Source: Saprospiraceae bacterium
Lineage (GTDB): Bacteria; Bacteroidota; Bacteroidia; Chitinophagales; Saprospiraceae
Direction of reading: 5' to 3'
Assembly: GCA_028285545.1 (NCBI GenBank)
Contig: JANQPA010000128.1
Location: 62,001 to 126,000, forward strand
DNA length: 64,000 nt
Below, piece by piece: positions 1 to 64,000 of this stretch; position 1 is the first letter of the stretch; every line of letters starts with the position of its first letter. The notes under the pieces were generated by a model. That model ran no database searches. It saw only the letters and a list, made by a program, of their open reading frames with translations, and had not been told where the DNA came from. The position numbers and the translations under genes are program-made.

Positions 1-1620
1 AACGAAATCAATGCAGTAACTCCTGCGGGTCTTCTGGGGAAATATATTTTTGCCGGTAATCAGTATGTATTTGCACCAGGTACCTTTTTGGATAAACACC
101 CGCAATTCTCTTCCTTGCTAAAAGTTGGACAAGGAAATACCAAATTTGCGATTCCCAGAACTACTCGAAATCTTAGGCTAAAAGAGATGGATGCCTCCCC
201 CTGGTCCATTGCTTCTTTATGCCCCAATGGAAATATGTGCCCTGAACTTTTTCATACTCTTTTTGATGTAAAAATTAGGAGCTATGTCCCGCCAAGATTT
301 ACCTTTTATGGTGACGGGCTTACTACTATGAGTATGAATGTGGAAAACATGGAGTCTCATCACCAATATAAAAATTTGACCAGAGTAGGATGTCGATATA
401 ATATCCAAAGAATCAAAAATCAGATTAGAGATGATATGGATGTATGGGAACAGGCAGCGGATTTACTGAATGCAACTCGTGATCAATGGCAAGGATTTTA
501 TGATGATGCTAAAGGTTTCACGGCAGGATTGGTTGCTGATGGAGTATGTGGGGTGGTTGATCCTTCCCCATCTTGTAAATCAGCCGTCTCTTCGGTAGTG
601 GAGGCAGGAATCAATGTCGGTTTGGCGGCGGCAGGGATTCCACCTGAGTTTCCTGATATTGAACAATTGCGAGAAAATGGAATTGAATATTTAGCTACGC
701 AGGGGGCTACCTATGCCATTGGTGGCGTTGATAAAGAATTTGGAAAAGCATTATCACCTGCTTTAAGAGCTGCGGCTTATGCAACGGCTTATAAAGTAGG
801 AAAAGAGGAACTCAAAAAGCAATTAGATGACATTGTCCCCTCTGCAAGCTACAATCGGGAAGATCCAGCTACCTGGGGAACCATTTTACAGATGTATGCT
901 CCCCATAATGCCCATTTGTATATCGAAATAAAAGTTAAAAACCGAAAAGCCTATGAATTGATTTTAGGCGAAAAATTCGTTTCTTATCCTACTCTCCAAC
1001 TTCAAGATGATAGATACGTTTATCGGAAATTACCATCCATTCCTTTTCCAGAGTTTATTCCTGAGGAAGGAATTATTATTCCAATAGAATTGCGTCCTGC
1101 AAAACACACGGTTGTTCCTAATAATGGAGAATGGTGTTTAGATTGTAAATCTGCTGCCCAAATTCCCGGTGAAAAAATTTCCAATCGATATTTGCAGGAA
1201 AAATTTTCCATTTTTGATTTGGTGAAACAGCAGTATAATATGAAACCTATTTTTAGCACTGCCAATATGGGCGTTTCAGACTGGGATTTGTTTTATGAAC
1301 CAAAATATTTGGATGATCGATCTCGGACTACCTTTTCATTGAAAGGGAATTTTGGATTTAAAGATGGCTCTACAGTTTATCCAAGTTTTAAAAATACAGA
1401 AATGGACGAGCAAAAAGTTCGCCTGACAACCGTTTGGGATAGAATTACTGGGGAAGGTGTTTTAAAACAAACCACTTCTGCCGGGACGGTATTGGCCAAG
1501 CGGAAATATGTTTTAAAAAACTATTATGGTCGTCAAGATCCTCCTTGTCCATGTTCTAAAATGGTTAAAAATCCTGATTGTGATCCTTTGAAGGCAAATA
1601 TAATTTGGAAACCGGAATAG
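1..1620 (+). CDS. C-terminal part of a large protein of unknown function
   Basis: The frame is open from base 1, so the true start lies outside the window and the TTG at 88 is not a convincing start. The 539 visible codons end at TAG 1618-1620. Near the middle is a Gly/Ala-rich stretch with the pattern GVCGVVDPSPSC...GLAAAGIPPEFP. I associate that pattern with uncharacterised domains of large bacterial secreted or surface proteins, but I cannot name the family. The C-terminus has a small Cys cluster (PPCPCSKM...NPDCD). No membrane segment or T9SS tail is seen. It is followed after 60 bp by a nucleotidyltransferase/HTH pair that is probably unrelated. Confidence covers coding status, not function. 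Confidence 0.8.
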   Translation, partial: NEINAVTPAGLLGKYIFAGNQYVFAPGTFLDKHPQFSSLLKVGQGNTKFAIPRTTRNLRLKEMDASPWSIASLCPNGNMCPELFHTLFDVKIRSYVPPRFTFYGDGLTTMSMNVENMESHHQYKNLTRVGCRYNIQRIKNQIRDDMDVWEQAADLLNATRDQWQGFYDDAKGFTAGLVADGVCGVVDPSPSCKSAVSSVVEAGINVGLAAAGIPPEFPDIEQLRENGIEYLATQGATYAIGGVDKEFGKALSPALRAAAYATAYKVGKEELKKQLDDIVPSASYNREDPATWGTILQMYAPHNAHLYIEIKVKNRKAYELILGEKFVSYPTLQLQDDRYVYRKLPSIPFPEFIPEEGIIIPIELRPAKHTVVPNNGEWCLDCKSAAQIPGEKISNRYLQEKFSIFDLVKQQYNMKPIFSTANMGVSDWDLFYEPKYLDDRSRTTFSLKGNFGFKDGSTVYPSFKNTEMDEQKVRLTTVWDRITGEGVLKQTTSAGTVLAKRKYVLKNYYGRQDPPCPCSKMVKNPDCDPLKANIIWKPE

Positions 1621-1652
1621 GATTTTTATACTGACAATGAAAAATTATTTTG

Positions 1653-1682
1653 ATTTAAAGTAAACATATGTTAACTTTAAAT
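1653..1682. promoter_or_regulatory. 30-bp palindromic operator candidate abutting the nucleotidyltransferase start
   Basis: An inverted repeat centred on ACATATGT at 1667/1668 has 15-bp arms with one mismatched pair (1662/1673). It ends one base before the ATG at 1684. The outer arms contain AAAGT/ACTTT. Position and symmetry fit an autoregulatory operator for the HTH protein encoded by the second gene of the pair. That role is inferred. Confidence 0.6.
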
Positions 1683-1683
1683 T

Positions 1684-2226
1684 ATGATATTTACTACTTT
1701 TGAAAAGGCCCTAAATAAAATAATCACTATTCTTGAAGAAGAGGATATTAATTATATGATAGTTGGGGGATTAGCAGTGAGTTACCACAATAGATCGAGA
1801 ACAACCAATGATATAGATTTAGTAGTTCAGACATATCCACACGATGTAGAAAAGATAATCAATCATTTTCCAGAATGGAAAGATCATAAAGAGTCATTCG
1901 TAGATAGCGTTAAATTTGGATCACTTTTCAACATTACGGACTTCGAGACAGGAATAAGATATGATTTTATAACCTACAAGGACAGCGATTACAACTATCG
2001 GGCTTTTCAGAGGAGAGAAAAAGTAGAATTTTTTAGTCGATTATGCTGGATGATATCGATTGAGGATCTAATCATATCAAAAATACAATGGTATAATATA
2101 TCCCAGAGTGAGAAGCAATTAGAAGACTTGAAGTTTTTACTATTGGACAGCGATTTAGATATTCAATATATAAAGTCATGGATATTTAACCTACAATTAA
2201 AGACATATGGACTTTTGGGGAAATAA
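1684..2226 (+). CDS. Nucleotidyltransferase of the AbiEii/MNT type, probable toxin-like partner
   Basis: A 180-residue protein with the minimal nucleotidyltransferase signature: GG at residues 28-29 followed by an NDID motif (Asp43 and Asp45, putative metal ligands). A further acidic residue lies in RYDFIT. Such stand-alone enzymes transfer nucleotides to proteins or tRNA, and many act as toxin or antitoxin components. The following gene overlaps it by 20 bp and ends in a helix-turn-helix-like segment, which is the usual architecture of such modules. A near-perfect palindrome precedes the start. Base composition is more AT-rich than in the neighbouring metabolic genes, which suits an accessory module. 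A housekeeping role cannot be excluded. Confidence 0.75.
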   Translation: MIFTTFEKALNKIITILEEEDINYMIVGGLAVSYHNRSRTTNDIDLVVQTYPHDVEKIINHFPEWKDHKESFVDSVKFGSLFNITDFETGIRYDFITYKDSDYNYRAFQRREKVEFFSRLCWMISIEDLIISKIQWYNISQSEKQLEDLKFLLLDSDLDIQYIKSWIFNLQLKTYGLLGK

Positions 2227-2653
2227 AATTAATGTAACAAGAGAATCTGCTGAAATTCAAGTGTCAATATATAAGAATTTCAATAGAGATAAGAGATTCT
2301 CGATAGCATTAGAATTTGCAAATCTAGGTGTAGAAGGTACAAAAGAATGGATTAGAAAGAAGAATCCATATTTGTCTGAATTAGAGGTGAATTTAGAATT
2401 TGTGAGATTGATGTATTTTGAAACGGGTAAGATGTCTGAATCAAAATGGGTATTTTATAAAGAGGTAATGGAAGGAAAAATAAGAAAGGATTGGATTGCC
2501 AGATTCAGAAGAATGATGAAAGAAAATCATTTGTCATATAATCAGATTGCGTTAATTGGCGGATTTAAAAACGGAAATGTATTGAAATCTACGATTAGTA
2601 GAGGATTACCCAATTTCGCTAAATTGGCAGTGTTTATCCATGAAAAGAAATAA
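2207..2653 (+). CDS. HTH-like partner protein of the nucleotidyltransferase
   Basis: 148 residues, translationally coupled to the upstream nucleotidyltransferase by a 20-bp overlap in a different frame. The N-terminal two thirds are helical and charged with no family I recognise. The last about 45 residues (from MKENHLSYNQIALIGGF to SRGLPNFAKLAVF) read like a degenerate XRE-type helix-turn-helix. This would fit a DNA-binding antitoxin controlling the palindrome at 1653-1682. No alternative upstream start is better. Function is inferred from context. Confidence 0.65.
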   Translation: MDFWGNKINVTRESAEIQVSIYKNFNRDKRFSIALEFANLGVEGTKEWIRKKNPYLSELEVNLEFVRLMYFETGKMSESKWVFYKEVMEGKIRKDWIARFRRMMKENHLSYNQIALIGGFKNGNVLKSTISRGLPNFAKLAVFIHEKK

Positions 2654-2727
2654 ATTGAACCTGGCACATCCCACAATACAAGGTATACCGTCCTGCCACC
2701 CTGCGGAATGCCACGCTACATCCACCA

Positions 2728-2746
2728 TTGTATGTCATTCATACAA
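2728..2746. terminator. Short hairpin between convergent genes
   Basis: Perfect 7-bp arms TTGTATG/CATACAA with a 5-base loop lie between the convergent ends at 2653 and 2757. The hairpin probably acts as a weak bidirectional terminator. No long T-run follows. Confidence 0.4.
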
Positions 2747-2756
2747 CCCCAATACC

Positions 2757-3461
2757 CTACTTTTTCCCCATCAACAATTGATTAATCATACTCCTATAAG
2801 TTTGCCCAATAGGGATTTTATGCTCTTGCAGGTAGATTTGATTTCCCTGAATAGAATCGATTTTATCAACCGCTACAAGAAAGGACTTATGCACGCGCAT
2901 AAAATTTTGTTTGGGAAGCAACTGCTCTAACTCTGATATCTTTTTATGGGTAAGGATCATATTCTCTTGCAGAAAAACCTTGGAGTAATTACCATAAGCT
3001 TCCACAAAAAGTATATCCCGCAAATGGATTTGGTGGTGGATTTTATCTCCTTTGAGAAATAAACTATGCTCTTGAACGCTGTTAGTATTGGATGGTTTTG
3101 CTTGCGCTTTTGTTTCTATCGCACTGGCTTTTTGAACCGCTTTTAAAAAACGTGGAAAAGAAATAGGCTTGAGTAAATAATCAACAACATCCAGTTCATA
3201 GCCTTCCAAAGCATATTCCTGGTATGCAGTGGTAACGATAATTTTGGGAGGATGTGAAAGGGTCTTTAGCCACTCAAAACCTGTCATTTTTGGCATATTG
3301 AGATCTAAAAATATCAAATCCACCTGTTGGTTTATTACCAGCTCAGAAGCCTTCAAAGCACTGAATACATTGCCTACCTTATTTAATTGAGGCAGTTCTT
3401 TGCAATACCCTTCAATTATTCTGTGAGCAATAGGTTCATCATCGATAATCAGATAATTCAT
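2757..3461 (-). CDS. LytTR-family response regulator
   Basis: 234 residues: an N-terminal receiver domain with acidic pocket Asp7/Asp8 and phospho-acceptor Asp53 (FLDLNMP), then a C-terminal LytTR DNA-binding domain (FVEAYGNYSKVFL...FMRVHKSFLVAVDKI). It directly abuts the stop codon of its sensor kinase at 3462, so the two are co-transcribed. It receives phosphate from that kinase and binds DNA as a dimer. Targets are unknown; the divergent hydrolase gene at 4769 is the nearest candidate. Confidence 0.93.
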   Translation of the reverse strand: MNYLIIDDEPIAHRIIEGYCKELPQLNKVGNVFSALKASELVINQQVDLIFLDLNMPKMTGFEWLKTLSHPPKIIVTTAYQEYALEGYELDVVDYLLKPISFPRFLKAVQKASAIETKAQAKPSNTNSVQEHSLFLKGDKIHHQIHLRDILFVEAYGNYSKVFLQENMILTHKKISELEQLLPKQNFMRVHKSFLVAVDKIDSIQGNQIYLQEHKIPIGQTYRSMINQLLMGKK

Positions 3462-4553
3462 TTATGGTTTAATTTCTAAGCTAAAGGTATAATGGTTTTC
3501 TGTTTTATCCATGGTCAAATGATGCCGATCTGGATAAATAAGAGTGAGCCTTTTCATCAAATTTGATAGCCCGATACCTTCCCCATTTTTTAGCTTTGGC
3601 TCATAATTATTTTTCACTTCAAAAAAAATGCTCGTTTCAGAGGTTTTGATGCTGAGGTCAATAAATGCATTTTCCTCAAGACTTTCCACTCCATGTTTAA
3701 ATGCATTTTCTAAAGGAACGATGAGCATCAATGGCGCAATTTTATGTGGATGCTGTAGTTCGGTTTGAAAGGAGATGTCTACTCCTTTCTGATATCGAAT
3801 TAGATGGAGATTGATATAATCTTCTAGATAATTTACTTCATCTTTCAAGGCTACATAATCTGATTTTCCATCATATATCGTGTACCGCATGATGTCAGAC
3901 AATTTTAGGATCATAGCAGGAGTTTGATCTGATTTTTCAACTGCCAAACCGTACAGATTATTTAAAGTATTGAAGAAAAAATGGGGATTGATTTGATTTT
4001 TCAACAATGCCAATTCAGATTTTGCCTTTTCTGCCTTTAAGGTTTGCAGCCAGCGCCACTGCTCATAAACCCATAATGCCATAAAGAAAGGTATTGGCAA
4101 TACAATAAACTTTGCAAAGCCCTGTCGATGATCTACGGCATAACTGGTAGCCTCCCTAAAAATGAAATAGTATAATATGACCAATCCATATACTGAAAGA
4201 ATGGCAATTCTATATTTGCTGAAAAACTGTGGCAAAATAAAGTAGGTAATTCCCAACCAGAATAGAATCAGGAGTGGCATAGTAATAGCATTGTCGCGAA
4301 CATTTATTTGGTGTTCTGCAAGTATGGAAAATAGCAGTAATCCTTGTACAATTAAAACCTGATAGAGTGGGAATTTGTACACCAAAAAAGAAAGTACCAA
4401 CCATAAAAAAATAATCCAATAAATGGGTTGAGGTACATACTCAGGATGAGAAATAAAAAGTGGAATTTCATTTATTAATAAAAGCGTCATCCCAAGGGTA
4501 AGAACACCCGCAATGCCTATTGCCTTGAGATGCTTGTAGGTAAAACGTTTCAT
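3462..4553 (-). CDS. LytS/YehU-type membrane sensor histidine kinase
   Basis: About 363 residues from ATG 4553. A longer frame from 4607 exists, but the ATG starts the natural membrane domain. The first half has several hydrophobic helices (a 5-6 TM sensor). It is followed by the His_kinase box NPHFFFNTLNN with the phospho-acceptor His and an HATPase_c domain (LIVPLENAFKHGVE; GEGIGLSNL). It pairs with the response regulator directly downstream. No periplasmic sensor domain is visible, so it probably senses a membrane-associated signal. Confidence 0.9.
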   Translation of the reverse strand: MKRFTYKHLKAIGIAGVLTLGMTLLLINEIPLFISHPEYVPQPIYWIIFLWLVLSFLVYKFPLYQVLIVQGLLLFSILAEHQINVRDNAITMPLLILFWLGITYFILPQFFSKYRIAILSVYGLVILYYFIFREATSYAVDHRQGFAKFIVLPIPFFMALWVYEQWRWLQTLKAEKAKSELALLKNQINPHFFFNTLNNLYGLAVEKSDQTPAMILKLSDIMRYTIYDGKSDYVALKDEVNYLEDYINLHLIRYQKGVDISFQTELQHPHKIAPLMLIVPLENAFKHGVESLEENAFIDLSIKTSETSIFFEVKNNYEPKLKNGEGIGLSNLMKRLTLIYPDRHHLTMDKTENHYTFSLEIKP

Positions 4554-4768
4554 ATTACAAAAATATAAACCCTCAAATAAGCTAAATAATAATCTTGATG
4601 AACTCAATCGTTTTTGCGTTCAACAGTATTGTATTTTCATCGAATGATGTTGGTGTCAATTTCGAAAGGATATATCCCTGCTACAGTAGCCTTGAACATT
4701 ATTAATGGGACCCTGAACAAATGTGGTTTAGGTTTGATGCATTCCTAAACAACAATTAAAACATCATC

Positions 4769-5740
4769 ATGAAAAAAGCATTGATAGTTTTAAAATGGTT
4801 GGCCAAGTCATTTGGTTTGCTTTTGTTTCTAATCATTTTTGCAGGCTTAACCTTTCGTGTTTTTGCTCCCAAACCACAGCCACCGGGAGAGCTTGTCGAT
4901 ATTGGTGGCTTCAAATTACATATCAATAGTGCTGGAGAAAAAAGTAATAAACCAACGCTTGTTATTGAGACAGGGCAAGCCTTACCATGTGAACATTATC
5001 ACTGGTTAAGTGAAGGACTGAAAGACAGTTTACGAGTAGTTCGATATGACCGAGCCGGAATTGCCTATAGTGATATGAGTCATACTCCTCGAGACCCTAC
5101 TACTATCGCCCATGAGCTGCACGCTCTATTAGAAAAAGCAGGAGAATCTCCTCCATATATTTTGGCAGGCCACTCCTTTGGAGGACTTTTTATCCGTGTT
5201 TATACACAACTTTATCCTGATGAAGTAGAAGCATTGATTTTTATCGATTCCAGTCATCCAGATCAACGGGAAAGACTCAATTTTCCAAAGCAAAAGGATG
5301 TATCATGGATGTTAAATACGGTAGCTATTTTAGGAGATATTGGGGTTCTGGGCATTTTTGATCGCTTGAATGGCTCTATTCTTTATGTGGAAGACTTCCC
5401 AGATGAAGTGAATAATCGTTTTTATGACTACACCCTAAACGGAAAGTATTATCGAGGGTATAGAGATGAAATTAAGTGGAACCAGTCCGTTTATAATCAA
5501 TCCAGAGGAACCAACAATTTTGGCTCCCTACCTATAAGGGTATTTACCGCCAACAAAAGGTATAATGGCGAAGAGGCAAACCCCGAATGGATAAAACTGC
5601 AAGGTGAGATTGCAGCACTTTCTACAGATGGTCAACATTTTCTGATAGATGGACATCATAATAGCATATACTCGACCAAAAAGAATGCTGATATAATCTG
5701 CCAGGAAATATTAAAATTGGTAAAAGAATTAGGCTACTAA
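4769..5740 (+). CDS. Alpha/beta hydrolase with N-terminal membrane anchor
   Basis: 323 residues. One hydrophobic segment at residues 8-33 probably anchors the protein in the inner membrane. The fold carries the nucleophile elbow GHSFGG (Ser136), an oxyanion-loop region around VIETGQALP, and a C-terminal GHH motif that may supply the catalytic His. This resembles the haloalkane dehalogenase/prolyl aminopeptidase-like group. It is divergent from the LytTR/kinase pair with a 215-bp intergenic region. The substrate cannot be deduced. Confidence 0.85.
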   Translation: MKKALIVLKWLAKSFGLLLFLIIFAGLTFRVFAPKPQPPGELVDIGGFKLHINSAGEKSNKPTLVIETGQALPCEHYHWLSEGLKDSLRVVRYDRAGIAYSDMSHTPRDPTTIAHELHALLEKAGESPPYILAGHSFGGLFIRVYTQLYPDEVEALIFIDSSHPDQRERLNFPKQKDVSWMLNTVAILGDIGVLGIFDRLNGSILYVEDFPDEVNNRFYDYTLNGKYYRGYRDEIKWNQSVYNQSRGTNNFGSLPIRVFTANKRYNGEEANPEWIKLQGEIAALSTDGQHFLIDGHHNSIYSTKKNADIICQEILKLVKELGY

Positions 5741-5926
5741 TTGGATGAGTTGTTAATTCGGCGATGACTGTACGAAATGAAGCTTTGGATCTTATAAGTA
5801 TTCTGACTTTTTTCATTTCTGTTTATTGAGGTTTAAATACTATATTAGGAAGTGTAAATGGAATCAGACATATATAATTTAGAGGTCATCGTGTAAACCC
5901 TAATTAGCTCTCATTAGAGTTAGAAA

Positions 5927-7015
5927 ATGAACAACATTAAAATAAAAAAAGAAGAATTTGACACTAACCGCAACGAAATAGCCAGAGCAGAATCTTTATG
6001 GGATAAGAATTTCCCAAAAGATTATGTAGAATTCTTACTACAAAACAATGGGGCGGTAGTATATCCAAATTGGCCTAATTTGGGCCCTGAAAACAAAACA
6101 GAAATTTGGGGGGTGGAACGTTTTTTTAGTATTGGTGATATAATCATTCAGAAACTTTACCCGATAACATATACTCTACATGATGTCGATGAAGAAGCCT
6201 TTGAAGAACATAATTTAAATCCTGAAAACATTTTGATATTTGCACAAGGAGAAAGAGGAGTTTACTTTTTCAATCTGGCCAAAGAGGAATATGGGCATAT
6301 TTATATTGCAAATTATTCGGGAGGAGATGGAATTTCAAAAACGTCAGCTAAATCGTTTAATGAATTCATTAATTCTCTTGGATTACCTGAGTGGGATGAA
6401 GAAGGGATTGACGCTGACTTCGAATTCTCAAATGAATATCATTCAGGTTTAAAGGTGTTGCAATGGCATATGTTTTATACTCCCGATAATCCCCAGTTGG
6501 GTCTCCAAAGATTTAAAGAGGTATTTGAATACACAGGAGACATATTGCCAAAAGAAGATGGATATCCAACTATTATTCAAAAGTATGTAGACGATAAATT
6601 AAAGCTGGATTACCTTTTACAAAACGGCTGTAGTACTGATGGACTTTTGACAAGTGCTAAACAAGCAAAAACAATTCAATACTTAGTCCAAGAATTAAAC
6701 CTAGATATAAATGAAAAATATAATAATAGATATCCCTTACAAAACTATCTATCTTCAGGATATAACCCTCAGTTCCAATACGAAGTAATAAATGAATTAT
6801 TGGAAATGGGGATTGAAATGGATTGGTCAATCCAGGCAAAACTAATGAATGGAGAAGACGATTTACCTATGATTGAAAAACTGCGAATTCTCCATGAAAA
6901 ATATATTGAATTAGAATTAAAAGAAGAAGAATTTCGCAAAAAGCATAATAGACCTAGTGGAAGATCTCCTTTTATTAAGAGTAAACTTATAGAAGAAAAA
7001 CTTGGAGTTAGCTAG
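5927..7015 (+). CDS. SUKH (SMI1/KNR4) family protein with ankyrin-like C-terminal region
   Basis: 362 residues. Residues about 8-155 match the SMI1/KNR4 pattern: W followed by FPKDYVEFLLQNNGA, then GVERFFSIGDI and ILIFAQGERGVYFFN. Known members are often immunity proteins against polymorphic or contact-dependent toxins. Residues about 200-330 look like loose ankyrin-type helical repeats (LDYLLQNGCSTDGLL; IQYLVQELNLDINEK). No cognate toxin gene lies next to it. It sits with small single genes flanked by attC-like sequence, so an orphan immunity cassette is plausible. It is most likely cytoplasmic. Confidence 0.75.
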   Translation: MNNIKIKKEEFDTNRNEIARAESLWDKNFPKDYVEFLLQNNGAVVYPNWPNLGPENKTEIWGVERFFSIGDIIIQKLYPITYTLHDVDEEAFEEHNLNPENILIFAQGERGVYFFNLAKEEYGHIYIANYSGGDGISKTSAKSFNEFINSLGLPEWDEEGIDADFEFSNEYHSGLKVLQWHMFYTPDNPQLGLQRFKEVFEYTGDILPKEDGYPTIIQKYVDDKLKLDYLLQNGCSTDGLLTSAKQAKTIQYLVQELNLDINEKYNNRYPLQNYLSSGYNPQFQYEVINELLEMGIEMDWSIQAKLMNGEDDLPMIEKLRILHEKYIELELKEEEFRKKHNRPSGRSPFIKSKLIEEKLGVS

Positions 7016-7230
7016 AAGTAAAATTGAGGTGATGAATTATTGCATAAAATAATGAGAGAAAATAAAAGCTAAAATATCAATAGCCATTGTGCTCGACTCC
7101 TACATTGAGTAAAACCATTAGCTTCCATTAAAAAAGTGATAAAGAATACAAAAAAGCGAATTCGCTTATTGTTGTTATAGTGCAGCAATAATTGAGAGAT
7201 TGAAATTATTAGTCATTCTACGCAATAGTT

Positions 7231-7325
7231 AGAAAATAGAACTAACAAGGCAGCAGCGTTCAGTACTACTGCCCGCAGCCCCGCTGCAGCTTTAGATTGT
7301 TCGCTGCAAGCAGCATTTAATGCGA
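7231..7325. other. attC-like GC-rich inverted-repeat region
   Basis: The 382-bp gap 7016-7397 contains no gene. Within it a GC-rich island runs from CTAACAAGGCAGCAGCG (about 7241) to CGCTGCAGC...TTGTTCGC (about 7311). AACAA pairs with TTGTT and GCAGC with GCTGC across a 20-25-base centre, which is the general fold of an integron attC site. The consensus core RYYYAAC/GTTRRRY is only partly met and no integrase is present, so this is a suggestion. Confidence 0.3.
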
Positions 7326-7397
7326 ATCCAAATAAGAAATGAGGAAAATAAAAACATGGAAAATCATAAAATTAAACAGAGCAAAAATTAATCGAAA

Positions 7398-7814
7398 ATG
7401 ATTGAACTTTCATTAGAATATATGAACAAAATTGCGAGTCAAATACAATTTATAAGTGCCTTGTTATGTGGATTTTCTCTAACAGTATTGGTTTTATTGT
7501 TTGAAAAGAAAGACTCCGATAAGACTATGATAAATATCTTTCGATTTTCAATTGTGGCTACAGGAGCTTTCTTGGTATCAATTTTTGCAATGACTAATAT
7601 TTTTATGATGACAACGGAAGGATTTCCTTTCAATGTGGAAAGTAATGATTTAGTATTACCAAGAGTTTTAGGGATTTCCTCCTTCTTGATAGGAATTATT
7701 TCAATAACATCAATAATATCATTGTTCGGTTGGACTAAATCAAAAAAAATGGGTCAATTTTCAACAGCAATAGGTATCCTGACATTTATTCTAATTGTCT
7801 TAATGGTAACTTAA
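7398..7814 (+). CDS. Small membrane protein of unknown function, four TM helices
   Basis: 138 residues with four hydrophobic helices at about 14-34, 48-72, 85-105 and 118-137, and a short charged loop EKKDSDKT after the first. There is no signal peptide and no recognised family. It is a single gene flanked by attC-like sequences on both sides, like a gene cassette. It might be an effector or transporter-like accessory protein, but nothing in the sequence settles that. Confidence 0.65.
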   Translation: MIELSLEYMNKIASQIQFISALLCGFSLTVLVLLFEKKDSDKTMINIFRFSIVATGAFLVSIFAMTNIFMMTTEGFPFNVESNDLVLPRVLGISSFLIGIISITSIISLFGWTKSKKMGQFSTAIGILTFILIVLMVT

Positions 7815-7844
7815 GAATATTGAAAATGGGTGAAATAAAAGAAG

Positions 7845-7945
7845 CTAGCAGCGAACAAAATGTATGACATTCATTGGGAGCAAAAGCTCACAAAGCCACA
7901 TATATGAGACCGTTGGTGCCTTGCAAAATAAAACCTAAGATCAGA
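7845..7945. other. Second attC-like spacer, upstream of the acetyltransferase
   Basis: Between the membrane-protein stop and the GTG at 7949 lies GCAGCGAACAAAATG, then a GAGC-AAAA-GCTC hairpin, then GACCGTTGGTGCC. The GAAC at the left and CGTTGG at the right resemble degenerate attC core sites. The frame of the acetyltransferase stays open through it, so it would be mistaken for an N-terminal extension. Confidence 0.3.
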
Positions 7946-7948
7946 AAC

Positions 7949-8458
7949 GTGAAAAAAGAAATTTTATCCATAAAAACAGAGCGCCTTCTGCTCAGAGAAA
8001 TAGTCGAATCAGATATTCAAAACATTTATAATGGACTGTCAAATCCTTTTGTTATAAAACACTACGGAGTAAGCTACGACAATTTAGAAGCTACAAAAGA
8101 ACAAATGGAATGGTACAATAATCGAACACAATTCTGGTGGGCTATATGCTCAATTGATAATCAAGAATTTTATGGTGCTGGCGGACTAAACGACCTGTCT
8201 CCAAAAAATAAAAAAGCTGAAATTGGTCTTTGGTTACTTCCCGACTTTTGGGGAAAAGGAATAATGACAGAAGCCATGCCTTTAATTTGCAATTATGGAT
8301 TCGAAAAATTGGGACTTCACAGAATTGAAGGTTTTGTAGAAACCAATAATCATAACTGTAAAAGAGCCATGGCAAAACTTAACTTTGAATTAGAAGGAAC
8401 AATGAAAGATTGTGAAATAAAAAATGGCGAATATATTATGATATCTATGCCAAGTTAA
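7949..8458 (+). CDS. GNAT-family N-acetyltransferase (RimJ/RimL type)
   Basis: About 169 residues if started at GTG 7949 (KKEILSIKTERLLLREI). The longer frame from 7874 translates the attC-like spacer and lacks family similarity. It has the Acetyltransf_3 pattern: TERLLLREI, IGLWLLPDFWGKGIMTEAM (acetyl-CoA loop), NYGFEKLGLHRIEGFVETNNHNCKRAMAKLNF shown in part by its LHRIEG and N-x-C-KRAM elements. It uses acetyl-CoA to acetylate a protein N-terminus or a small amine. The substrate is unknown. It is a single-gene unit in the cassette-like region. Confidence 0.82.
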   Translation: MKKEILSIKTERLLLREIVESDIQNIYNGLSNPFVIKHYGVSYDNLEATKEQMEWYNNRTQFWWAICSIDNQEFYGAGGLNDLSPKNKKAEIGLWLLPDFWGKGIMTEAMPLICNYGFEKLGLHRIEGFVETNNHNCKRAMAKLNFELEGTMKDCEIKNGEYIMISMPS

Positions 8459-8482
8459 AGAATTAAAAACCAGTTACTAATA

Positions 8483-8532
8483 ATGTATATGATGGCCATG
8501 TCCAGCAAAAGCTGGTCATGACATAGATACAT
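8483..8532. terminator. Imperfect stem-loop downstream of the acetyltransferase
   Basis: The core stem is CCAGC-AAAA-GCTGG. It extends through imperfect pairing (CATG/CATG, ATGTAT/ATACAT) to a stem of about 22 bp. It probably terminates the acetyltransferase transcript, or it is a cassette-end structure. Confidence 0.5.
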
Positions 8533-8590
8533 ACCATTAAATAGAATGATCCCAAAAAAAAACAGATAATAAGTGGTTTCAGAACATTGA

Positions 8591-9142
8591 ATGAAAGGAA
8601 AAAATAAGCAAATATGGCTGGAAAAAGGGTATCAAATGATATCCGAAAATGGTTTTACAAAAGTAAATGTGGAATCTATCGCTCGAGCTGTCAATAAGAA
8701 TAAATCTTCCTTTTATTATTATTTTGGAGACTGGGAAGGCTTTGAGGATTCTTTATTAGAATATCATCTAAGTTTAGCAGAAGAATTTGCACTAGAGATC
8801 CGCAATTGTCAGAGTATCATCCCTGGTATGGTGGATATATTCCTTGATTATAAAACGGATATATTTTTTCACAAACAGCTTAGGATTAACAGGGATAAAC
8901 CTCAGTTTAAAAAATGCTTTGAATCCGTATTTAACATTTTTGAAAATGCCATCCTCGAAACATGGAAGTCCTTTCTAATGTTGGAGGACCAATCTTTTTT
9001 GGCCGCTAAAATCCTTGCCTTATTGAGTGAAAACTTTTTGCTCAAAATCACTTATGAAAATTATACCTACCAATGGATGTATAATTACCTCCTGGATGTA
9101 GCCCAATTATTAGAGGAAATCAATTCTAAATCAAGAAACTAA
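8591..9142 (+). CDS. TetR-family transcriptional regulator
   Basis: 183 residues. The N-terminal 50 residues carry the TetR helix-turn-helix (GYQMISENGFTKVNVESIARAV..KSSFYYYFGDW pattern), followed by an all-helical ligand/dimer domain. It is the nearest regulator to the desaturase fusion that begins 264 bp downstream on the same strand, and TetR proteins commonly control lipid-desaturation or redox genes. Three hairpins lie between them, so they are separate transcripts. The ligand is unknown. Confidence 0.88.
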   Translation: MKGKNKQIWLEKGYQMISENGFTKVNVESIARAVNKNKSSFYYYFGDWEGFEDSLLEYHLSLAEEFALEIRNCQSIIPGMVDIFLDYKTDIFFHKQLRINRDKPQFKKCFESVFNIFENAILETWKSFLMLEDQSFLAAKILALLSENFLLKITYENYTYQWMYNYLLDVAQLLEEINSKSRN

Positions 9143-9155
9143 ATAAGCGATAGAG

Positions 9156-9210
9156 GGCGGCTCATAACTTCTACCTGTCGGTAGACAGGCGTTCCTCGTT
9201 CTGAGCCGCC
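9156..9210. repeat. Nested hairpin repeat containing CCTGTCGGTAGACAGG
   Basis: The outer stem GGCGGCTCA/TGAGCCGCC (9156-9164 with 9202-9210) encloses an inner stem CCTGTC/GACAGG (9174-9179 with 9184-9189). The inner core resembles the sequence at 46090-46106, so it is probably a dispersed palindromic repeat and not a simple terminator. Confidence 0.6.
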
Positions 9211-9223
9211 AAATGATTTTCTT

Positions 9224-9280
9224 TTTGAGGTGTAATTTTTAAGGGGAAATGGAATTTCCCCTTAAAAATTACACCTCAAA
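9224..9280. terminator. Long perfect hairpin, 27-bp arms
   Basis: Arms 9224-9250 and 9254-9280 are perfectly complementary with the 3-base loop GGA. The stem includes AAGGGG/CCCCTT and A/T tracts. It follows the TetR gene and probably blocks read-through in either direction. Confidence 0.7.
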
Positions 9281-9283
9281 GAA

Positions 9284-9334
9284 ATAATAAAGGCTGGCGA
9301 ATCCGCCTGAGGCGGATGAGACAGCCTTTATTAT
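9284..9334. repeat. Nested hairpin with CCGCCTGAGGCGG core
   Basis: The outer 13-bp stem is 9284-9296 with 9322-9334. The inner stem is ATCCGCCT/AGGCGGAT with a one-base loop at 9309. It lies immediately after the long hairpin and before the desaturase gene, and is either a terminator or a palindromic repeat. Confidence 0.6.
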
Positions 9335-9406
9335 ATTGATTAAACGCTATCGTCTATAATTTCAATCTTATTTGTGCCAATTTTGAGCCAAATAAAGAAA
9401 TCAGGC

Positions 9407-11302
9407 ATGAGTATCACATCCAATAGCCAAGTCAGGGAAGTCATCCATCAGGTAGTGAATGATCCAGATTACAAGCAAGTTTCCTATGTACCCTTCATTT
9501 CTTTTCATCAATTGATGCTTATTTTTATAGCCTATGGAGGAGTATTGGGAGGTATGTGGATGCTAATTTATGGAGGATTCTCCCTGTGGATCGTTTATCC
9601 TATAATGATATTTAGCTTTTATACTGCCTTTACTCCCTTGCATGATTCAACCCACAGAGCAGTATCTTCCAATAATTTATTGAATGATATTTTGGGAACT
9701 ATTTCAGGCTCCATACTTTTCCCCCTTTCCAATGCTGTCGGCTACCGCTATCTTCATTTAGCTCATCACAGATACGTGGGGGATAAAAATTTAGACCCAG
9801 ATGAACCCTTGGTGGCTATCCCAACAAAATATTTCCCACTGGGATATCTTTCCCTTTTTTTTCCTGATTTCATATGGACACATTGGCTAATATTCAAAGC
9901 ATGGCAGAGAACACCGGTCAAAACCAGGGTTAATGTACTCTCCATGATTTTAGGAAATATTCTTTTTCATGTGTTGTTTTTAGTTAGCCCAATAGGGTAT
10001 GAGTATTTCATTATATTTTTTATTCCTAATCGGATAGCCATCGCTTATACAGCCTTAACATTTGCTCACACTCCGCACCCGGAGGGTTTAAAATGGAATA
10101 AGCTCCCTTTTCATGCAACCTTTAGCTTAACAGGGAGTAAATATTTCCTATGGTCTTTGTATGGTCAAAAACATCATGCCATGCATCATTTTCTTCCACA
10201 CATACCCTGGTATAAATATTTCAAGGTATGGGACTTGGCAAACGGAACCTTTCGCAAACAAAATATTCCAGAAAAACATGTTTTCTCAAAACCTGACCTG
10301 CATTATAAGGAAGGTGTTCTTAAACAATTAAGCAATAAGGATAAGACAACTTTATTGGTAAAAGTTACATCCGTTGAAGAGGTTGGTAAAAATGTAAAAT
10401 CCTTTGTGTTTACCTCCGCAGATGGTAATCAACCCTTACCCGAATTCACAGCCGGTTCGCATATTAAAATTCATTTGCCAAGCGGAAAAATAAGGGCTTA
10501 CTCCATTGTAAATCCATCTTATGAGAAAAATAAATATCAAATAGCAGTAAAACTTGAACCCAATGGAATGGGCGGTTCAAAGGAAATGCATGAGGGAATT
10601 TCTGTAGGAAAAACTTTAGAAATATCTTATCCCAGCAACAATTTTGTTTTATATGAAAATGTGAAAAAATACATTCTATTAGGCGGAGGGATTGGCATTA
10701 CCCCATTGCTTTCCATATCTCATCGCTTAACAGAAATTGAAAAATACTTCGAACTGCATATTTGTATCAAATCCGAAGAGAACCTGCCTTTTCAATATGA
10801 ATTAAGGAATTGGACCTTTGCACCCAATGTTGAAATTCATATAGACAAGGCAGGCAAATCATCTATGGATATCAATAGGGTTTTAGCTAATCCGGATAAA
10901 GACACCCTAATTTATGCATGCGGTCCCTCAGGTTTTAATAAATGGATAAAACAAAGTGCCCTTAACTTGGGCTGGGGAAATAACCAGATTAAACAAGAAG
11001 TTTTTTCAATGGATCAGGCTGAAACATCAGCTCCCAAAGAATTTCGATTAGTCCTTAACAAAAGTGGGAAATCCCTTATCGTAAAAAAAGAAGAAACAAT
11101 TATTGATGCCCTTCACCTAAATAACATCAAAGTTCCTTACTCCTGTCTTCAAGGTACTTGCGGAACTTGCATTACAAAGGTAATTAAAGGCAAAATAGAC
11201 CATAGAGACGCTGTGTTGAGTGAGGAAGAAAAAAGCGAAAATGATAAAATGTGCATTTGTGTTTCCAGAGCGAAAGATGATATGCTGATTGTGGATATTT
11301 AA
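9407..11302 (+). CDS. Fatty-acid desaturase fused to flavin reductase and 2Fe-2S ferredoxin
   Basis: 631 residues from ATG 9407; a GTG-initiated extension from 9374 is possible. The N-terminal half is a membrane di-iron desaturase/hydroxylase with several TM helices and three His boxes: HDSTH from 79, HLAHH from 117 and HHAMHH from 256. Residues about 325-540 form a ferredoxin-reductase unit with an RAYS FAD motif from 363, a GGGIGITP nucleotide motif from 426 and YACGPSGF. The C-terminus is a plant-type 2Fe-2S domain with Cys580, 585, 588 and 618 (Cys616 is nearby). One chain can therefore carry electrons from NAD(P)H through FAD and 2Fe-2S to the di-iron site. The substrate is probably an acyl chain or other hydrophobic C-H bond. 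Confidence 0.9.
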   Translation: MSITSNSQVREVIHQVVNDPDYKQVSYVPFISFHQLMLIFIAYGGVLGGMWMLIYGGFSLWIVYPIMIFSFYTAFTPLHDSTHRAVSSNNLLNDILGTISGSILFPLSNAVGYRYLHLAHHRYVGDKNLDPDEPLVAIPTKYFPLGYLSLFFPDFIWTHWLIFKAWQRTPVKTRVNVLSMILGNILFHVLFLVSPIGYEYFIIFFIPNRIAIAYTALTFAHTPHPEGLKWNKLPFHATFSLTGSKYFLWSLYGQKHHAMHHFLPHIPWYKYFKVWDLANGTFRKQNIPEKHVFSKPDLHYKEGVLKQLSNKDKTTLLVKVTSVEEVGKNVKSFVFTSADGNQPLPEFTAGSHIKIHLPSGKIRAYSIVNPSYEKNKYQIAVKLEPNGMGGSKEMHEGISVGKTLEISYPSNNFVLYENVKKYILLGGGIGITPLLSISHRLTEIEKYFELHICIKSEENLPFQYELRNWTFAPNVEIHIDKAGKSSMDINRVLANPDKDTLIYACGPSGFNKWIKQSALNLGWGNNQIKQEVFSMDQAETSAPKEFRLVLNKSGKSLIVKKEETIIDALHLNNIKVPYSCLQGTCGTCITKVIKGKIDHRDAVLSEEEKSENDKMCICVSRAKDDMLIVDI

Positions 11303-11368
11303 AGCCTGTATCAAACCTTATTTCCAGCTAATTTTTTAAGCCTCCTATAGCTTGAGATTTTATTTTTC

Positions 11369-11399
11369 TTGATTTTATTTGATATATCAATTATATTTG
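11369..11399 (+). promoter_or_regulatory. Promoter with palindromic operator for the MarR gene
   Basis: TTG (11369-11371) and TATATTTG (11392-11399) are spaced 20 bp apart, matching the Bacteroidota sigma-factor pattern. Between them is the perfect 12-bp palindrome TTGATATATCAA (11379-11390), a good MarR operator candidate. The start codon lies 18 bp downstream. Autoregulation is inferred. Confidence 0.65.
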
Positions 11400-11416
11400 T
11401 ATCAAATAAATTGGTT

Positions 11417-11857
11417 ATGGACATAAAAAACCCAACAGGAACAGTTCTTTACTTAATAGAACAGGCTATTAAAGACTACCGAAAATTTTCCCAAAAAAAC
11501 ATCAACAAGGTTATAGAAGATATCACTGTAGACCAATGCCTGGTATTAATCATTCTTAATAAAAAGACCGTTTCTTCTCAAAAGGACATTGCAAAATTGA
11601 TCAATAAAGATTACGCCTCCATTACTCGAATGATTGAGTTAATGGTGAAAAAAGATTACCTCAAAAGAAGCATCAAGCCATCCGATAGACGAAAATTTGA
11701 TCTGGAAACCTCTGCGAAGGGAAAAAAGGCATTAGAACTGCTCACTCCAAAAATTAATGAAAATAGAGAAACCGCCTTAAAAGGCCTCTCCAGTGAAGAG
11801 CTCCTCCAACTTGAAACCATCCTCCAAAAAATTATTTCAAATTGCAAATCTGAATAA
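11417..11857 (+). CDS. MarR-family transcriptional regulator
   Basis: 146 residues from ATG 11417; a longer TTG-initiated frame at 11369 would run through the promoter. It has the winged-helix MarR pattern: TVDQCLVLIILNKKTVSSQKD...ASITRMIELMVKKDYLKR, then the wing SDRRKFD. It forms a dimer that usually represses until a small ligand binds. The next gene starts 1 bp after its stop, so it is co-expressed with the serine hydrolase. The operator candidate lies in its own promoter. Confidence 0.9.
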   Translation: MDIKNPTGTVLYLIEQAIKDYRKFSQKNINKVIEDITVDQCLVLIILNKKTVSSQKDIAKLINKDYASITRMIELMVKKDYLKRSIKPSDRRKFDLETSAKGKKALELLTPKINENRETALKGLSSEELLQLETILQKIISNCKSE

Positions 11858-11858
11858 T

Positions 11859-13166
11859 ATGAAACTATGGAAAATAATTGGGTGCCTCCTTTTGATCTCC
11901 AGTTGCACTCAAAATAAATTGAACATTCAATTAGAAAAATACATGGATGCTCAAGCGGACATCAATAATTTTTCAGGTACCGTTATGGTAACCAAAAACG
12001 ACTCTATTCTACTAAAAAAATCATACGGCTTTGCAGATTACGAATGGGAAATAGAAAATACCATTGACACAAAATTTAGTTTGGCTTCCGTATCTAAACA
12101 GTTTACAGCTGTGGCAATTTTGCAGTTAGCAGAAAAAAATAAACTTTCTCTTGACGACAAATTATCAAAATACTATCCAGATTTTCCTAAAGGAGATTTG
12201 ATTAGCCTCAAAATGTTGTTAAGCCATAATTCAGGGATTGGTAATGATGTGGATGACCTCTTTTCATCAAATAAAACGGTAAAACAGGATTCTGTGGTAA
12301 AATATATTATGCAAAAGCCATTATTGTTTGAACCAGGCACACAAACCTCCTATAGTAATACAGCCTACTATTTGCTGACCACCATAATTGAAAAGGCCTC
12401 TAAACAGTCTTTTGCTGCCTATATGAACGAGCACTTATTTGAGAAAGCACAAATGACCAGTTCGGGTATCAGCAGCAATGATGCTATAGTATCCAAAATG
12501 GCCAAACCTTATTATCACAAACAAGCCAGATTCATTAAAAACCCCTATTCTAATTGGAATTATAACATTGGTCTTGACGGAGTGTATTCAACCATAGAAG
12601 ATTTGTACTTATGGAACAAACATCTTTTTGATGATACCACCTTACTTTCTGAAGAATCAAAGAAGTTGATGTTCACCTCCTATAATGAACATGATTTTGG
12701 CTATGGTGTCCTGGTGAATCCATTTTATAACCACAATCATAATTTAGTAGGCCATGATGGAGGTTTTTTTGGCACCCAAACTTCCTTCAATAGATTTACG
12801 GACGATAATGTTTTTGTAACGGTTTTATCAAATAATGAATCTCCTTCCTATTTAATTGCCTACGGACTGGCTGCCATCGTTTTTGGAAAACAAGTAGAGT
12901 TACCTTACGAGCATATTGCCATACAAATTGACCCCAAAGTCTACGATGAATATGTGGGGGAATATGAAGGCATAAAAATTCATCAGAAGGATGGTAAATT
13001 ATTTTACTCTGATTTTGACATAGAATTGATCCCCGAATCTCCAAGCAAATTTTTCCGATCAGATAATGATGATAGGACCATCGAATTTATCAAAAACAAA
13101 AAGGGGAAAATTTTTCAAATAATACTTACAAAAGCTGGGGTAAGAGAAGTGAAAAATAAAGATTAA
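11859..13166 (+). CDS. Serine hydrolase lipoprotein, class C beta-lactamase/AmpH-like
   Basis: About 435 residues from ATG 11859, one base after the MarR stop. The signal peptide ends in the lipobox ISSC, so it is a lipoprotein of the cell envelope. The beta-lactamase fold shows SVSK (Ser-x-x-Lys nucleophile motif), YSN in SYSNTAYY, and HDGGF as the third motif. The C-terminal about 80 residues form a separate small domain. Members hydrolyse peptidoglycan peptides, esters or D-amino-acid peptides. Antibiotic resistance cannot be inferred from sequence. Confidence 0.87.
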   Translation: MKLWKIIGCLLLISSCTQNKLNIQLEKYMDAQADINNFSGTVMVTKNDSILLKKSYGFADYEWEIENTIDTKFSLASVSKQFTAVAILQLAEKNKLSLDDKLSKYYPDFPKGDLISLKMLLSHNSGIGNDVDDLFSSNKTVKQDSVVKYIMQKPLLFEPGTQTSYSNTAYYLLTTIIEKASKQSFAAYMNEHLFEKAQMTSSGISSNDAIVSKMAKPYYHKQARFIKNPYSNWNYNIGLDGVYSTIEDLYLWNKHLFDDTTLLSEESKKLMFTSYNEHDFGYGVLVNPFYNHNHNLVGHDGGFFGTQTSFNRFTDDNVFVTVLSNNESPSYLIAYGLAAIVFGKQVELPYEHIAIQIDPKVYDEYVGEYEGIKIHQKDGKLFYSDFDIELIPESPSKFFRSDNDDRTIEFIKNKKGKIFQIILTKAGVREVKNKD

Positions 13167-13275
13167 GTGAAAAGAATCCTGTACATGGAGCACGCAAAAG
13201 TTAAAATGTCAGTAACTTCCCTTCTATAGGCATTACATTTAGCTAAACATTAATTGCCATGCTAAAAAAGTTAAA

Positions 13276-14400
13276 ATGAAAACATTTATTACTATAGTAT
13301 TGCTAGTCTTAAGCTCTTTTACTCTGCTAGGCCAAGAGAATCCAAGAGCTAGAGATCTTGGAATCCCTTTTGAAGGACTACCTGGGAATTATAATGCCAT
13401 CACAGATGTAGAAGGTGTATTAGTAGGTCATACAACCATAATTAAAAATTCTGATAATAAAGCCATTAGGACTGGGGTAACAGCCATTCTTCCAAATAAA
13501 AACCTTTATGACTTTGATGCTTCTACCTATGTTTTTAATGGAGATGGAGAAATTTCGGGAGCTGTTTTTGCTGAGGAATTTGGTTATTTGAGATCACCAA
13601 TAATGTTAACAGGAACAGGAAGCAATGGAACCGTTTATACTTCTGTTATAAAATGGTCGATTGATAGTTTACAAAAACCCATTTTTATACCTGTAATTGC
13701 TGATACATGGGATGCTTATTTAAGCAATTTTAAGTTATTTCCTGTCAAGGAAGACCACGTTTATTCAGCATTGAATAATGCCCGTACCGGAAAAGTTGAA
13801 GAAGGGAATGTTGGTGGAGGAACTGGAATGATTTGCTACGACTTTAAGGCAGGCATTGGTACATCCTCAAGGGTCCTAACCAAAAAAGAGGGAGGATATA
13901 CAGTTGGTGTCTTAGTTCAAACAAATCAGGGGTATAGAGAAGAACTAATAATATCTGGAGTACCTGTTGGTAAGGAAATTAAAGATCCATTACCAGTTAT
14001 CAAGAACAATGAAGATGGCGATGGCTCAATAATTATTGTGCTTGCAACTGACGCCCCTGTATCTACACACATTTTAAAAGGAATGGCCAAACGAGCAACT
14101 TTTGGGTTGGCAAGAACAGGTAGTATGGGCAGCCCTTTTTCTGGAGACATCATTATTGCCTTTAGCACACAAAAAACAGAATGGTCAAAAGATTCACCGT
14201 ATAAAAGAATAAACGCAGAATTTTTAGATCAGTATGAAGCCGAACCACTTTATAAAGCAGCAATTCAAGCAACAGAGGAAGCCATTATAAACTCACTAAT
14301 TGCAGGGAAAACAATGACGGGAATAAATGGAAATACTGTTTATAGTATTTCACATAATAAATTAATTGAGGTAATGAAAAAGTACAATCGAATAAAATAA
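13276..14400 (+). CDS. P1-family (DmpA/BapA) aminopeptidase, exported
   Basis: 374 residues with a signal peptide (first 19 residues). It has family landmarks RARDLGIPFEGLPGNYNAITDVEGVLVGH in part, NVGGGTGM and the self-processing site GDGSIII, with Gly250-Ser251 as predicted cleavage point and nucleophile, one residue from the DmpA numbering. The precursor would cut itself into alpha and beta chains and remove N-terminal residues (D/L-amino-acid or beta-peptide substrates) in the periplasm. It is followed after 30 bp by the PL6 lyase, and the two may be co-transcribed. Confidence 0.92.
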   Translation: MKTFITIVLLVLSSFTLLGQENPRARDLGIPFEGLPGNYNAITDVEGVLVGHTTIIKNSDNKAIRTGVTAILPNKNLYDFDASTYVFNGDGEISGAVFAEEFGYLRSPIMLTGTGSNGTVYTSVIKWSIDSLQKPIFIPVIADTWDAYLSNFKLFPVKEDHVYSALNNARTGKVEEGNVGGGTGMICYDFKAGIGTSSRVLTKKEGGYTVGVLVQTNQGYREELIISGVPVGKEIKDPLPVIKNNEDGDGSIIIVLATDAPVSTHILKGMAKRATFGLARTGSMGSPFSGDIIIAFSTQKTEWSKDSPYKRINAEFLDQYEAEPLYKAAIQATEEAIINSLIAGKTMTGINGNTVYSISHNKLIEVMKKYNRIK

Positions 14401-14429
14401 TAAAAACAACCAATACAACACAAGAGTCA

Positions 14430-16133
14430 ATGAGATTAAAGCCAATCCCAAGCATAATTACCTTATGCCTATTGCTTTCTTCAATCAACCTGAAGAGCGA
14501 AGTGATTTATGTGAGTTCTCAACAAGAATTTGATGAAGCACATGATCGCTCCACAATGAATGATTCGATCATTTGGCGGTCTGGTACGTATTCAGATATC
14601 TTTATGGACATAGATAAAGATCACCTTTTTATCGCAGCAGAGAATTTGGGAAGGGTCATTTTCACTGGAGCATCAAGAGTGGATATAACAGGTGATTACA
14701 TTACTTTGCAGGGCTTCCAGTTTTTGGATGGAGATATTGGGACAAGAGATGTCATCAACACCAGAGGGAGTTATAATATTTTTACTCAAATCAACATCAG
14801 AGCCTATACTTGCTATAAGTATTTAAGGGTACGGGAAGAGAGTCAATTCGTCGAAATCACCTATTGCAATTTCGAAAACAGACTCAACCTGGATGATCAA
14901 AATATTCTATCCATACTTGTTGATGAGAACAATCCTGGCTATCACAAAATACAATACTGTTCTTTTAAAAACTTTGATGGAACTGGAAACGATATGGGTA
15001 TTGAACCCATAAGAATTGGACTCAGCACACAAGCAGATCACATTAGCAGAACCTTAGTAGAATACTGTTATTTTACTCAGTGTGATGGTGATGGTGAACT
15101 CATTTCCAGCAAGGCAAGCCAAAATGTTTATCGATACAATACTTTTGAAAATAATCCAAAAGCCGAATTAGTACTTCGTCATGGTTCGGAAGCTATTGTA
15201 TATGGTAATTTCTTTTTGAATGGAAAAGGAGGAGTTAGAGTTAGAGAAGGACAGAACCATTATATCTATAATAATTATTTTTTCGAATTAGATGATCGGG
15301 CTATCTATCTCCAAAACGAAGATTCAGATCCTTTGGATAATATCAATATTGCCTTTAATACGGTAGTTGATTGCTCCGAGATAATCCTTGGCGGTGATGG
15401 CAACGATAAGCCCACCAATGTCACCTTTGCCAATAATATTTTTGCTGATCCTGATGATGAGCTGTTTGAAGACCCGACAGGAACAGAAACCTGGATTGGA
15501 AATATTTCATTTGGCAATCTCGGAATGCCCGTACCTGCGAACGGAATGACGATTACTGATCCACTGTTAGAAATGAACAGTGAAGGTTTTTGGGGTTTAG
15601 CTCAAAATAGTCCAGCAATAAATGCAGCACAAGCTAATTATGCTTTTCTCCCTGAATTTGAGAACATAGATGATATAGATACCGAAATGTTATTTGACCT
15701 AATGGGACAAAATCGCCCCGTGTTAATAGCAGAAAAAGATTTGGGTTGTAACGAATATCCACATAATACAGTTATTCAGCCGATTGCAACAGAAGAAAAT
15801 ACAGGACCAGGTTATAATACCTCTATAATATCAGATGTACAATCCAGACCAATCATTGTAAATGACCTTATCAAAATTAAGCCCAACCCTGTTACCGACG
15901 ACCTCAATATTTCTATTTTTAGTGATGCTAAAGCTGAGCTTAAGATGGACATCATGAGCCCAGAAGGCAGAATTATTAAGCCCCTTGCGAAAAACATCAT
16001 TAATCCAGGCACCCAAAACATAATAGAAAATATAGCCGATTTACCATCAGGAATATATTTCATCCGTGCCACCAGTCAAAATAAGCAATTAGGGGTTGAG
16101 AAGCTCCAAACCCTTAGATTTATTAAGCATTAA
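14430..16133 (+). CDS. PL6-family polysaccharide lyase (alginate lyase/chondroitinase B-like), T9SS-exported
   Basis: 567 residues: signal peptide 1-23, a right-handed parallel beta-helix of the chondroitinase-B/PL6 family at about 25-420, and a C-terminal T9SS type A sorting domain at about 485-567 (KPNPVTDDLNISIFS...LPSGIYFIRA). The catalytic pair is visible as Lys228 (SSKAS) and Arg250 (VLRHG), 22 residues apart, against Lys250/Arg271 in chondroitinase B. It cleaves uronic-acid polysaccharide by beta-elimination at the cell surface or outside. Alginate is the most likely substrate. No SusC/D pair or other alginate genes are adjacent. Confidence 0.9.
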   Translation: MRLKPIPSIITLCLLLSSINLKSEVIYVSSQQEFDEAHDRSTMNDSIIWRSGTYSDIFMDIDKDHLFIAAENLGRVIFTGASRVDITGDYITLQGFQFLDGDIGTRDVINTRGSYNIFTQINIRAYTCYKYLRVREESQFVEITYCNFENRLNLDDQNILSILVDENNPGYHKIQYCSFKNFDGTGNDMGIEPIRIGLSTQADHISRTLVEYCYFTQCDGDGELISSKASQNVYRYNTFENNPKAELVLRHGSEAIVYGNFFLNGKGGVRVREGQNHYIYNNYFFELDDRAIYLQNEDSDPLDNINIAFNTVVDCSEIILGGDGNDKPTNVTFANNIFADPDDELFEDPTGTETWIGNISFGNLGMPVPANGMTITDPLLEMNSEGFWGLAQNSPAINAAQANYAFLPEFENIDDIDTEMLFDLMGQNRPVLIAEKDLGCNEYPHNTVIQPIATEENTGPGYNTSIISDVQSRPIIVNDLIKIKPNPVTDDLNISIFSDAKAELKMDIMSPEGRIIKPLAKNIINPGTQNIIENIADLPSGIYFIRATSQNKQLGVEKLQTLRFIKH

Positions 16134-16210
16134 TAACTTATATTGCTAAAAATAATAGCCAAAGCTGAGGATTGGAGCAGAGAGAACCTTTCTTAAAATG
16201 TAATATTAGT

Positions 16211-17143
16211 ATGAAATATTTCTTTATTAACGTATTCCTATTTCTCATAGCTTTTTCCAGTTGTCAAACCAAGACCCAAAATCAAGAAGAGCAAACACCA
16301 GAACCCATGAAAAAAACCGGCAATGTCACTTTAGATGGAACAAAATTGACCTATAAAATAGAAGGTGAAGGCCCGGCTTGCCTGGTAGTAGCTTCTGATC
16401 CCGAATACTTTTCTCAAAACCTGAGAAATCATTTCCAGTTACATTTCGCGGATGCCCGATTTACAGCTGCTGAATATAATCCTATGAAAGTGGAGGATTA
16501 CACACTTGATCTTCTATTTGCAGATATGGACACCATGCGTGCGGCCATGGGTTTACAAAAGTTTTATGTAATGGGCCACTCTATTAATGGAATTCTGGCC
16601 CATGAATATGCTAAAAGATACCCTGAATACGTGCTAGGTGTAATTATGATTGGATCTCCAAGTACTTATAATACTCCGGCATTTACGGAAGCCTTACAAA
16701 ATTATTGGGCCAATGCTCCTGAAGAACGGCAAAGCTTATACCAAAAAAATATGAAAGCCCTTGAAAGCATCCAGGATAGTCTTTCTCAGGGTGAACTCCT
16801 TGTCAAGCAGATAGTGGCTCAAGGTCCCATGAGGTGGCACGATGCTCATTTTGACATGACGGAACACCTGCAAAGAGTGTCCTTCAACTGGGATTTAGCC
16901 AGTCATCTTTTTGGAACACTCTTTTCCAATTATGATATGTTTACTGCAGGGGAGGCTCCTGAAAAGCCAACTTTGGTAGCATTGGGCAAAAGTGATTATA
17001 TCGTCCCTCCCACGCTTTGGCTAGATCAATATGCTGATTTACCCAATTTGACCATTTCCGTTTTTGAAAAAAGTGGGCATACTCCACATTTCGAAGAAAG
17101 TGAGCTTTTTGATGAGCGATTGATGGAATGGGTTAATCAATAA
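16211..17143 (+). CDS. Alpha/beta hydrolase lipoprotein
   Basis: 310 residues from ATG 16211; the upstream TTG frame is not a sensible signal peptide. The lipobox FSSC gives a lipoprotein. The hydrolase core shows the elbow GHSING with the nucleophile Ser, LVALGKSDYIVPP with the acid region, and a C-terminal GHTPHFEE carrying the catalytic His. It resembles the proline-iminopeptidase/esterase group. The neighbours give no clue to the substrate. Confidence 0.85.
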   Translation: MKYFFINVFLFLIAFSSCQTKTQNQEEQTPEPMKKTGNVTLDGTKLTYKIEGEGPACLVVASDPEYFSQNLRNHFQLHFADARFTAAEYNPMKVEDYTLDLLFADMDTMRAAMGLQKFYVMGHSINGILAHEYAKRYPEYVLGVIMIGSPSTYNTPAFTEALQNYWANAPEERQSLYQKNMKALESIQDSLSQGELLVKQIVAQGPMRWHDAHFDMTEHLQRVSFNWDLASHLFGTLFSNYDMFTAGEAPEKPTLVALGKSDYIVPPTLWLDQYADLPNLTISVFEKSGHTPHFEESELFDERLMEWVNQ

Positions 17144-17305
17144 ATGGCTTATCATAGCTAGTCATGGCGGCACGATTTATGAGAAATAGTCATTTTTGAG
17201 AAAAAAAAGAGTGAATTCTGTAAAAGTTAATGAGATAGGTTAATCAATATAGATATCAATTAGTATTAACAGTGATTGTGCTTTTCTACAAAAAACATTT
17301 AAGTT

Positions 17306-17698
17306 ATGAAGAGCAAAATTCTAAATATATGCTTGATTCTTACCTCCCTTCTTGGGTATTTGGAGTGGGGAGACAATAAGGTTTTCCTCTTCCAAATGGA
17401 ATTCGATATAATATCAAAACTCTTTAGTGATCCAGTTTCGGTTCTCCATCCCTTTACTTTGCTCCCACTAATTGGACAGATATTACTTATTGTGAGTTTA
17501 TTTCAAAAAAAGCCAAGTAAAATACTGACCTTTTTAGGTTTAGGTGGAATAACTTTATTGCTATCCCTCATGTTTGCAATAGGAATTATGAATGGAAATT
17601 ATAAGATTTTGTTGTCAACTATTCCCTTTTTAACAACAGCAGTTTTGACCATAAGATATCATTGGAAAAATAGACAGGTAGTTGATAAATTACCTTGA
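17306..17698 (+). CDS. Small integral membrane protein of unknown function
   Basis: 130 residues with four hydrophobic helices (about 5-20, 48-66, 73-92, 100-118) and a basic C-terminal tail. It has no lipobox and no recognised family. It is a monocistronic gene with 162 bp upstream and 179 bp downstream holding nothing I recognise. Confidence 0.65.
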   Translation: MKSKILNICLILTSLLGYLEWGDNKVFLFQMEFDIISKLFSDPVSVLHPFTLLPLIGQILLIVSLFQKKPSKILTFLGLGGITLLLSLMFAIGIMNGNYKILLSTIPFLTTAVLTIRYHWKNRQVVDKLP

Positions 17699-17877
17699 AA
17701 TAGAAAATCAGATCCTTACCATTTCAATATTGATTACACTTAAAGAGACGAGGGGAACCAAAATTTCCCAAATAGACAATAGCCACACCCCTGCTCTTCC
17801 TAATCCCCGAATATTTTTCTCTGTTGGCAGTTAAATACCTATCTTAGAACTCAATCAACTCCCAAAATAACTCTAAA

Positions 17878-19215
17878 ATGAAAAAGGCAATTTATTCCAA
17901 GAATTTCATGTTCTTACTAATTCTTTTATTGACTTGTTTCCTCCAAAGCTGTAACTCAGAAAAAATTTCCATTGAAGATTACGATGCCGATTTAGCCGCT
18001 ACCTGGAATGAAAAGATTATGGAATTAGCCGTAGAAAAAGATGGCTTATTAACACTGAATGGTGTTCGTACAGAGGCCTTGGCGCACCTGGCTATGCACA
18101 ATGCTTTAAATGCCATCGTCCCCATTTACAAATCCTATCAGTATTCAAGTGAGCAACCCGATGCGGATCCAGAGGCTGCTATTGCTCAGGCTGCCTATGA
18201 GGTGGTCAAAATTAGTTTTCCTGAAAAAGAAGAGGAATTACAAGCATTGCTACAAAGTTCTCTTGCAGACATTCCTGAGGGCAAAGCCAAAGATTCAGGC
18301 ATTCAATTAGGTAAAGAAACAGCCACCAAAATCCTGGAAGTAAGAGGAAGCGACAATTGGAATGGCGAAGCGGATTATACCTGGCATCCCATGGCTCCTG
18401 GTGTTTATGCCGAGTTTAATGAACACTCAGGAACCCCGGAAGGGTTTATTTTTGGTGCTGGTTGGGCAGCGGCCAGCCCCTTTATGCTTCCAAGTCAGGA
18501 TCATTTTCGCTCCCCTCCTCCTCCAGACATCAAAAGTGCTGACTATACCAGGTTTTTTAATGAAGTAAAAGAATATGGTGGCACAGAAAGCGAAGTCCGA
18601 AGCGATGATCAGGCCCATTTTGCCATGTGGTGGAAAGATTTTGTAGAAAAATCACACAACAGGCTAGCAAGAGAGCTCATCAAAACAGAAGGGCTCAATC
18701 TTTGGGAAGCCACCAGAGCATTGGCACTATTAAACATGACGGTTTATGATGCGTATGTAAACGTTTTTGATAACAAGTTTCATTACAATCACTGGCGCCC
18801 CTACACTGCCATTCGTTGGGCAGCTAATGACGAAAATCCAGTTACTGAACCCGATGAAAAGTGGAACAACCTACACCAACATACCTATGCTTTTCCGTCT
18901 TATCCTTCTGCACATGGTACTTCAAGTTCAGCTGCCATGAGGGTCTTGTCTAATGTACTGGGAACAGGTGACCAATATGCTTTTACCATGACTACAGAAG
19001 AGGTAGACAGTGCCGGCCCCTTTTCAGAAAAAGTAAAGATGGATCCTCCTACTCGTTCCTTTAGTTCTTTTTCAGAGGCAGGGCTAGAGGCTTCCATGTC
19101 ACGTGTTTATTTGGGCATCCATTTTAGATATGATTCAGAAGAAGGGCATCGCCTTGGAAATGAGATTGGGGATTATGCCAATGAGAACTATCTTACACCA
19201 ATACAAGAGGATTAA
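17878..19215 (+). CDS. Vanadium-dependent haloperoxidase-family lipoprotein (PAP2 superfamily)
   Basis: 445 residues. The signal peptide with LQSC lipobox makes it a lipoprotein. All vanadate-site positions checked are present with chloroperoxidase spacing: Lys300 and Arg307 (KFHYNHWRP), Ser344-Ala345-His346 (PSYPSAH), and Arg409 and His415 (SRVYLGIH). Such enzymes oxidise halides with H2O2, but related PAP2 proteins act as phosphatases, so the chemistry needs an assay. The stop codon overlaps a 24-bp perfect inverted repeat. The next gene encodes a propeller lipoprotein on the same strand. Confidence 0.88.
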   Translation: MKKAIYSKNFMFLLILLLTCFLQSCNSEKISIEDYDADLAATWNEKIMELAVEKDGLLTLNGVRTEALAHLAMHNALNAIVPIYKSYQYSSEQPDADPEAAIAQAAYEVVKISFPEKEEELQALLQSSLADIPEGKAKDSGIQLGKETATKILEVRGSDNWNGEADYTWHPMAPGVYAEFNEHSGTPEGFIFGAGWAAASPFMLPSQDHFRSPPPPDIKSADYTRFFNEVKEYGGTESEVRSDDQAHFAMWWKDFVEKSHNRLARELIKTEGLNLWEATRALALLNMTVYDAYVNVFDNKFHYNHWRPYTAIRWAANDENPVTEPDEKWNNLHQHTYAFPSYPSAHGTSSSAAMRVLSNVLGTGDQYAFTMTTEEVDSAGPFSEKVKMDPPTRSFSSFSEAGLEASMSRVYLGIHFRYDSEEGHRLGNEIGDYANENYLTPIQED

Positions 19216-19270
19216 TTTTTCATAGTTATTCAGCGATGCTGGCAGTATCGCTGAATAACTATGAAAAATT
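19214..19270. terminator. Perfect 24-bp hairpin downstream of the haloperoxidase
   Basis: Arms 19214-19237 and 19247-19270 are perfectly complementary with a 9-base loop. The 5' arm begins within the haloperoxidase stop codon, and A/T tracts at both ends suit bidirectional termination. Confidence 0.75.
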
Positions 19271-19309
19271 ATAAGAACTCTAATCACCTACTATAAAAAT
19301 TATTGCATT

Positions 19310-20401
19310 ATGAAGAGATTTACCCTTCACCAAAGATCTCCATTGCCTTCCTTTTCAATTTTATGGAATCTATTGATCCTATTTGGCATTTCTGCCATCA
19401 TCAGTTGTCAGGAAAATACACCAAAAGAAAAAACAGCAGAAGCCCCAATTGTCCAACAGCATCTACTAGTTGTAAATCGTTCCAGTCACAGTGTATCCCT
19501 AATCAATACTGCAGAACAAAAATTGGTCAAAAATATTCCGGTAGGCATTGGCCCTCATGAGATCAGCGTATCAAAAGACAATAGATTCGCCTTTGTGGCC
19601 AATTATGGTTCTTATCCCAAACCTCATGAAGACCCCATCACCCCACAGCAATTAGAATGGATGGAAGACAGTCAGAATTCCATTACTAAAATCGATCTGC
19701 AAGATCTAAGTACTCAGACCTTTACCATCCCAGAAAGTTTTTCCCCACATGGTGTATTAAGCAATCAAGATGGTTCTAAAGTATGGATCACTGATGAAAA
19801 TGCAGGTTTGATCAGAGAAATCGACGGTAATTCTGGTACCATCCTGAAAGAATACAAAACCATGACCGGAAGTCATATTATCAAAAGTAACCAGGATTTT
19901 TCCAGCTTATTTGTTTCCAATATTGAATCCAATACTGTTTCTGTTATCAATATGGAAAATCAGGAAGTAAGCAACATTTCTACTCCAAAAGGTCCTGAAG
20001 GGATGGGCGTTTGTATAGAAGACAATCTACTTTGGGTTCTGTGTAATAATGCCAATGAAATTATGATCATAGATGTTAAAAGTTTAAAGCCAGTAAAAAC
20101 TTTTGACTCTCAGGGCAAATTTCCAGTCAAAATCGCTTTTATAGGAAAGGAAGCATGGGTAGTAAATGTTTTTAGTCATAACATTGCCATCTTTGATGCC
20201 TATACCTTTGCCTTTAAAGAATCCATTGATTTAGAGTCCTCTCCATTGGGGATTATCGCTGATGAGGAGAAGGTATACATCACTCTTCCCAGATTGAACA
20301 AGGTTCAGGTTTATGATTATAAAACCAGGCAAAAAGTACTTGATTATCCTCATGGGATGGAGCAGGATGGGATGGAGATTATAGAGGGAGTAGGGCCTTA
20401 G
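19310..20401 (+). CDS. YncE-like beta-propeller lipoprotein
   Basis: 363 residues with a long signal region ending in IISC, predicting a lipoprotein. The body contains YVTN/YncE-type propeller repeats: LLVVNRSSHSVSLINT, NRFAFVANYGS, LFVSNIESNTVSVINM, AWVVNVFSHNIAIFD. Such propellers bind proteins or ligands and are often paired with redox or envelope enzymes. Its neighbour is the haloperoxidase, but a strong hairpin lies between them, so a functional link is only suggested. Confidence 0.83.
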   Translation: MKRFTLHQRSPLPSFSILWNLLILFGISAIISCQENTPKEKTAEAPIVQQHLLVVNRSSHSVSLINTAEQKLVKNIPVGIGPHEISVSKDNRFAFVANYGSYPKPHEDPITPQQLEWMEDSQNSITKIDLQDLSTQTFTIPESFSPHGVLSNQDGSKVWITDENAGLIREIDGNSGTILKEYKTMTGSHIIKSNQDFSSLFVSNIESNTVSVINMENQEVSNISTPKGPEGMGVCIEDNLLWVLCNNANEIMIIDVKSLKPVKTFDSQGKFPVKIAFIGKEAWVVNVFSHNIAIFDAYTFAFKESIDLESSPLGIIADEEKVYITLPRLNKVQVYDYKTRQKVLDYPHGMEQDGMEIIEGVGP

Positions 20402-20438
20402 GAAGGATAAAGAAGGAATGTTAGGGTGTGAATTCATT

Positions 20439-20498
20439 TAATTCATTCATTTTATTGAACGAATTTAGCTAAATTCGTTCAATAAAATGAATGAATTA
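20439..20498. promoter_or_regulatory. 60-bp perfect palindrome touching the ATPase start codon
   Basis: 30-bp arms with no loop, centred between 20468 and 20469 on TTTAG|CTAAA. The right half ends at the A of the ATG of the DUF4143 ATPase. In RNA it would form a long 5' hairpin, and in DNA it is a symmetric binding site. No equally strong hairpin lies at that gene's 3' end. Confidence 0.75.
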
Positions 20499-21652
20499 TG
20501 CAATTTATAGATCGACATATAGAAAATACCATTAAAAACGCCCTTCAACCTAATAAAGTAATTGTATTATTAGGCCCTAGAAGAGTAGGTAAAACAGTTC
20601 TACTAAATAGACTTATTGATAAGATTGAAAAACCATATTTATTTCTAAATGGGGAGGATATTCTTACAATACAAGCCCTTGAAAGAAGAAGTGTCCTTCA
20701 TTATAAAACTTTGCTAGGAAACAAACGGTTATTGATAATTGATGAAGCACAGAAAATTCCAGAAGTTGGCAGTATACTTAAACTAATGGTTGATAATATT
20801 GAGGGATTGGAAATTATTGTAACTGGGTCATCTGCTTTTGATATTAATAAATATACTGGCGAACCCCTTACTGGCAGGAAAAAAACCTACTATTTATTTC
20901 CTTTTTCGGAATTGGAGTACAATCAATTTGAAAACCTCATTGACAAACAAGAACACTTACGTCATAGATTAGTTTTGGGAAACTATCCAGAATTAACTCA
21001 TTTGGAGGATAGCCATGCTAAAGCTAAATATCTTCAGGAATTGGTAAATTCCTATTTATTAAAGGATATTTTGACATTTGAAAACATTAGAAATTCCAAT
21101 AAAATCCTCAAATTATTACAATTAATTGCATTCCAAATTGGAAATGAAGTCTCTTATCATGAATTAGCAAATCAGCTAGGTTTAAGCAGAAATACCATTG
21201 AAAAATATCTGGATTTGCTGTCAAAAGTATTTATTATTCATCGGGTAGGTGGATTTAGTAGAAATTTGAGAAAGGAAATTACAAAAAACAGCAAATGGTA
21301 TTTTTATGATAATGGAATCAGGAATGCTTTAATAGCTAATTTAAATCCTCTTGACTTAAGAAATGACCAGGGGCAGCTTTGGGAAAATTATATTATTAGC
21401 GAAAGAATCAAAAAACAGGCTTATACAGGAATGCTGGTTTATAACTACTTTTGGAGAACCTATGATCAGCAAGAAATTGATTGGATTGAAGATAGAGGAG
21501 GAAAACTTTATGCTTATGAGTTTAAATGGAAAAAGAATAAGAAAAGTAAGACTCCAACAGCATGGCAAGAAGCCTATCCAGACTCTGAGTTCAATATTAT
21601 AAACTCAGATAATTATTTGGAGTGGATTACTAAAGTTGAAAAAAATTACTAA
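20498..21652 (+). CDS. AAA-type ATPase with DUF4143 domain
   Basis: 384 residues. Walker A GPRRVGKT lies at residues about 27-34 and Walker B LLIIDEAQKIPEVGS at about 82-96, with sensor TGSSAF. The AAA_14 N-terminal domain is followed by a winged-helix/DUF4143 C-terminal part ending in a nuclease-like EFKWKK. These ATPases are abundant, horizontally mobile and functionally unassigned. The gene begins directly at a 60-bp perfect palindrome and ends 8 bp before the AraC gene. The PD-(D/E)xK-like end (DWIEDR...YEFKWK) may bind or cut nucleic acid, which is inference. Confidence 0.9.
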   Translation: MQFIDRHIENTIKNALQPNKVIVLLGPRRVGKTVLLNRLIDKIEKPYLFLNGEDILTIQALERRSVLHYKTLLGNKRLLIIDEAQKIPEVGSILKLMVDNIEGLEIIVTGSSAFDINKYTGEPLTGRKKTYYLFPFSELEYNQFENLIDKQEHLRHRLVLGNYPELTHLEDSHAKAKYLQELVNSYLLKDILTFENIRNSNKILKLLQLIAFQIGNEVSYHELANQLGLSRNTIEKYLDLLSKVFIIHRVGGFSRNLRKEITKNSKWYFYDNGIRNALIANLNPLDLRNDQGQLWENYIISERIKKQAYTGMLVYNYFWRTYDQQEIDWIEDRGGKLYAYEFKWKKNKKSKTPTAWQEAYPDSEFNIINSDNYLEWITKVEKNY

Positions 21653-21660
21653 CTCCACCA

Positions 21661-22707
21661 ATGGTCAGCAAATTCCACCCAACCTTAAACCAAGTATATT
21701 TCATCAATCAATATACCATGTACCATGTCCTTCAAGGACAGGGTGGAATAGAGGTTGATTTCAAAAGCTATCACGACTGGAAGGATAAACTAATTTTTTT
21801 GGAAAAAGGGCAGTACATCAAGTTCCTATCTGAAAATTTTTTGGTCCGAAAAATAGAGTTTGAAGAGGAAAAAGTTTTTCGGAATAAAGAAGTCAGAGTG
21901 CTTTTTAAACACCTGGTAGCCTTAGGCTATATCAATTTCAGAGAATGTGAGACCTGCCAAAAATATCTCAACCAATCCATTTTTTCTCAGCAAGTCAGTG
22001 ACATCATTGACATCTCTAAAGACCAGTGGTATTGGCAAAATCCTTTCCATGCCAATCGAGAGGAATATCACCTAATTTTTGATGTCAAAGAAGTTATTGA
22101 TGAGCAATATAAAAACCATCTGTCCAACGAAAAGATCTCCAAACTAATAGGTATTCAAGGCTATGAAGCACAGGCCTTGCTAAAAAACAAAGTAGGCATC
22201 ACCATAAAATCGATGTTAAGTCAAAAAAGATTTTTGGAAAGTAAAAAAGAAATTGCCTTCAGCGATAAAAGCATCAAGGAGATCGCCTATGAATTTGGTT
22301 TTAAAGATCCGGCCTATTTTAACCGGGTTTTTAGCAAATTGGCTGGTAAAAGTCCCAATAAATTTAGAAAAACCATTGATTTTGAAAGCAGAGATTCCTT
22401 CTTGCCTGAATTATATCACTTACTAGAAACCCATCATAAAGAGGAGCGCAAAATAGACTTTTATGCCACTCAAATGAATTTGTCGGTCAAAACACTATCC
22501 AAAAAAGTAAAAGACAAACTCAACATTACGCTTGGACAACTCATCCGACAAGAATTGATGAATACCGCCAAATTTTTACTTCAAACTGATATCACCATTA
22601 AGGAAATTGCCTATGAATTAGGATTTGAGGAAGCCAACCATTTCTCCTCGTTTTTTAAACTTCATACCTCCATCACTCCGCTTGAATATAGGCAACTACT
22701 TTCCTAA
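21661..22707 (+). CDS. AraC-family regulator with two DNA-binding domains
   Basis: 348 residues. After an N-terminal sensing part (residues 1-155) there are two separate AraC C-terminal modules. The first, about 158-242, contains KEIAYEFGFKDPAYFNRVFSK followed by GKSPNKFR. The second, about 262-348, contains KEIAYELGFEEANHFSSFFKL followed by ITPLEYR. Normal AraC proteins have one such module per chain. The SPW/YHS genes downstream are the nearest targets; an inverted repeat AGTACAA/TTGTACT lies in their promoter region. Confidence 0.88.
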   Translation: MVSKFHPTLNQVYFINQYTMYHVLQGQGGIEVDFKSYHDWKDKLIFLEKGQYIKFLSENFLVRKIEFEEEKVFRNKEVRVLFKHLVALGYINFRECETCQKYLNQSIFSQQVSDIIDISKDQWYWQNPFHANREEYHLIFDVKEVIDEQYKNHLSNEKISKLIGIQGYEAQALLKNKVGITIKSMLSQKRFLESKKEIAFSDKSIKEIAYEFGFKDPAYFNRVFSKLAGKSPNKFRKTIDFESRDSFLPELYHLLETHHKEERKIDFYATQMNLSVKTLSKKVKDKLNITLGQLIRQELMNTAKFLLQTDITIKEIAYELGFEEANHFSSFFKLHTSITPLEYRQLLS

Positions 22708-22732
22708 ATCTGAAGATTTTCCATTCATTATA

Positions 22733-22792
22733 GTTTATGTAAGATAATTTCGAGTAGCCCGTGCGGGCTACTCGAAATTATCTTACATAAAC
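22733..22792. terminator. Perfect 28-bp hairpin after the AraC gene
   Basis: Arms 22733-22760 and 22765-22792 are perfectly complementary with the 4-base loop GTGC. The GC-rich apex is GTAGCCC/GGGCTAC. It is a strong intrinsic-terminator-like structure in the 211-bp gap. Confidence 0.75.
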
Positions 22793-22825
22793 CCTACTAT
22801 TTTCCACCTTTTTGAAAAAATAAAA

Positions 22826-22854
22826 AGTACAATTCAAAGGAAGTTTTTTGTACT
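22826..22854. promoter_or_regulatory. Inverted repeat upstream of the SPW/YHS genes
   Basis: AGTACAA (22826-22832) and TTGTACT (22848-22854) are perfect 7-bp arms separated by 15 bases. A near-consensus box CATCTTTG follows at 22876-22883. This is a possible operator for the AraC protein encoded just upstream. Confidence 0.4.
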
Positions 22855-22918
22855 CAATCCACCTCCTCATTCCTGCATCTTTGTATCGTAATTAATCTTT
22901 AAACGAAAAATCAAAATC

Positions 22919-23275
22919 ATGAAATTCGTAACTAAGCAAATACATGCTTATCTGGATTATCCCGTTGCCATTGCACTCATAAGTTTACCTTTTTTATTGG
23001 GTCTTGGCAGCTCCAATCCACTAGCTCTGCAGTTGTCCGTAATTACAGGTATAGCGGCATTTATTTTAACCATCTTAACCGACCACCAATTAGGCCTAAT
23101 CCGAATTCTATCCTACCGGATTCATTTGACCGTAGATTTTTTAGTAGGTCTAGTATTCGTTCTGGCTCCTTTTATCTTCTCTTTTGAAGGACTGGATGCC
23201 ATCTATTATTGGATCAATGGAGCAGCCGTACTTTTTGTTGTCAGTATGCATAAACCTGAACTGGCTATTCAGTAA
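22919..23275 (+). CDS. SPW-repeat-like four-TM membrane protein
   Basis: 118 residues with four TM helices and short loops. The pattern (LDYPVAIALISLPFLLGL; HLTVDFLVGLVFVLAPFIFSF) resembles SPW-repeat proteins. The YHS gene follows with the intergenic start at 23323, so they are likely one transcript. The function of this family is not known. Confidence 0.75.
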   Translation: MKFVTKQIHAYLDYPVAIALISLPFLLGLGSSNPLALQLSVITGIAAFILTILTDHQLGLIRILSYRIHLTVDFLVGLVFVLAPFIFSFEGLDAIYYWINGAAVLFVVSMHKPELAIQ

Positions 23276-23322
23276 TGGTCATTAAAGAATTAATAAATTT
23301 CAAACTGTTCAAATCTTTAAAA

Positions 23323-23787
23323 ATGAAACAAATAATAATTTTCATCGCATTTTTGGCTTTATCAACCAGCACTTTTGCCCAGGACAATAAAGCCAATAAC
23401 ATTGACAATAGTAATATTGCTTTACAGGGCTACAGTCCTGTCTCTTATGCCGACCTGGGCCTGGCTCAGAAGGGATTAAAGGAATTCAAATCGGAACATC
23501 AAAAGGTGGTTTACTACTTCACCTCTGCAGAACAAAAAGCTGCTTTTGATAAAAATCCGGAAAAATACCTACCTAAATATGGTGGTTTCTGTGCCTTTGG
23601 CGTTTATGCCGGAGCAAAATTCAGAGTGGATCCCAATAAGTTTATCAGCAAAGACGGCACTTATTTTTTATACCTGAATAATCTGGAATTAGATGCCAAG
23701 CAATTGTGGCTGAATGAAAAAGACCATAACAAATTAGTGAGTGTCGCGGATAAGAATTGGAAAAAGTTGAGTAAAACACATAATTAA
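23323..23787 (+). CDS. Exported YHS-domain protein
   Basis: 154 residues from ATG 23323, giving a clean signal peptide cut after TFAQ; the earlier ATG 23275 would bury it. The YHS region reads NIALQGYSPVSYADLG...FTSAEQKAAFDKNPEKYLPKYGGFCAFGV. This is the small metal- or redox-associated fold found in copper and heavy-metal proteins, in a periplasmic version. It may handle metal ions. It is co-oriented with the SPW protein and followed by a terminator hairpin. Confidence 0.86.
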   Translation: MKQIIIFIAFLALSTSTFAQDNKANNIDNSNIALQGYSPVSYADLGLAQKGLKEFKSEHQKVVYYFTSAEQKAAFDKNPEKYLPKYGGFCAFGVYAGAKFRVDPNKFISKDGTYFLYLNNLELDAKQLWLNEKDHNKLVSVADKNWKKLSKTHN

Positions 23788-23818
23788 GCACAAACTCCTC
23801 TGTGATTTTAGAGAAATG

Positions 23819-23856
23819 AATTCCGGAATGGCTTGAAGCTGTTTCGGAATTTTTTA
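23819..23856 (+). terminator. Rho-independent terminator after the YHS gene
   Basis: AATTCCG (23819-23825) pairs with CGGAATT (23845-23851), and a run of T follows. The stem encloses a small inner loop. Confidence 0.7.
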
Positions 23857-23874
23857 TTTCTGAGAAAATTAATT

Positions 23875-23920
23875 AGTTGTCAAATGACAACTCCTCCCAA
23901 AAATGAATAGGATAATTTTG
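23875..23920 (+). promoter_or_regulatory. FNR-geometry palindrome and -7 box upstream of the SDR-Crp operon
   Basis: AGTTGTCA-AA-TGACAACT contains TTGTC-N4-GACAA at 23877-23890, the 5-4-5 spacing used by Crp/Fnr proteins. A TAATTTTG box at 23913-23920 fits the Bacteroidota -7 element. A regulator of that family is encoded two genes downstream, which suggests autoregulation. Confidence 0.6.
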
Positions 23921-23960
23921 TTTCATCATCAACCAACATATTTATTAAAAATAAGAACTG

Positions 23961-24899
23961 ATGCATAAGACAATCATTATCACAGGTGGAAGCCAAGGCC
24001 TCGGCTTCCAGGCCGCCAAATTATTGGCCAAAGACAAGCAAACAGGTATTGTCATTGCTAACCGAAATAAGGAAAACACAAGCAAAGCCGTTGAACAAAT
24101 CAAAGCAGAAACGGCAAATCAAAACGTTTTAGGCTTCCCATTGGATTTGGGGGATTTTAATTCCATAAAGCAATTTGTAGTCGATTTTCAGAATCTAAAT
24201 TTACCTCCTTTGTTCGCACTAGTTAATAATGCGGGAGTCCAATACATCAGCAAAACGCGCTTTACAAAACAAGGATATGAGCAGACCTTTGGGGTAAATC
24301 ATCTTGGCCATTTTTTGCTCACCCATTTGTTGTTATCCCATCTATCCGAAAATGGCAAAATAATCAATACAGCTAGCGGCGTTCATAAACCAGAACTCAA
24401 AACACCCATTCCCGTTCCAGTTTATAAAACGGCTGAAAAATTAGCTTACTGTGGTGCAGACGATGGTCAAAAAGATGCAAAGGAACTGAGGCATCAAGGG
24501 CAAGTACGATATTCTACTTCCAAACTTTGTAATGTCCTTTTCACCTATAAGTTAGCTAAAAAGTTAAGCAAACAACAAGGCCCTATCCAGGTTTTGGCAT
24601 TTGATCCGGGAATGATGCCAGGCACTGGTTTGGCAAATGATTATCCCGCTTTTATACGCTTTGTCTGGAAGAATGTATTGCCATTACAAACACTTTTTGG
24701 CAATCGCATAAACACTCCAAAACAATCTGCAAAAGTATTAGTAGATTGGGTTTTGAATAGGAAAACTGATAAAACCACTGCTTATTTTTACGTAGGAGGA
24801 GAAGAAAAGTCCTCCAGGGAAAGTTATGATAAAGAATTGCAAGACGACCTTTGGAGTTTTTCAGAAAAACAAATTGAGACTTGGCTTAAAAATGCTTAA
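23961..24899 (+). CDS. Short-chain dehydrogenase/reductase
   Basis: 312 residues of the SDR fold. The cofactor motif TGGSQGLG is near residue 8, NNAG is followed by the active-site YSTSK (Tyr and Lys, four residues apart), and an upstream Ser is in NTASGV. The length and pattern resemble the protochlorophyllide reductase/retinol dehydrogenase-like group. It would use NAD(P)H to reduce a carbonyl. It is co-transcribed with the Crp/Fnr gene that starts 6 bp after its stop. Confidence 0.92.
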   Translation: MHKTIIITGGSQGLGFQAAKLLAKDKQTGIVIANRNKENTSKAVEQIKAETANQNVLGFPLDLGDFNSIKQFVVDFQNLNLPPLFALVNNAGVQYISKTRFTKQGYEQTFGVNHLGHFLLTHLLLSHLSENGKIINTASGVHKPELKTPIPVPVYKTAEKLAYCGADDGQKDAKELRHQGQVRYSTSKLCNVLFTYKLAKKLSKQQGPIQVLAFDPGMMPGTGLANDYPAFIRFVWKNVLPLQTLFGNRINTPKQSAKVLVDWVLNRKTDKTTAYFYVGGEEKSSRESYDKELQDDLWSFSEKQIETWLKNA

Positions 24900-24905
24900 A
24901 CGAGA

Positions 24906-25490
24906 ATGCAAAATCTAATCAATTATTTGCTACAATATGACAATCTGAATACTCAGCAAATTCAGTTGATAAAAGATCAAGTGAAAGTAGTTCGCTTGTC
25001 TAAGGATGAATATTTTTCAGAGGCGGGGAAAGTTGCCAGGCAGGTCGCATTTGTAAATGAAGGAATATTGCGTGTTTGTTATTATGACAAAGATGGCAAA
25101 GAAATCACACGTTATTTTGTTGAAGAAAATAACTTTGCTGTGGATTTGAACAGTTTTAATAACCAAATTCCCTCCTCTGAGTACATCCAAGCTGTCGTAC
25201 CCACTGAAATGTATGTTTTTAGCCAAGGAAGCTTGCAAAACTTGTCCAACACCATTATTATTTGGGATAATATGATCAACAAAATCATCAGCAAAGCGCT
25301 CATCGAAAAAGTCAACCGTATAAGTCCAATGCTGGCAGAAGATGCCAAGACTCGATACCTGGAGTTCTTTAATCGTTTTCCTAATTTAGTCAACCGAATT
25401 CCTCTCAATTACCTGGCTTCCTACATAGGTGTAACCAAGCATTCACTGAGTCGAATAAGAAAAGAAATAGCTGCCTCAAAGGAAGGTTAA
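24906..25490 (+). CDS. Crp/Fnr-family transcriptional regulator
   Basis: 194 residues: a cyclic-nucleotide-binding-like beta-barrel (VKVVRLSKDEYFSEAGKVARQVAFVNEGILRV), the long dimer helix, and a C-terminal HTH (IPLNYLASYIGVTKHSLSRIRKEI). The barrel lacks the cAMP-binding residues of E. coli Crp, and there is no FNR-type Cys cluster, so the signal is unknown. The palindrome at 23877-23890 is a candidate site for autoregulation of this two-gene operon. Confidence 0.88.
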   Translation: MQNLINYLLQYDNLNTQQIQLIKDQVKVVRLSKDEYFSEAGKVARQVAFVNEGILRVCYYDKDGKEITRYFVEENNFAVDLNSFNNQIPSSEYIQAVVPTEMYVFSQGSLQNLSNTIIIWDNMINKIISKALIEKVNRISPMLAEDAKTRYLEFFNRFPNLVNRIPLNYLASYIGVTKHSLSRIRKEIAASKEG

Positions 25491-25529
25491 AATACCTACC
25501 TAAATTAGGAGGACACTCCTCTATTACAA

Positions 25530-26069
25530 CTAAATAATCCACCTAAAGCCCACAGTTGTAATGAATCCATTTGAATAGATTGGTTTATTTATAATTTTAT
25601 CTACCCTGGCTCCCGTGCCCGTTCCTCCCATTTCCAAAAAATATCCAACTTTATCTGCGGATTTGAATTCAAAGCCAAAAAGTCCATAGCCTCCAATGTT
25701 TATACTTTCAGAAGAAAATTCCTGGTTGGGAAACAAAAGCATAATTCCCCCTTCTCCATAGCAAAATAATTTGTCCTCAATGACAAATTGCCGCACCCTC
25801 AATCCACCTTGCATGTTTTGATAAGTCGTCCAAGTCATCTCCTCACCATCTATATGCTCCAACCATTTTAAACTCCCCCCGATTCTTACAGCAACGGTTG
25901 AATTTGCGAAATATGGACTAATGATGTCCAATCCTAATCCATAGTCATTTTGAACTTGGCAAATATTAAATCCAAACCCTAAGGAATTTGTTTTTGTTTG
26001 AGCGTTTAACCCCTTTGATGAAATACTTAATACCACCAAGAGTACTATCGATTTTATTAATTTTTTCAT
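25530..26069 (-). CDS. Small exported beta-barrel-like protein
   Basis: 179 residues. The signal peptide ends near GLNAQ. Alternating aromatic/hydrophobic strands and the end GFRWII suggest a small outer-membrane beta-barrel. No recognised family. The upstream 678 bp contain a decayed gene tail and a repeat element, so the promoter region is not conserved with its neighbours. Confidence 0.65.
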   Translation of the reverse strand: MKKLIKSIVLLVVLSISSKGLNAQTKTNSLGFGFNICQVQNDYGLGLDIISPYFANSTVAVRIGGSLKWLEHIDGEEMTWTTYQNMQGGLRVRQFVIEDKLFCYGEGGIMLLFPNQEFSSESINIGGYGLFGFEFKSADKVGYFLEMGGTGTGARVDKIINKPIYSNGFITTVGFRWII

Positions 26070-26108
26070 TTGATTTTTGGAATGATTATTATTTAAAAGT
26101 TATTGCTA

Positions 26109-26205
26109 TCACCAATACTTTTTGATAAACTCCTTTTTGAATTCCACAATATTAGGTGCCACATCACTGGATTTCAACACTACATGATTGGCTGAAGAGG
26201 TTTAA
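26109..26205 (-). pseudogene. C-terminal remnant of a lost gene
   Basis: The reverse strand reads as a coding tail of about 32 codons ending at the TGA complementary to 26109-26111, with the motif ANHVVLKSSDVAPNIVEFKKEF. It resembles the end of a hydrolase-type protein, but there is no upstream body: frames break within 100 bp. This is why the 26070-26819 gap is so large. It is a fossil of a deleted gene, with moderate doubt. Confidence 0.4.
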
Positions 26206-26447
26206 TGATTAGTTAACCATATTTCATGAGTAGTGCTTGGTTTGAGTTGGAGTCATTAAGTTTTGTAGCCTTCACTGTATCTAGCAATAAATTCTGATTT
26301 AAAGCTTGAGATATGAAAGATGCGAATCATGAGCTAATTAAATATGAATGTCCTAATATTAAAGCTGACACTTTTCGCCTGGATGCTTGGTTCTAATGAC
26401 TAAAATGCTTCAGGGAAGCATAATATTCTTAGAAAGATTATTGTAAT

Positions 26448-26570
26448 GAAGAAAAGCTCCAGCGGAGCGTGATGTAATCACAGTATTTACCACATTACGC
26501 TCCGCTGGAGCTTTTCTTCGTTTTCATACATTGGGCTAACAATATTTTGGCTCTTCCAGAGCTGTTCATT
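26448..26570 (-). repeat. REP-like repeat element with palindromic end
   Basis: The 27-bp inverted pair at 26448-26474 and 26493-26519 (one mismatch) carries AGCTCCAGCGGAGCG. Next to it, on the reverse strand, lies GCTCTGGAAGAGC followed by AAAATATTGTTAGC (26535-26562). A second copy with the same parts in the same order lies at 31848-31925. It looks like a non-autonomous dispersed element of the RAYT/REP kind. Confidence 0.65.
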
Positions 26571-26819
26571 AAAGTTAAATCTTTACACATGATAAGAATA
26601 TTTCATTTACCTTCAGGAAGAATAATCTCATATAACTATTCCCATTTAGCTCGTGATTCGCATGGAAGATATTGCCTTATTTCACCTGAGTTCAAGGTTT
26701 TCTCTATTGAGGATTAATATATATATTGGATTCATTAAACGAGCTAGATGCTACTAGCTCCAACTGAGAAAATAGTAAACCATACCAGATTGAATACCAT
26801 CTATAACGTTTCCAAGATT

Positions 26820-27734
26820 ATGAAAAAAGCCAACTTTGTTTTTTCTTATGCCTGTTTGTTAATGCTCTCTTCTTGCAATGAAAAAGCTGAATTTATTGGT
26901 TTTACATACCCAGAAGGAAAGTATAAAGCATTGGTATTGAGTTATGACGATGGCACAATTGAAGATATTCAGCTAGCTAGCTTGTTTGACCAAAACAAAC
27001 TTGTAGGTACCTTCAATCTCAATTCAGCATATTTGGGAGCTTTACGGGGCTGGCCTCAAGAAAATGGCGATACTATTTTTCAAAAATATGTCCCAAAAGA
27101 TTCCCTTTTGTTGATTTACCAAAACCACGAAATTGCTGCTCATGGCGCTTTCCATAAAAACTTTGTTGATATCTCATATGAAGAAATACTAGAAGAAGTT
27201 AATACAGACCTGAAAATACTGACAGAACTTACAAACAGAAAAATCATCAGTATGGCATATCCCTTTGGGAACACTAATGATAGTATCGCAGAACTAATCT
27301 CTACAACCGGAATTCTCAATGCCAGAACAGTAGCTGACACTTATACATTTGACTTACCTAATAACTATTTCAAATGGAATCCGACCTGTCATGAAAGTAA
27401 AGTTTTAGACCATTTAGATGACTATTTAGCACTCGATAATTCGAAGTTGTCCTTATTCTATGTATGGGGACATTCATGGGAATTTGGAGACAAACAAAGG
27501 TGGGATAACATGGTTCTTTTTTGTGAAAAAATTGGAAAAGCTAAAGGTATTTGGTCAGTTGGAAATGGAGAACTTACCCAATATTTAAATGCAATTGACA
27601 GAGTTCAAATCGATAAAAACAAAATAATGAACCCTGCTGATAATGAATTAATTTGGATAAAATTATCAACAGGTATCGAAAAATTGGAAGTAGGTGAGAC
27701 GATAGATATAAAAAGTGTAGCTAATAATGGCTAA
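26820..27734 (+). CDS. Polysaccharide deacetylase (CE4-like) lipoprotein
   Basis: 304 residues from ATG 26820; the longer frame from 26748 is not needed. Signal with lipobox LSSC. The NodB fold shows LSYDDGTIED (catalytic Asp and metal Asp), HEIAAHGAFH (HxxxH-type metal site) and MAYPFGN. It removes N- or O-acetyl groups from a polysaccharide at the cell surface. It ends with a short Gly-Trp region and a stop, and a fragment of another gene follows. Confidence 0.88.
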   Translation: MKKANFVFSYACLLMLSSCNEKAEFIGFTYPEGKYKALVLSYDDGTIEDIQLASLFDQNKLVGTFNLNSAYLGALRGWPQENGDTIFQKYVPKDSLLLIYQNHEIAAHGAFHKNFVDISYEEILEEVNTDLKILTELTNRKIISMAYPFGNTNDSIAELISTTGILNARTVADTYTFDLPNNYFKWNPTCHESKVLDHLDDYLALDNSKLSLFYVWGHSWEFGDKQRWDNMVLFCEKIGKAKGIWSVGNGELTQYLNAIDRVQIDKNKIMNPADNELIWIKLSTGIEKLEVGETIDIKSVANNG

Positions 27735-27771
27735 AAGAACCTTAATAATCGATTAAGCCAAAATCATCAAA

Positions 27772-27957
27772 ATGGCAGAACCCGCCAATGAAGTGCTAAG
27801 CTTTCAGAATTGGGCAGTTATTCGAGGGACTGGAGAAGAGTCAATTATGGGCCTTGACTCTACCATAGAAACAGAAACCTATAAATGGATGATTTTAGCT
27901 AAGAAAAAGAAGGATGGTAATTGGGAAACAGTTTGGGACATCTATAATTTGAATTGA
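27772..27957 (+). pseudogene. C-terminal fragment of a SnoaL/DUF4440-like protein
   Basis: 62 codons ending at 27957 read AVIRGTGEESIMG...KWMILAKKKKDGNWETVWDIYN, the typical last third of NTF2-like SnoaL proteins. The N-terminal two thirds are absent, because the upstream sequence is the end of the deacetylase and a short linker. It is probably a deletion remnant; it could be translated, but a full fold is not possible. Confidence 0.55.
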
Positions 27958-27993
27958 CATATATGTTGAAGAGGAAAAATAAATTAATAACCC

Positions 27994-28731
27994 ATGCTAA
28001 AATTTTTCAGAAAAATAAGAAAACAATTATTTGAAAGAGGCAATATAAAAGGGTCACTAATATATGCTCTTGGAGAGGTTCTTTTGGTAATGATAGGAAT
28101 TTTATTAGCTCTTCAGGTAAATGTCTGGAATCAAAACCGCATCAATCAAAAAAACCAACAAAAGGCCCTACAAGATCTCAGCAACGAGTTTAGCATCAAT
28201 GAACAAAGGATTGCCAAGAGGCTGATCATTAGAAAAGAATATAAAACCGTCATTGATAAATATTTGGAGACTATTGCTGCTGGAAAGGCCACTTATGATG
28301 ATTGGCTTGAACTTCATGAACAAAGTCAAGGCGGCGGACACATTAATCCTTCTCTGGGTGTGCTCAACTCTTTAATTTCAACTGGTAATCTTAATTTTAT
28401 CAGCAATGATTCCTTAAAATATTTATTGGCCGACTGGAAAGATCAATTAGGTGATTTAGCAGAAAATGAAGATGTTTACGAACTTCACACTACCAATTAC
28501 CTGGAGTTTTATGCCAAACACTTCCCCCATAGATATTATAAATGGCCGGATTGGCCCAGAGAAAGGTTAGAAGAAAATTTCAAGCAGGTATCTAAAAATA
28601 TGGAGTATTGGAATCGCTTAATTTACATAAAAGGCATGCTTGATAATCTGATTATTGTCAATAGCAGAATACATTATCAGGCAAATAATATTATTCAAAT
28701 GATAAATGAGGAGCTTGAAAAGATGAATTAA
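27994..28731 (+). CDS. DUF6090-like membrane protein
   Basis: 245 residues with one strong TM helix near residues 25-45 (ALGEVLLVMIGILLALQVNVW), then a long helical and charged periplasmic or cytoplasmic part. The pattern RKIRKQLFERGNIKGSLIYALGEVLLVMIGI in shorter form is typical of DUF6090 proteins of Bacteroidota. Function unknown. It ends 15 bp before a 64-bp palindrome between convergent genes. Confidence 0.85.
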   Translation: MLKFFRKIRKQLFERGNIKGSLIYALGEVLLVMIGILLALQVNVWNQNRINQKNQQKALQDLSNEFSINEQRIAKRLIIRKEYKTVIDKYLETIAAGKATYDDWLELHEQSQGGGHINPSLGVLNSLISTGNLNFISNDSLKYLLADWKDQLGDLAENEDVYELHTTNYLEFYAKHFPHRYYKWPDWPRERLEENFKQVSKNMEYWNRLIYIKGMLDNLIIVNSRIHYQANNIIQMINEELEKMN

Positions 28732-28746
28732 TTGACAGTGTCCCGT

Positions 28747-28810
28747 AAAGTGTGTAAGAAATAAAAAATAGGGGGCCGCGGCCCCCTATTTTTTATTTCT
28801 TACACACTTT
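28747..28810. terminator. 64-bp perfect palindrome between convergent genes
   Basis: The sequence is symmetric around 28778/28779 with a CCGCGG centre and no loop, and 32-bp arms. It has a run of A on the left and of T on the right. It lies between stops at 28731 (+) and 28836 (-) and is therefore a good bidirectional terminator. Confidence 0.8.
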
Positions 28811-28835
28811 TGAGGATACTACCCACTTCAATTTA

Positions 28836-30239
28836 TCAAATGAATTCTTTTACTGATTCCCAATTTGAAGCGTTTAATAAGATTATAAGTTTCTTTTCAG
28901 TTTCTTTATTGATCTCTCCCACTTCTGACATAAAAGCTTCCACTGTCAATTTGAGATCTCCGTCTTCTGGATACTTATCAAACAGATGTGCTAAAAAGCG
29001 CTCAGTATCCCATTGATTCATTGTTTTTTGTTTGAATTCATTGTTAAGCCAATTCGCTATTAACCAACCTCCCTCATAAACAATGTTGTAATTTGGGCCT
29101 TTGTTTTCCCCACTATTTAGTATACTGACTTTGCCATTTTTCCTAATCATTGTATTCTTTAGTCGTGAGAGCCTAGATTCACGCAAGGTTATAAGCTGAT
29201 TTTCACTTATATGTCCGTTTTTGTATAAAGCCATCTCTGTCATGAACTCTGTAAAACCCTCGGTAAGCCATTCCATTTTTCGGTTTAGAGTTACCCCATT
29301 GAGTCGATGAGAATTCCACATGTGAAAAAGCTCATGAAAGACAGTGATTTTCCAGGATATAGAAGTCTTCATAGATTCTTCTGAAAAGGCACTTGCTGAG
29401 CTGTAGGGATAGGCCTCCCCTCCACTGTCTCGTCCAGGCACACTATATACAAGCTGAACATATCTAACTGGCTTATCTAAGGGAAATAAATTGACATAAT
29501 AATTTGAAATGTCAATTGCCATTTCTTTTATAAGTTTAGCCGATTCCTTATTATTTAAGAATGATGCAATACTATAGGATAAGTTACCAACAACGATATC
29601 ACTGGTGTTCATAGGACCAGAGGTAATTATGATATTGGAGTACGCAAACTCTCGAAGACTATTTGCAAGGTAGCTCTCATCTTGTTTCTTCCATGGTATG
29701 GTTATTTTCAATCCTGCTGGATTGCTAATTGTCACCTTAGTTTCCGATCTATACTTGCTGAATATGAATAATGGCTTGGCTACTAAGAAATAATCAGTTC
29801 CAAAAGATTTACCAATTGCTGTATTAAGGTTTGGATAATTCTTGTCTATATAGGAAATATCTACGGTGTAGTTCAGCTCTAGATTTCCTACAACTTCTCT
29901 GTTAAGCTTGGCTTTGGTGATATTATATTCATCAGTTTTTATAAATTCAATAATATCTAATGGATCTTTCGAATCATCTGACATGCTTTCAATGGTGATA
30001 ACATCCCAATAACTTTCAATATCTGGAAGAAATCGTTTGTCATGAGGAAGAATATAAAATTCACTTTCATCGACGGGGATTTGTGCATTGATCGAAATCG
30101 AACGAGATTTCAATCCATTGAATGTTATATGGTATGAATTAATCTCGTTACCATCTTGAACATTAGCCTTTTCATTTGGTGAAGATTCACACCATAAAAA
30201 AGTTGCCGAAATAATTAAATACAGTATAAATTTATTCAT
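28836..30239 (-). CDS. M61-like zinc metallopeptidase lipoprotein
   Basis: 467 residues with lipobox near FLWC. Zinc motif HELFHMW (HExxH) at residues about 302-308, followed by WLTEGFTEFMTE carrying the third ligand Glu. This is the gluzincin layout of M1/M61 peptidases. Members hydrolyse peptides at the cell envelope. Start at ATG 30239 gives a plausible signal peptide. It is co-oriented with the serine hydrolase upstream (gap 57 bp), with which it may be co-transcribed. Confidence 0.85.
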   Translation of the reverse strand: MNKFILYLIISATFLWCESSPNEKANVQDGNEINSYHITFNGLKSRSISINAQIPVDESEFYILPHDKRFLPDIESYWDVITIESMSDDSKDPLDIIEFIKTDEYNITKAKLNREVVGNLELNYTVDISYIDKNYPNLNTAIGKSFGTDYFLVAKPLFIFSKYRSETKVTISNPAGLKITIPWKKQDESYLANSLREFAYSNIIITSGPMNTSDIVVGNLSYSIASFLNNKESAKLIKEMAIDISNYYVNLFPLDKPVRYVQLVYSVPGRDSGGEAYPYSSASAFSEESMKTSISWKITVFHELFHMWNSHRLNGVTLNRKMEWLTEGFTEFMTEMALYKNGHISENQLITLRESRLSRLKNTMIRKNGKVSILNSGENKGPNYNIVYEGGWLIANWLNNEFKQKTMNQWDTERFLAHLFDKYPEDGDLKLTVEAFMSEVGEINKETEKKLIILLNASNWESVKEFI

Positions 30240-30296
30240 CTCGCAAAATAAGATCTCCCCATTTGAATTCCATTACTATTTCTTGTTCATTTCGAT

Positions 30297-31748
30297 TCAT
30301 CTTTGTTCAATAGCACCTACAACATACCTCAAAGCACTATTCAAAGACCCTCCAACAAAACTGCCCCCTTGACTATGCCCCATTCTTACAACTACTAAAT
30401 CCATGGAGGGTACGATAATGGTTCTTTGCCCTCCACCTCCAGCCATATAATAGGCTTCTTTTGGTAGGGAAAAAACCTGATTACCATTTACCCAAAACAT
30501 CCCACCATAAACTGGCGCTTCCCAACTCTCAGCTGGAGTGGATACAAAATCTACAAAACCTTCGGGTAGCAGTCGCTCCCCCTGCCACATACCATCTTGC
30601 AAGTAGAGCATACCCAATCGCGCCCAATTTCGTGCTGTACCATAGTCGAAACCCGACAAGATAAAATTACCATAAGGATCTGTTTCCATCAATTGTCTTC
30701 TGATGCCAATCTTGTCAAATAATTCCTCTTGAGGCCAGGTCCAATAATTTTGGCCATCAGCCTCTACTGATTTTCGAAAAATATAACCTAATGTTAGTGG
30801 ATCACAATTGCGATACCGGCCAGCAGTGCCGGGTACAAACTCTAAAGGCCGGTTCACTACAAAATCAAAAATATTAATGGCCTCTGTATACACATACATA
30901 TGCTCCAATTGAGCAATGGCCACCTTTACTTCTGGATCTCGGTGAGCTGGGAATCGCAAACCGCTACTCATCTGCATCAGGTTTTTAATGGTGATTTCTC
31001 TTCTTGGATCTCCTTCCTTTTGCCATTCTTCCACCGGAGCTTTTTGATCTAAGGACAATTTACCCATATGCATTAATCGGCCAATTAAGGTTCCCGTCAG
31101 GCTTTTTCCCATAGACCAGCTTTCCAATTGGGTATTTTTATTTACCCCCTGATCATAATGTTCTAAAATGATATTGCCTTTGTGAACGACCAAAAATGCA
31201 GCCGTAAGAGCCCGGGAGTCAAAAGCTGCTTCTTTTGCCTGTTGAAGGATTTTTTGATCATATTGATCCGAATGGTCTTCCGTCACATCGCCCATTGGCC
31301 AGTCTATGGTTTCAGCATCGGGAAGCGCAGAAACGACCTGGACAGGTTCAAATTGGAGTCCTTTAGAGGAATCGATAATGCAGCCCTGATCACCATGATA
31401 AGTGGCCGTCCTCTTTAGACTGTCTCCCATAGTAAGGATGGTTTGCTTAGCCTCATAATCAATTTGAAAATTTACAGCATCGTGATAGCTTTGATCCAGA
31501 ATTAATTTACCACTGTTTTGAAAGGCTTCTTCTGCTGTACGTCCTGATTCAAAAACGGCAGTACACAGTACCTTCGCATAGGTACCCAAACCAAGATAGG
31601 CAGGAGTACCTACTGGTTTCTGAGTCTTTTCCCAGGATTGGAAATCCAGTGATTTAGAGACTGGATCACTGATTTCCTGGGATCCTTTTGGATTACAATT
31701 AGAGAAAAAGAGAATAGCAATCAACAACAGGCAAAAGGTGGTTCTCAT
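30297..31748 (-). CDS. Class C beta-lactamase-like serine hydrolase lipoprotein
   Basis: 483 residues. The signal peptide ends in FSNC, so it is a lipoprotein. The first about 150 residues precede the catalytic domain. That domain has SMGK (Ser nucleophile and Lys), YRNCD as the second motif and GGGGQ toward the C-terminal third motif. It resembles esterase/beta-lactamase-related hydrolases acting on envelope substrates. Downstream is the metallopeptidase; upstream is a REP-like repeat. Confidence 0.87.
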   Translation of the reverse strand: MRTTFCLLLIAILFFSNCNPKGSQEISDPVSKSLDFQSWEKTQKPVGTPAYLGLGTYAKVLCTAVFESGRTAEEAFQNSGKLILDQSYHDAVNFQIDYEAKQTILTMGDSLKRTATYHGDQGCIIDSSKGLQFEPVQVVSALPDAETIDWPMGDVTEDHSDQYDQKILQQAKEAAFDSRALTAAFLVVHKGNIILEHYDQGVNKNTQLESWSMGKSLTGTLIGRLMHMGKLSLDQKAPVEEWQKEGDPRREITIKNLMQMSSGLRFPAHRDPEVKVAIAQLEHMYVYTEAINIFDFVVNRPLEFVPGTAGRYRNCDPLTLGYIFRKSVEADGQNYWTWPQEELFDKIGIRRQLMETDPYGNFILSGFDYGTARNWARLGMLYLQDGMWQGERLLPEGFVDFVSTPAESWEAPVYGGMFWVNGNQVFSLPKEAYYMAGGGGQRTIIVPSMDLVVVRMGHSQGGSFVGGSLNSALRYVVGAIEQR

Positions 31749-31847
31749 CTTGATAAGATTTTTATCTAAGATAAGGTAAGTTGGGGATTCCCTCCTTATG
31801 AAATTATAGGAATAGGAATCATGTGAGCTTGGAGCTCAATTAAATCT

Positions 31848-31925
31848 TAATGGCTCTGGAAGGGCTAAATATTGTTAGCTTATTGAATTAACCCGAAGGT
31901 AGAGCTCCAGAGGTGCGGGATGTAA
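31848..31925 (+). repeat. Second copy of the REP-like repeat
   Basis: GCTCTGGAAGGGCTAAAT with ATTGTTAGC at 31853-31879 and GAGCTCCAGAGGTGCGGG at about 31901-31918 match the reverse-strand copy at 26448-26570 in order and orientation. It has no clear long hairpin at the right end. It sits in the 238-bp gap between two minus-strand genes. Confidence 0.6.
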
Positions 31926-31986
31926 AATTCTAATAATATTAAGCCTTTCAGATCTGATCCTACCTTGTTTAATAGCAGGACCACTA

Positions 31987-33426
31987 CTACTTCATTCTTT
32001 CAATAATAAACTGCTCCCGCATGGAAGCATTTGGACCATTAGGATCCCAATTGCCTTTAAAGTAGTTTTCAACATGAAGCTTTCCTTTTTCTTTAGAAGG
32101 CATAATGTGATAGACAATGATTCCTGAATAAGGGGTTCGCCTGTTAAAATAGGAGATCTCAAATGAGCCATCTTCCTTAGCAATGACTTTCTTAATTTCT
32201 GTCAAATCAGGTCTTCCATCAGGCATAATCTGTTCAAAGGAGGCGACTACCCTCCCATTTTCTTCTTTCAGAAAAAAAGTGTATTGACCATCCGTACTTT
32301 TCCAGCTTCCAAAAAAGGGTGAAATATCCTGAACAGATGCATCTTCTTTTGCCAAGTATTCGGCTCTGGTTTCTTCTGGAGGATTTTTTTCCTGATACTC
32401 TAGCCAATCTAAGGCATCATTTCCGAAAATTTTGGTGCTGCCGTATTCCTGAGCCAGGAGCTCTACAAATTGTCGGCCTTTTTTAGTTTCTCCTGAAACC
32501 AGATGCTCGATCGCACCATATCTCAAAGCCCAAATGGGTATTTTCACCTCATAACCATATTCCTCAGTCATGGTTTGATACCTGTTTTCCAATTCCTCAA
32601 AACTGACAATACCACTGTGTTTGTAATAATAATCATAAAAGAGCTGCTTCAATCCCTTGTACATGGCCATATGATACATAGAGGAATGAGATTCTCCAGG
32701 CAGTTCAAAAGTCATGGCTCTAAATCCTTGATCAACAAATGCTGTCATTTTTTGCCAACTATCAGCGCTCCATCCGTAAGAACTTGAGACCGCACTTATT
32801 CTTCCCTTATGATCAGGATGTTTTTTTAGAAAGGCCTCGATTTCACTTTCTAAAACCCAGTCTCCCAAATGCATTGGTGCATCAATAGCTAAATGCCATT
32901 GAAAAGCATTGGGACGGGCATATAACGCATAGGCATTAAAAAGCCCGCCATGAGAATGACCAATGAGTATCCGAAGTGGAAGAGTTCGATATTCCTGATT
33001 AATCTTAGGAATTAGCTCATCCGCTAAATAGCTTAAAAACCTTTCTCCCCCAGGATCAGACACTCCTCTAATTGGCACATTAGGTGGAGTCATATCGATT
33101 CTACGATCAGGACTTGTGACTGCCACAATAATAGCTTCTGGCATCAGTCCTAAACCTGAAAGGGCATCGACCGCACTTTTTGCAGATAAAAAATAGGAAT
33201 CTCCATCTAACACATAAACCACAGGATATCTGGTATCGGAAGATTCATAGTAAGGGGGTAGAAATAATCGGTATTCTCTTTTTTCTTTTAAAATCTTAGA
33301 GGGCATTTGAAAAATCTGGCCTATGGTGATTTCTTCAGGCTTGGGCATTTTTTCATTTTGGCCACACAGTGTAAGTACAGAAGAGACTGCCAAAATAGTC
33401 AGGCTAATAAGTAATCGGGAATTCAT
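31987..33426 (-). CDS. Exported esterase D/enterochelin-esterase-like hydrolase
   Basis: 479 residues with a signal peptide ending near LTLCG. The esterase domain spans about residues 35-290: RLFLPPYYESSDTRYPVVYVLDGD, then GHSHGGLFNAY with the Ser nucleophile, then a GESHSS-type His. The C-terminal domain (about 330-479) reads as a lipocalin-like or DUF-like appendage. It would hydrolyse a carboxylic ester in the periplasm. It lies downstream of the second LytTR pair on the same strand (gap 96 bp). Confidence 0.86.
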   Translation of the reverse strand: MNSRLLISLTILAVSSVLTLCGQNEKMPKPEEITIGQIFQMPSKILKEKREYRLFLPPYYESSDTRYPVVYVLDGDSYFLSAKSAVDALSGLGLMPEAIIVAVTSPDRRIDMTPPNVPIRGVSDPGGERFLSYLADELIPKINQEYRTLPLRILIGHSHGGLFNAYALYARPNAFQWHLAIDAPMHLGDWVLESEIEAFLKKHPDHKGRISAVSSSYGWSADSWQKMTAFVDQGFRAMTFELPGESHSSMYHMAMYKGLKQLFYDYYYKHSGIVSFEELENRYQTMTEEYGYEVKIPIWALRYGAIEHLVSGETKKGRQFVELLAQEYGSTKIFGNDALDWLEYQEKNPPEETRAEYLAKEDASVQDISPFFGSWKSTDGQYTFFLKEENGRVVASFEQIMPDGRPDLTEIKKVIAKEDGSFEISYFNRRTPYSGIIVYHIMPSKEKGKLHVENYFKGNWDPNGPNASMREQFIIERMK

Positions 33427-33522
33427 AAGAAATTGTTTTAAGCCAAATTAATGGGAGGGGCTTAAATCGAAAAGGAGTTTGTTATAAGCCGGATTATATC
33501 GGGACAAGATGGATTATTGCTA

Positions 33523-34269
33523 TTATTTTAAGGCAGAAAGGAGATGATCAGCATAATGTCGACTACAATTTAATTTAATTCCTCCCTTCAAAGTCACAAC
33601 ATAATCTCCATGAAAATGAGGTTCTATTTTTTCTAAATAATCCAAATTAATCAAATGAGATTTGTGGATTCTAATAAAGGAATCATCAGGGAGAAGTTCC
33701 AGCATTTTTTGCATAGAAATGCGTTTGAGATAAAACTTAGATTGGGTAAAAAGCCTCACATAATTGCCTTCGGCTTTTATCCAAATAACCTCCTCTGGCT
33801 TGAGAATATTTATTTCATTTTCGGATTTTACAGCTATTCTTATTGACTGGGAATTTGTAAGCTTTTTAAATAATGATTTTAAATCTTTTGCCCGAGTGTG
33901 AGCATCATTACGAAGTATTCTTTCCTTACATCGCTGTACAGCTTCATTAAAACGCTCTTTTTTTATGGGTTTAAGTAAATAATCCACTGCATTAATCTCA
34001 AAAGCTTTGTGGGCGAAATGACTATAGGCAGTAATAAAGATAATCTGTGGAATAGGCTCTTCTTCCAATAATTGAATCATATTAAAGCCATCCAATTCCG
34101 GCATTTGAATATCGAGAAAAACCAGGTCTGGCTTTTTTTGATGGATCATTTCGATCCCCTCCAAGCCGTCTTTGCATTCCCCTATAATTTCCAAGCCCTC
34201 AAAATCTCGAGAGAGTTGATGCACCTTTTGACGGGTTAATACTTCATCATCAATGATCAATGCTTTCAT
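33523..34269 (-). CDS. LytTR-family response regulator (second pair)
   Basis: 248 residues: receiver domain with Asp7/Asp8 and phospho-acceptor Asp53 (FLDIQMP), then a LytTR DNA-binding domain (VIWIKAEGNYVRLF...IRIHKSHLINLDYL). It overlaps its sensor kinase by 4 bp, so translation is coupled. Targets are unknown; the adjacent esterase or amidohydrolase are the nearest candidates. Confidence 0.94.
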   Translation of the reverse strand: MKALIIDDEVLTRQKVHQLSRDFEGLEIIGECKDGLEGIEMIHQKKPDLVFLDIQMPELDGFNMIQLLEEEPIPQIIFITAYSHFAHKAFEINAVDYLLKPIKKERFNEAVQRCKERILRNDAHTRAKDLKSLFKKLTNSQSIRIAVKSENEINILKPEEVIWIKAEGNYVRLFTQSKFYLKRISMQKMLELLPDDSFIRIHKSHLINLDYLEKIEPHFHGDYVVTLKGGIKLNCSRHYADHLLSALK

Positions 34270-35333
34270 AAGCTTTGATTTTGAAAGGTGATAGGAATAC
34301 TTATTCGAATATCCACACCTGATTTTTGGCCATTATTTATATAAAATGTTTGTTGGTCTCCATATAAAATCCGAAGCCTCTGCTGTATGGCTCGCAAGCC
34401 TGTTCCCGATTTACTTTGTTTTTTATCCAGGCCAGGGCCATCGTCTTCCAGCCTGATAAGCAGATTTTCTTCTTCTTTTTTTATCAAAAGGTTGATATGA
34501 ATGATTGCTGAATATTTTTCCACGCCATGCTTAAATATGTTTTCAACCAGAGGTTGTAAGAGCAAAAATGGAATATTGGCCTCCAACACTTCTTCCTCAA
34601 CAGCTTGTTTAAAAACAAATCGCCCCATAAATCGATGCTGACAAATTTCCATAAAATGACCTAAGCCTTCTACCTCTTCATTTACGCTTACTTCATGACG
34701 TTCGCCATGCTCCAAAACGTATCGCAGAAAATCACTCAGGCCGTGAACCATATCATCGGCTGCTTTAACATCACTATACATCAAGGTGGAAATACCTTGC
34801 ATAGTATTAAATAAAAAATGAGGCTGCAATTGAAGATTAAGGGCCTTCAGGCGAGCCTCTGTGAGTTGCTGTTCTAATTGAACAGCCTCCAGTCGTCTTT
34901 CCCTGGAAGTTTCATAGCTGCGAACGGCATTTATGGTTGCAATTAATACAAATAGTGGAAGACTGTTGACAAAGACATTTCCCATAATCAATCTCTGCCG
35001 CATAGCGTATTCTATGTCCATCTGAATATAAAGCGAAAAATAAAGCCATCCGATCAAATAACTAAAAGCGGCCAACAAAAGAGTATGAATCAGCACAGCC
35101 GGGAGCCATTTTTTCTGATTGAAAGGTAGCTGGTCATTTAGATACATAAAAAAAGGAGAAAGAAGGGCACTCCAAATCCAGGTCAGAGGCATAATGCCCA
35201 GAGGACTGGCCTTGCCTGGACTAGTACGCATTCTGGGAACAGCTGAATTTAGATTTTCGCCCAGAATGAGGATTAGGCCTACGGAAAGGAAGCCCAGGAT
35301 AATCCCCCAATGTATGTATTTTTTGATGTTCAA
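34266..35333 (-). CDS. LytS-type membrane histidine kinase (second pair)
   Basis: 355 residues. Four TM helices in the first 145 residues, a coiled-coil linker, then the phospho-acceptor box LQPHFLFNTMQGI and the ATP-binding boxes LVENIFKHGVE and DDGPGLD. No extracellular sensor domain is visible, so a membrane or small-ligand signal is likely. It is coupled to the response regulator by a 4-bp overlap. Confidence 0.92.
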   Translation of the reverse strand: MNIKKYIHWGIILGFLSVGLILILGENLNSAVPRMRTSPGKASPLGIMPLTWIWSALLSPFFMYLNDQLPFNQKKWLPAVLIHTLLLAAFSYLIGWLYFSLYIQMDIEYAMRQRLIMGNVFVNSLPLFVLIATINAVRSYETSRERRLEAVQLEQQLTEARLKALNLQLQPHFLFNTMQGISTLMYSDVKAADDMVHGLSDFLRYVLEHGERHEVSVNEEVEGLGHFMEICQHRFMGRFVFKQAVEEEVLEANIPFLLLQPLVENIFKHGVEKYSAIIHINLLIKKEEENLLIRLEDDGPGLDKKQSKSGTGLRAIQQRLRILYGDQQTFYINNGQKSGVDIRISIPITFQNQSL

Positions 35334-35472
35334 TTGTTACCCTCCTTGTATTTCATGTGTGGAAAGATAAAATATTTGGATAACATGAAAAAGGGAAGAC
35401 ATCTCCCCAAAGAACTGAATCAATAAATTTTATGGTGTTAAAAGACACTGATTTTCACGGATACACACGGGT

Positions 35473-36945
35473 TTACTTTGCCAAAAAACTACTCCGCTCA
35501 TAATTTTTTCCGGATAAAATAACCGAAGAAATCGCATCATAAGCCTCAATATCTTCCAGTGGATTCTTATCCAAGAGCAGTAAGTTTGCTTTTTTACCTT
35601 CTTCAATACTTCCGTATTTATCTTCCAAACCGAAAGCTTTTGCATTATTGATGGTAGCGGAAGCTAAGATTTGCTCCAGGCTCAAACCTGCCTCTTGCAT
35701 GCCTTTCATTTCCAGGAATCCATTATAGCCTGGTGGGTTTCCATAAGTAGGAGAAGAAGGAGTATCCGTTCCAAATAATACTATTCCGCCCTGATCTGAC
35801 AGATATTTTAGAGCGCTCTGCCCTTTTTTTGAAATACCTGTGAAAACTCGATTTATCACTTCCGGCGGGGCATCCCCGAAAACTTCAGCATACATTCTTT
35901 CTTTATTGGATTTATAGAAGGTGATCATTTCTTTGGGCAACACTTCTAATAATTTAGGATCTTCCAGAAACTCCTCTTCGGTCATGGCTCTTAGGCCTTT
36001 TATTACTTGTAGGGTTGGGTTATAGCCAATTTCCTTATCAACCTCCTGGTCTAAAGTGGCTTTAATGGTGTCCGGTATATTACCCTGGTCATCTGCCTGA
36101 AATTCTCCCCAATTCCAAAGTCCGTGAGCAATCATATCGACACCTGCATTCCCTAAAAATTGGTGGGCTTCCAAAGAATTGCCGTGAGCAGCAAGTATAA
36201 GGCCATGTCGATGCGTTTCTACTAATAAGTTTTGAATCAATTCTTCGGTAGGGACGGGCATTCTGGGCTGTGAAGGATCAAAACCAGGTTCATAATATGA
36301 TTTGACTGCGATAGCTCCAGACTCAGCTATACGCCTAACTACCTCTGCAGGGCTATGATCTTCTTTAGAGTAATGTTGGGGAATATTCTCGGCATCGCTT
36401 TCCAGATATACAAAATTAGGATGTTCATCCGACCAATTGGTTAGCCCATATCCATTCCCAATCACCACTCCTCCTCCTACATAATATAAATCAGGACCTA
36501 AATCGGCTTTTTGAAAATCCTTTAAGCGCCGCAAATCAGAAGCTCCTAAATCGATCAGCGTAGTATAGCCATAGTAGAGGTAACTTTTGGGCAATTGCGC
36601 TCGAAAAGCTTGAGATAGTTCGGGATTTTGTTGTTCCTCTTCTTCACTTAATCCATTGGTTTGGGTGATATGGACGTGGCCATCTAGTAGACCAGGAATA
36701 AGGTACTTTCCATTCCCATCAATTGTTTGATAGTCGCCATTTATTTTAGGTCTGGCCTCTCCAATCCAGTAGATACTGTCTTCTTGTATCAAAATATAAG
36801 CATCTCTTTGAATCTCTTTTTTATCTGGAGAAATGATGTTAATCTGTTCGATTAATAATCCATTTTTTACAATTAGTCCTTCTTTGTTATCTGAACAAGA
36901 AAAAAGGAAGCTTAGGAAAAGCAAGTAATAAGCAAGCGTTTTCAT
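35473..36945 (-). CDS. Amidohydrolase-family lipoprotein (imidazolonepropionase-like)
   Basis: 490 residues. Signal with lipobox LFSC. The metal-dependent TIM barrel shows HVHITQT (HxH), VKSYYEP with the bridging Lys, AAHGNS, MIAHG, and FGTDTP with the catalytic Asp. It hydrolyses an amide or cyclic amide in the periplasm, possibly a dipeptide or hydantoin-like substrate. The short DUF-like protein upstream (gap 44 bp) may be co-transcribed. Confidence 0.88.
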   Translation of the reverse strand: MKTLAYYLLFLSFLFSCSDNKEGLIVKNGLLIEQINIISPDKKEIQRDAYILIQEDSIYWIGEARPKINGDYQTIDGNGKYLIPGLLDGHVHITQTNGLSEEEEQQNPELSQAFRAQLPKSYLYYGYTTLIDLGASDLRRLKDFQKADLGPDLYYVGGGVVIGNGYGLTNWSDEHPNFVYLESDAENIPQHYSKEDHSPAEVVRRIAESGAIAVKSYYEPGFDPSQPRMPVPTEELIQNLLVETHRHGLILAAHGNSLEAHQFLGNAGVDMIAHGLWNWGEFQADDQGNIPDTIKATLDQEVDKEIGYNPTLQVIKGLRAMTEEEFLEDPKLLEVLPKEMITFYKSNKERMYAEVFGDAPPEVINRVFTGISKKGQSALKYLSDQGGIVLFGTDTPSSPTYGNPPGYNGFLEMKGMQEAGLSLEQILASATINNAKAFGLEDKYGSIEEGKKANLLLLDKNPLEDIEAYDAISSVILSGKNYERSSFLAK

Positions 36946-36989
36946 AAATTTTTGTTGTAACAGCCTTGAAATAATTACCAGTAATTTTT

Positions 36990-37532
36990 TTACCGATCTA
37001 AATCAACTCTTTTTTCCAGCTCAAGGTGTAACAACTTTAGCAATTGGTCAAAATTAATCTTTAAGGAGTTAGAAATGATAGATAAAGGGGAGCCATACAT
37101 TTTCCAATTGGCCTTCATAGATCTTCTAGCCAGACCATTCTTTGCCTTATTAATATAGTCTTCCGGATTTTTTACATCAATCATAATAATCTTTTGTGTA
37201 AAAACATGGATGACTCTTATTCCTAATATATCTTCCCAGGGAATGAGTCCAACACTTAAGCCATTGGTATTGTCTGCAATTCCCTTATCATCGATGGCAA
37301 GTCCTACTTTTTTATCAAAAAATTTCTTTACAATAACCACCAGGCAAAGAGCAAAAAACAGTAAGGACACCAAGCCAATCACCTGAATAATGGATGGTTT
37401 TTGAAAGAGGCTGGATTGAAATTTGGCAGGACTGAAAGTGAAGAAGACACCGAGCACTACAAAGCCAGAAGAAGCTAGCAGGAGTAAAAGTAACTTGACT
37501 TTACTTAAGGGGATTTCAATTCTATTGTCCAT
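36990..37532 (-). CDS. STM3941-like membrane protein
   Basis: 180 residues: two TM helices in the first 65 residues, then a soluble C-terminal part of the PH-like type (GLSVGLIPWEDILGIRVI; KIIMIDVKNPEDYIN). The pattern matches the STM3941 family of small membrane proteins of unknown function. It is the first gene of a possible two-gene unit with the amidohydrolase. Confidence 0.75.
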   Translation of the reverse strand: MDNRIEIPLSKVKLLLLLLASSGFVVLGVFFTFSPAKFQSSLFQKPSIIQVIGLVSLLFFALCLVVIVKKFFDKKVGLAIDDKGIADNTNGLSVGLIPWEDILGIRVIHVFTQKIIMIDVKNPEDYINKAKNGLARRSMKANWKMYGSPLSIISNSLKINFDQLLKLLHLELEKRVDLDR

Positions 37533-37595
37533 TTGATAGGTTTTGAGGGCTTTTGATTTTACATTATATTATTTTTTTATCAAAAAAAATGGATT

Positions 37596-37634
37596 TATAG
37601 AAAATGATTAGTAGGCCGCTAATCATTTTCTATA
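37596..37634. terminator. Perfect 16-bp hairpin
   Basis: Arms 37596-37611 and 37619-37634 are perfect with a 7-base loop. They lie in the 201-bp gap between two minus-strand genes and probably end the transcript of the hydrolase gene upstream. Confidence 0.65.
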
Positions 37635-37733
37635 TGCTCATTTGTTAATACAGGTAGTTAACCTTGGTTACCTTTGTATCAGAATTTCAATGACAATATC
37701 AATAAATTCAAAAAATTGCTATTGGAATTGCAA

Positions 37734-38921
37734 TCAATACCTCCGATAACTTACCAAATCAAACCCATCCGCCAATTGATCCAATTTTACTTTTTTTCCC
37801 AATAAAAATTTATCAAAAAATCCCACACACACTTTCCTTCCGATGGCAATTCCCTCCAAAGCATCGATTTCATAATTAAACTGTTGTGAAGCAATTATCG
37901 GCAAATCCGAAAAAGAATTGTGTCCCCCTTTTAATACGGTAAAAAGATGAAAATCAGCAGTCCTGGCCTTGGTAATTTCCATATATAGAGGTCGGTAATT
38001 ATTGTTATCCTGTGAAATGGAAAGTTCACTAACCAACAGGCCGGAAGGAACCTCTAAACCAGAAGCACGCACATCTTTACTGGCGACAGCTTCTATACTA
38101 AAAAAGGCTTTGCACTTTTTGGATTGTTTGCAGGCACGTGCGCCAGCCATACCTCCCAGGGAATGCCCCATAAATCCTATTTGATTCATCTTGAACTTTC
38201 TGTTAAAAAATGAATCACCTTGATTCAGTTCCTCTAATTTTTTTAATACAAAAATCATATCCTTGCTCACAATCTCGTTGGCCTCTTCAAAAAAAGCATC
38301 GGCCCGTTCAAAAGAGGGATCATAGATAGAAAAAGGAGGTCGCCATCGGCTCAAAGCTGGTATAAATGCATCCTTTAGACCAATATGAGTGGCATGAGCA
38401 CTACTAATTCCAACAAAAACATAACCCAGGCTAGCAAACTCTTCAGCTAGTGTTGTATAATAAGCCATATTGGTACCCCTCCCGGTGCTAAACAAAATAA
38501 CAGGGAAAACTCCTTTTTTAATTGGAGCATTTTGATAAGTATGCGTATTGACATTTTGGTAGTTTCTCAATCTGGCTTCATAAAACTCCGGCCGTTCTTT
38601 TTGGGCGGTTAAGTAAGGTAAGTAGAAAGCTTTTTGATGGCTTCCATTAACATCTGCAGGATACCAAATCCGAACAGCCATCTGACGATAGGCATTTAGT
38701 TGTTTAGATAAAATGGTGTCTAACTCGGAGGTGTTTAAAAATGAAAAAGCTACATTAGTAATAGTATCCAGGCGAGTGCTGTCTATCCAATAAAAAGAAG
38801 TACTTCCTATTTTGTGTGTTCCTGTTGGTTCTGGTAGAGTCGCCTCAATTTGTGAAAAAACAAATTGCACATTAATAAACAATAGGAATATCAGTAGTAG
38901 AACCTGGTTAAATTGTTTCAT
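37734..38921 (-). CDS. Exported PAF-acetylhydrolase-like alpha/beta hydrolase
   Basis: 395 residues from ATG 38921, which gives a good signal peptide ending FVFSQ; the longer frame to 39029 overlaps the divergent gene and has a poor N-terminus. The hydrolase fold has the elbow GHSLGGMAGARA with the Ser nucleophile, the acid around VASKD and the His in KGGHNSFSD. It resembles bacterial platelet-activating-factor acetylhydrolase/lipase-like enzymes. It is divergent from a CadC-like regulator that may control it. Confidence 0.85.
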   Translation of the reverse strand: MKQFNQVLLLIFLLFINVQFVFSQIEATLPEPTGTHKIGSTSFYWIDSTRLDTITNVAFSFLNTSELDTILSKQLNAYRQMAVRIWYPADVNGSHQKAFYLPYLTAQKERPEFYEARLRNYQNVNTHTYQNAPIKKGVFPVILFSTGRGTNMAYYTTLAEEFASLGYVFVGISSAHATHIGLKDAFIPALSRWRPPFSIYDPSFERADAFFEEANEIVSKDMIFVLKKLEELNQGDSFFNRKFKMNQIGFMGHSLGGMAGARACKQSKKCKAFFSIEAVASKDVRASGLEVPSGLLVSELSISQDNNNYRPLYMEITKARTADFHLFTVLKGGHNSFSDLPIIASQQFNYEIDALEGIAIGRKVCVGFFDKFLLGKKVKLDQLADGFDLVSYRRY

Positions 38922-39006
38922 TTTTTTCTGGGTAAGATTCACCTTTTGACTAAGCAACCCTAAAGAATCGTTTATAGTTTTTATAAAGGAATCATAAAGT
39001 TTTCGC

Positions 39007-41121
39007 ATGCAGACCCAAGCAATATACATCTACAAAAACTGGCATATTTATCCTGAATTAAATCGGATAATTAAAGAGGACCAAAGTTTTCAGTTAGAAC
39101 CCAAAGTAATGCAGGTTTTACTTTTGCTGATCAAAACACCTGCTGAAGTAGTTTCCAAAGAAGCCATCATGCAGAAGGTTTGGAAAGATACGATTGTAAG
39201 TGAAGTGGTCGTTTCGCGTTCCATTTCTCATCTTAGAAAAATATTCGAGGATAATCCCGACACTCCAGAGGTCATTGAAACGATACGTACACGCGGTTAT
39301 CGATGGATTGCTCCGCTAACAGAATCTCCTAAAAAAGCGGATCCTGCTAAAAACAACCAAATTTCGCTTGCATATAAGATAAAAGACCTCTTTTCTAAAA
39401 GCAGAATTGGAATGATCCTTCTTTCTTTTATTGTGCTTTCAGGAATGTGGTTTCTATTCAATCAATCCAATACTTCCTCTGTTTCCTTGCAAGAAAATAT
39501 CATCCCAAAAGCTTTAACTGCTTTTGAAGGTACTGAAATGAATCCACAGCTTTCTCCATCAGGTGAATATGTGGCATACTCCTGGAATGGGAATCAAAAA
39601 AACAATTGGGATATCTATATTTTACATATTAATTCAGGGAAAAACATCAGACTTACTCATGCCCTAGAACACGAGATTTATCCCGTTTGGTCTCCCAAAG
39701 GAGACCGTTTGGCTTATCTAAAATTGGAAGAAAACAAATGGCACATCTATACCATTTCCACTCTTGGAGATAAGCCTCTTAAAGTTTTTACACCTAATAA
39801 CAAACCTCACCCCGATCTGGCCTGGTCCACGGATGGTAAAAATTTATTATTTAGTGATCAATATGATGAAAGGCCACATGCTTTGTATCAATTGAATTTG
39901 AAAACCAAAGAATTATTGGCCTTTACCAATCCTCCTTCTCAATCATGGGGAGATTTTGACCCTCAATTTTCTCCAAACGGCAAGCAAGTTATCTTCACAA
40001 GGCTTAAAATCCCAGGTTCTTTAATCAGAGATTTGTATATCACAAAATTTGATGCTGGAGCAATTCCCAGAAAGTTGACCAAAGAAGATCAGGAAATCGA
40101 AGGTCTTTGTTTTTCTTCAGATAAAAAATCTATTATCTATTCTTCAAATCGATCTGGTACTTCCAGGCTTTGGAAACTCCCCATAAGCGGTGGTACACCT
40201 AAATTGCTTCCGCTAAGCGAAAATCATTTAACCGCTCCTTCTCAAAGTAAACATACTTTGGTTTTTCAAAGAAAGGTTTATGATTCAGATATTTGGGAAA
40301 TAAAGCTCCCTGATCAGCTGGAAGGAAAGACGGATAATCATAAAATTCTGGCATCCACTGGGATAGAAACCAATCCCAAATTAGCACCAAATGGAAAAGA
40401 TATTGCCTTTGTCTCTCTTCGCGATGGGGTTCAGGAAATTTGGATATCAAAAGATGGAGAAGTTCAAAAATTGACCGAGCTCAAAGCCAATCAAATTAAT
40501 TTCTTATCCTGGTCACCCAGTGGGAAAAAGATGGCTTTTTCAGCCAGAATTGAAGATCAGTCAAAGATTTTTATTAGTCATCTCGAGAATTCAGTTACTA
40601 TCGAGTTTCTGGCTGATGAACACGAAAATCTTATTCCCAATTGGTCGGCTGATGGTCAATGGCTATATTTTAGCTCCAACCGATTGGGATCCTGGCAGGT
40701 TTGGAAAAAACATTTTCAGAATGATCAAATCCAGCAAGTTACTTTTGAGGGAGGCTTTGCCGGAAAGGAATCTCCAAATGGAAAATCCTTGTATTTTATA
40801 AAAAGAGATAAGCAAGGATTATGGCAACAGGACCTAGTATCTCAGTCTAATCCGGTCAAGCTTATTGAAGATATGGATCCAACAGATTGGGGCAGTTGGG
40901 AAGTAACCCCTACTGGTGTATTTTATCTCCAAAGAAAGATGAACAAAGCTTCAGTTGCTTTTTTTGATTTGGAAAATGAGACTACTTCTATCATTTTTGA
41001 GTTAAAACGACTTATTAATAGAAATGAACCTTCGCTAACGGTATCACAGGATGGAAAAAGAATTTTATACGTTCAAAGAGACAATTTCCAAAGTGATTTA
41101 ATGATGGTGAAAGATTTTTAA
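39007..41121 (+). CDS. CadC-like one-component regulator with TolB-type propeller
   Basis: 704 residues: an N-terminal OmpR/CadC winged-helix domain (about 10-105; LEPKVMQVLLLLIKTPAEVVSKE...SHLRKIFEDNPDTPEVIETIRTRGYRW in part), a single TM helix at about 137-155, and a periplasmic WD40-like/TolB propeller (about 175-700; repeats such as NPQLSPSGEYVAYSW, YPVWSPKGDRLAYL). The membrane-bound protein would sense an envelope ligand and bind DNA directly. The divergent exported hydrolase is the obvious target. Confidence 0.92.
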   Translation: MQTQAIYIYKNWHIYPELNRIIKEDQSFQLEPKVMQVLLLLIKTPAEVVSKEAIMQKVWKDTIVSEVVVSRSISHLRKIFEDNPDTPEVIETIRTRGYRWIAPLTESPKKADPAKNNQISLAYKIKDLFSKSRIGMILLSFIVLSGMWFLFNQSNTSSVSLQENIIPKALTAFEGTEMNPQLSPSGEYVAYSWNGNQKNNWDIYILHINSGKNIRLTHALEHEIYPVWSPKGDRLAYLKLEENKWHIYTISTLGDKPLKVFTPNNKPHPDLAWSTDGKNLLFSDQYDERPHALYQLNLKTKELLAFTNPPSQSWGDFDPQFSPNGKQVIFTRLKIPGSLIRDLYITKFDAGAIPRKLTKEDQEIEGLCFSSDKKSIIYSSNRSGTSRLWKLPISGGTPKLLPLSENHLTAPSQSKHTLVFQRKVYDSDIWEIKLPDQLEGKTDNHKILASTGIETNPKLAPNGKDIAFVSLRDGVQEIWISKDGEVQKLTELKANQINFLSWSPSGKKMAFSARIEDQSKIFISHLENSVTIEFLADEHENLIPNWSADGQWLYFSSNRLGSWQVWKKHFQNDQIQQVTFEGGFAGKESPNGKSLYFIKRDKQGLWQQDLVSQSNPVKLIEDMDPTDWGSWEVTPTGVFYLQRKMNKASVAFFDLENETTSIIFELKRLINRNEPSLTVSQDGKRILYVQRDNFQSDLMMVKDF

Positions 41122-41122
41122 T

Positions 41123-41168
41123 AGTTACAAGAGTTTTGCCGCCAGCTGGCGGCAAAACTCTTGTAACT
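41123..41168. terminator. 46-bp perfect palindrome between convergent genes
   Basis: 23-bp arms with no loop, centred on CCAG|CTGG at 41145/41146. It starts 2 bp after the + strand stop and reaches the first base of the minus-strand stop, thus filling the whole gap. Confidence 0.8.
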
Positions 41169-41980
41169 TAAATATTTTTTTTAGCGATCACTTCTACTAC
41201 TGTTGGACATAAACAGGTAGCCTCAGGTAGCTGTTCCAATTCCAGCAATTCAGTTACAGCTTTGCCTGCCGTGCTTTTATCTAGTTTTCCTCTTTCGGCT
41301 AATTTGGGGATATAGGAACTAAGGAAGTTTTTAGGCCAGGTCCAGCTTAAATCCTTAGGTCTGCATAATTTAGTCATCGGACGGATAGAGATCACTTCCA
41401 AGCCATGATCTATAAATATCTTTGGAAGCTGGCTGCCGATGTTAATATTACAACGGGCATCCAGAAAGCTTTCAAAAGCAGCTTGTATCCCTATTTGTAA
41501 ATTTTTTCTGTAAGGCTCAAACTTAAAATATTCCCATGCATAATATTCATGAGCAACAAAGGTAGCACCTGGTTTTAAGCCTTGAATCACTCTTTGGATG
41601 ATTTGGGTTGGATTTTTCACCCATGCCAACACCCATCTGCAAAATGCACCATCGAGACTCTCAGGTTCCAGGTCAAGGTAATGTAGATCTTGATTTTGAA
41701 GATCAATATTCAAAGAATGGAGTTGTCTGGCGTGATCCAAAAATTCTAAAAATGATTCTGAGAGGTCCACTGCGATTACCTTTCCTTCATCTCCTGTTCT
41801 ATAAGCCAGTTCAACGGAACAAAATCCTGGACCACAGCCCAGATCCAGTATAGTATTTCCATTTTGGAAGGAAGCCTTTTCCCAACCCAAATGAGCTTCT
41901 TTGGCCCAAACCTGGTGTTGCAAGCCTAGTCGATGTAGTTCTTTTTGATGGGCTCCTAATAGGTATGTGTCTTTTTGCAT
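41168..41980 (-). CDS. Class I SAM-dependent methyltransferase
   Basis: 270 residues. SAM motif I ILDLGCGPGFCSVEL at residues about 38-52, post-I acidic residue in VIAVDLSESFLEFL, motif IV region FCRWVLAWVKNPTQI. It resembles small-molecule or menaquinone-type UbiE-like methyltransferases. The substrate is unknown. It is separated by 3 bp from the TonB receptor gene and is transcribed after it. Confidence 0.88.
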   Translation of the reverse strand: MQKDTYLLGAHQKELHRLGLQHQVWAKEAHLGWEKASFQNGNTILDLGCGPGFCSVELAYRTGDEGKVIAVDLSESFLEFLDHARQLHSLNIDLQNQDLHYLDLEPESLDGAFCRWVLAWVKNPTQIIQRVIQGLKPGATFVAHEYYAWEYFKFEPYRKNLQIGIQAAFESFLDARCNINIGSQLPKIFIDHGLEVISIRPMTKLCRPKDLSWTWPKNFLSSYIPKLAERGKLDKSTAGKAVTELLELEQLPEATCLCPTVVEVIAKKNI

Positions 41981-41983
41981 AGT

Positions 41984-44437
41984 TTAATCTTGATTAGCAT
42001 TAATGCGATTTAATTCAGATTGGGAAATCTTATTCTCTTTGACTTTTTCAGTCCCTAATTTTCCAAAATTCCAGTTCAATGAGAGTTTAACAAAGTGCCA
42101 GTCGCCTTCTGACAAATAGTCTCCACGCATAGCGTTAAATTCTGTTACTCCTGTAAATTTGTAATCATCAAAAATATCGTTGGCCCAAAAACGAATGGTT
42201 AGCTGGTCATTAAGGATCTTTTTAGACAAAGCCAGGTTTACAAATGAAATGGGATTGTCTAAATAAATACCATCTACTCTTTTGGAGGTATAATTTATAA
42301 TGGCATCAAATCTGATGTTCCACGGGAGTTGCAAAGATTGGTTGGCCTGAAAATAAAACCCTAACCTGGAATTAGTGACAATTTGTTCGAAGTCTCTGGT
42401 TCGATGATCATCGTAATAACTGCCTAGAGTAAAAAACCCGGAATATTTCCCAAAGCTCAATGGAAAAGATAGAGCGGCTGAATACAGTTCGGTGCTTTGA
42501 AGATTTTCTTTTACAAAGGCTATGACTCCCGGGTCATTGGTGTCTAATGATCTAAAGATTTGGTTTACCTTGTTTTTGGTATATATATAATTAAGACTCA
42601 GGTTCAGTTTTTTATAATTAATATTTCCAGAAAAAGAATGAGCAAACTCAGGCAATAGGGCAGGATTTCCTCTTAAAGAGACCAAGGAATCCACAAATAA
42701 GACGTAAGGGTTTAAATCTTGAAACGTAGGTCTGTTAACCCGATAACTGTAGCTAATAGAGGTTTTAAGATTATCTTTAATTTTTTTATTTATAGAAAAA
42801 GAAGGAAACAGATTAAAATAATCTTTTTGGTATTCGACATCTCCTTCTACATTATCAGAAAGTCCTTTGTTTTGGGTCCATTCTCCTCTAATACCCGCAC
42901 TTATTTGTAAACCTGGGGATTGCCAATTAAAGCTTCCATAGCCTGCCATAATATTTTCAACATAGGAGTAATTATTACTGTATTCTGGTAATAGTCTGAA
43001 ATTTTGGCCTTCCTGTGCTTCAAATATCAGTCCACTTTTATTAGTGATATAGGCATTTTTTAGTCCACTCTGAAGGCTAAGTCCATTGGTAAAATTTAGC
43101 TGATGATCCGCCTGAAAAGTGTAAATATTGATAGCATTATTATTAGTACTTCTTCTATTAATGGGTGTAAGGCTTCCTTGCTTTTCCAAAATCTGATTAA
43201 TCCCTTCTTGTCTGTCAAAATCAAAACTGGATAATTGGGCACTCAATTGAAAATTAGATCCTAAAGTATCCAGCGTTTTGCGATAAAAAGTGTTTAGGGT
43301 ATGGCTTGCCTGGTCATATGGGCCACCTAAAGTAGCTTCGATATTAAAAGAGGGGAGGCCATTCTCAAGGCTCAGCCTTATATTGCTGGCTTCTTTATCC
43401 CCGTCAATAGTATTACCAGTGTATTGAAATCCGAGCATGCTCCTAGAGTCCATTTGATAGGAAGCCTTAAAAGAATAGTTATAATCCAGGCGATCATTTT
43501 TTTGTTGAAACCTGCTATCAATTAAAAAATTTGAATTAAGGTGGCTATGAGTTCGAATTTGGTAATTCCGCCCACCCCAGGACCAGGGACGTATGCCAAA
43601 TCCAGCGTTTAAGGTCAATTTATCGATCCGATAATAGGCATTCGCCTGGGCATAAGACCGAAAGTATTTTCCATAACCTATTTCCTGGATCAGGTCTATT
43701 TGATAACCTTTTAGCAATTGGCTTTTAGTAATAATATTAATCACCGCATTTCCGGCAGCATCATATTTGGCCCCTGGGTTTTCTATAATTTCTATTGATT
43801 GAATATCTCCTGATGAAATATTCCCTAGTATTTGGTTGGAAGCAAGCTGTTGTCCATCCAGATAAATAAGTGCATTTCCTTTTCCAAGCACGGAAATTTG
43901 GCCTGCACTGTTAAAAGCTACTTTGGGGGTATTACGGATTAGATCCAGGGCTGAACCCGCGTTTTGAAGAGAAGTATTGGCAACATTGACAATTATATCA
44001 CTACCTCTCTGCTCAAATAATTGCTGCCTGGCAGTAACAATTACCTCCTGAAATTCTTGGGGTTTTAGGGATAGCTCTCCAAGATTCATTTCTGGAATAA
44101 GATCTGTATTTTCTATTCTTTGGATAAAATCCAGGTATCCAAGAGCCGTAATTTTTAGCAAAAAAGAAGGGGTAGATATATTTTCAATAGAAAAGAGGCC
44201 ATCAATAAATATATCCCCCTGAATTAGGGAACTGTCTTTTTCAGATAAAACCAGAACGTTTCCTATTTCAATAGCCTTATTCTCGGCATTAATAATATTT
44301 GCTGTCAGTGTATACGAAAGGGTTTTATTGGTAATGGCAGAGGCTTGTCCATGTAGTTCTGTTTTTAGTAAAATCGAAAACAGAAATAGCGTGAAAATCC
44401 TAAAATGTACTGATCGAAGTATAGATACAGGGTTCAT
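41984..44437 (-). CDS. TonB-dependent receptor, outer-membrane beta-barrel family protein
   Basis: 817 residues. Signal peptide, then a carboxypeptidase-regulatory-like domain (about 40-130), a plug (VIVTARQQLFEQRGSDI; GKGNALIYLDGQQL), and a C-terminal barrel of the OMP_b-brl_3 type. It lies directly upstream of the methyltransferase and is divergent from a MocR regulator with direct-repeat sites in between. It may import or bind a small ligand handled by that regulator's regulon. No SusD partner is present. Confidence 0.9.
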   Translation of the reverse strand: MNPVSILRSVHFRIFTLFLFSILLKTELHGQASAITNKTLSYTLTANIINAENKAIEIGNVLVLSEKDSSLIQGDIFIDGLFSIENISTPSFLLKITALGYLDFIQRIENTDLIPEMNLGELSLKPQEFQEVIVTARQQLFEQRGSDIIVNVANTSLQNAGSALDLIRNTPKVAFNSAGQISVLGKGNALIYLDGQQLASNQILGNISSGDIQSIEIIENPGAKYDAAGNAVINIITKSQLLKGYQIDLIQEIGYGKYFRSYAQANAYYRIDKLTLNAGFGIRPWSWGGRNYQIRTHSHLNSNFLIDSRFQQKNDRLDYNYSFKASYQMDSRSMLGFQYTGNTIDGDKEASNIRLSLENGLPSFNIEATLGGPYDQASHTLNTFYRKTLDTLGSNFQLSAQLSSFDFDRQEGINQILEKQGSLTPINRRSTNNNAINIYTFQADHQLNFTNGLSLQSGLKNAYITNKSGLIFEAQEGQNFRLLPEYSNNYSYVENIMAGYGSFNWQSPGLQISAGIRGEWTQNKGLSDNVEGDVEYQKDYFNLFPSFSINKKIKDNLKTSISYSYRVNRPTFQDLNPYVLFVDSLVSLRGNPALLPEFAHSFSGNINYKKLNLSLNYIYTKNKVNQIFRSLDTNDPGVIAFVKENLQSTELYSAALSFPLSFGKYSGFFTLGSYYDDHRTRDFEQIVTNSRLGFYFQANQSLQLPWNIRFDAIINYTSKRVDGIYLDNPISFVNLALSKKILNDQLTIRFWANDIFDDYKFTGVTEFNAMRGDYLSEGDWHFVKLSLNWNFGKLGTEKVKENKISQSELNRINANQD

Positions 44438-44482
44438 TTTTCCGGTTTTATTGACAAATAATTCTTTGCAATATTATATCTT

Positions 44483-44530
44483 TACCGGTACACTCATTTT
44501 ATCCGGAAATTATTTACTAAAGGTACCGGT
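44483..44530. promoter_or_regulatory. MocR-type direct-repeat operators
   Basis: TACCGGT occurs at 44483-44489 and 44524-44530, 41 bp apart (about four helical turns), in the 95-bp divergent region. A related TATCCGG lies between at 44500-44506. The second copy sits 2 bp before the MocR start. Spaced direct repeats are typical of MocR/GabR regulators. Confidence 0.6.
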
Positions 44531-44532
44531 TC

Positions 44533-46032
44533 ATGCTTCCATTTAAATCCATAATCAAATTAGACAGAAAGAGCAATGCTCCATTATACATTCAATTGTC
44601 AAATGAAATCATCAAACTCATCACTGCAGGGGTAATTACCGTAGAGACTAAATTGCCTGGTAGCAGGAAGATGGGTGAACTGCTGGGAATCAGCCGAAGG
44701 ACCATTATTCTGGCTTATGAGGAATTAGAAGCACAGGGATGGATTGACATTAAACCCAATCAAGGTGCCTATGTCCATGCAGATATTCCAATTGCTAAAA
44801 AATATCCTTTAGAACAGAGTCTCCAAAGAAAAGATAACCCTCTTCAGGAAAGCCTATTCAATTACAGCCATGAGTTCGACTATTTGGAACATTACACACC
44901 TCCTGATTTTTCGAAAATCAAGTACATTTTTGATACGGGATATCCTGATGTTAGAATTGGCCCCATGAAAGAGCTCTCGAATAGTTTTTATCGTGTATTA
45001 ACCAGGCGGCATGCCAGGCAAATCATGAATTACGCTTCTGATTTTAGAGGCCATATTTTGTTGCGGGAGGAATTGGTTCAGTATTTATCACAAACAAGAG
45101 GTATTAAGGTGTCACTGGACAACATCATCATAACCAGGGGAAGCTTAATGGCTTTTACAGCTATTTTTCAGATTCTTCTCGATCATGGAGATAAGGTAGT
45201 AGTGGGGGATGTAAGTTTTAAAGTAGCCAACAATATTATAAAAATTGCCGGTGGAGAAATTTTAACTGTGCCGGTTGATGAATACGGCCTGGATTTAGAT
45301 GCCCTTGAGATTTTATGCAGCAAGCAAAAAATAAGGGCCGTTTTTGTTATGCCTCACCACCATCATCCAACCACAGTTACTTTATCAGCAGATCGAAGAA
45401 TGAGGTTATTGCTGCTTGCCCAAAAATATCGATTTGCCATCATCGAGGATGATTACGATTATGATTTCCATTATTCACACAGTCCTATACTACCTATGGC
45501 CAGTACAGATCATGAAGGGGTAGTTATTTATGTAGGGTCATTTAGTAAAACCATTGCTCCCGGTCTGAGAATGGGCTTCATTGTTGCTCCTACTGATTTT
45601 ATAAATGAGCTGGCCCGCCTCAGTCGCTTCATGGATGTTCATGGAAATACAGCTTTAGAAAAAGCTATTGGTTACCTCTTCCAAGAGGGTATCATTAGGC
45701 GACACCTCAAAAAATCATTGAAGGAATACCGCAATCGAAGAGATCTTTTTTGTGAATTGCTTCAGAATAAACTAGGTGATCATATTTCTTTTAAGATCCC
45801 GGAAGGAGGCTTGGCCACCTGGGTTCATTTTAAAGAAAATATTCCCTTGCCCCTGCTCAGGGAAAAAGCCATCCAGAATGGTTTATTGATATCCAGAACT
45901 GTTTTTCAGGATTTAAATGGAAAAGATTTGAATGCCATAAGAATGGGTTTCGCATCTTTGAATGAAGAAGAGCTAGTTAAAGCTATTGGCCTATTACGTA
46001 AAAGTATTAATGACCTGGAAGAACAACGATAG
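44533..46032 (+). CDS. MocR/PdxR-type GntR regulator with aminotransferase domain
   Basis: 499 residues: N-terminal GntR winged helix (about 15-85; LYIQLSNEIIKLITAGVI...GISRRTIILAYEELEAQGW in part) and a class I aminotransferase-like domain with the PLP lysine predicted at Lys339 (YVGSFSKTIAPGLR). These proteins bind PLP or aminoacyl ligands and bind DNA as head-to-tail dimers. The start codon is close to the second operator copy, which suggests autoregulation. The divergent receptor-methyltransferase unit is the likely second target. Confidence 0.93.
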   Translation: MLPFKSIIKLDRKSNAPLYIQLSNEIIKLITAGVITVETKLPGSRKMGELLGISRRTIILAYEELEAQGWIDIKPNQGAYVHADIPIAKKYPLEQSLQRKDNPLQESLFNYSHEFDYLEHYTPPDFSKIKYIFDTGYPDVRIGPMKELSNSFYRVLTRRHARQIMNYASDFRGHILLREELVQYLSQTRGIKVSLDNIIITRGSLMAFTAIFQILLDHGDKVVVGDVSFKVANNIIKIAGGEILTVPVDEYGLDLDALEILCSKQKIRAVFVMPHHHHPTTVTLSADRRMRLLLLAQKYRFAIIEDDYDYDFHYSHSPILPMASTDHEGVVIYVGSFSKTIAPGLRMGFIVAPTDFINELARLSRFMDVHGNTALEKAIGYLFQEGIIRRHLKKSLKEYRNRRDLFCELLQNKLGDHISFKIPEGGLATWVHFKENIPLPLLREKAIQNGLLISRTVFQDLNGKDLNAIRMGFASLNEEELVKAIGLLRKSINDLEEQR

Positions 46033-46084
46033 TATCATTTAGAACATACTAAAACAGTGCAAGGTCAGTAACAGTCTGTTCAAG

Positions 46085-46106
46085 TCCCTCCCTGTCGGCA
46101 GGCAGG
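46085..46106. repeat. CCTGTCGGCAGGCAGG repeat
   Basis: This GC-rich inverted core in the gap 46033-46137 is close to the core at 9174-9189 (CCTGTCGGTAGACAGG). A run of A follows at 46113. Two related copies at unlinked sites suggest a dispersed palindromic repeat used as an intergenic element. Confidence 0.5.
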
Positions 46107-46137
46107 TGTGTCAAAAAAAAAATAAATTACCATTTCT

Positions 46138-46731
46138 TCATTCCTCCTTCACACATCGAATAGAAAAACCATAAGTAGGATGCTGAGAAGCCCAACGTAT
46201 GGAGTCAAGACCTGTTTCCGCAATAAAAGTCCATACATCGTGTTCGTTTTCTTTGGTTTTGGACCAAAAGAGTGTTTTTTGACCAAAATTATTATCGAAT
46301 TCGCCACTATTTCCATATCCGGCAGGGCGAATCGAAAAGCCACTTTTATTGGAAGCTTTATCATTTTCCCAGAAACCTTCTTCTTTAAAAAGTGCGGCAT
46401 CATTTTGTTCAAATGAACTTATCAATTGCATCCAGTCTTCATTATTGGGCAATCGCCACCCTTCAGGGCAAACTTTACAAGCCGTTTCATAATCATAGAA
46501 TAAGCCATAGGTAGCTTGAAGTTTAGGATCTTCATTTGGATAATAAACCTGAATACTTTGGCCATCCTTGTCTTTACTGACACGAAGATTTTCCATCATC
46601 CAGGTCAGTCCATTGATTTCTTTCGTTTTATAGGTATTGCCATCTAAATCTCGAAGAGTCAAGTGATTAGAGCCACAACCTAGAATAATTAAACTACTTA
46701 GAAAAATTAGAAAGGAGGTTCTCATTTTCAT
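46138..46731 (-). CDS. FISUMP-domain lipoprotein
   Basis: 197 residues with lipobox ILGC. The domain pattern is DLDGNTYKTKEINGLTWMMENLRV...GLFYDYETACKVCPEGWRLPNNEDW...GFSIRPAGYG...SIRCVKEE, the Fibrobacter succinogenes major paralogous domain found in Bacteroidota surface proteins. Its role is unknown; it is thought to be an extracellular structural fold. It is last in a minus-strand gene run. Confidence 0.87.
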   Translation of the reverse strand: MKMRTSFLIFLSSLIILGCGSNHLTLRDLDGNTYKTKEINGLTWMMENLRVSKDKDGQSIQVYYPNEDPKLQATYGLFYDYETACKVCPEGWRLPNNEDWMQLISSFEQNDAALFKEEGFWENDKASNKSGFSIRPAGYGNSGEFDNNFGQKTLFWSKTKENEHDVWTFIAETGLDSIRWASQHPTYGFSIRCVKEE

Positions 46732-46817
46732 CGGGTGATTTTTTCCAAATTATTGCTTCTTAATAAAGATAAAATCAGTCATCGGAACCACACAATAGCT
46801 ATCCATTTTTAAGAAAA

Positions 46818-47189
46818 CTATAATTCTTCATCCTCAATGGATTCCCAGGAGATGGGACTCACATCATCATGATTAAGCACCCTAGAATTTTCACGATCAA
46901 TACGCATGATCAACTGGCAGGCTGGATCGGGACAAATGACCCGAGCATCAGTTTCCATCCAATCGGCAGGATGATTTTTACGCTGCTTGGCAGGAAGCAA
47001 AGGAAGGGTGGATTGGAGGGCATAAAGGCAAAAGTCAGACTCATTAGGCATAGATAGCTTCCCTCCTCTTAGATAAAAGCAATCTCCTACTTTCATGTTA
47101 CAAGTGCAATGTCCATCAATGGCCTCCACTACAATTTTTAAGTCATATAATTCGAACTGATCTTCTCTTAACTTTTGTTTTTGACTCAT
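46818..47189 (-). CDS. TIGR04076-family protein
   Basis: 123 residues, rich in Cys: CTCNMKVGDCF, DFCLYAL and CPDPACQLIMRI. The order of these Cys pairs is that of the TIGR04076 family, of unknown function. No signal peptide is seen. It follows NhaC across an 82-bp gap containing hairpin repeats, in a run with aldo/keto reductase and a DUF885 peptidase. Confidence 0.75.
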   Translation of the reverse strand: MSQKQKLREDQFELYDLKIVVEAIDGHCTCNMKVGDCFYLRGGKLSMPNESDFCLYALQSTLPLLPAKQRKNHPADWMETDARVICPDPACQLIMRIDRENSRVLNHDDVSPISWESIEDEEL

Positions 47190-47213
47190 TTTACTTAATT
47201 TTTATCCTAGCTA

Positions 47214-47272
47214 TGGGCGGTTTGAATCCGCCCAAATCAGTTTGAAACCGATGTGGGCGGTTTGCAACCGCC
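47214..47272. repeat. Tandem GGCGGTTT-type hairpins
   Basis: Hairpin one is TGGGCGG (47214-47220) with CCGCCCA (47228-47234). Hairpin two is GGCGGTT (47256-47262) with AACCGCC (47266-47272), with a third imperfect inverted sequence between. They end at the NhaC stop codon. The regular unit suggests a small repeated element; a terminator role is possible. Confidence 0.6.
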
Positions 47273-48669
47273 TATACATCCTTCTTCCTTCCATATCCAA
47301 ACAAAACCACCAAAACCACCATTCCTAAAATCCCCCAGGCTACAAAATTGTACAAGCCGGCTTCCAGTGGGGCCACAGGAGGGATACCAAATTCTTCCCC
47401 TGCCAGAGTTGTATTAGCCATCAAAATAACCGGAATGAAATAGGGCAGCAAAAAAGGGAATACACATACGACCAGGCTGAGGATATTGGCTCTTCTTTTG
47501 GGAGAAACACCCATTTTTTCACCAGTTTTATTAGCAAATTCTGCTACCATTAATATAGCCACTACACTGTGGGTAGTCAATAATACAGCCGCCCCAACCG
47601 TTCCCGCTATCCAAGACTCTGCATGTTGTTCCGTTTTGCTTCTATCAGAGGCAAAAACCACCAAACGATCTACCAGTCCACTAGCTTTTAAGGTAGCCAC
47701 TAAGCCCATCAACAAGATGGTGAAAAAACTAATCCCTACTGCCCGGTTAATCCCATCGATGACAAAACTTTTGGCTGTGAAATTTTCGAGGTCTAAAGAC
47801 AAAAGTTGATCTACAGGAAGCAAGCCAAGTACTAGGCCTAAAACCACACCGAACATTAAACCTGTTAACAAACCATATAGCAAATGCTTACCTCTCAAAA
47901 ACAGGAAAATGATAAGTGCTGGCACCAAAATCATAGGCAATCCCCTGGGGTCTCCCAGCAACTTTGATTCTTCACTCCCAGTCCTCGGCTCAGCTAAACT
48001 AGAACTAAAGAAAAAGGCAATTAATGCCAGCAAGGCTACAGGTAAAATATACTTTATTCGAGAACGCACCGTAGGCCCAATCTGAGCTTTCTGACTTAAG
48101 GCGCTGGCAATGGTCGTATCGGAAATGGGGGCGCTAAAATCTCCAAAAGTAGCCCCTGCAATAATAGCCCCTGCCAGGCTGGGTAGATGTGCGTCCAATA
48201 ATCCCCCAGCTGGATATAAAATCGGACTACAAATCAAAATAGTAGCAAAGCTAGATCCAGTAGATAAGGACACAATACAACAAATAATAAAAGTGGCCAA
48301 CACAAAGCCCGTTCCTCCTAAATTTAGCTGACTAGATAGCCAGCTTAGAGCTTCTACAAAGCCTGTAATGGTCATTAAAACACCAATGATGGAGGCCAGC
48401 ATCCAAGCTGTAATCATAATCATTACAATCTGCTGAGACATCCCATCAATGACGGTCAGGCTGAATTCATTTTTATCTTTGGCAAATAATAAGCCTATTC
48501 CTAAGGCTAATATTAAAATAGGCCAGAATCCTCGTTCATCTGGCGCTCCGGAAAGCGCAATGATAATTACTCCTGTTACAAAAACAATGAAAGGGAGGAG
48601 GGCTCCAAAAGCACCTCCATAAAATGTTACCGACCGCTTGGATTCCTTTTCTTGAAGTTCTGTGTTCAT
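47272..48669 (-). CDS. NhaC-family Na+/H+ antiporter
   Basis: 465 residues with about 11 TM helices. The pattern ATFIICCIVSLSTGSSFATILICSPI...ATFGDFSAPISDTTIASA in part matches NhaC-type antiporters (SDTT region). It exchanges protons for Na+ or carries organic acids. It overlaps the aldo/keto reductase by 4 bp, so the two are translationally coupled, and a TIGR04076 gene follows downstream. Confidence 0.87.
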   Translation of the reverse strand: MNTELQEKESKRSVTFYGGAFGALLPFIVFVTGVIIIALSGAPDERGFWPILILALGIGLLFAKDKNEFSLTVIDGMSQQIVMIMITAWMLASIIGVLMTITGFVEALSWLSSQLNLGGTGFVLATFIICCIVSLSTGSSFATILICSPILYPAGGLLDAHLPSLAGAIIAGATFGDFSAPISDTTIASALSQKAQIGPTVRSRIKYILPVALLALIAFFFSSSLAEPRTGSEESKLLGDPRGLPMILVPALIIFLFLRGKHLLYGLLTGLMFGVVLGLVLGLLPVDQLLSLDLENFTAKSFVIDGINRAVGISFFTILLMGLVATLKASGLVDRLVVFASDRSKTEQHAESWIAGTVGAAVLLTTHSVVAILMVAEFANKTGEKMGVSPKRRANILSLVVCVFPFLLPYFIPVILMANTTLAGEEFGIPPVAPLEAGLYNFVAWGILGMVVLVVLFGYGRKKDV

Positions 48670-49715
48670 GCCGGATCGTTGAGATTGTATTTCATAATGC
48701 GTCCATGTTTACCTTCTTTATCTCTTTCTAATTCATAAACAGGGCCTGTGGGTCCTTTGGATTTATTTATAATACCAGCAATTTCATTCAAATCTTCGGA
48801 ATCTAGTTGGAAGCTGCCGATTTTTTTAAGATTATTAAGGTGCTTGCGATTGCGGGCACCAATGATTACTCCTCCTACATTTGGTTTTTGCAAAATATAT
48901 TTTGCCGATATTTCAGCAATACCTACCTTATACTTACCTGCAATGTTCCGAAGAATGCTTAGAGCCTCTTGAAATAACTCATATCCTCCAAATTCATCAA
49001 TGATTAAGCGATATTTAGTGAGGGATCGATTTTCGAGTGGTTGAGCAGGATCTGGTGCATTGAAATATCGATCACTCAAAAAGCCTCCTGCCACAGTACC
49101 ATAGCATAGAAATTTAAACCTGTGCTTCGCAGCCATTTCTTGTTGCTGCGCTTCCGGTCTATGATCTAAAATGGAATATTGCACCTGATTTCCAACCATT
49201 GGGACTCCGGCATCCAGCATTTCCTGAATTCTTTTTGCATCAAAATTAGTAATGCCGATATGACGAATTTTACCTTGCTTTTGAAGTTCTGTGAGGTGCA
49301 TCGCTGTTTCTACATAACCGGGGATATCATAAGTCCACCAGGCAAATTGCACTAAGTCTAGTTGCTCTACCCCAAGACGCTGAAGGGATCGATCAATAAT
49401 TCGGCTAGTATCTTCCTTGGTTAAATGAGCCAGGGCATTATAATCTGGCACATATTTGGTATGTACCTGAACTGGAAGAAGGCTACCAGAGGTAAAGGCA
49501 TCTTTATTTTTTTTCAAAAATTGCCCGATCAGTTCTTCCACCCCTGTATATATATCCGCGCAGTCAAAAGTGGTGATACCTGCTTGTACAAAAGCAAGCA
49601 TATCCTCTAAAGCTTGAGTTTTCTCAATGTTACCATGTCCTCCGGCAAGATGCCATCCACCTTTAATTATCCTGGAAATAGAATATCCTGGACTTAATTC
49701 AATTCTTTCTATCAT
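48666..49715 (-). CDS. Aldo/keto reductase-like protein lacking the catalytic His
   Basis: 349 residues of the AKR fold. Asp and Tyr are seen in FDCADIYTG and Lys in VHTKYVPD. The place where most relatives have His (DLVQFHWW) reads DLVQFAWW here, with Ala125 encoded by GCC (49341-49343 on the plus strand). Without the His, classical carbonyl reduction would be weak or altered. The gene is coupled to NhaC (4-bp overlap) and follows the DUF885 peptidase by 12 bp. Confidence 0.88.
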   Translation of the reverse strand: MIERIELSPGYSISRIIKGGWHLAGGHGNIEKTQALEDMLAFVQAGITTFDCADIYTGVEELIGQFLKKNKDAFTSGSLLPVQVHTKYVPDYNALAHLTKEDTSRIIDRSLQRLGVEQLDLVQFAWWTYDIPGYVETAMHLTELQKQGKIRHIGITNFDAKRIQEMLDAGVPMVGNQVQYSILDHRPEAQQQEMAAKHRFKFLCYGTVAGGFLSDRYFNAPDPAQPLENRSLTKYRLIIDEFGGYELFQEALSILRNIAGKYKVGIAEISAKYILQKPNVGGVIIGARNRKHLNNLKKIGSFQLDSEDLNEIAGIINKSKGPTGPVYELERDKEGKHGRIMKYNLNDPA

Positions 49716-49727
49716 ACTCTTTACTGT

Positions 49728-51467
49728 CTAATTTGGTATGGTCTTTCTGAAAATAGTATAAAATTCTTCAATTGGAATGGGGCCAATTTTCATGATGGTA
49801 TCCATAAAATTCTGAAGGTTGAATTTTTCTCCAAGGCGATCTTTTTCTTTCTTCAATAGATCTGTAAACTGGACTCCGCCATAAAAATAAGAAGTCATCT
49901 GCATAGGAGACCGCATCAATCTGCCCCATAAACTTTTAGCAAATTGAGGCGCTAATAGAGAAGTTTCGGTAGAAAACTCCATTACTTTCTCCTGATCCCA
50001 AGCATTACAATGTACCTGAACAGAAGTGTAAGCTCTGTTGGCATTTTCCAACCTTTTGCGCAGGTGGGCAAGGAAAGTTAGGGGGCGATCCTTTTCCCAT
50101 CCGGCGTCAAGGGCAACTCTTTCTGTAAAAGTTGCCCACCCTTCGAAATAGGGGCCATAAGGAAAAAGTAATCGAATAGGGTGGGCCGTTTCTCTACTTA
50201 TTTTTATTTGCATATAATGCCCAGGGAATAATTCATGGATCACAATCATCCGGTTAAAGGGTTTGTTGAAAGAGGACCAGAAATCCTTTTTTTCTTCTTC
50301 CGGAAAATCATCGGGTATATTGGGCAAATAAAGTGTAGTGACTGGATTGGGATCAAAGGGAGGAGCACTGTCTACCCAGCCCACTCTTGCAGAAGGGCCT
50401 GCACTTTCAGGAGCGGGCATAATACGTAAAGTTTGATATTTAGGAAGGGTCGCAATATTATTTTCTTCAATGAATTGAACGGCGGAAGCTGATAAATCCT
50501 GCCAAAATTGAAGGTATTCTTCTCCATTTGAAGGCGCATCCTTTTCCATGTCTGCAAATGCTATTTTGATAGCCTCCTCCAAATTATCAGTGTCTGTGCT
50601 GCCCGAATAAGTATCCTTTACATATTCAAGAGAGACTTCTCCGATCAGTTTCCTTGTTTGTTCTATTTCCTGTAAAGCCAATTCAGCAAGCTCCTCTGGT
50701 GATGTAGACATATCGAGGTATTGAGTCAACCTTCGAGCATATTCATTTCGACCTAGTATTGAATTAGAAGGATCATCATTGGTTAATAAAGTTTCCCTCA
50801 AATAATCAATCAACCTTTGGATACTACTTGCCGTCAGTTTGGTTTGATTTTCAAAATCGTAACAAGCAGGTGTAAGCCCCTCTTTCTTCAGCTTTTCGGA
50901 TAGTTCCTTTTCAAAAAAAGCTTTATTTTTTTCTAGTGTTTCTACACTTTTTAAAACTTCTTCTTTAGTCACTTCTTCCAAAAACTTAATTCCAGACATA
51001 CATAAGGCTTGAATAGATTCCATGCGTTGGCAAATTAAGTCAGCTTTATCCATTGCTGTCAAAAATTCAGCTTTTAATACCTGATCAAAAGCTCGATCAA
51101 TCAGATTGGCATACATTTCAGAGGACAAAAACTGCGGCATCTCTTGATCCCAAAGGTGAAGTTCTTTTTGAATCTGCACTTTTAATAATCGTGCATTAAT
51201 TCTTTCTGGCGAACTAGCGGGGTCTCCTTCATCAGGTAATCGGCCTAGCAATTTTTGGTTAACTTCCAGCCATTCGGCGATGCTTTCGTAGGAGCGATCT
51301 TCATAATTGTAAATGGCATCATGCATACCTTGTGCAAGTGCCTTGGAAGGATAGAATTTTTTCCATGCTTCGATATAGTCTTTTTCAGAAATTTCTGATG
51401 GCGGAGGAAGGGTGCAAGTAGTGAATAAAAATGAAATGAGTATTAAGCTGACTGGAATAAGCTTCAT
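49728..51467 (-). CDS. DUF885-family peptidase-like lipoprotein
   Basis: 579 residues with lipobox TTC. The HELFPGHYMQI motif at about residues 410-416 is the HExxxGH signature of DUF885 metalloproteins, which resemble metallopeptidases. It is probably a periplasmic or outer-membrane zinc hydrolase. It leads a four-gene run (AKR, NhaC, TIGR04076), spaced 12 bp from the AKR gene. The substrate is unknown. Confidence 0.88.
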   Translation of the reverse strand: MKLIPVSLILISFLFTTCTLPPPSEISEKDYIEAWKKFYPSKALAQGMHDAIYNYEDRSYESIAEWLEVNQKLLGRLPDEGDPASSPERINARLLKVQIQKELHLWDQEMPQFLSSEMYANLIDRAFDQVLKAEFLTAMDKADLICQRMESIQALCMSGIKFLEEVTKEEVLKSVETLEKNKAFFEKELSEKLKKEGLTPACYDFENQTKLTASSIQRLIDYLRETLLTNDDPSNSILGRNEYARRLTQYLDMSTSPEELAELALQEIEQTRKLIGEVSLEYVKDTYSGSTDTDNLEEAIKIAFADMEKDAPSNGEEYLQFWQDLSASAVQFIEENNIATLPKYQTLRIMPAPESAGPSARVGWVDSAPPFDPNPVTTLYLPNIPDDFPEEEKKDFWSSFNKPFNRMIVIHELFPGHYMQIKISRETAHPIRLLFPYGPYFEGWATFTERVALDAGWEKDRPLTFLAHLRKRLENANRAYTSVQVHCNAWDQEKVMEFSTETSLLAPQFAKSLWGRLMRSPMQMTSYFYGGVQFTDLLKKEKDRLGEKFNLQNFMDTIMKIGPIPIEEFYTIFRKTIPN

Positions 51468-51528
51468 AAGGTGGTATTCGATTAGTTGATTTTGCTTTTA
51501 GTAAATATAGGGAATATGTTTAAAAACC

Positions 51529-51584
51529 TAGGCATACAAAAAAAGTGAGGATGGCAAGCCATCCTCACTTTTTTTGTATGCCTA
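51529..51584. terminator. Perfect 27-bp hairpin
   Basis: Arms 51529-51555 and 51558-51584 are perfect with the 2-base loop AA. Runs of A and T lie at the outer ends. It lies downstream of the ricin-type gene on the minus strand and before the DUF885 gene. Confidence 0.75.
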
Positions 51585-51601
51585 AAAGAATACTTTTTGC
51601 T

Positions 51602-52123
51602 TTATTTCCCTTTTGGTTTAGCTATCACAAATTTAAAATATTGACCTCGCCCGGCATTCCATGAATACTGCTGAATATTTGCATAGTTTGCTTTGGAACC
51701 GCCCGTTACGTCCAGTGCTTTTCCGCTATGGCGGCATTCAATTTTATAATAACCACTTCCCGTAGGAACCACCTTAAATTGTTGATTATGGCCTCCTGTA
51801 AATCGGTATTGTTGTAAGTTAGCGCGATTACTTCCCGAAGCCTCGGCGATATCAAGGTATAAGCCACTATCCTTAACACGAATAAAATAATAATCACTAC
51901 CTGCATAGATAAACTGAAAAATCTGATTATTTCCTCCATGCAACTCATACTGTTGTACATTTCCTCCATTTGATTTGGAGTAATAAGCCAAATCAAATAC
52001 TTTTCCGCTTCCCAGGTTTTCAATATAAACCTCTTTCCCATCCAATGATTGTCCATTAAGGTTATACCCAAAGCATACTACACATAGAGAAAGTATTGCC
52101 AATTTCAAATTTGTCGTTTTCAT
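51602..52123 (-). CDS. Exported ricin-type (R-type) lectin-like protein
   Basis: 173 residues from ATG 52123 with signal peptide ending near NLNGQ. Three copies of the QxW-type repeat are seen as VQQYELHGGNNQIF, LQQYRFTGGHNQQF and IQQYSWNAGRGQYF, matching the beta-trefoil ricin B fold with its three lobes. It would bind sugar on the cell surface or outside. It lies next to a T9SS-exported BNR protein but in a separate gene. Confidence 0.88.
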   Translation of the reverse strand: MKTTNLKLAILSLCVVCFGYNLNGQSLDGKEVYIENLGSGKVFDLAYYSKSNGGNVQQYELHGGNNQIFQFIYAGSDYYFIRVKDSGLYLDIAEASGSNRANLQQYRFTGGHNQQFKVVPTGSGYYKIECRHSGKALDVTGGSKANYANIQQYSWNAGRGQYFKFVIAKPKGK

Positions 52124-52296
52124 TATTTTGGATTTAGAAAGGATAAAGCTTACTCTATTCTGGCTTTTCAGCATCCGCCTTTAAAGTACTCTTGCTGCAT
52201 AATTTTCAGTTTGATTATACTTCAAAAGTAGATGCTTTATGGATGCTCAGAATGTATTTTGAGGCAATGGAGCCGATGATTGAGGCAACGGTATTT

Positions 52297-54849
52297 TTAT
52301 TTAATAATCACTATTTTTTCTACTGCTTTTTCAATCCCAGAAATAGTCTGTAAGAAGTACAGGCCTGAACTTAGGTGGCCAGTATCAATACTCAATTCCG
52401 CATTAAGAGTTTGTCTGCTGTAAACCATCTCTCCAAGGCTATTGTATATTTGAACTTCCAAAGGACCTGTAACATTATGTACTTGAATTTGCAGAAAATC
52501 TTTGCCAGGATTTGGAAAAACACTCATTTTCAGCCGCTCAAGATCCTTGTCTTCGGTTTGAGTAGAAATTTCAACCACTCCTTTCCTAAGACCATTACCA
52601 AAACTGCTTACCCAAACTTCATCGCTGTTGTAGGGGTTAAAAAAAACACGTACAGGTTGTTGGAAAGGATAAGCTTCTAATAACCTAAACTCTGGTTGTT
52701 CTGATCTAAGGTTATCCGTATACCACAGCCCCTCCTGCTCAGTAGTGACATACATGATATCAGGTTTATCCGGATGAATAGTTGCAGATTCTACCCGATA
52801 GAAATCTCCAATCTCCTGCCAGGTTTCTCCTCGGTCACTGGTCCTGTAAAGCCCTCCAGTGCCTAAGGTGGCAGGATGTTCAGAATATCCGTCAAACACT
52901 CCTGCAAACCATGTGCTGCCACTCTCATCATGTGGGTCGAGAACTAGGTCTTTTGTCCAATATTTCATTTCAGGAAGAGAGCGATCTTCCCAGGTCTGTC
53001 CTCCATTTTCTGAATAAAAAACACCACTACTTTGGGTAAATCTTACTCCATCGATCAGCCTTCCGGAATAGGTACAAACCAGCGTATCTCCTTTGATCAC
53101 CCGGATATTAAAAGGATGGCCTTCAGTGGTGGGAGGGGCTGCTAGTTTAACCCAATTGGCATTATTTCCTGCTTGCAAGTTCTCTGTTTTATAGATCCCT
53201 CCATTTTTGCTATTGATAACACTAACGTACATGACATTGGAATTGTCCGGATCTATTTCCGTCCACACAAGGGGTTGTTGAAAATCCCTTATTAAGCTCC
53301 AGGTCTGGCCTTCATTTTCTGATAAAAACACCGCACCTCCGGCTTCCTCATCATCTAAACGAAAATCTTCCAAGTGAGTACTTTGGTAAATATCGTGAAG
53401 GGTAGAAGCTGCTGCATATAGTTTCCCTTCAATAGGTCCGGTCACTTGATAGATGGTATTATAATTTTCACCGATATTTCCATCCAATCCTTGATAATCA
53501 AAAGACCAGCTCTTGCCTCCATCCTCTGATCTTACAGCGGTAATATCGGTATAGGAAGCAAATAAGTTTTCAGGACTGGTCCAGGTAAGCCACCATACCG
53601 AAGTATTTTCTAAGCCATTTGTTTGGTAGGTTTTTCCCTTGGGAGTTGCTTTTCCTGCTGGATTAAGTTCTTCTGGCTTTACATACATAGCAGTCCAGGA
53701 TTCTCCCCCATCTCGGGTAATATGAGCAAAGGAAAAGTCGGTGATGATGGCCACCTGTGGGTTGTTAGGATCATATCCAAAGCCCATGGCATTTTCACTC
53801 CAAGCCCAGTTAAAATCACCCTGATCTCCCATGTATCCAGTAGCAATATTTAGGTTCTGATTGGTTTTCAAAGTGGTCTCCCAATTGGAATTTTCGGGAT
53901 TCAATTTAAACACTTGAGGGTGAACATGATTCCCGGTATTGTCAATAAAAGCTCCCGCTGAATATAAAATGCGGCGTTCATTATCTTTTGGACTATCTAC
54001 AAAAAACGGAAAGTCCTGATACTCTTCCAGGTTGGCATTAATACTTTGCCTTTCAAATTGATTCTCTCCTTTTTTTTCTATACAAATCAGTTTCTGGTTG
54101 CCATAATAATCACTATCATCAGGAAGCATGCCCGACCACATATCATTTTTGTTTCGAATGGAGCAAAAGAATTGGAGTTTCCCATTTTCTTTTATCCCTG
54201 ACAATGACAAGATGCCCATATCTTGTTCCAGGTTTTCAACCGGCATTTTTGAAAAGGTCCCACCACCATCAATTGACCTTAGTAAACCATCATTCGAACC
54301 AATATAAATGCTGTCATTTTCCCAATAAACACCTCCTAAATAGATATTATCATCGGCTTGATAAGCTTCTTTGAAAGAGTTTCCGCCATCATTCGAGAAG
54401 TATAACTTATGATAATCTGAAATAATTAGCCGCTGTGTCCGATCAGGGTCTACTAATAAATAAAGCGTTTCACCCTGAGTAGGATCTTGACCTATCGGAT
54501 GCCAGGTCTTCCCACCATCGTCGCTGCGATAAACAAATTGCCTGACGTTTCTATAATCATTATTTAAGGTAAACAAAGTATCGGGGTGGCTGGTGAAATA
54601 CATTTTACTCAATGTAGTAGCCCTCAGTTCTGTAAAAGGGACCAGATCCCAATTTTCTCCTCCATTCTCTGTAAAAAACATCCCTGTAAGATCACTTGCC
54701 ATGTAAATAACATCAGAATTGAAAGGGCTAAAACTTGGATAAAAAAGAGCACTTCCTCCCGAAATCCCCGAATTATTCCATTTCAATGGTTGCGCCTGTA
54801 AGTACAAAGAAAACAGAAGTAGAATTACTAAAATCTTTAAGGTCTTCAT
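52297..54849 (-). CDS. T9SS-exported BNR/sortilin-type propeller protein
   Basis: 850 residues: signal peptide ending near LYLQAQP, then a propeller of many BNR repeats (S-x-D-x-G-x-x-W patterns such as RSDDGGKTWHP, YSENGGQTWED, RTSDRGETWQE) over about residues 30-740, then a T9SS type A sorting domain in the last about 75 residues (SVFPNPGKDFLQIQ...LSSGLYFLQT). It is exported and may bind or hydrolyse glycans; no catalytic Asp-box context is clear. It is divergent from the propeller histidine kinase. Confidence 0.9.
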   Translation of the reverse strand: MKTLKILVILLLFSLYLQAQPLKWNNSGISGGSALFYPSFSPFNSDVIYMASDLTGMFFTENGGENWDLVPFTELRATTLSKMYFTSHPDTLFTLNNDYRNVRQFVYRSDDGGKTWHPIGQDPTQGETLYLLVDPDRTQRLIISDYHKLYFSNDGGNSFKEAYQADDNIYLGGVYWENDSIYIGSNDGLLRSIDGGGTFSKMPVENLEQDMGILSLSGIKENGKLQFFCSIRNKNDMWSGMLPDDSDYYGNQKLICIEKKGENQFERQSINANLEEYQDFPFFVDSPKDNERRILYSAGAFIDNTGNHVHPQVFKLNPENSNWETTLKTNQNLNIATGYMGDQGDFNWAWSENAMGFGYDPNNPQVAIITDFSFAHITRDGGESWTAMYVKPEELNPAGKATPKGKTYQTNGLENTSVWWLTWTSPENLFASYTDITAVRSEDGGKSWSFDYQGLDGNIGENYNTIYQVTGPIEGKLYAAASTLHDIYQSTHLEDFRLDDEEAGGAVFLSENEGQTWSLIRDFQQPLVWTEIDPDNSNVMYVSVINSKNGGIYKTENLQAGNNANWVKLAAPPTTEGHPFNIRVIKGDTLVCTYSGRLIDGVRFTQSSGVFYSENGGQTWEDRSLPEMKYWTKDLVLDPHDESGSTWFAGVFDGYSEHPATLGTGGLYRTSDRGETWQEIGDFYRVESATIHPDKPDIMYVTTEQEGLWYTDNLRSEQPEFRLLEAYPFQQPVRVFFNPYNSDEVWVSSFGNGLRKGVVEISTQTEDKDLERLKMSVFPNPGKDFLQIQVHNVTGPLEVQIYNSLGEMVYSRQTLNAELSIDTGHLSSGLYFLQTISGIEKAVEKIVIIK

Positions 54850-54883
54850 ATCTACAAGGTTTTTGGAACAAAAAATTGAACTG

Positions 54884-54930
54884 AATTAAACTTATTGACT
54901 GAAGACGAGGCCAAATCAATAAGCTTAATT
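54884..54930. promoter_or_regulatory. Inverted repeat in the divergent promoter region
   Basis: 15-bp arms at 54884-54898 and 54916-54930 carry one mismatch and a 17-base spacer. They lie between the BNR gene (start 54849, minus) and the sensor kinase (start 55054, plus). A site for the LytTR regulator or another protein is possible; this is inference. Confidence 0.45.
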
Positions 54931-55053
54931 GAGCTCTATAATTATAGGTTGAGGTATTATAAAATTAAGACATTCCGAAATAAAACCAGTAAAAGGTAGC
55001 ATTTAATGAGTTAACGGTCAGCAAGTTCTGTATTTACTTCGTAGATTTATAGT

Positions 55054-58000
55054 ATGCATAGGTATCTACTTTTTATTGGAAGTATGATGATTTTCAACTG
55101 GAGTTTTTGTCAATTGGCAGATCCTCTTCATGTGGAAATTTTTGACACTCATGATGGTCTTTTATCTACTGAAATTTTATCTCTGCATCAGGACCGTAAA
55201 GGATTCTTATGGATCGGAACAGCTATTGGCCTGAGTAAATATGATGGTTATGAGTTCAAAAACTTCACTGCTGCTGATGGCTTAAGCAAAGGAAAGGTAG
55301 TAGGTATTGCTGAAACAAAAGAGGGGCATCTATGGATAGTTACCGAAAAAGGGGTTACCTATTTTGATCATACCCAGTTTAAAGAGATAAAGTTTAGGAA
55401 TAATATCCTACCTGAATTTTTGTATGAAATTCATTTAACAGAGAAACAAGAATTGTGGGTAGGATCGAGCAAAGGAGGAGGTCGGCTCCCAAAAGAACTC
55501 TGGCAAAGCGCCCTTGACAATCCGGACACAGCTTATTTTGAACAACTCTTTGATGAACATTTTGTCAGTCTTGTTAGCTCCGATCATATTGGAAACACCT
55601 ATTTAGGGGTTAACAATTACCTTCTCACTTATAGCAACAATCAAATAGATACACTTGGTATAGGTGACCCTGGGATACATGATTTTTTTTACTCCATTCA
55701 TTTTATAGAAAAGGAAAAGGTTTTAACTGGAACCCGAACAGGAAATTTTTATCTATTTAATAAAAAGCAAAAATCGCTGCTCATTCCATCTGATGCCTCC
55801 CGATCTGATATTTACGGTATTGTTTCTCATGAAGATGACCTCTGGGCAGTACATCAAGATGGTATTTTGCAAATCAAACCTGATCACACTGTAATTAGTC
55901 AATCCTTATATGACCATTACGACATTAAGATGATGTTTTGTATGATCAAAGACCGTGAGGATAATTTTTGGCTAGGGAGCAATGAAGGGCTAATTAAGGT
56001 AAGTTTCCGTGATTTTCGTTTGTATCCTGAAATAAATCAGGTTATGCCCAATGGCATCTTTTCGATTGGAGAGGATAAAAGTGGTCAATTATACTTAGGT
56101 AGTAATCATGGAAAGGTATATTTCAAAGCAGCGGAGGAAGAGAAGTTCAGTCGATTCAAATTGCCGGAAGGGTTTCCTCGAGCGGAAATCATTTCTATTT
56201 TTTTTGATGAGGATGAAAATCTATGGCTACCCACCTATTGGGACGGAATATGCCGTGTTAAAGGTAAAAACCTTGATCGCTTTTGGTATGAGGATGGGCT
56301 TTACCCAGGAGCTGATCTTTCTTTCGGAGCTTTAGATAAGAATGGGAATATATGGTTGGGGCACAATTATGGTCTTTCAAAGATGGGCCCCAAGGAGGAG
56401 AGGTACCAATTCAAAAATTACTCCGAGTTGTTAGACATAGGATTTAATTCCATCCTCATTGATTCCTTTCAACACATCTGGCTGGGTAGTCAAGAAGGCT
56501 TATTTTCAGTATCCTATAACAATAAGATTCAAAAGCATCCTCTTCCCGTGGATGACCTGCCAGTAACGGGAATTGCTACTGATGCAAAACAACAATTATG
56601 GATAAGCACAACGGGAAAGGGAGTATATCAATATAAAATTCATGGAGCAGGAGAAATAGATCTCATTAGATCTTACGATCAAATCGATGGTCTTTCCAGC
56701 AACTTCCTACTGGATGTTGAATCAGATGATCAGGGAAATATTTGGCTGGGCACCTATTTGGGAATTTCGGTTCTTAGAAAAAAGGACGGAGCCTACTTTG
56801 TGACAAATTATAATCCCAAAGATGGATTGATAGAAAAAGCTTATCAAAAAATAATTTTACACAAAGATCAACAAGGAGTGATTTGGGCTGCTACTTCGAT
56901 GGGGCTGATGTCTTTTGATCCTCAAACAATCCATTTCAATTCAGTAGAACCTGTTTTGAATGTTGGTGCCTTTAAGATAAATGGACTAGAAATTCCTCTT
57001 GAAAACTTGAGTGCCTCAGATTTAAAACTCCCTTATCACCAAAATGATATTGAAATAGAAATAGTAGGTATCAGTCTCAAAAACCCTGGAAAAAACAGGT
57101 ACCAGGTCAAATTAGAAGGAGCGAGAGGAGAGTGGACGCCTCCAACTTCACAAAGGGTTTTTCCCTTTAACAACCTTTCTCCCGGACATTATGTGTTTTC
57201 TTTTAAGGCCGCTAATAACGATCTGGTCTGGAATTCAGCTCCCATAAATCTCCCCTTTTACATACGTCCTCCTTTTTGGACCACCTGGTGGTTTTATTCT
57301 ATTCTGGCTGCTGTTATAGGAACAGGTATTTTCTTTTATGTAAAAAGACGCGAGCGACTGATCAAAGAAAAAGAACGAGAACAAGGAAGAATCAATAAGA
57401 TGATTGCCGAATTAGAAACCCGTGCTTTGAGAGCACAGATGAACCCTCATTTTATATTTAACAGTTTAAATGCCATTCAGGAAAGTATATTAACTGAGCA
57501 GTTTGAGGTAGCTTATTCTTATCTGCAAAAATTTTCCAGATTACTTCGCAATGTTTTGGAAAGTTCAGCCAGAAGCTATATTAAAATTGAAAAAGAAATG
57601 GAGATTTTAAATCTGTATTTGGAACTGGAATCTCTACGTTTTGACGATGAATTTGAATATCAGATTCTAGTAGATGAGCCACAGGAAGAAATTGAAGAAT
57701 TATTTATTCCTAGTTTGATGATCCAGCCTTTTGTGGAAAATGCCATTTGGCATGGGTTGATGCAAAAAGAAGGTGCTCGAAAAGTAAGTGTTCGATTTTC
57801 TTTTGATGAAAATTCTGTAAGGTGTAAAATCACCGATAATGGCATTGGAAGGACTGCTGCTCGAAAGATCTCTAGTAAAAAAAGAAGAAATCACAAGTCC
57901 ATGGCCTTACAACTCATAAAAGACCGGTTGGAGTTAATTCAAAAACAAAATGATAAAGCCACCAACATCCAGATAATAGATTTGTATGATCAGCAAAAAC

Positions 58001-58065
58001 ATGCAGTTGGCACTGAAGTGAATATACAAGTTCCCAATGACCTAATACCCGAAAATGCTATGTAA
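55054..58065 (+). CDS. Propeller-type sensor histidine kinase of the LytS class
   Basis: 1003 residues: signal peptide, a two-component regulator propeller with repeats such as GFLWIGTAIGLSKYDG, HLWIVTEKGVTYFD, ENLWLPTYWDGI, a Y_Y_Y-like domain (about 640-730; NRYQVKLEGARGEWTPPTS), one TM helix at about 745-765, then the kinase with MNPHFIFNSLNAIQES and FVENAIWHGLMQ. It lacks the receiver and HTH of hybrid SusR-type kinases. It pairs with the LytTR gene 2 bp downstream. It probably senses a polysaccharide or BNR-related signal. Confidence 0.93.
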   Translation: MHRYLLFIGSMMIFNWSFCQLADPLHVEIFDTHDGLLSTEILSLHQDRKGFLWIGTAIGLSKYDGYEFKNFTAADGLSKGKVVGIAETKEGHLWIVTEKGVTYFDHTQFKEIKFRNNILPEFLYEIHLTEKQELWVGSSKGGGRLPKELWQSALDNPDTAYFEQLFDEHFVSLVSSDHIGNTYLGVNNYLLTYSNNQIDTLGIGDPGIHDFFYSIHFIEKEKVLTGTRTGNFYLFNKKQKSLLIPSDASRSDIYGIVSHEDDLWAVHQDGILQIKPDHTVISQSLYDHYDIKMMFCMIKDREDNFWLGSNEGLIKVSFRDFRLYPEINQVMPNGIFSIGEDKSGQLYLGSNHGKVYFKAAEEEKFSRFKLPEGFPRAEIISIFFDEDENLWLPTYWDGICRVKGKNLDRFWYEDGLYPGADLSFGALDKNGNIWLGHNYGLSKMGPKEERYQFKNYSELLDIGFNSILIDSFQHIWLGSQEGLFSVSYNNKIQKHPLPVDDLPVTGIATDAKQQLWISTTGKGVYQYKIHGAGEIDLIRSYDQIDGLSSNFLLDVESDDQGNIWLGTYLGISVLRKKDGAYFVTNYNPKDGLIEKAYQKIILHKDQQGVIWAATSMGLMSFDPQTIHFNSVEPVLNVGAFKINGLEIPLENLSASDLKLPYHQNDIEIEIVGISLKNPGKNRYQVKLEGARGEWTPPTSQRVFPFNNLSPGHYVFSFKAANNDLVWNSAPINLPFYIRPPFWTTWWFYSILAAVIGTGIFFYVKRRERLIKEKEREQGRINKMIAELETRALRAQMNPHFIFNSLNAIQESILTEQFEVAYSYLQKFSRLLRNVLESSARSYIKIEKEMEILNLYLELESLRFDDEFEYQILVDEPQEEIEELFIPSLMIQPFVENAIWHGLMQKEGARKVSVRFSFDENSVRCKITDNGIGRTAARKISSKKRRNHKSMALQLIKDRLELIQKQNDKATNIQIIDLYDQQKHAVGTEVNIQVPNDLIPENAM

Positions 58066-58067
58066 AT

Positions 58068-58814
58068 ATGATAAAAGCAATTATTGTAGATGATGAAAGC
58101 AGAGCTCGTAATATCCTAAAAATATTGATTGAAAAACACGTTCCTGCGATTACCACTCTTTATCTGGCTGAAAGCGCCTCAAAAGCTATGGAACTGATTG
58201 AAGAACATAGCCCCAACATCGTTTTTCTGGATATCGAAATGCCTTATATGGATGGATTTGGTCTTTTGTCAGCTATAGAAAAACGAAATTTTGAAGTCAT
58301 TTTTACAACTGCCTTCGACCAATATGCTATAACTGCTATCCGATTTTCAGCATTGGATTACCTGCTTAAACCCATTGCAACGGAGGAGCTTATTCAGGCT
58401 GTTGATCGATTTCTTAAAAAGAGAAATCTTAAAAACGAAAATGGCAAACTATTCAAAAACTTCCTGACTAACCTGGACAATATGTCCAATGAAAATCCTC
58501 GTCTGGCCATTTCTTCTCAGGAAGGAGTTGCTTTATTTGATGTATCCGAAATTATGAGATGTGAAGCCAGTAATAATTACACCCTCTTTTTTTTGAAAAA
58601 TAAAAAACGATTTATTGCTTCTAAAACATTAAAAGAATACGATGAAATTCTCTCCGAATATGGTTTTTTCCGCACTCATAAATCCCATTTGGTGAACCTG
58701 TCTTATGTGGATCGTCTTTCGCCGGAGGGAATCTTGATTCTCAATGATGGTACAAGTGTGGAAGTTTCCAGGCGTAAAAAGCCTTTGTTAAGTAAACGGT
58801 TACTAAACAACTAA
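58068..58814 (+). CDS. LytTR-family response regulator (third pair)
   Basis: 248 residues: receiver domain with phospho-acceptor Asp55 (FLDIEMPYMDGF) and LytTR DNA-binding domain (IMRCEASNNYTLFF...FFRTHKSHLVNLSYV). It starts 2 bp after the kinase stop and is certainly its partner. Possible targets are the divergent BNR gene and the lectin gene. Confidence 0.94.
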   Translation: MIKAIIVDDESRARNILKILIEKHVPAITTLYLAESASKAMELIEEHSPNIVFLDIEMPYMDGFGLLSAIEKRNFEVIFTTAFDQYAITAIRFSALDYLLKPIATEELIQAVDRFLKKRNLKNENGKLFKNFLTNLDNMSNENPRLAISSQEGVALFDVSEIMRCEASNNYTLFFLKNKKRFIASKTLKEYDEILSEYGFFRTHKSHLVNLSYVDRLSPEGILILNDGTSVEVSRRKKPLLSKRLLNN

Positions 58815-58955
58815 TTCAAATTGCATGACAATTTGAGGTAAAAGGAAAAAAGTATAATGTAGAAGGATAAAAAAACTGCCGGATTATTTCTTAAGAAAAA
58901 AAGTCTTTCTACCTTTTACTTTCTACACACAAGTTGCAAACTTGCGTTAAAAAAT

Positions 58956-58980
58956 ACCCTGACCAAAATATGGCCAGGGT
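58956..58980. terminator. Hairpin downstream of the LytTR gene
   Basis: ACCCTGACCA pairs with TGGCCAGGGT with one mismatch and a 5-base loop. A smaller hairpin CAAGTT-GCA-AACTTG lies just upstream at 58930-58944. They sit between convergent genes and probably end transcripts. Confidence 0.55.
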
Positions 58981-59011
58981 AAATCCCATTTTATATCAAC
59001 AATCTATCCAA

Positions 59012-59488
59012 TTATTTTAGTGTGGGAGGCATGCCAATGTTAAACCCTTTTGAAGTTTTTTGCATTCTATATTTCCCTGCCTTCAAGAAAATGATAAAGC
59101 TCTGTCCTTTATGTCTTAGGGTAGCTTTGAAATTTTCACCCACTACAAAAGTGCTCCCTGAAAAATATGTTTTTAAAGTTTGTGCATTTAAAGAAGCCCG
59201 ATGAATGAAGAGACTGGTAGCCCGGCCATTTTCAAAAGTTATCTTACCAAAAGCACCAGATCCGTCAACCACATCAATTACACTTCCGCTGATTACTACG
59301 CCACAGACACCAAAACCACTACATCCTTTTTTCTTTCTTCCTAAGTCAATTTCAACATCAACTTCCACTTTCTTAAAAAGATCAAAACTTTCCTCGATTG
59401 AAATATTTTGCTCTGAATTTACTGTAGTCTGTTCTCCTGAAAATAACATGGTAAAAGGCATTACAAATGCAAAAATTAAAGCTTTCAT
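59012..59488 (-). CDS. Small exported protein of unknown function
   Basis: 158 residues with a signal peptide at the N-terminus (ALIFAFVMPFTMLFSGEQ). After a charged stretch EVDVEIDLGRKKKGCSGFGVCGVVISG there is a Cys pair and a beta-rich half with no recognised family. The two Cys may form a disulfide. It is a single gene between the LytTR terminator and the PadR promoter. Function cannot be inferred. Confidence 0.6.
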   Translation of the reverse strand: MKALIFAFVMPFTMLFSGEQTTVNSEQNISIEESFDLFKKVEVDVEIDLGRKKKGCSGFGVCGVVISGSVIDVVDGSGAFGKITFENGRATSLFIHRASLNAQTLKTYFSGSTFVVGENFKATLRHKGQSFIIFLKAGKYRMQKTSKGFNIGMPPTLK

Positions 59489-59632
59489 TGTTTTTGAATT
59501 TTTTAGAGTTTAAAAAGATGAGGTTGTTATTTCCTCTTAATTACATCCACAAAGTTATTGGCAAAGCATAGGGGTGGGCTCACCCATTTGGGTGATATTT
59601 TCATTTAATTGATTCCATGAACAGTGTTTAGT

Positions 59633-59684
59633 TTTGAATTGTGTATACAATTATTATCTTTGTATTATTCAACTTGTATAATAC
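59633..59684 (+). promoter_or_regulatory. PadR gene promoter with palindromes
   Basis: TTTG (59633-59636) and TATCTTTG (59655-59662) have an 18-bp spacer and match the Bacteroidota promoter pattern. The spacer contains the palindrome TGTATACA (59642-59649). Downstream lies GTATTAT/ATAATAC (59662-59668 with 59678-59684). Both are candidate sites for the PadR protein. Confidence 0.65.
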
Positions 59685-59701
59685 TATTGAAATCATACCA
59701 A

Positions 59702-60085
59702 ATGACAAATACTGAGAAATATAAAACAGATCTTCTAGCCAGCTGGGAGGAAACTTATAAAAAGGGGCAATTAACATTTTGGATGCTGCTAGCCCTTAGG
59801 GATAATAAACTATATGTATCAGACATAAAAAATTTTATTCAAACAGCCACCAATGGTACTCTTTCCTGTGAAGAACAAAGTATTTATCGTTCACTTCGCA
59901 AATATTATGATCTGGAGATAGTTGATTATGAATTAAGAGAAGGGCATAAGGGGCCAAACAGGAAGTATTATTTTCTAACGGAAGTTGGAAAAGACCTTTT
60001 GAGCAAATTTATTGAAAGAAACATCAGTCTGTTTTACAGTAAAAAAATAGCTGATTTAATCCAAAACAAATCACCTAAATTATGA
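59702..60085 (+). CDS. PadR-family transcriptional regulator
   Basis: 127 residues from ATG 59702; the longer frame from 59624 would cross the promoter. It has a PadR winged helix (LTFWMLLALRDNKLYVSDIKNF...YRSLRKYYDLEIVDYELREG) and short C-terminal helices. The next gene overlaps by ATGA, so the two are translationally coupled, as in many PadR-membrane-protein pairs. The ligand is unknown; the palindromes upstream suggest autoregulation. Confidence 0.88.
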   Translation: MTNTEKYKTDLLASWEETYKKGQLTFWMLLALRDNKLYVSDIKNFIQTATNGTLSCEEQSIYRSLRKYYDLEIVDYELREGHKGPNRKYYFLTEVGKDLLSKFIERNISLFYSKKIADLIQNKSPKL

Positions 60086-60489
60086 ATTCAATGACCACCA
60101 ATTTAAAATTCTTTTGCGGCCTGGCAATGGTTTTCTCCTTTGCTTTTTTCTATTCTTTGTATGCAGCTTTATCAGCTCAAGCTTACAATTCAATATGGAT
60201 ATATGCCCTTTTATTTGGGCTGGGATTACTCATTTCAGGATTTTATTTGGGATATAATGATCCTGTCAGGGATAGTAAACTAGATCTTGGTTTCCAATAT
60301 CATCTGGTAACATTTATAATTGTGAATAGTATAGGTATCCCAGCCTTATTCCTTTACATGGGATTTAATACCGAAACAGTATTGGGCGCTTCTTCAAGTA
60401 GTGTATTCTGGGGGCTTGGCCTTATGGTACACTATTATTTTAGTTCCAGGTCCATTAAAGGCTTGGATAAAAAGAATATTTTTGATTAA
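60082..60489 (+). CDS. Membrane protein coupled to PadR
   Basis: 135 residues with four TM helices (about 9-28, 38-56, 70-92, 105-122). It begins within the PadR stop codon (ATGA), so translation is coupled. No family is recognised. In other PadR pairs the membrane protein is part of a transport or signalling unit; here nothing more can be said. Confidence 0.7.
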   Translation: MNSMTTNLKFFCGLAMVFSFAFFYSLYAALSAQAYNSIWIYALLFGLGLLISGFYLGYNDPVRDSKLDLGFQYHLVTFIIVNSIGIPALFLYMGFNTETVLGASSSSVFWGLGLMVHYYFSSRSIKGLDKKNIFD

Positions 60490-60508
60490 ATAATTCTTCT
60501 ACTTTAGA

Positions 60509-61921
60509 TTATATGTCTTGCTTATATTCCGGATGCATCAGGTTTTTCAAACTTAGAATACGGTCAAGTTCATCTTTAGAAAGTAATTTTTTTTCGAGTA
60601 CCAGTTCACGTATGCTTTTGCCGGTAGCGATCGCTTCCTTACCAATAAGGTCGCCCATATGATGGCCAATGTATGGATTGAGGAAAGTAATCAAGCCAAC
60701 GGAATTAAAGACCATATCCTTAGTATGTTCAGCATTGGCAGTAATTCCATTGATGCATTTATCGGAAAGGCTTAAACATGCCCTGGCCAATAACTCAATT
60801 GATTCAAAGAGAGATTGAGCGATCACCGGTTCCATTACATTTAATTGTAATTGTCCTGCTTCTGCAGCGAAGGAGATGGTTACATCATTACCGATGATCT
60901 TAAAACAAACCTGGTTAACTACCTCAGGAATTACAGGATTTACTTTCGCAGGCATGATTGAAGATCCAGCTTGTAATTCCGGCAGGTTAATTTCATTTAG
61001 ACCACAACGTGGGCCGGAAGAAAGCAGTCTTAGGTCATTGCATATTTTCGATAATTTAACCGCCGTTCTTTTCAAGGCACCTGAAATCATAACATAAGCT
61101 CCGCAGTCAGAAGTAGCTTCAATAAGATTCGGAGATTTGACGAAGCTGGCTTTTGTAAATTTTTCAAGATATCCAATTGCCACTTCGGAGTAGCCCTTGG
61201 GTGCATTCACTCCTGTACCAATGGCGGTAGCTCCCAGATTGACTTCCAGAATCAGATTTCGGTTCATCTTCAGATTTTTGACCTCCTCTTTTAAATTAGC
61301 GGACCAAGCAGCAAATTCATCTCCGAGGGACATAGGTACGGCATCCTGTAGTTGAGTTCTACCCATTTTGAGCACTTTTGAGAATTCTGCTGCTTTTTTA
61401 TCCAATTGATGCGTTAAATGACTGATATTTTCAATCAGATAATTGATATAATAATAGATAGCCACTCGAAAGGCTGTGGGGTAAGCGTCATTGGTCGATT
61501 GAGATTTGTTGACATGGTCATTAGGGTTGAGAATATCATATTGTCCCTTGTCATAGCCATTTAACTCCAGGCCTACATTTGCAACCACTTCATTTGCATT
61601 CATGTTTACAGATGTTCCCGCTCCTCCCTGGAATACATCTGTTGGGAAATAGGGCAGATATTTCGATAAATTATCTAAAATCTCTTCACAAGCCTGAACG
61701 ATCATATCTGCTTTATCAGCTGGAATGGTTTTCATTTCCTTATTAGCATTCGCACAAGCCTTTTTTGTGGTGATTAGTCCTTTAATAAAAAGGGGGAAAT
61801 CTCCAATCTTGGAATTAGAAATATCAAAATTTTGGATAGCCCTTTGGGTATGGATACCATAATACAAATCATTGGAGATTTCCATTTCTCCAAGAAGATC
61901 AATCTCTTTGCGGGTTTTCAT
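60509..61921 (-). CDS. aspA: Aspartate ammonia-lyase
   Basis: 470 residues with the fumarase/aspartase signature [15 protein letters not shown] and the substrate motifs NMNANEV and QSTNDAYP, all typical of aspartase and class II fumarase. The length and the [20 protein letters not shown] start favour aspartase, which converts L-aspartate to fumarate and ammonia. The enzyme is cytoplasmic. It is followed on the same strand by 10 bp and the S41 peptidase is upstream, so the two may share a transcript. Confidence 0.9.
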
Positions 61922-61931
61922 ATTTCTTAAA

Positions 61932-63011
61932 TTATTTGGCTAGATATTTTAATGCTTCCAAAATTACGGAATCCCTTTTTTTATTTATATCCTCTAAAGT
62001 GTTTTCAACTTTAATATCTACTGGCACGCCTTTTCCTTCATAATTATCCTTACTTAAGGACAGATAACGTTGATTGCTTAAAGTAAGGGTCCATCCATTT
62101 GGAAGTTTTCTGGAATATAGATCCGAAAATGCACCATTGGAAGGTTCCCCAATCAGGCTTACCCTAGGTAGTTGACTCATCATTAAAGACAAAACATCGG
62201 CTGCACTGACTGTCTTATCATTGGTAAGCAGTATTACAGGCTTGAGAAATTTAGCATTGCCAGCAGGTTGAATATATCTTTGTTTCAAATCCCCAAAAAC
62301 TCCATCTTTTCGAGTTTGTTTGTAATAACTAAGGGTTTTTTGTTCTATAAATCGTCCCGCCACTTTTGCAGAAAACCGATCATCTCCCCCCATATTAAAT
62401 CTGATATCAATGATTAGTCCTTCCAGATCTTTAAAAGAAGAAAATATTTCTTCAAGTAATTTATCCACAGTAGAGAGTCCTAATGAAGACTTGGAGCTAA
62501 AGCTTCTGGTAAACCTTAGATAGCCCCAAGTTGAATTATCTGAATAAGTAAATAATGCTCTGTTATCATATTTGGGACCAAGTTCTTTTAAGGGCTTAAA
62601 TCCATTACTTTTTAAGGTCTGTTCAATCATTTCATTAAAGGCCTGCCTTCTGTTTTTTCCGTCTATAGAGCTAAGTTCCTTTATTATCCTGGAAGGTCTT
62701 TTGGCTGTAAAACCCTTATCAATATCACGAGCTATCAGATTGACATGATCATCATGAAGAGGTGCAAGCATTTGAGATAAAAGGTCAAAAAAAGCTTCTG
62801 GACTTAAATCATCATTCAATTGGGATCGATATTTTTGTTCTATTGCCTTCCAATCGATTCCTTTTTCTTCGAAGGAGGCATAATTTTTTTCAAACAACTC
62901 GCATAAGGCATTGAACGTATTTTCCACCTCCTCAGCATTATTTTGTGCCTTGCTATACATTAAAGATCCAACCAATAGGAAAAGCAACAGAATAGTTCTT
63001 TTAAGTTTCAT
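61932..63011 (-). CDS. S41-family peptidase, exported
   Basis: 359 residues from ATG 63011, which gives a normal signal peptide ending YSKAQ; the longer frame to 63107 would translate the repeat cluster and is rejected. The tail-specific-protease fold is shown by [22 protein letters not shown] and [14 protein letters not shown], with the predicted Ser nucleophile in SAAD. It cleaves proteins in the periplasm. It is the gene immediately downstream of the repeat cluster. Confidence 0.87.
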
Positions 63012-63048
63012 CAAGGTTGATGTTTTGATATTTGATGTTATCGAACAA

Positions 63049-63207
63049 GACATGTCATTTTTAGATATGACATGTCCTCTATTTAAGCACATGACATATC
63101 TAGACATGCCATGTACATGAAAAATAATTATTTATTGATAATCAACGATTTATAAAAAGACATATCCCTCTTTTGGTGGACATGTCATATCTAAACATGA
63201 CATATCT
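63049..63207. repeat. Cluster of ACATGWCATATCT repeats
   Basis: The 13-mer ACATG(A/T)CATATCT occurs on the + strand at 63089, 63180 and 63195. The 14-mer GACATGTCATATCT is on the + strand at 63179 and on the minus strand at 63063-63076. An inverted pair GACATGTCAT/ATGACATGTC lies at 63049-63058 and 63067-63076. At least five related sites fall within about 160 bp, in the gap that precedes the S41 gene on the minus strand. No coding frame explains them. Confidence 0.8.
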
Positions 63208-63273
63208 TAACCTTTTCAACATAAACCTCCTCCTTCATTTCCTAAAAATCATAATCCAATTCGTCTTCCATCC

Positions 63274-64000
63274 TTATTTGTAATTTATTATGATGGGCTT
63301 ATTTTCTTCGATAAAATCATCGAACAATATTTTCCCATTAGCTTTAATTTCCAATTTTAATTGATTGGCTCGTCGGGTCAGATGGATATCAGTTGATTGC
63401 CCAAAAATGGCCATCTTTTTCAAGCTAAGCGTATCCCAGTCTTTAGGAAGATTAGGTCTTATTTTTATTGTGCCAAAACCCTGAGGTTCTATTCCCAACA
63501 TTCCTTCTGTATATATTCTACAGTATAAAGCACTCTCTGCCGACAGATGCTTCATATTATTCTCTGGGTAGGCCTCTACTACATAAGGCACATGATCTCC
63601 TAACAACCTTTTTTGGGAAAAAGCAATTAGTTTATCCTTCGTTAATTCCGTTTCTCCGGCTTTTAGACCTCCTCGAAGCGCATACAGGGTAGCTCGGTCC
63701 CAAAACATGGATTCTTTTGTGACCTCACCTTTAAGTTCCACCAGGATTCCATTTTCTGTCCACAAATGATTGAAAAGCGCCTCTAAAGTCCCTTCTTTAC
63801 GCGTAAAAATGCCCATACTTAGTGGCAGGCAGATCCAATGCCTTAGATATTTATTTTCATCAAAATATTTGTAAGTTTTAAGGCCATTTATCTCTGCTCC
63901 AAAATAGTTTTCTATGACCTTTTCTATTTCCATTTTTCTGGCAGCATATTTTTCTGCCAGGTTTTCGAATCCTAATTCCTTGGCCAAATGAATGCTGTGT
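63274..64000 (-). CDS. C-terminal part of a glycoside hydrolase-like (alpha/alpha)6 enzyme
   Basis: The frame is open to the window edge at 64000, so the start lies outside; the TTG at 63987 is not the true start. About 242 codons end at TAA on the minus strand at 63274. WDRATLYALRGG and EAYPENNMKHLSAESALYCRIYTEGMLGIEPQGF in part, followed by a C-terminal beta-sandwich, resemble the end of GH78/GH95-like or trehalase-like alpha/alpha-barrel enzymes. The glycan substrate is not known. Confidence 0.75.
   Translation of the reverse strand, partial: HSIHLAKELGFENLAEKYAARKMEIEKVIENYFGAEINGLKTYKYFDENKYLRHWICLPLSMGIFTRKEGTLEALFNHLWTENGILVELKGEVTKESMFWDRATLYALRGGLKAGETELTKDKLIAFSQKRLLGDHVPYVVEAYPENNMKHLSAESALYCRIYTEGMLGIEPQGFGTIKIRPNLPKDWDTLSLKKMAIFGQSTDIHLTRRANQLKLEIKANGKILFDDFIEENKPIIINYK

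Follow-up and report, generated by a model that had tools for sequence, protein, structure and literature searches.

Desaturases and hydroxylases of the membrane di-iron class as a rule depend on separate electron carriers, and the need for matched partners makes these enzymes hard to use and to study. The window analysed here, a stretch of 64,000 nucleotides from a contig of Saprospiraceae bacterium, includes a gene at positions 9407 to 11302 in which a membrane di-iron oxidase, a reductase of the phthalate dioxygenase reductase (PDR) type and a [2Fe-2S] ferredoxin are joined in one chain of 631 amino acids. The locus raises the questions of whether such a protein could feed electrons to its own di-iron site, how its gene is controlled, and which reaction it might catalyse.

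Domain organisation of the fusion protein

The reading frame at 9407..11302 (+ strand, as for all features given below) is translated without a stop codon. A GTG codon 33 nt 5' of position 9407 opens the same frame; as all relatives begin with MS(I/T), 9407 was taken as the right start. A CrtR-like membrane domain of the FA_desaturase superfamily occupies aa 1–305 (9407..10321), with a match to Pfam PF00487 at aa 61–290 (2.3e-19, 70.6 bits against a curated cut-off of 29.7). It is followed by a flavin-binding barrel at aa 318–413 (10358..10645; FAD_binding_6, PF00970, 1.5e-9) with the motifs RAYS (RxYS) at 363 and GGS at 389, and by an NAD(P)H-binding domain at aa 424–514 (10676..10948) with GGIGITP at 427 and CGP at 505. 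The latter gave 20.3 bits with NAD_binding_1 (PF00175), just below the cut-off of 22, and was also recognised by its invariant motifs and by alignment with the PDR structure 2pia. The last domain of the chain is a plant-type [2Fe-2S] domain at aa 551–623 (11057..11275; Fer2, PF00111, 2.3e-13), with the predicted cluster ligands C580, C585 and C588 in CLQGTCGTC (580–588) and C618.

The membrane domain includes the His boxes HDSTH (aa 79–83; 9641..9655), HLAHH (aa 117–121; 9755..9769) and HAMHH (aa 257–261; 10175..10189), which together with a further histidine fit the HX3H/HX2HH/HX2HH pattern of the superfamily. The additional residue, H224 in PHPEG (10076..10078), is likely to be the ninth iron ligand. 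All nine histidines (79, 83, 117, 120, 121, 224, 257, 260 and 261) are invariant in 15 relatives, both fused and unfused, in some of which identity to this domain is as low as 20–25%. Hydrophobic segments at aa 25–78 and 175–219 form two clusters, each of the size of a helix pair, and are predicted to be transmembrane helices. A profile of the di-iron domain compared with solved structures gave no match except one irrelevant designed protein, and an AlphaFold2 model based on six orthologues (mean pLDDT 59, pTM 0.32) is too weak to judge the geometry between the cluster and the di-iron site.

In seven relatives of 54–75% identity, the di-iron histidines including H224, the flavin and nucleotide motifs and the four cluster cysteines are invariant. 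Among members at 70–75% identity, pN was 0.12–0.23 and pS 0.64–0.91 per domain, with synonymous change near saturation, and all three domains are under purifying selection. The presence of three His boxes, flavin and nucleotide motifs and four cysteines in one chain, first noted in a sequence-only reading of this DNA, is borne out by the Pfam matches, the motif positions and their invariance. An assembly artefact or a decaying gene, to which one relative truncated to a frame of 105–115 aa might point, has a negligible probability given 11 full-length copies in different genomes, including a Spirosoma strain record, and purifying selection in every domain; for the family, the independent copies already refute it.

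The reductase spans aa ~316–540 and precedes the [2Fe-2S] domain. From aa 316 to the C-terminus, the protein aligns end to end with 2pia (1.3e-53, 186 bits), and also with the reductase half of CYP116B46 (6laa, 3.6e-48). The domain order, flavin–NAD–C-terminal [2Fe-2S], matches that of the PDR type, as judged by Pfam and the 2pia alignment. In a tree of 43 reductases, those of the fused proteins of the window type (designated F1) branch with the PDR-type enzymes (100/100) and separately from the PaaE-type reductases that are common in Bacteroidota. The GGS motif is present in all 11 fused F1 rows and all seven PDR rows and in none of the rows of PaaE-type reductases, which are one residue shorter at this position, or of two other fusion types (F2 and F3, see below). 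By these comparisons, the reductase is assigned to the PDR type.

CYP116B46 was co-purified with FMN, and its crystal structure was read as an NADPH→FMN→[2Fe-2S]→heme chain (PMC7260179). As F1 groups with the PDRs and CYP116B46 has the same reductase type, the flavin of the fusion is most likely FMN. The FAD named in the sequence-only reading is therefore likely wrong, given the grouping with PDRs and a GGS motif that PaaE-like reductases lack. An inactive reductase domain, which that reading had held in reserve as an objection, is unsupported, all reductase motifs being intact. The protein is regarded as self-sufficient because a complete set of redox motifs lies in one reading frame and is invariant in relatives. 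The suggestion that it could work alone stands as to architecture, with a complete, conserved electron chain under purifying selection, and supply of electrons within the single chain is very probable.

Distribution and origin of the fusions

Matches of any kind were found in 16 of 298 genomes of the window's family, and intact F1 genes in eight of the 298 (G000, G245, G684, G850 with two copies, G865, G725, G156 and G895); a further F1 gene runs off the end of its contig, and another is truncated. The named F1 relatives are from Saprospiraceae MAGs, an Aureispira MAG and Spirosoma lacussanchae. No further F1 was detected in 395 genomes of the phylum, 200 of the Spirosoma family and 390 of its order. 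Beyond Bacteroidota, where the fusion may also exist, the coverage consisted of a pattern-based scan of one genome per species (close relatives only) and of a search of plasmid records. On the plasmids there were PDR reductases and distantly related CrtR-like enzymes; at no place was 80% of the full query covered. Longer matches on Caballeronia and Variovorax plasmids were rejected, as the PDR genes in the loci viewed are either unfused and beside ring-hydroxylating oxygenase genes (L083, L086) or fused to a VanA-type partner (L084). A scan of viral contigs gave no relative of the fusion.

F1 is monophyletic in the di-iron tree (100/98) as in the reductase tree (100/97), with the Spirosoma copy placed among those of Saprospiraceae; this suggests a single fusion event followed by transfer. 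F2 (L041, L042 and L079) is a separate fusion of a CrtR-like domain to a PaaE-type reductase-ferredoxin, and this CrtR-like domain groups with unfused enzymes of Saprospiraceae and not with F1. In F3 (L010 and L013), a PF04116 hydroxylase is fused to a reductase-ferredoxin of the PaaE type. On these placements, the single-chain design seems to have evolved independently in Bacteroidota on at least three occasions.

The sequence-only reading had allowed that such a fusion might be common and already characterised. As far as searched, it is rare, and no description of a desaturase–PDR fusion was found in the open-licence literature, nor any of a natural enzyme of the desaturase type that includes its own ferredoxin. 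A 2022 review (PMC8918992), citing a survey of 2001, states that no ferredoxin-fused desaturase had been found.

TetR gene, palindrome and gene neighbourhoods

Upstream of the fusion gene lies a gene for a TetR-family repressor of 183 aa (8591..9142; Pfam TetR_N above cut-off), probably a local regulator. It is followed by an operator-like palindrome of 16 bp at 9341..9356, TAAACGCTATCGTCTA, with arms TARACG/CGTYTA, and the distance from its ACGC to the ATG of the fusion gene is 63 nt. TetR orthologues sharing 52–68% identity with that of the window are located directly upstream of F1 in L035, L036, L038, L075 and L077, and orthologues of 42–48% identity precede unfused CrtR-like enzymes in L070–L072. 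The sequence ACGCNNNCGTYTA inside the palindrome TRVACGCNNNCGTYTA was found in nine of nine TetR–FADS gaps (six F1 loci and L070–L072), with a distance from palindrome to start codon of 59–108 nt over the nine loci and of 59–70 nt in all six F1 loci. Upstream of related loci that have no TetR gene, the palindrome was found in none of eight, and Fisher's test of 9/9 against 0/8 gave ~4e-5 for related loci that are not fully independent.

The exact TRVACGCNNNCGTYTA occurs once in the 10.16-Mb window genome, at 9341–9356. Whole-genome counts of the palindrome motif do not exceed those of a reversed-pattern control, and the argument therefore rests on position. The linkage of TetR gene and palindrome upstream of these enzymes is a new observation.

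Between the TetR gene and the operator, a nested inverted-repeat element of ~200 bp occupies positions 9145–9350. About 40 similar copies (74–92%) are present elsewhere in the window genome, some at contig ends. The other TetR–fusion loci are without this element, and their gaps are 68–136 nt, compared with 264 nt in the window.

The TetR proteins of F1 and unfused loci are 39–55% identical, while the enzymes that they precede are only 20–23% identical. The simplest reading is that one TetR–operator module has controlled two different enzymes, one replacing the other, and the same job is therefore suggested for both. In G865, a further copy of the palindrome, TTTTAGACGCTGGCGTCTAAAA (24.9 bits), lies ~70 nt before an alkB gene (L102/L109, G865:C48), the AlkB identity of which is supported by a match to 8f6t (5.5e-76). 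Both oxygenases of that genome may therefore be regulated by TetR. Among ten AlkB loci, G865 was the only one with a strong palindrome upstream; a weak site of 11.5 bits, within the background range, lies near the AlkB gene of G156, and the other loci have none.

A perfect palindrome, TAGACGCCGGCGTCTA, also precedes the gene for a 152-aa membrane protein in two related genomes (L094, G850:C5; L105, G902:C72), in G902 at 64 nt from the start. This protein gave no Pfam or NCBIfam match. Other exact palindrome matches in G902, G850, G865 and G765 (L093, L103, L106, L101 and L107) lie within or at the edge of predicted reading frames and were set aside as chance.

The downstream neighbours of the window fusion, which encode a MarR protein, a serine hydrolase and an S58 peptidase, are not conserved. 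The window further includes genes for an SMI1/KNR4 (SUKH) domain protein (5927–7015), of a family often linked to toxin immunity, and for a chondroitinase-B-like protein with a T9SS sorting domain (14430–16133). Defence-system models found nothing. Elsewhere in the window genome are an AlkB-like gene (L003, G000:C31:138345-139364) and two other FADS genes (L001 and L002).

Next to the unfused CrtR-like enzymes behind TetR lies a GMC oxidoreductase at L071 and an Fe-alcohol dehydrogenase at L070. Downstream of the F2 fusion are genes for a GMC oxidoreductase (noted at L079), an OYE-type enzyme and a TetR protein. Such alcohol-oxidising genes accompany the unfused relatives and the second fusion type, and not the window fusion. 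Of the F1 copies that have no TetR gene, that at L076, a second fused copy, is clustered with acyl-CoA dehydrogenase, MaoC, DUF2147, nitronate monooxygenase and MBL genes, and that at L078 lies near a P450-reductase fusion. The truncated F1 remnant (L051/L081, G727:C194; about 105–115 aa) is found in a cluster resembling those of L076 and L078. Together with the AlkB site, these neighbourhoods point to aliphatic compounds as probable substrates for oxidation, hydroxylation being likelier.

Catalytic chemistry and comparison with known systems

The best named NCBIfam model of the di-iron domain is NF045688, the CrtR β-carotene hydroxylase, with 51.8 bits against a cut-off of 475. It is the best named model for all relatives too, and the unfused relatives in the family, at 122–152 bits, are also below the cut-off. 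The domain is thus CrtR-like, a model score of this size not demonstrating CrtR function itself, and no characterised enzyme is close to it. A carotenoid or terpenoid hydroxylase with a built-in electron supply, which the ranking of this model (BCarotHydoxCrtR) would favour, is improbable: the score is far below the cut-off, unfused family relatives score higher yet fail as well, and no carotenoid genes were recognised adjoining the gene in the loci viewed.

An AlkB identity was rejected, since the second His box is HX2HH and not HX3HH, the NYxEHYG and LxRHSDHH motifs are absent, and BLASTP against the genome's own AlkB-like gene gave E=0.51; no AlkB structure was among the PDB matches listed for the fusion protein. 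A P450 of the CYP116B type was also rejected, as Pfam gave no N-terminal p450 match.

The name desaturase, used in the sequence-only reading, holds for the superfamily, by virtue of PF00487, but not for the function, the nearest named model being that of a hydroxylase and the score far below its cut-off. DesT is known to regulate desaturase/oxidoreductase pairs. A self-sufficient desaturase of acyl groups (lipid or acyl-CoA), controlled by TetR for lipid adjustment in the DesT manner, would agree with the PF00487 match, with the existence elsewhere of TetR-regulated desaturase and reductase genes, and with a weak match of one unfused relative to the NCBIfam model of the DesB desaturase. It is nevertheless unlikely, as the CrtR hydroxylase is the best named model for the relatives as well, the sporadic spread (eight family genomes) speaks against a housekeeping lipid role, the window genome has its two other desaturase-like FADS genes, and related loci show an alcohol-oxidising or alkane-oxidation context. 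A hydroxylase is at least as likely as a desaturase, and the genomic context fits it at least as well.

UndB is a FADS-superfamily enzyme with nine histidines modelled as iron ligands, and works with ferredoxin and ferredoxin reductase (PMC12746148). The nine invariant histidines of the fusion would suit an UndB-type fatty-acid decarboxylase giving 1-alkenes. Such an activity is highly improbable, however, since nine conserved histidines are widespread in the superfamily.

The explanation preferred, and considered fairly probable, is a self-sufficient, TetR-repressed NAD(P)H→FMN→[2Fe-2S]→di-iron oxygenase for aliphatic substrates. NAD(P)H would reduce the flavin, probably FMN, in the PDR-type domain, and electrons would pass singly via the C-terminal [2Fe-2S] cluster to the di-iron site; this path is supported by the end-to-end homology of the reductase half to PDR and CYP116B46. 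The protein would reside in the inner membrane with the nine-His site of the CrtR-like domain facing the cytosol. Oxygen activated at this site would serve to oxidise a hydrophobic substrate, which is probably aliphatic; of the two reactions, hydroxylation is more likely than desaturation. TetR would repress the gene via the palindrome at 9341–9356, and a substrate- or product-like ligand would release it.

The wider claim is evenly balanced. It holds that, among FADS/CrtR-like enzymes, this is the first natural self-sufficient one to have its flavin reductase and ferredoxin in the same chain, a membrane di-iron equivalent of CYP116B; that the single-chain solution was reached at least three times in Bacteroidota (FADS with PDR, FADS with a PaaE-type reductase, and PF04116 hydroxylase with a PaaE-type reductase); and that the FADS–PDR type uses the same TetR-controlled slot for hydrocarbon oxidation as a separate CrtR-like enzyme. 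With a compact natural fusion, the transfer of electrons to a membrane di-iron centre could be followed in a single purified polypeptide. Engineering could also take such a protein as its model, one case being UndB-like catalysts, in which uncoupling is a problem (PMC12746148). The linked TetR and operator could lead to the inducer and, from there, to the substrate.

Several known systems resemble parts of this arrangement. The PDR/VanB family (2pia) has the same domain order, the GGS motif and the full-length match described above, but its members are normally separate proteins, whereas the PDR of the window is fused to a membrane di-iron enzyme. The CrtR-type β-carotene hydroxylase belongs to the same superfamily as the catalytic domain and is its best-scoring named model, but that model (297 positions) is without a fused reductase. 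In cytochrome b5-fused desaturases and hydroxylases (PMC8918992), an enzyme of the desaturase superfamily also has a fused electron donor, but only the b5 carrier is fused, without a reductase or an Fe-S cluster. A local TetR gene adjoining that of a membrane di-iron oxygenase is known from AlkX-alkB, in which AlkX controls alkB and palmitic acid reduces its binding to DNA (PMC9430723); in that system the regulated enzyme is AlkB, which has separate rubredoxins, and the parallel is functional, with no claim of homology.

The closest parallels are two. By catalytic class it is ferr_ferrR_AlkB, an active three-domain alkane monooxygenase (Nie 2014 and Williams 2021, as cited in PMC8918992). It likewise combines a membrane di-iron oxygenase, ferredoxin and ferredoxin reductase in one chain, but has N-terminal electron-transfer domains and AlkB, where the window fusion has C-terminal ones and a CrtR-like domain. 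By reductase architecture it is CYP116B (CYP116B46, PDB 6laa), in which a C-terminal PDR-type reductase with a [2Fe-2S] cluster also stands behind the oxygenase; the catalytic domain of CYP116B is a heme P450, and that of the fusion a membrane di-iron domain of the FADS superfamily.
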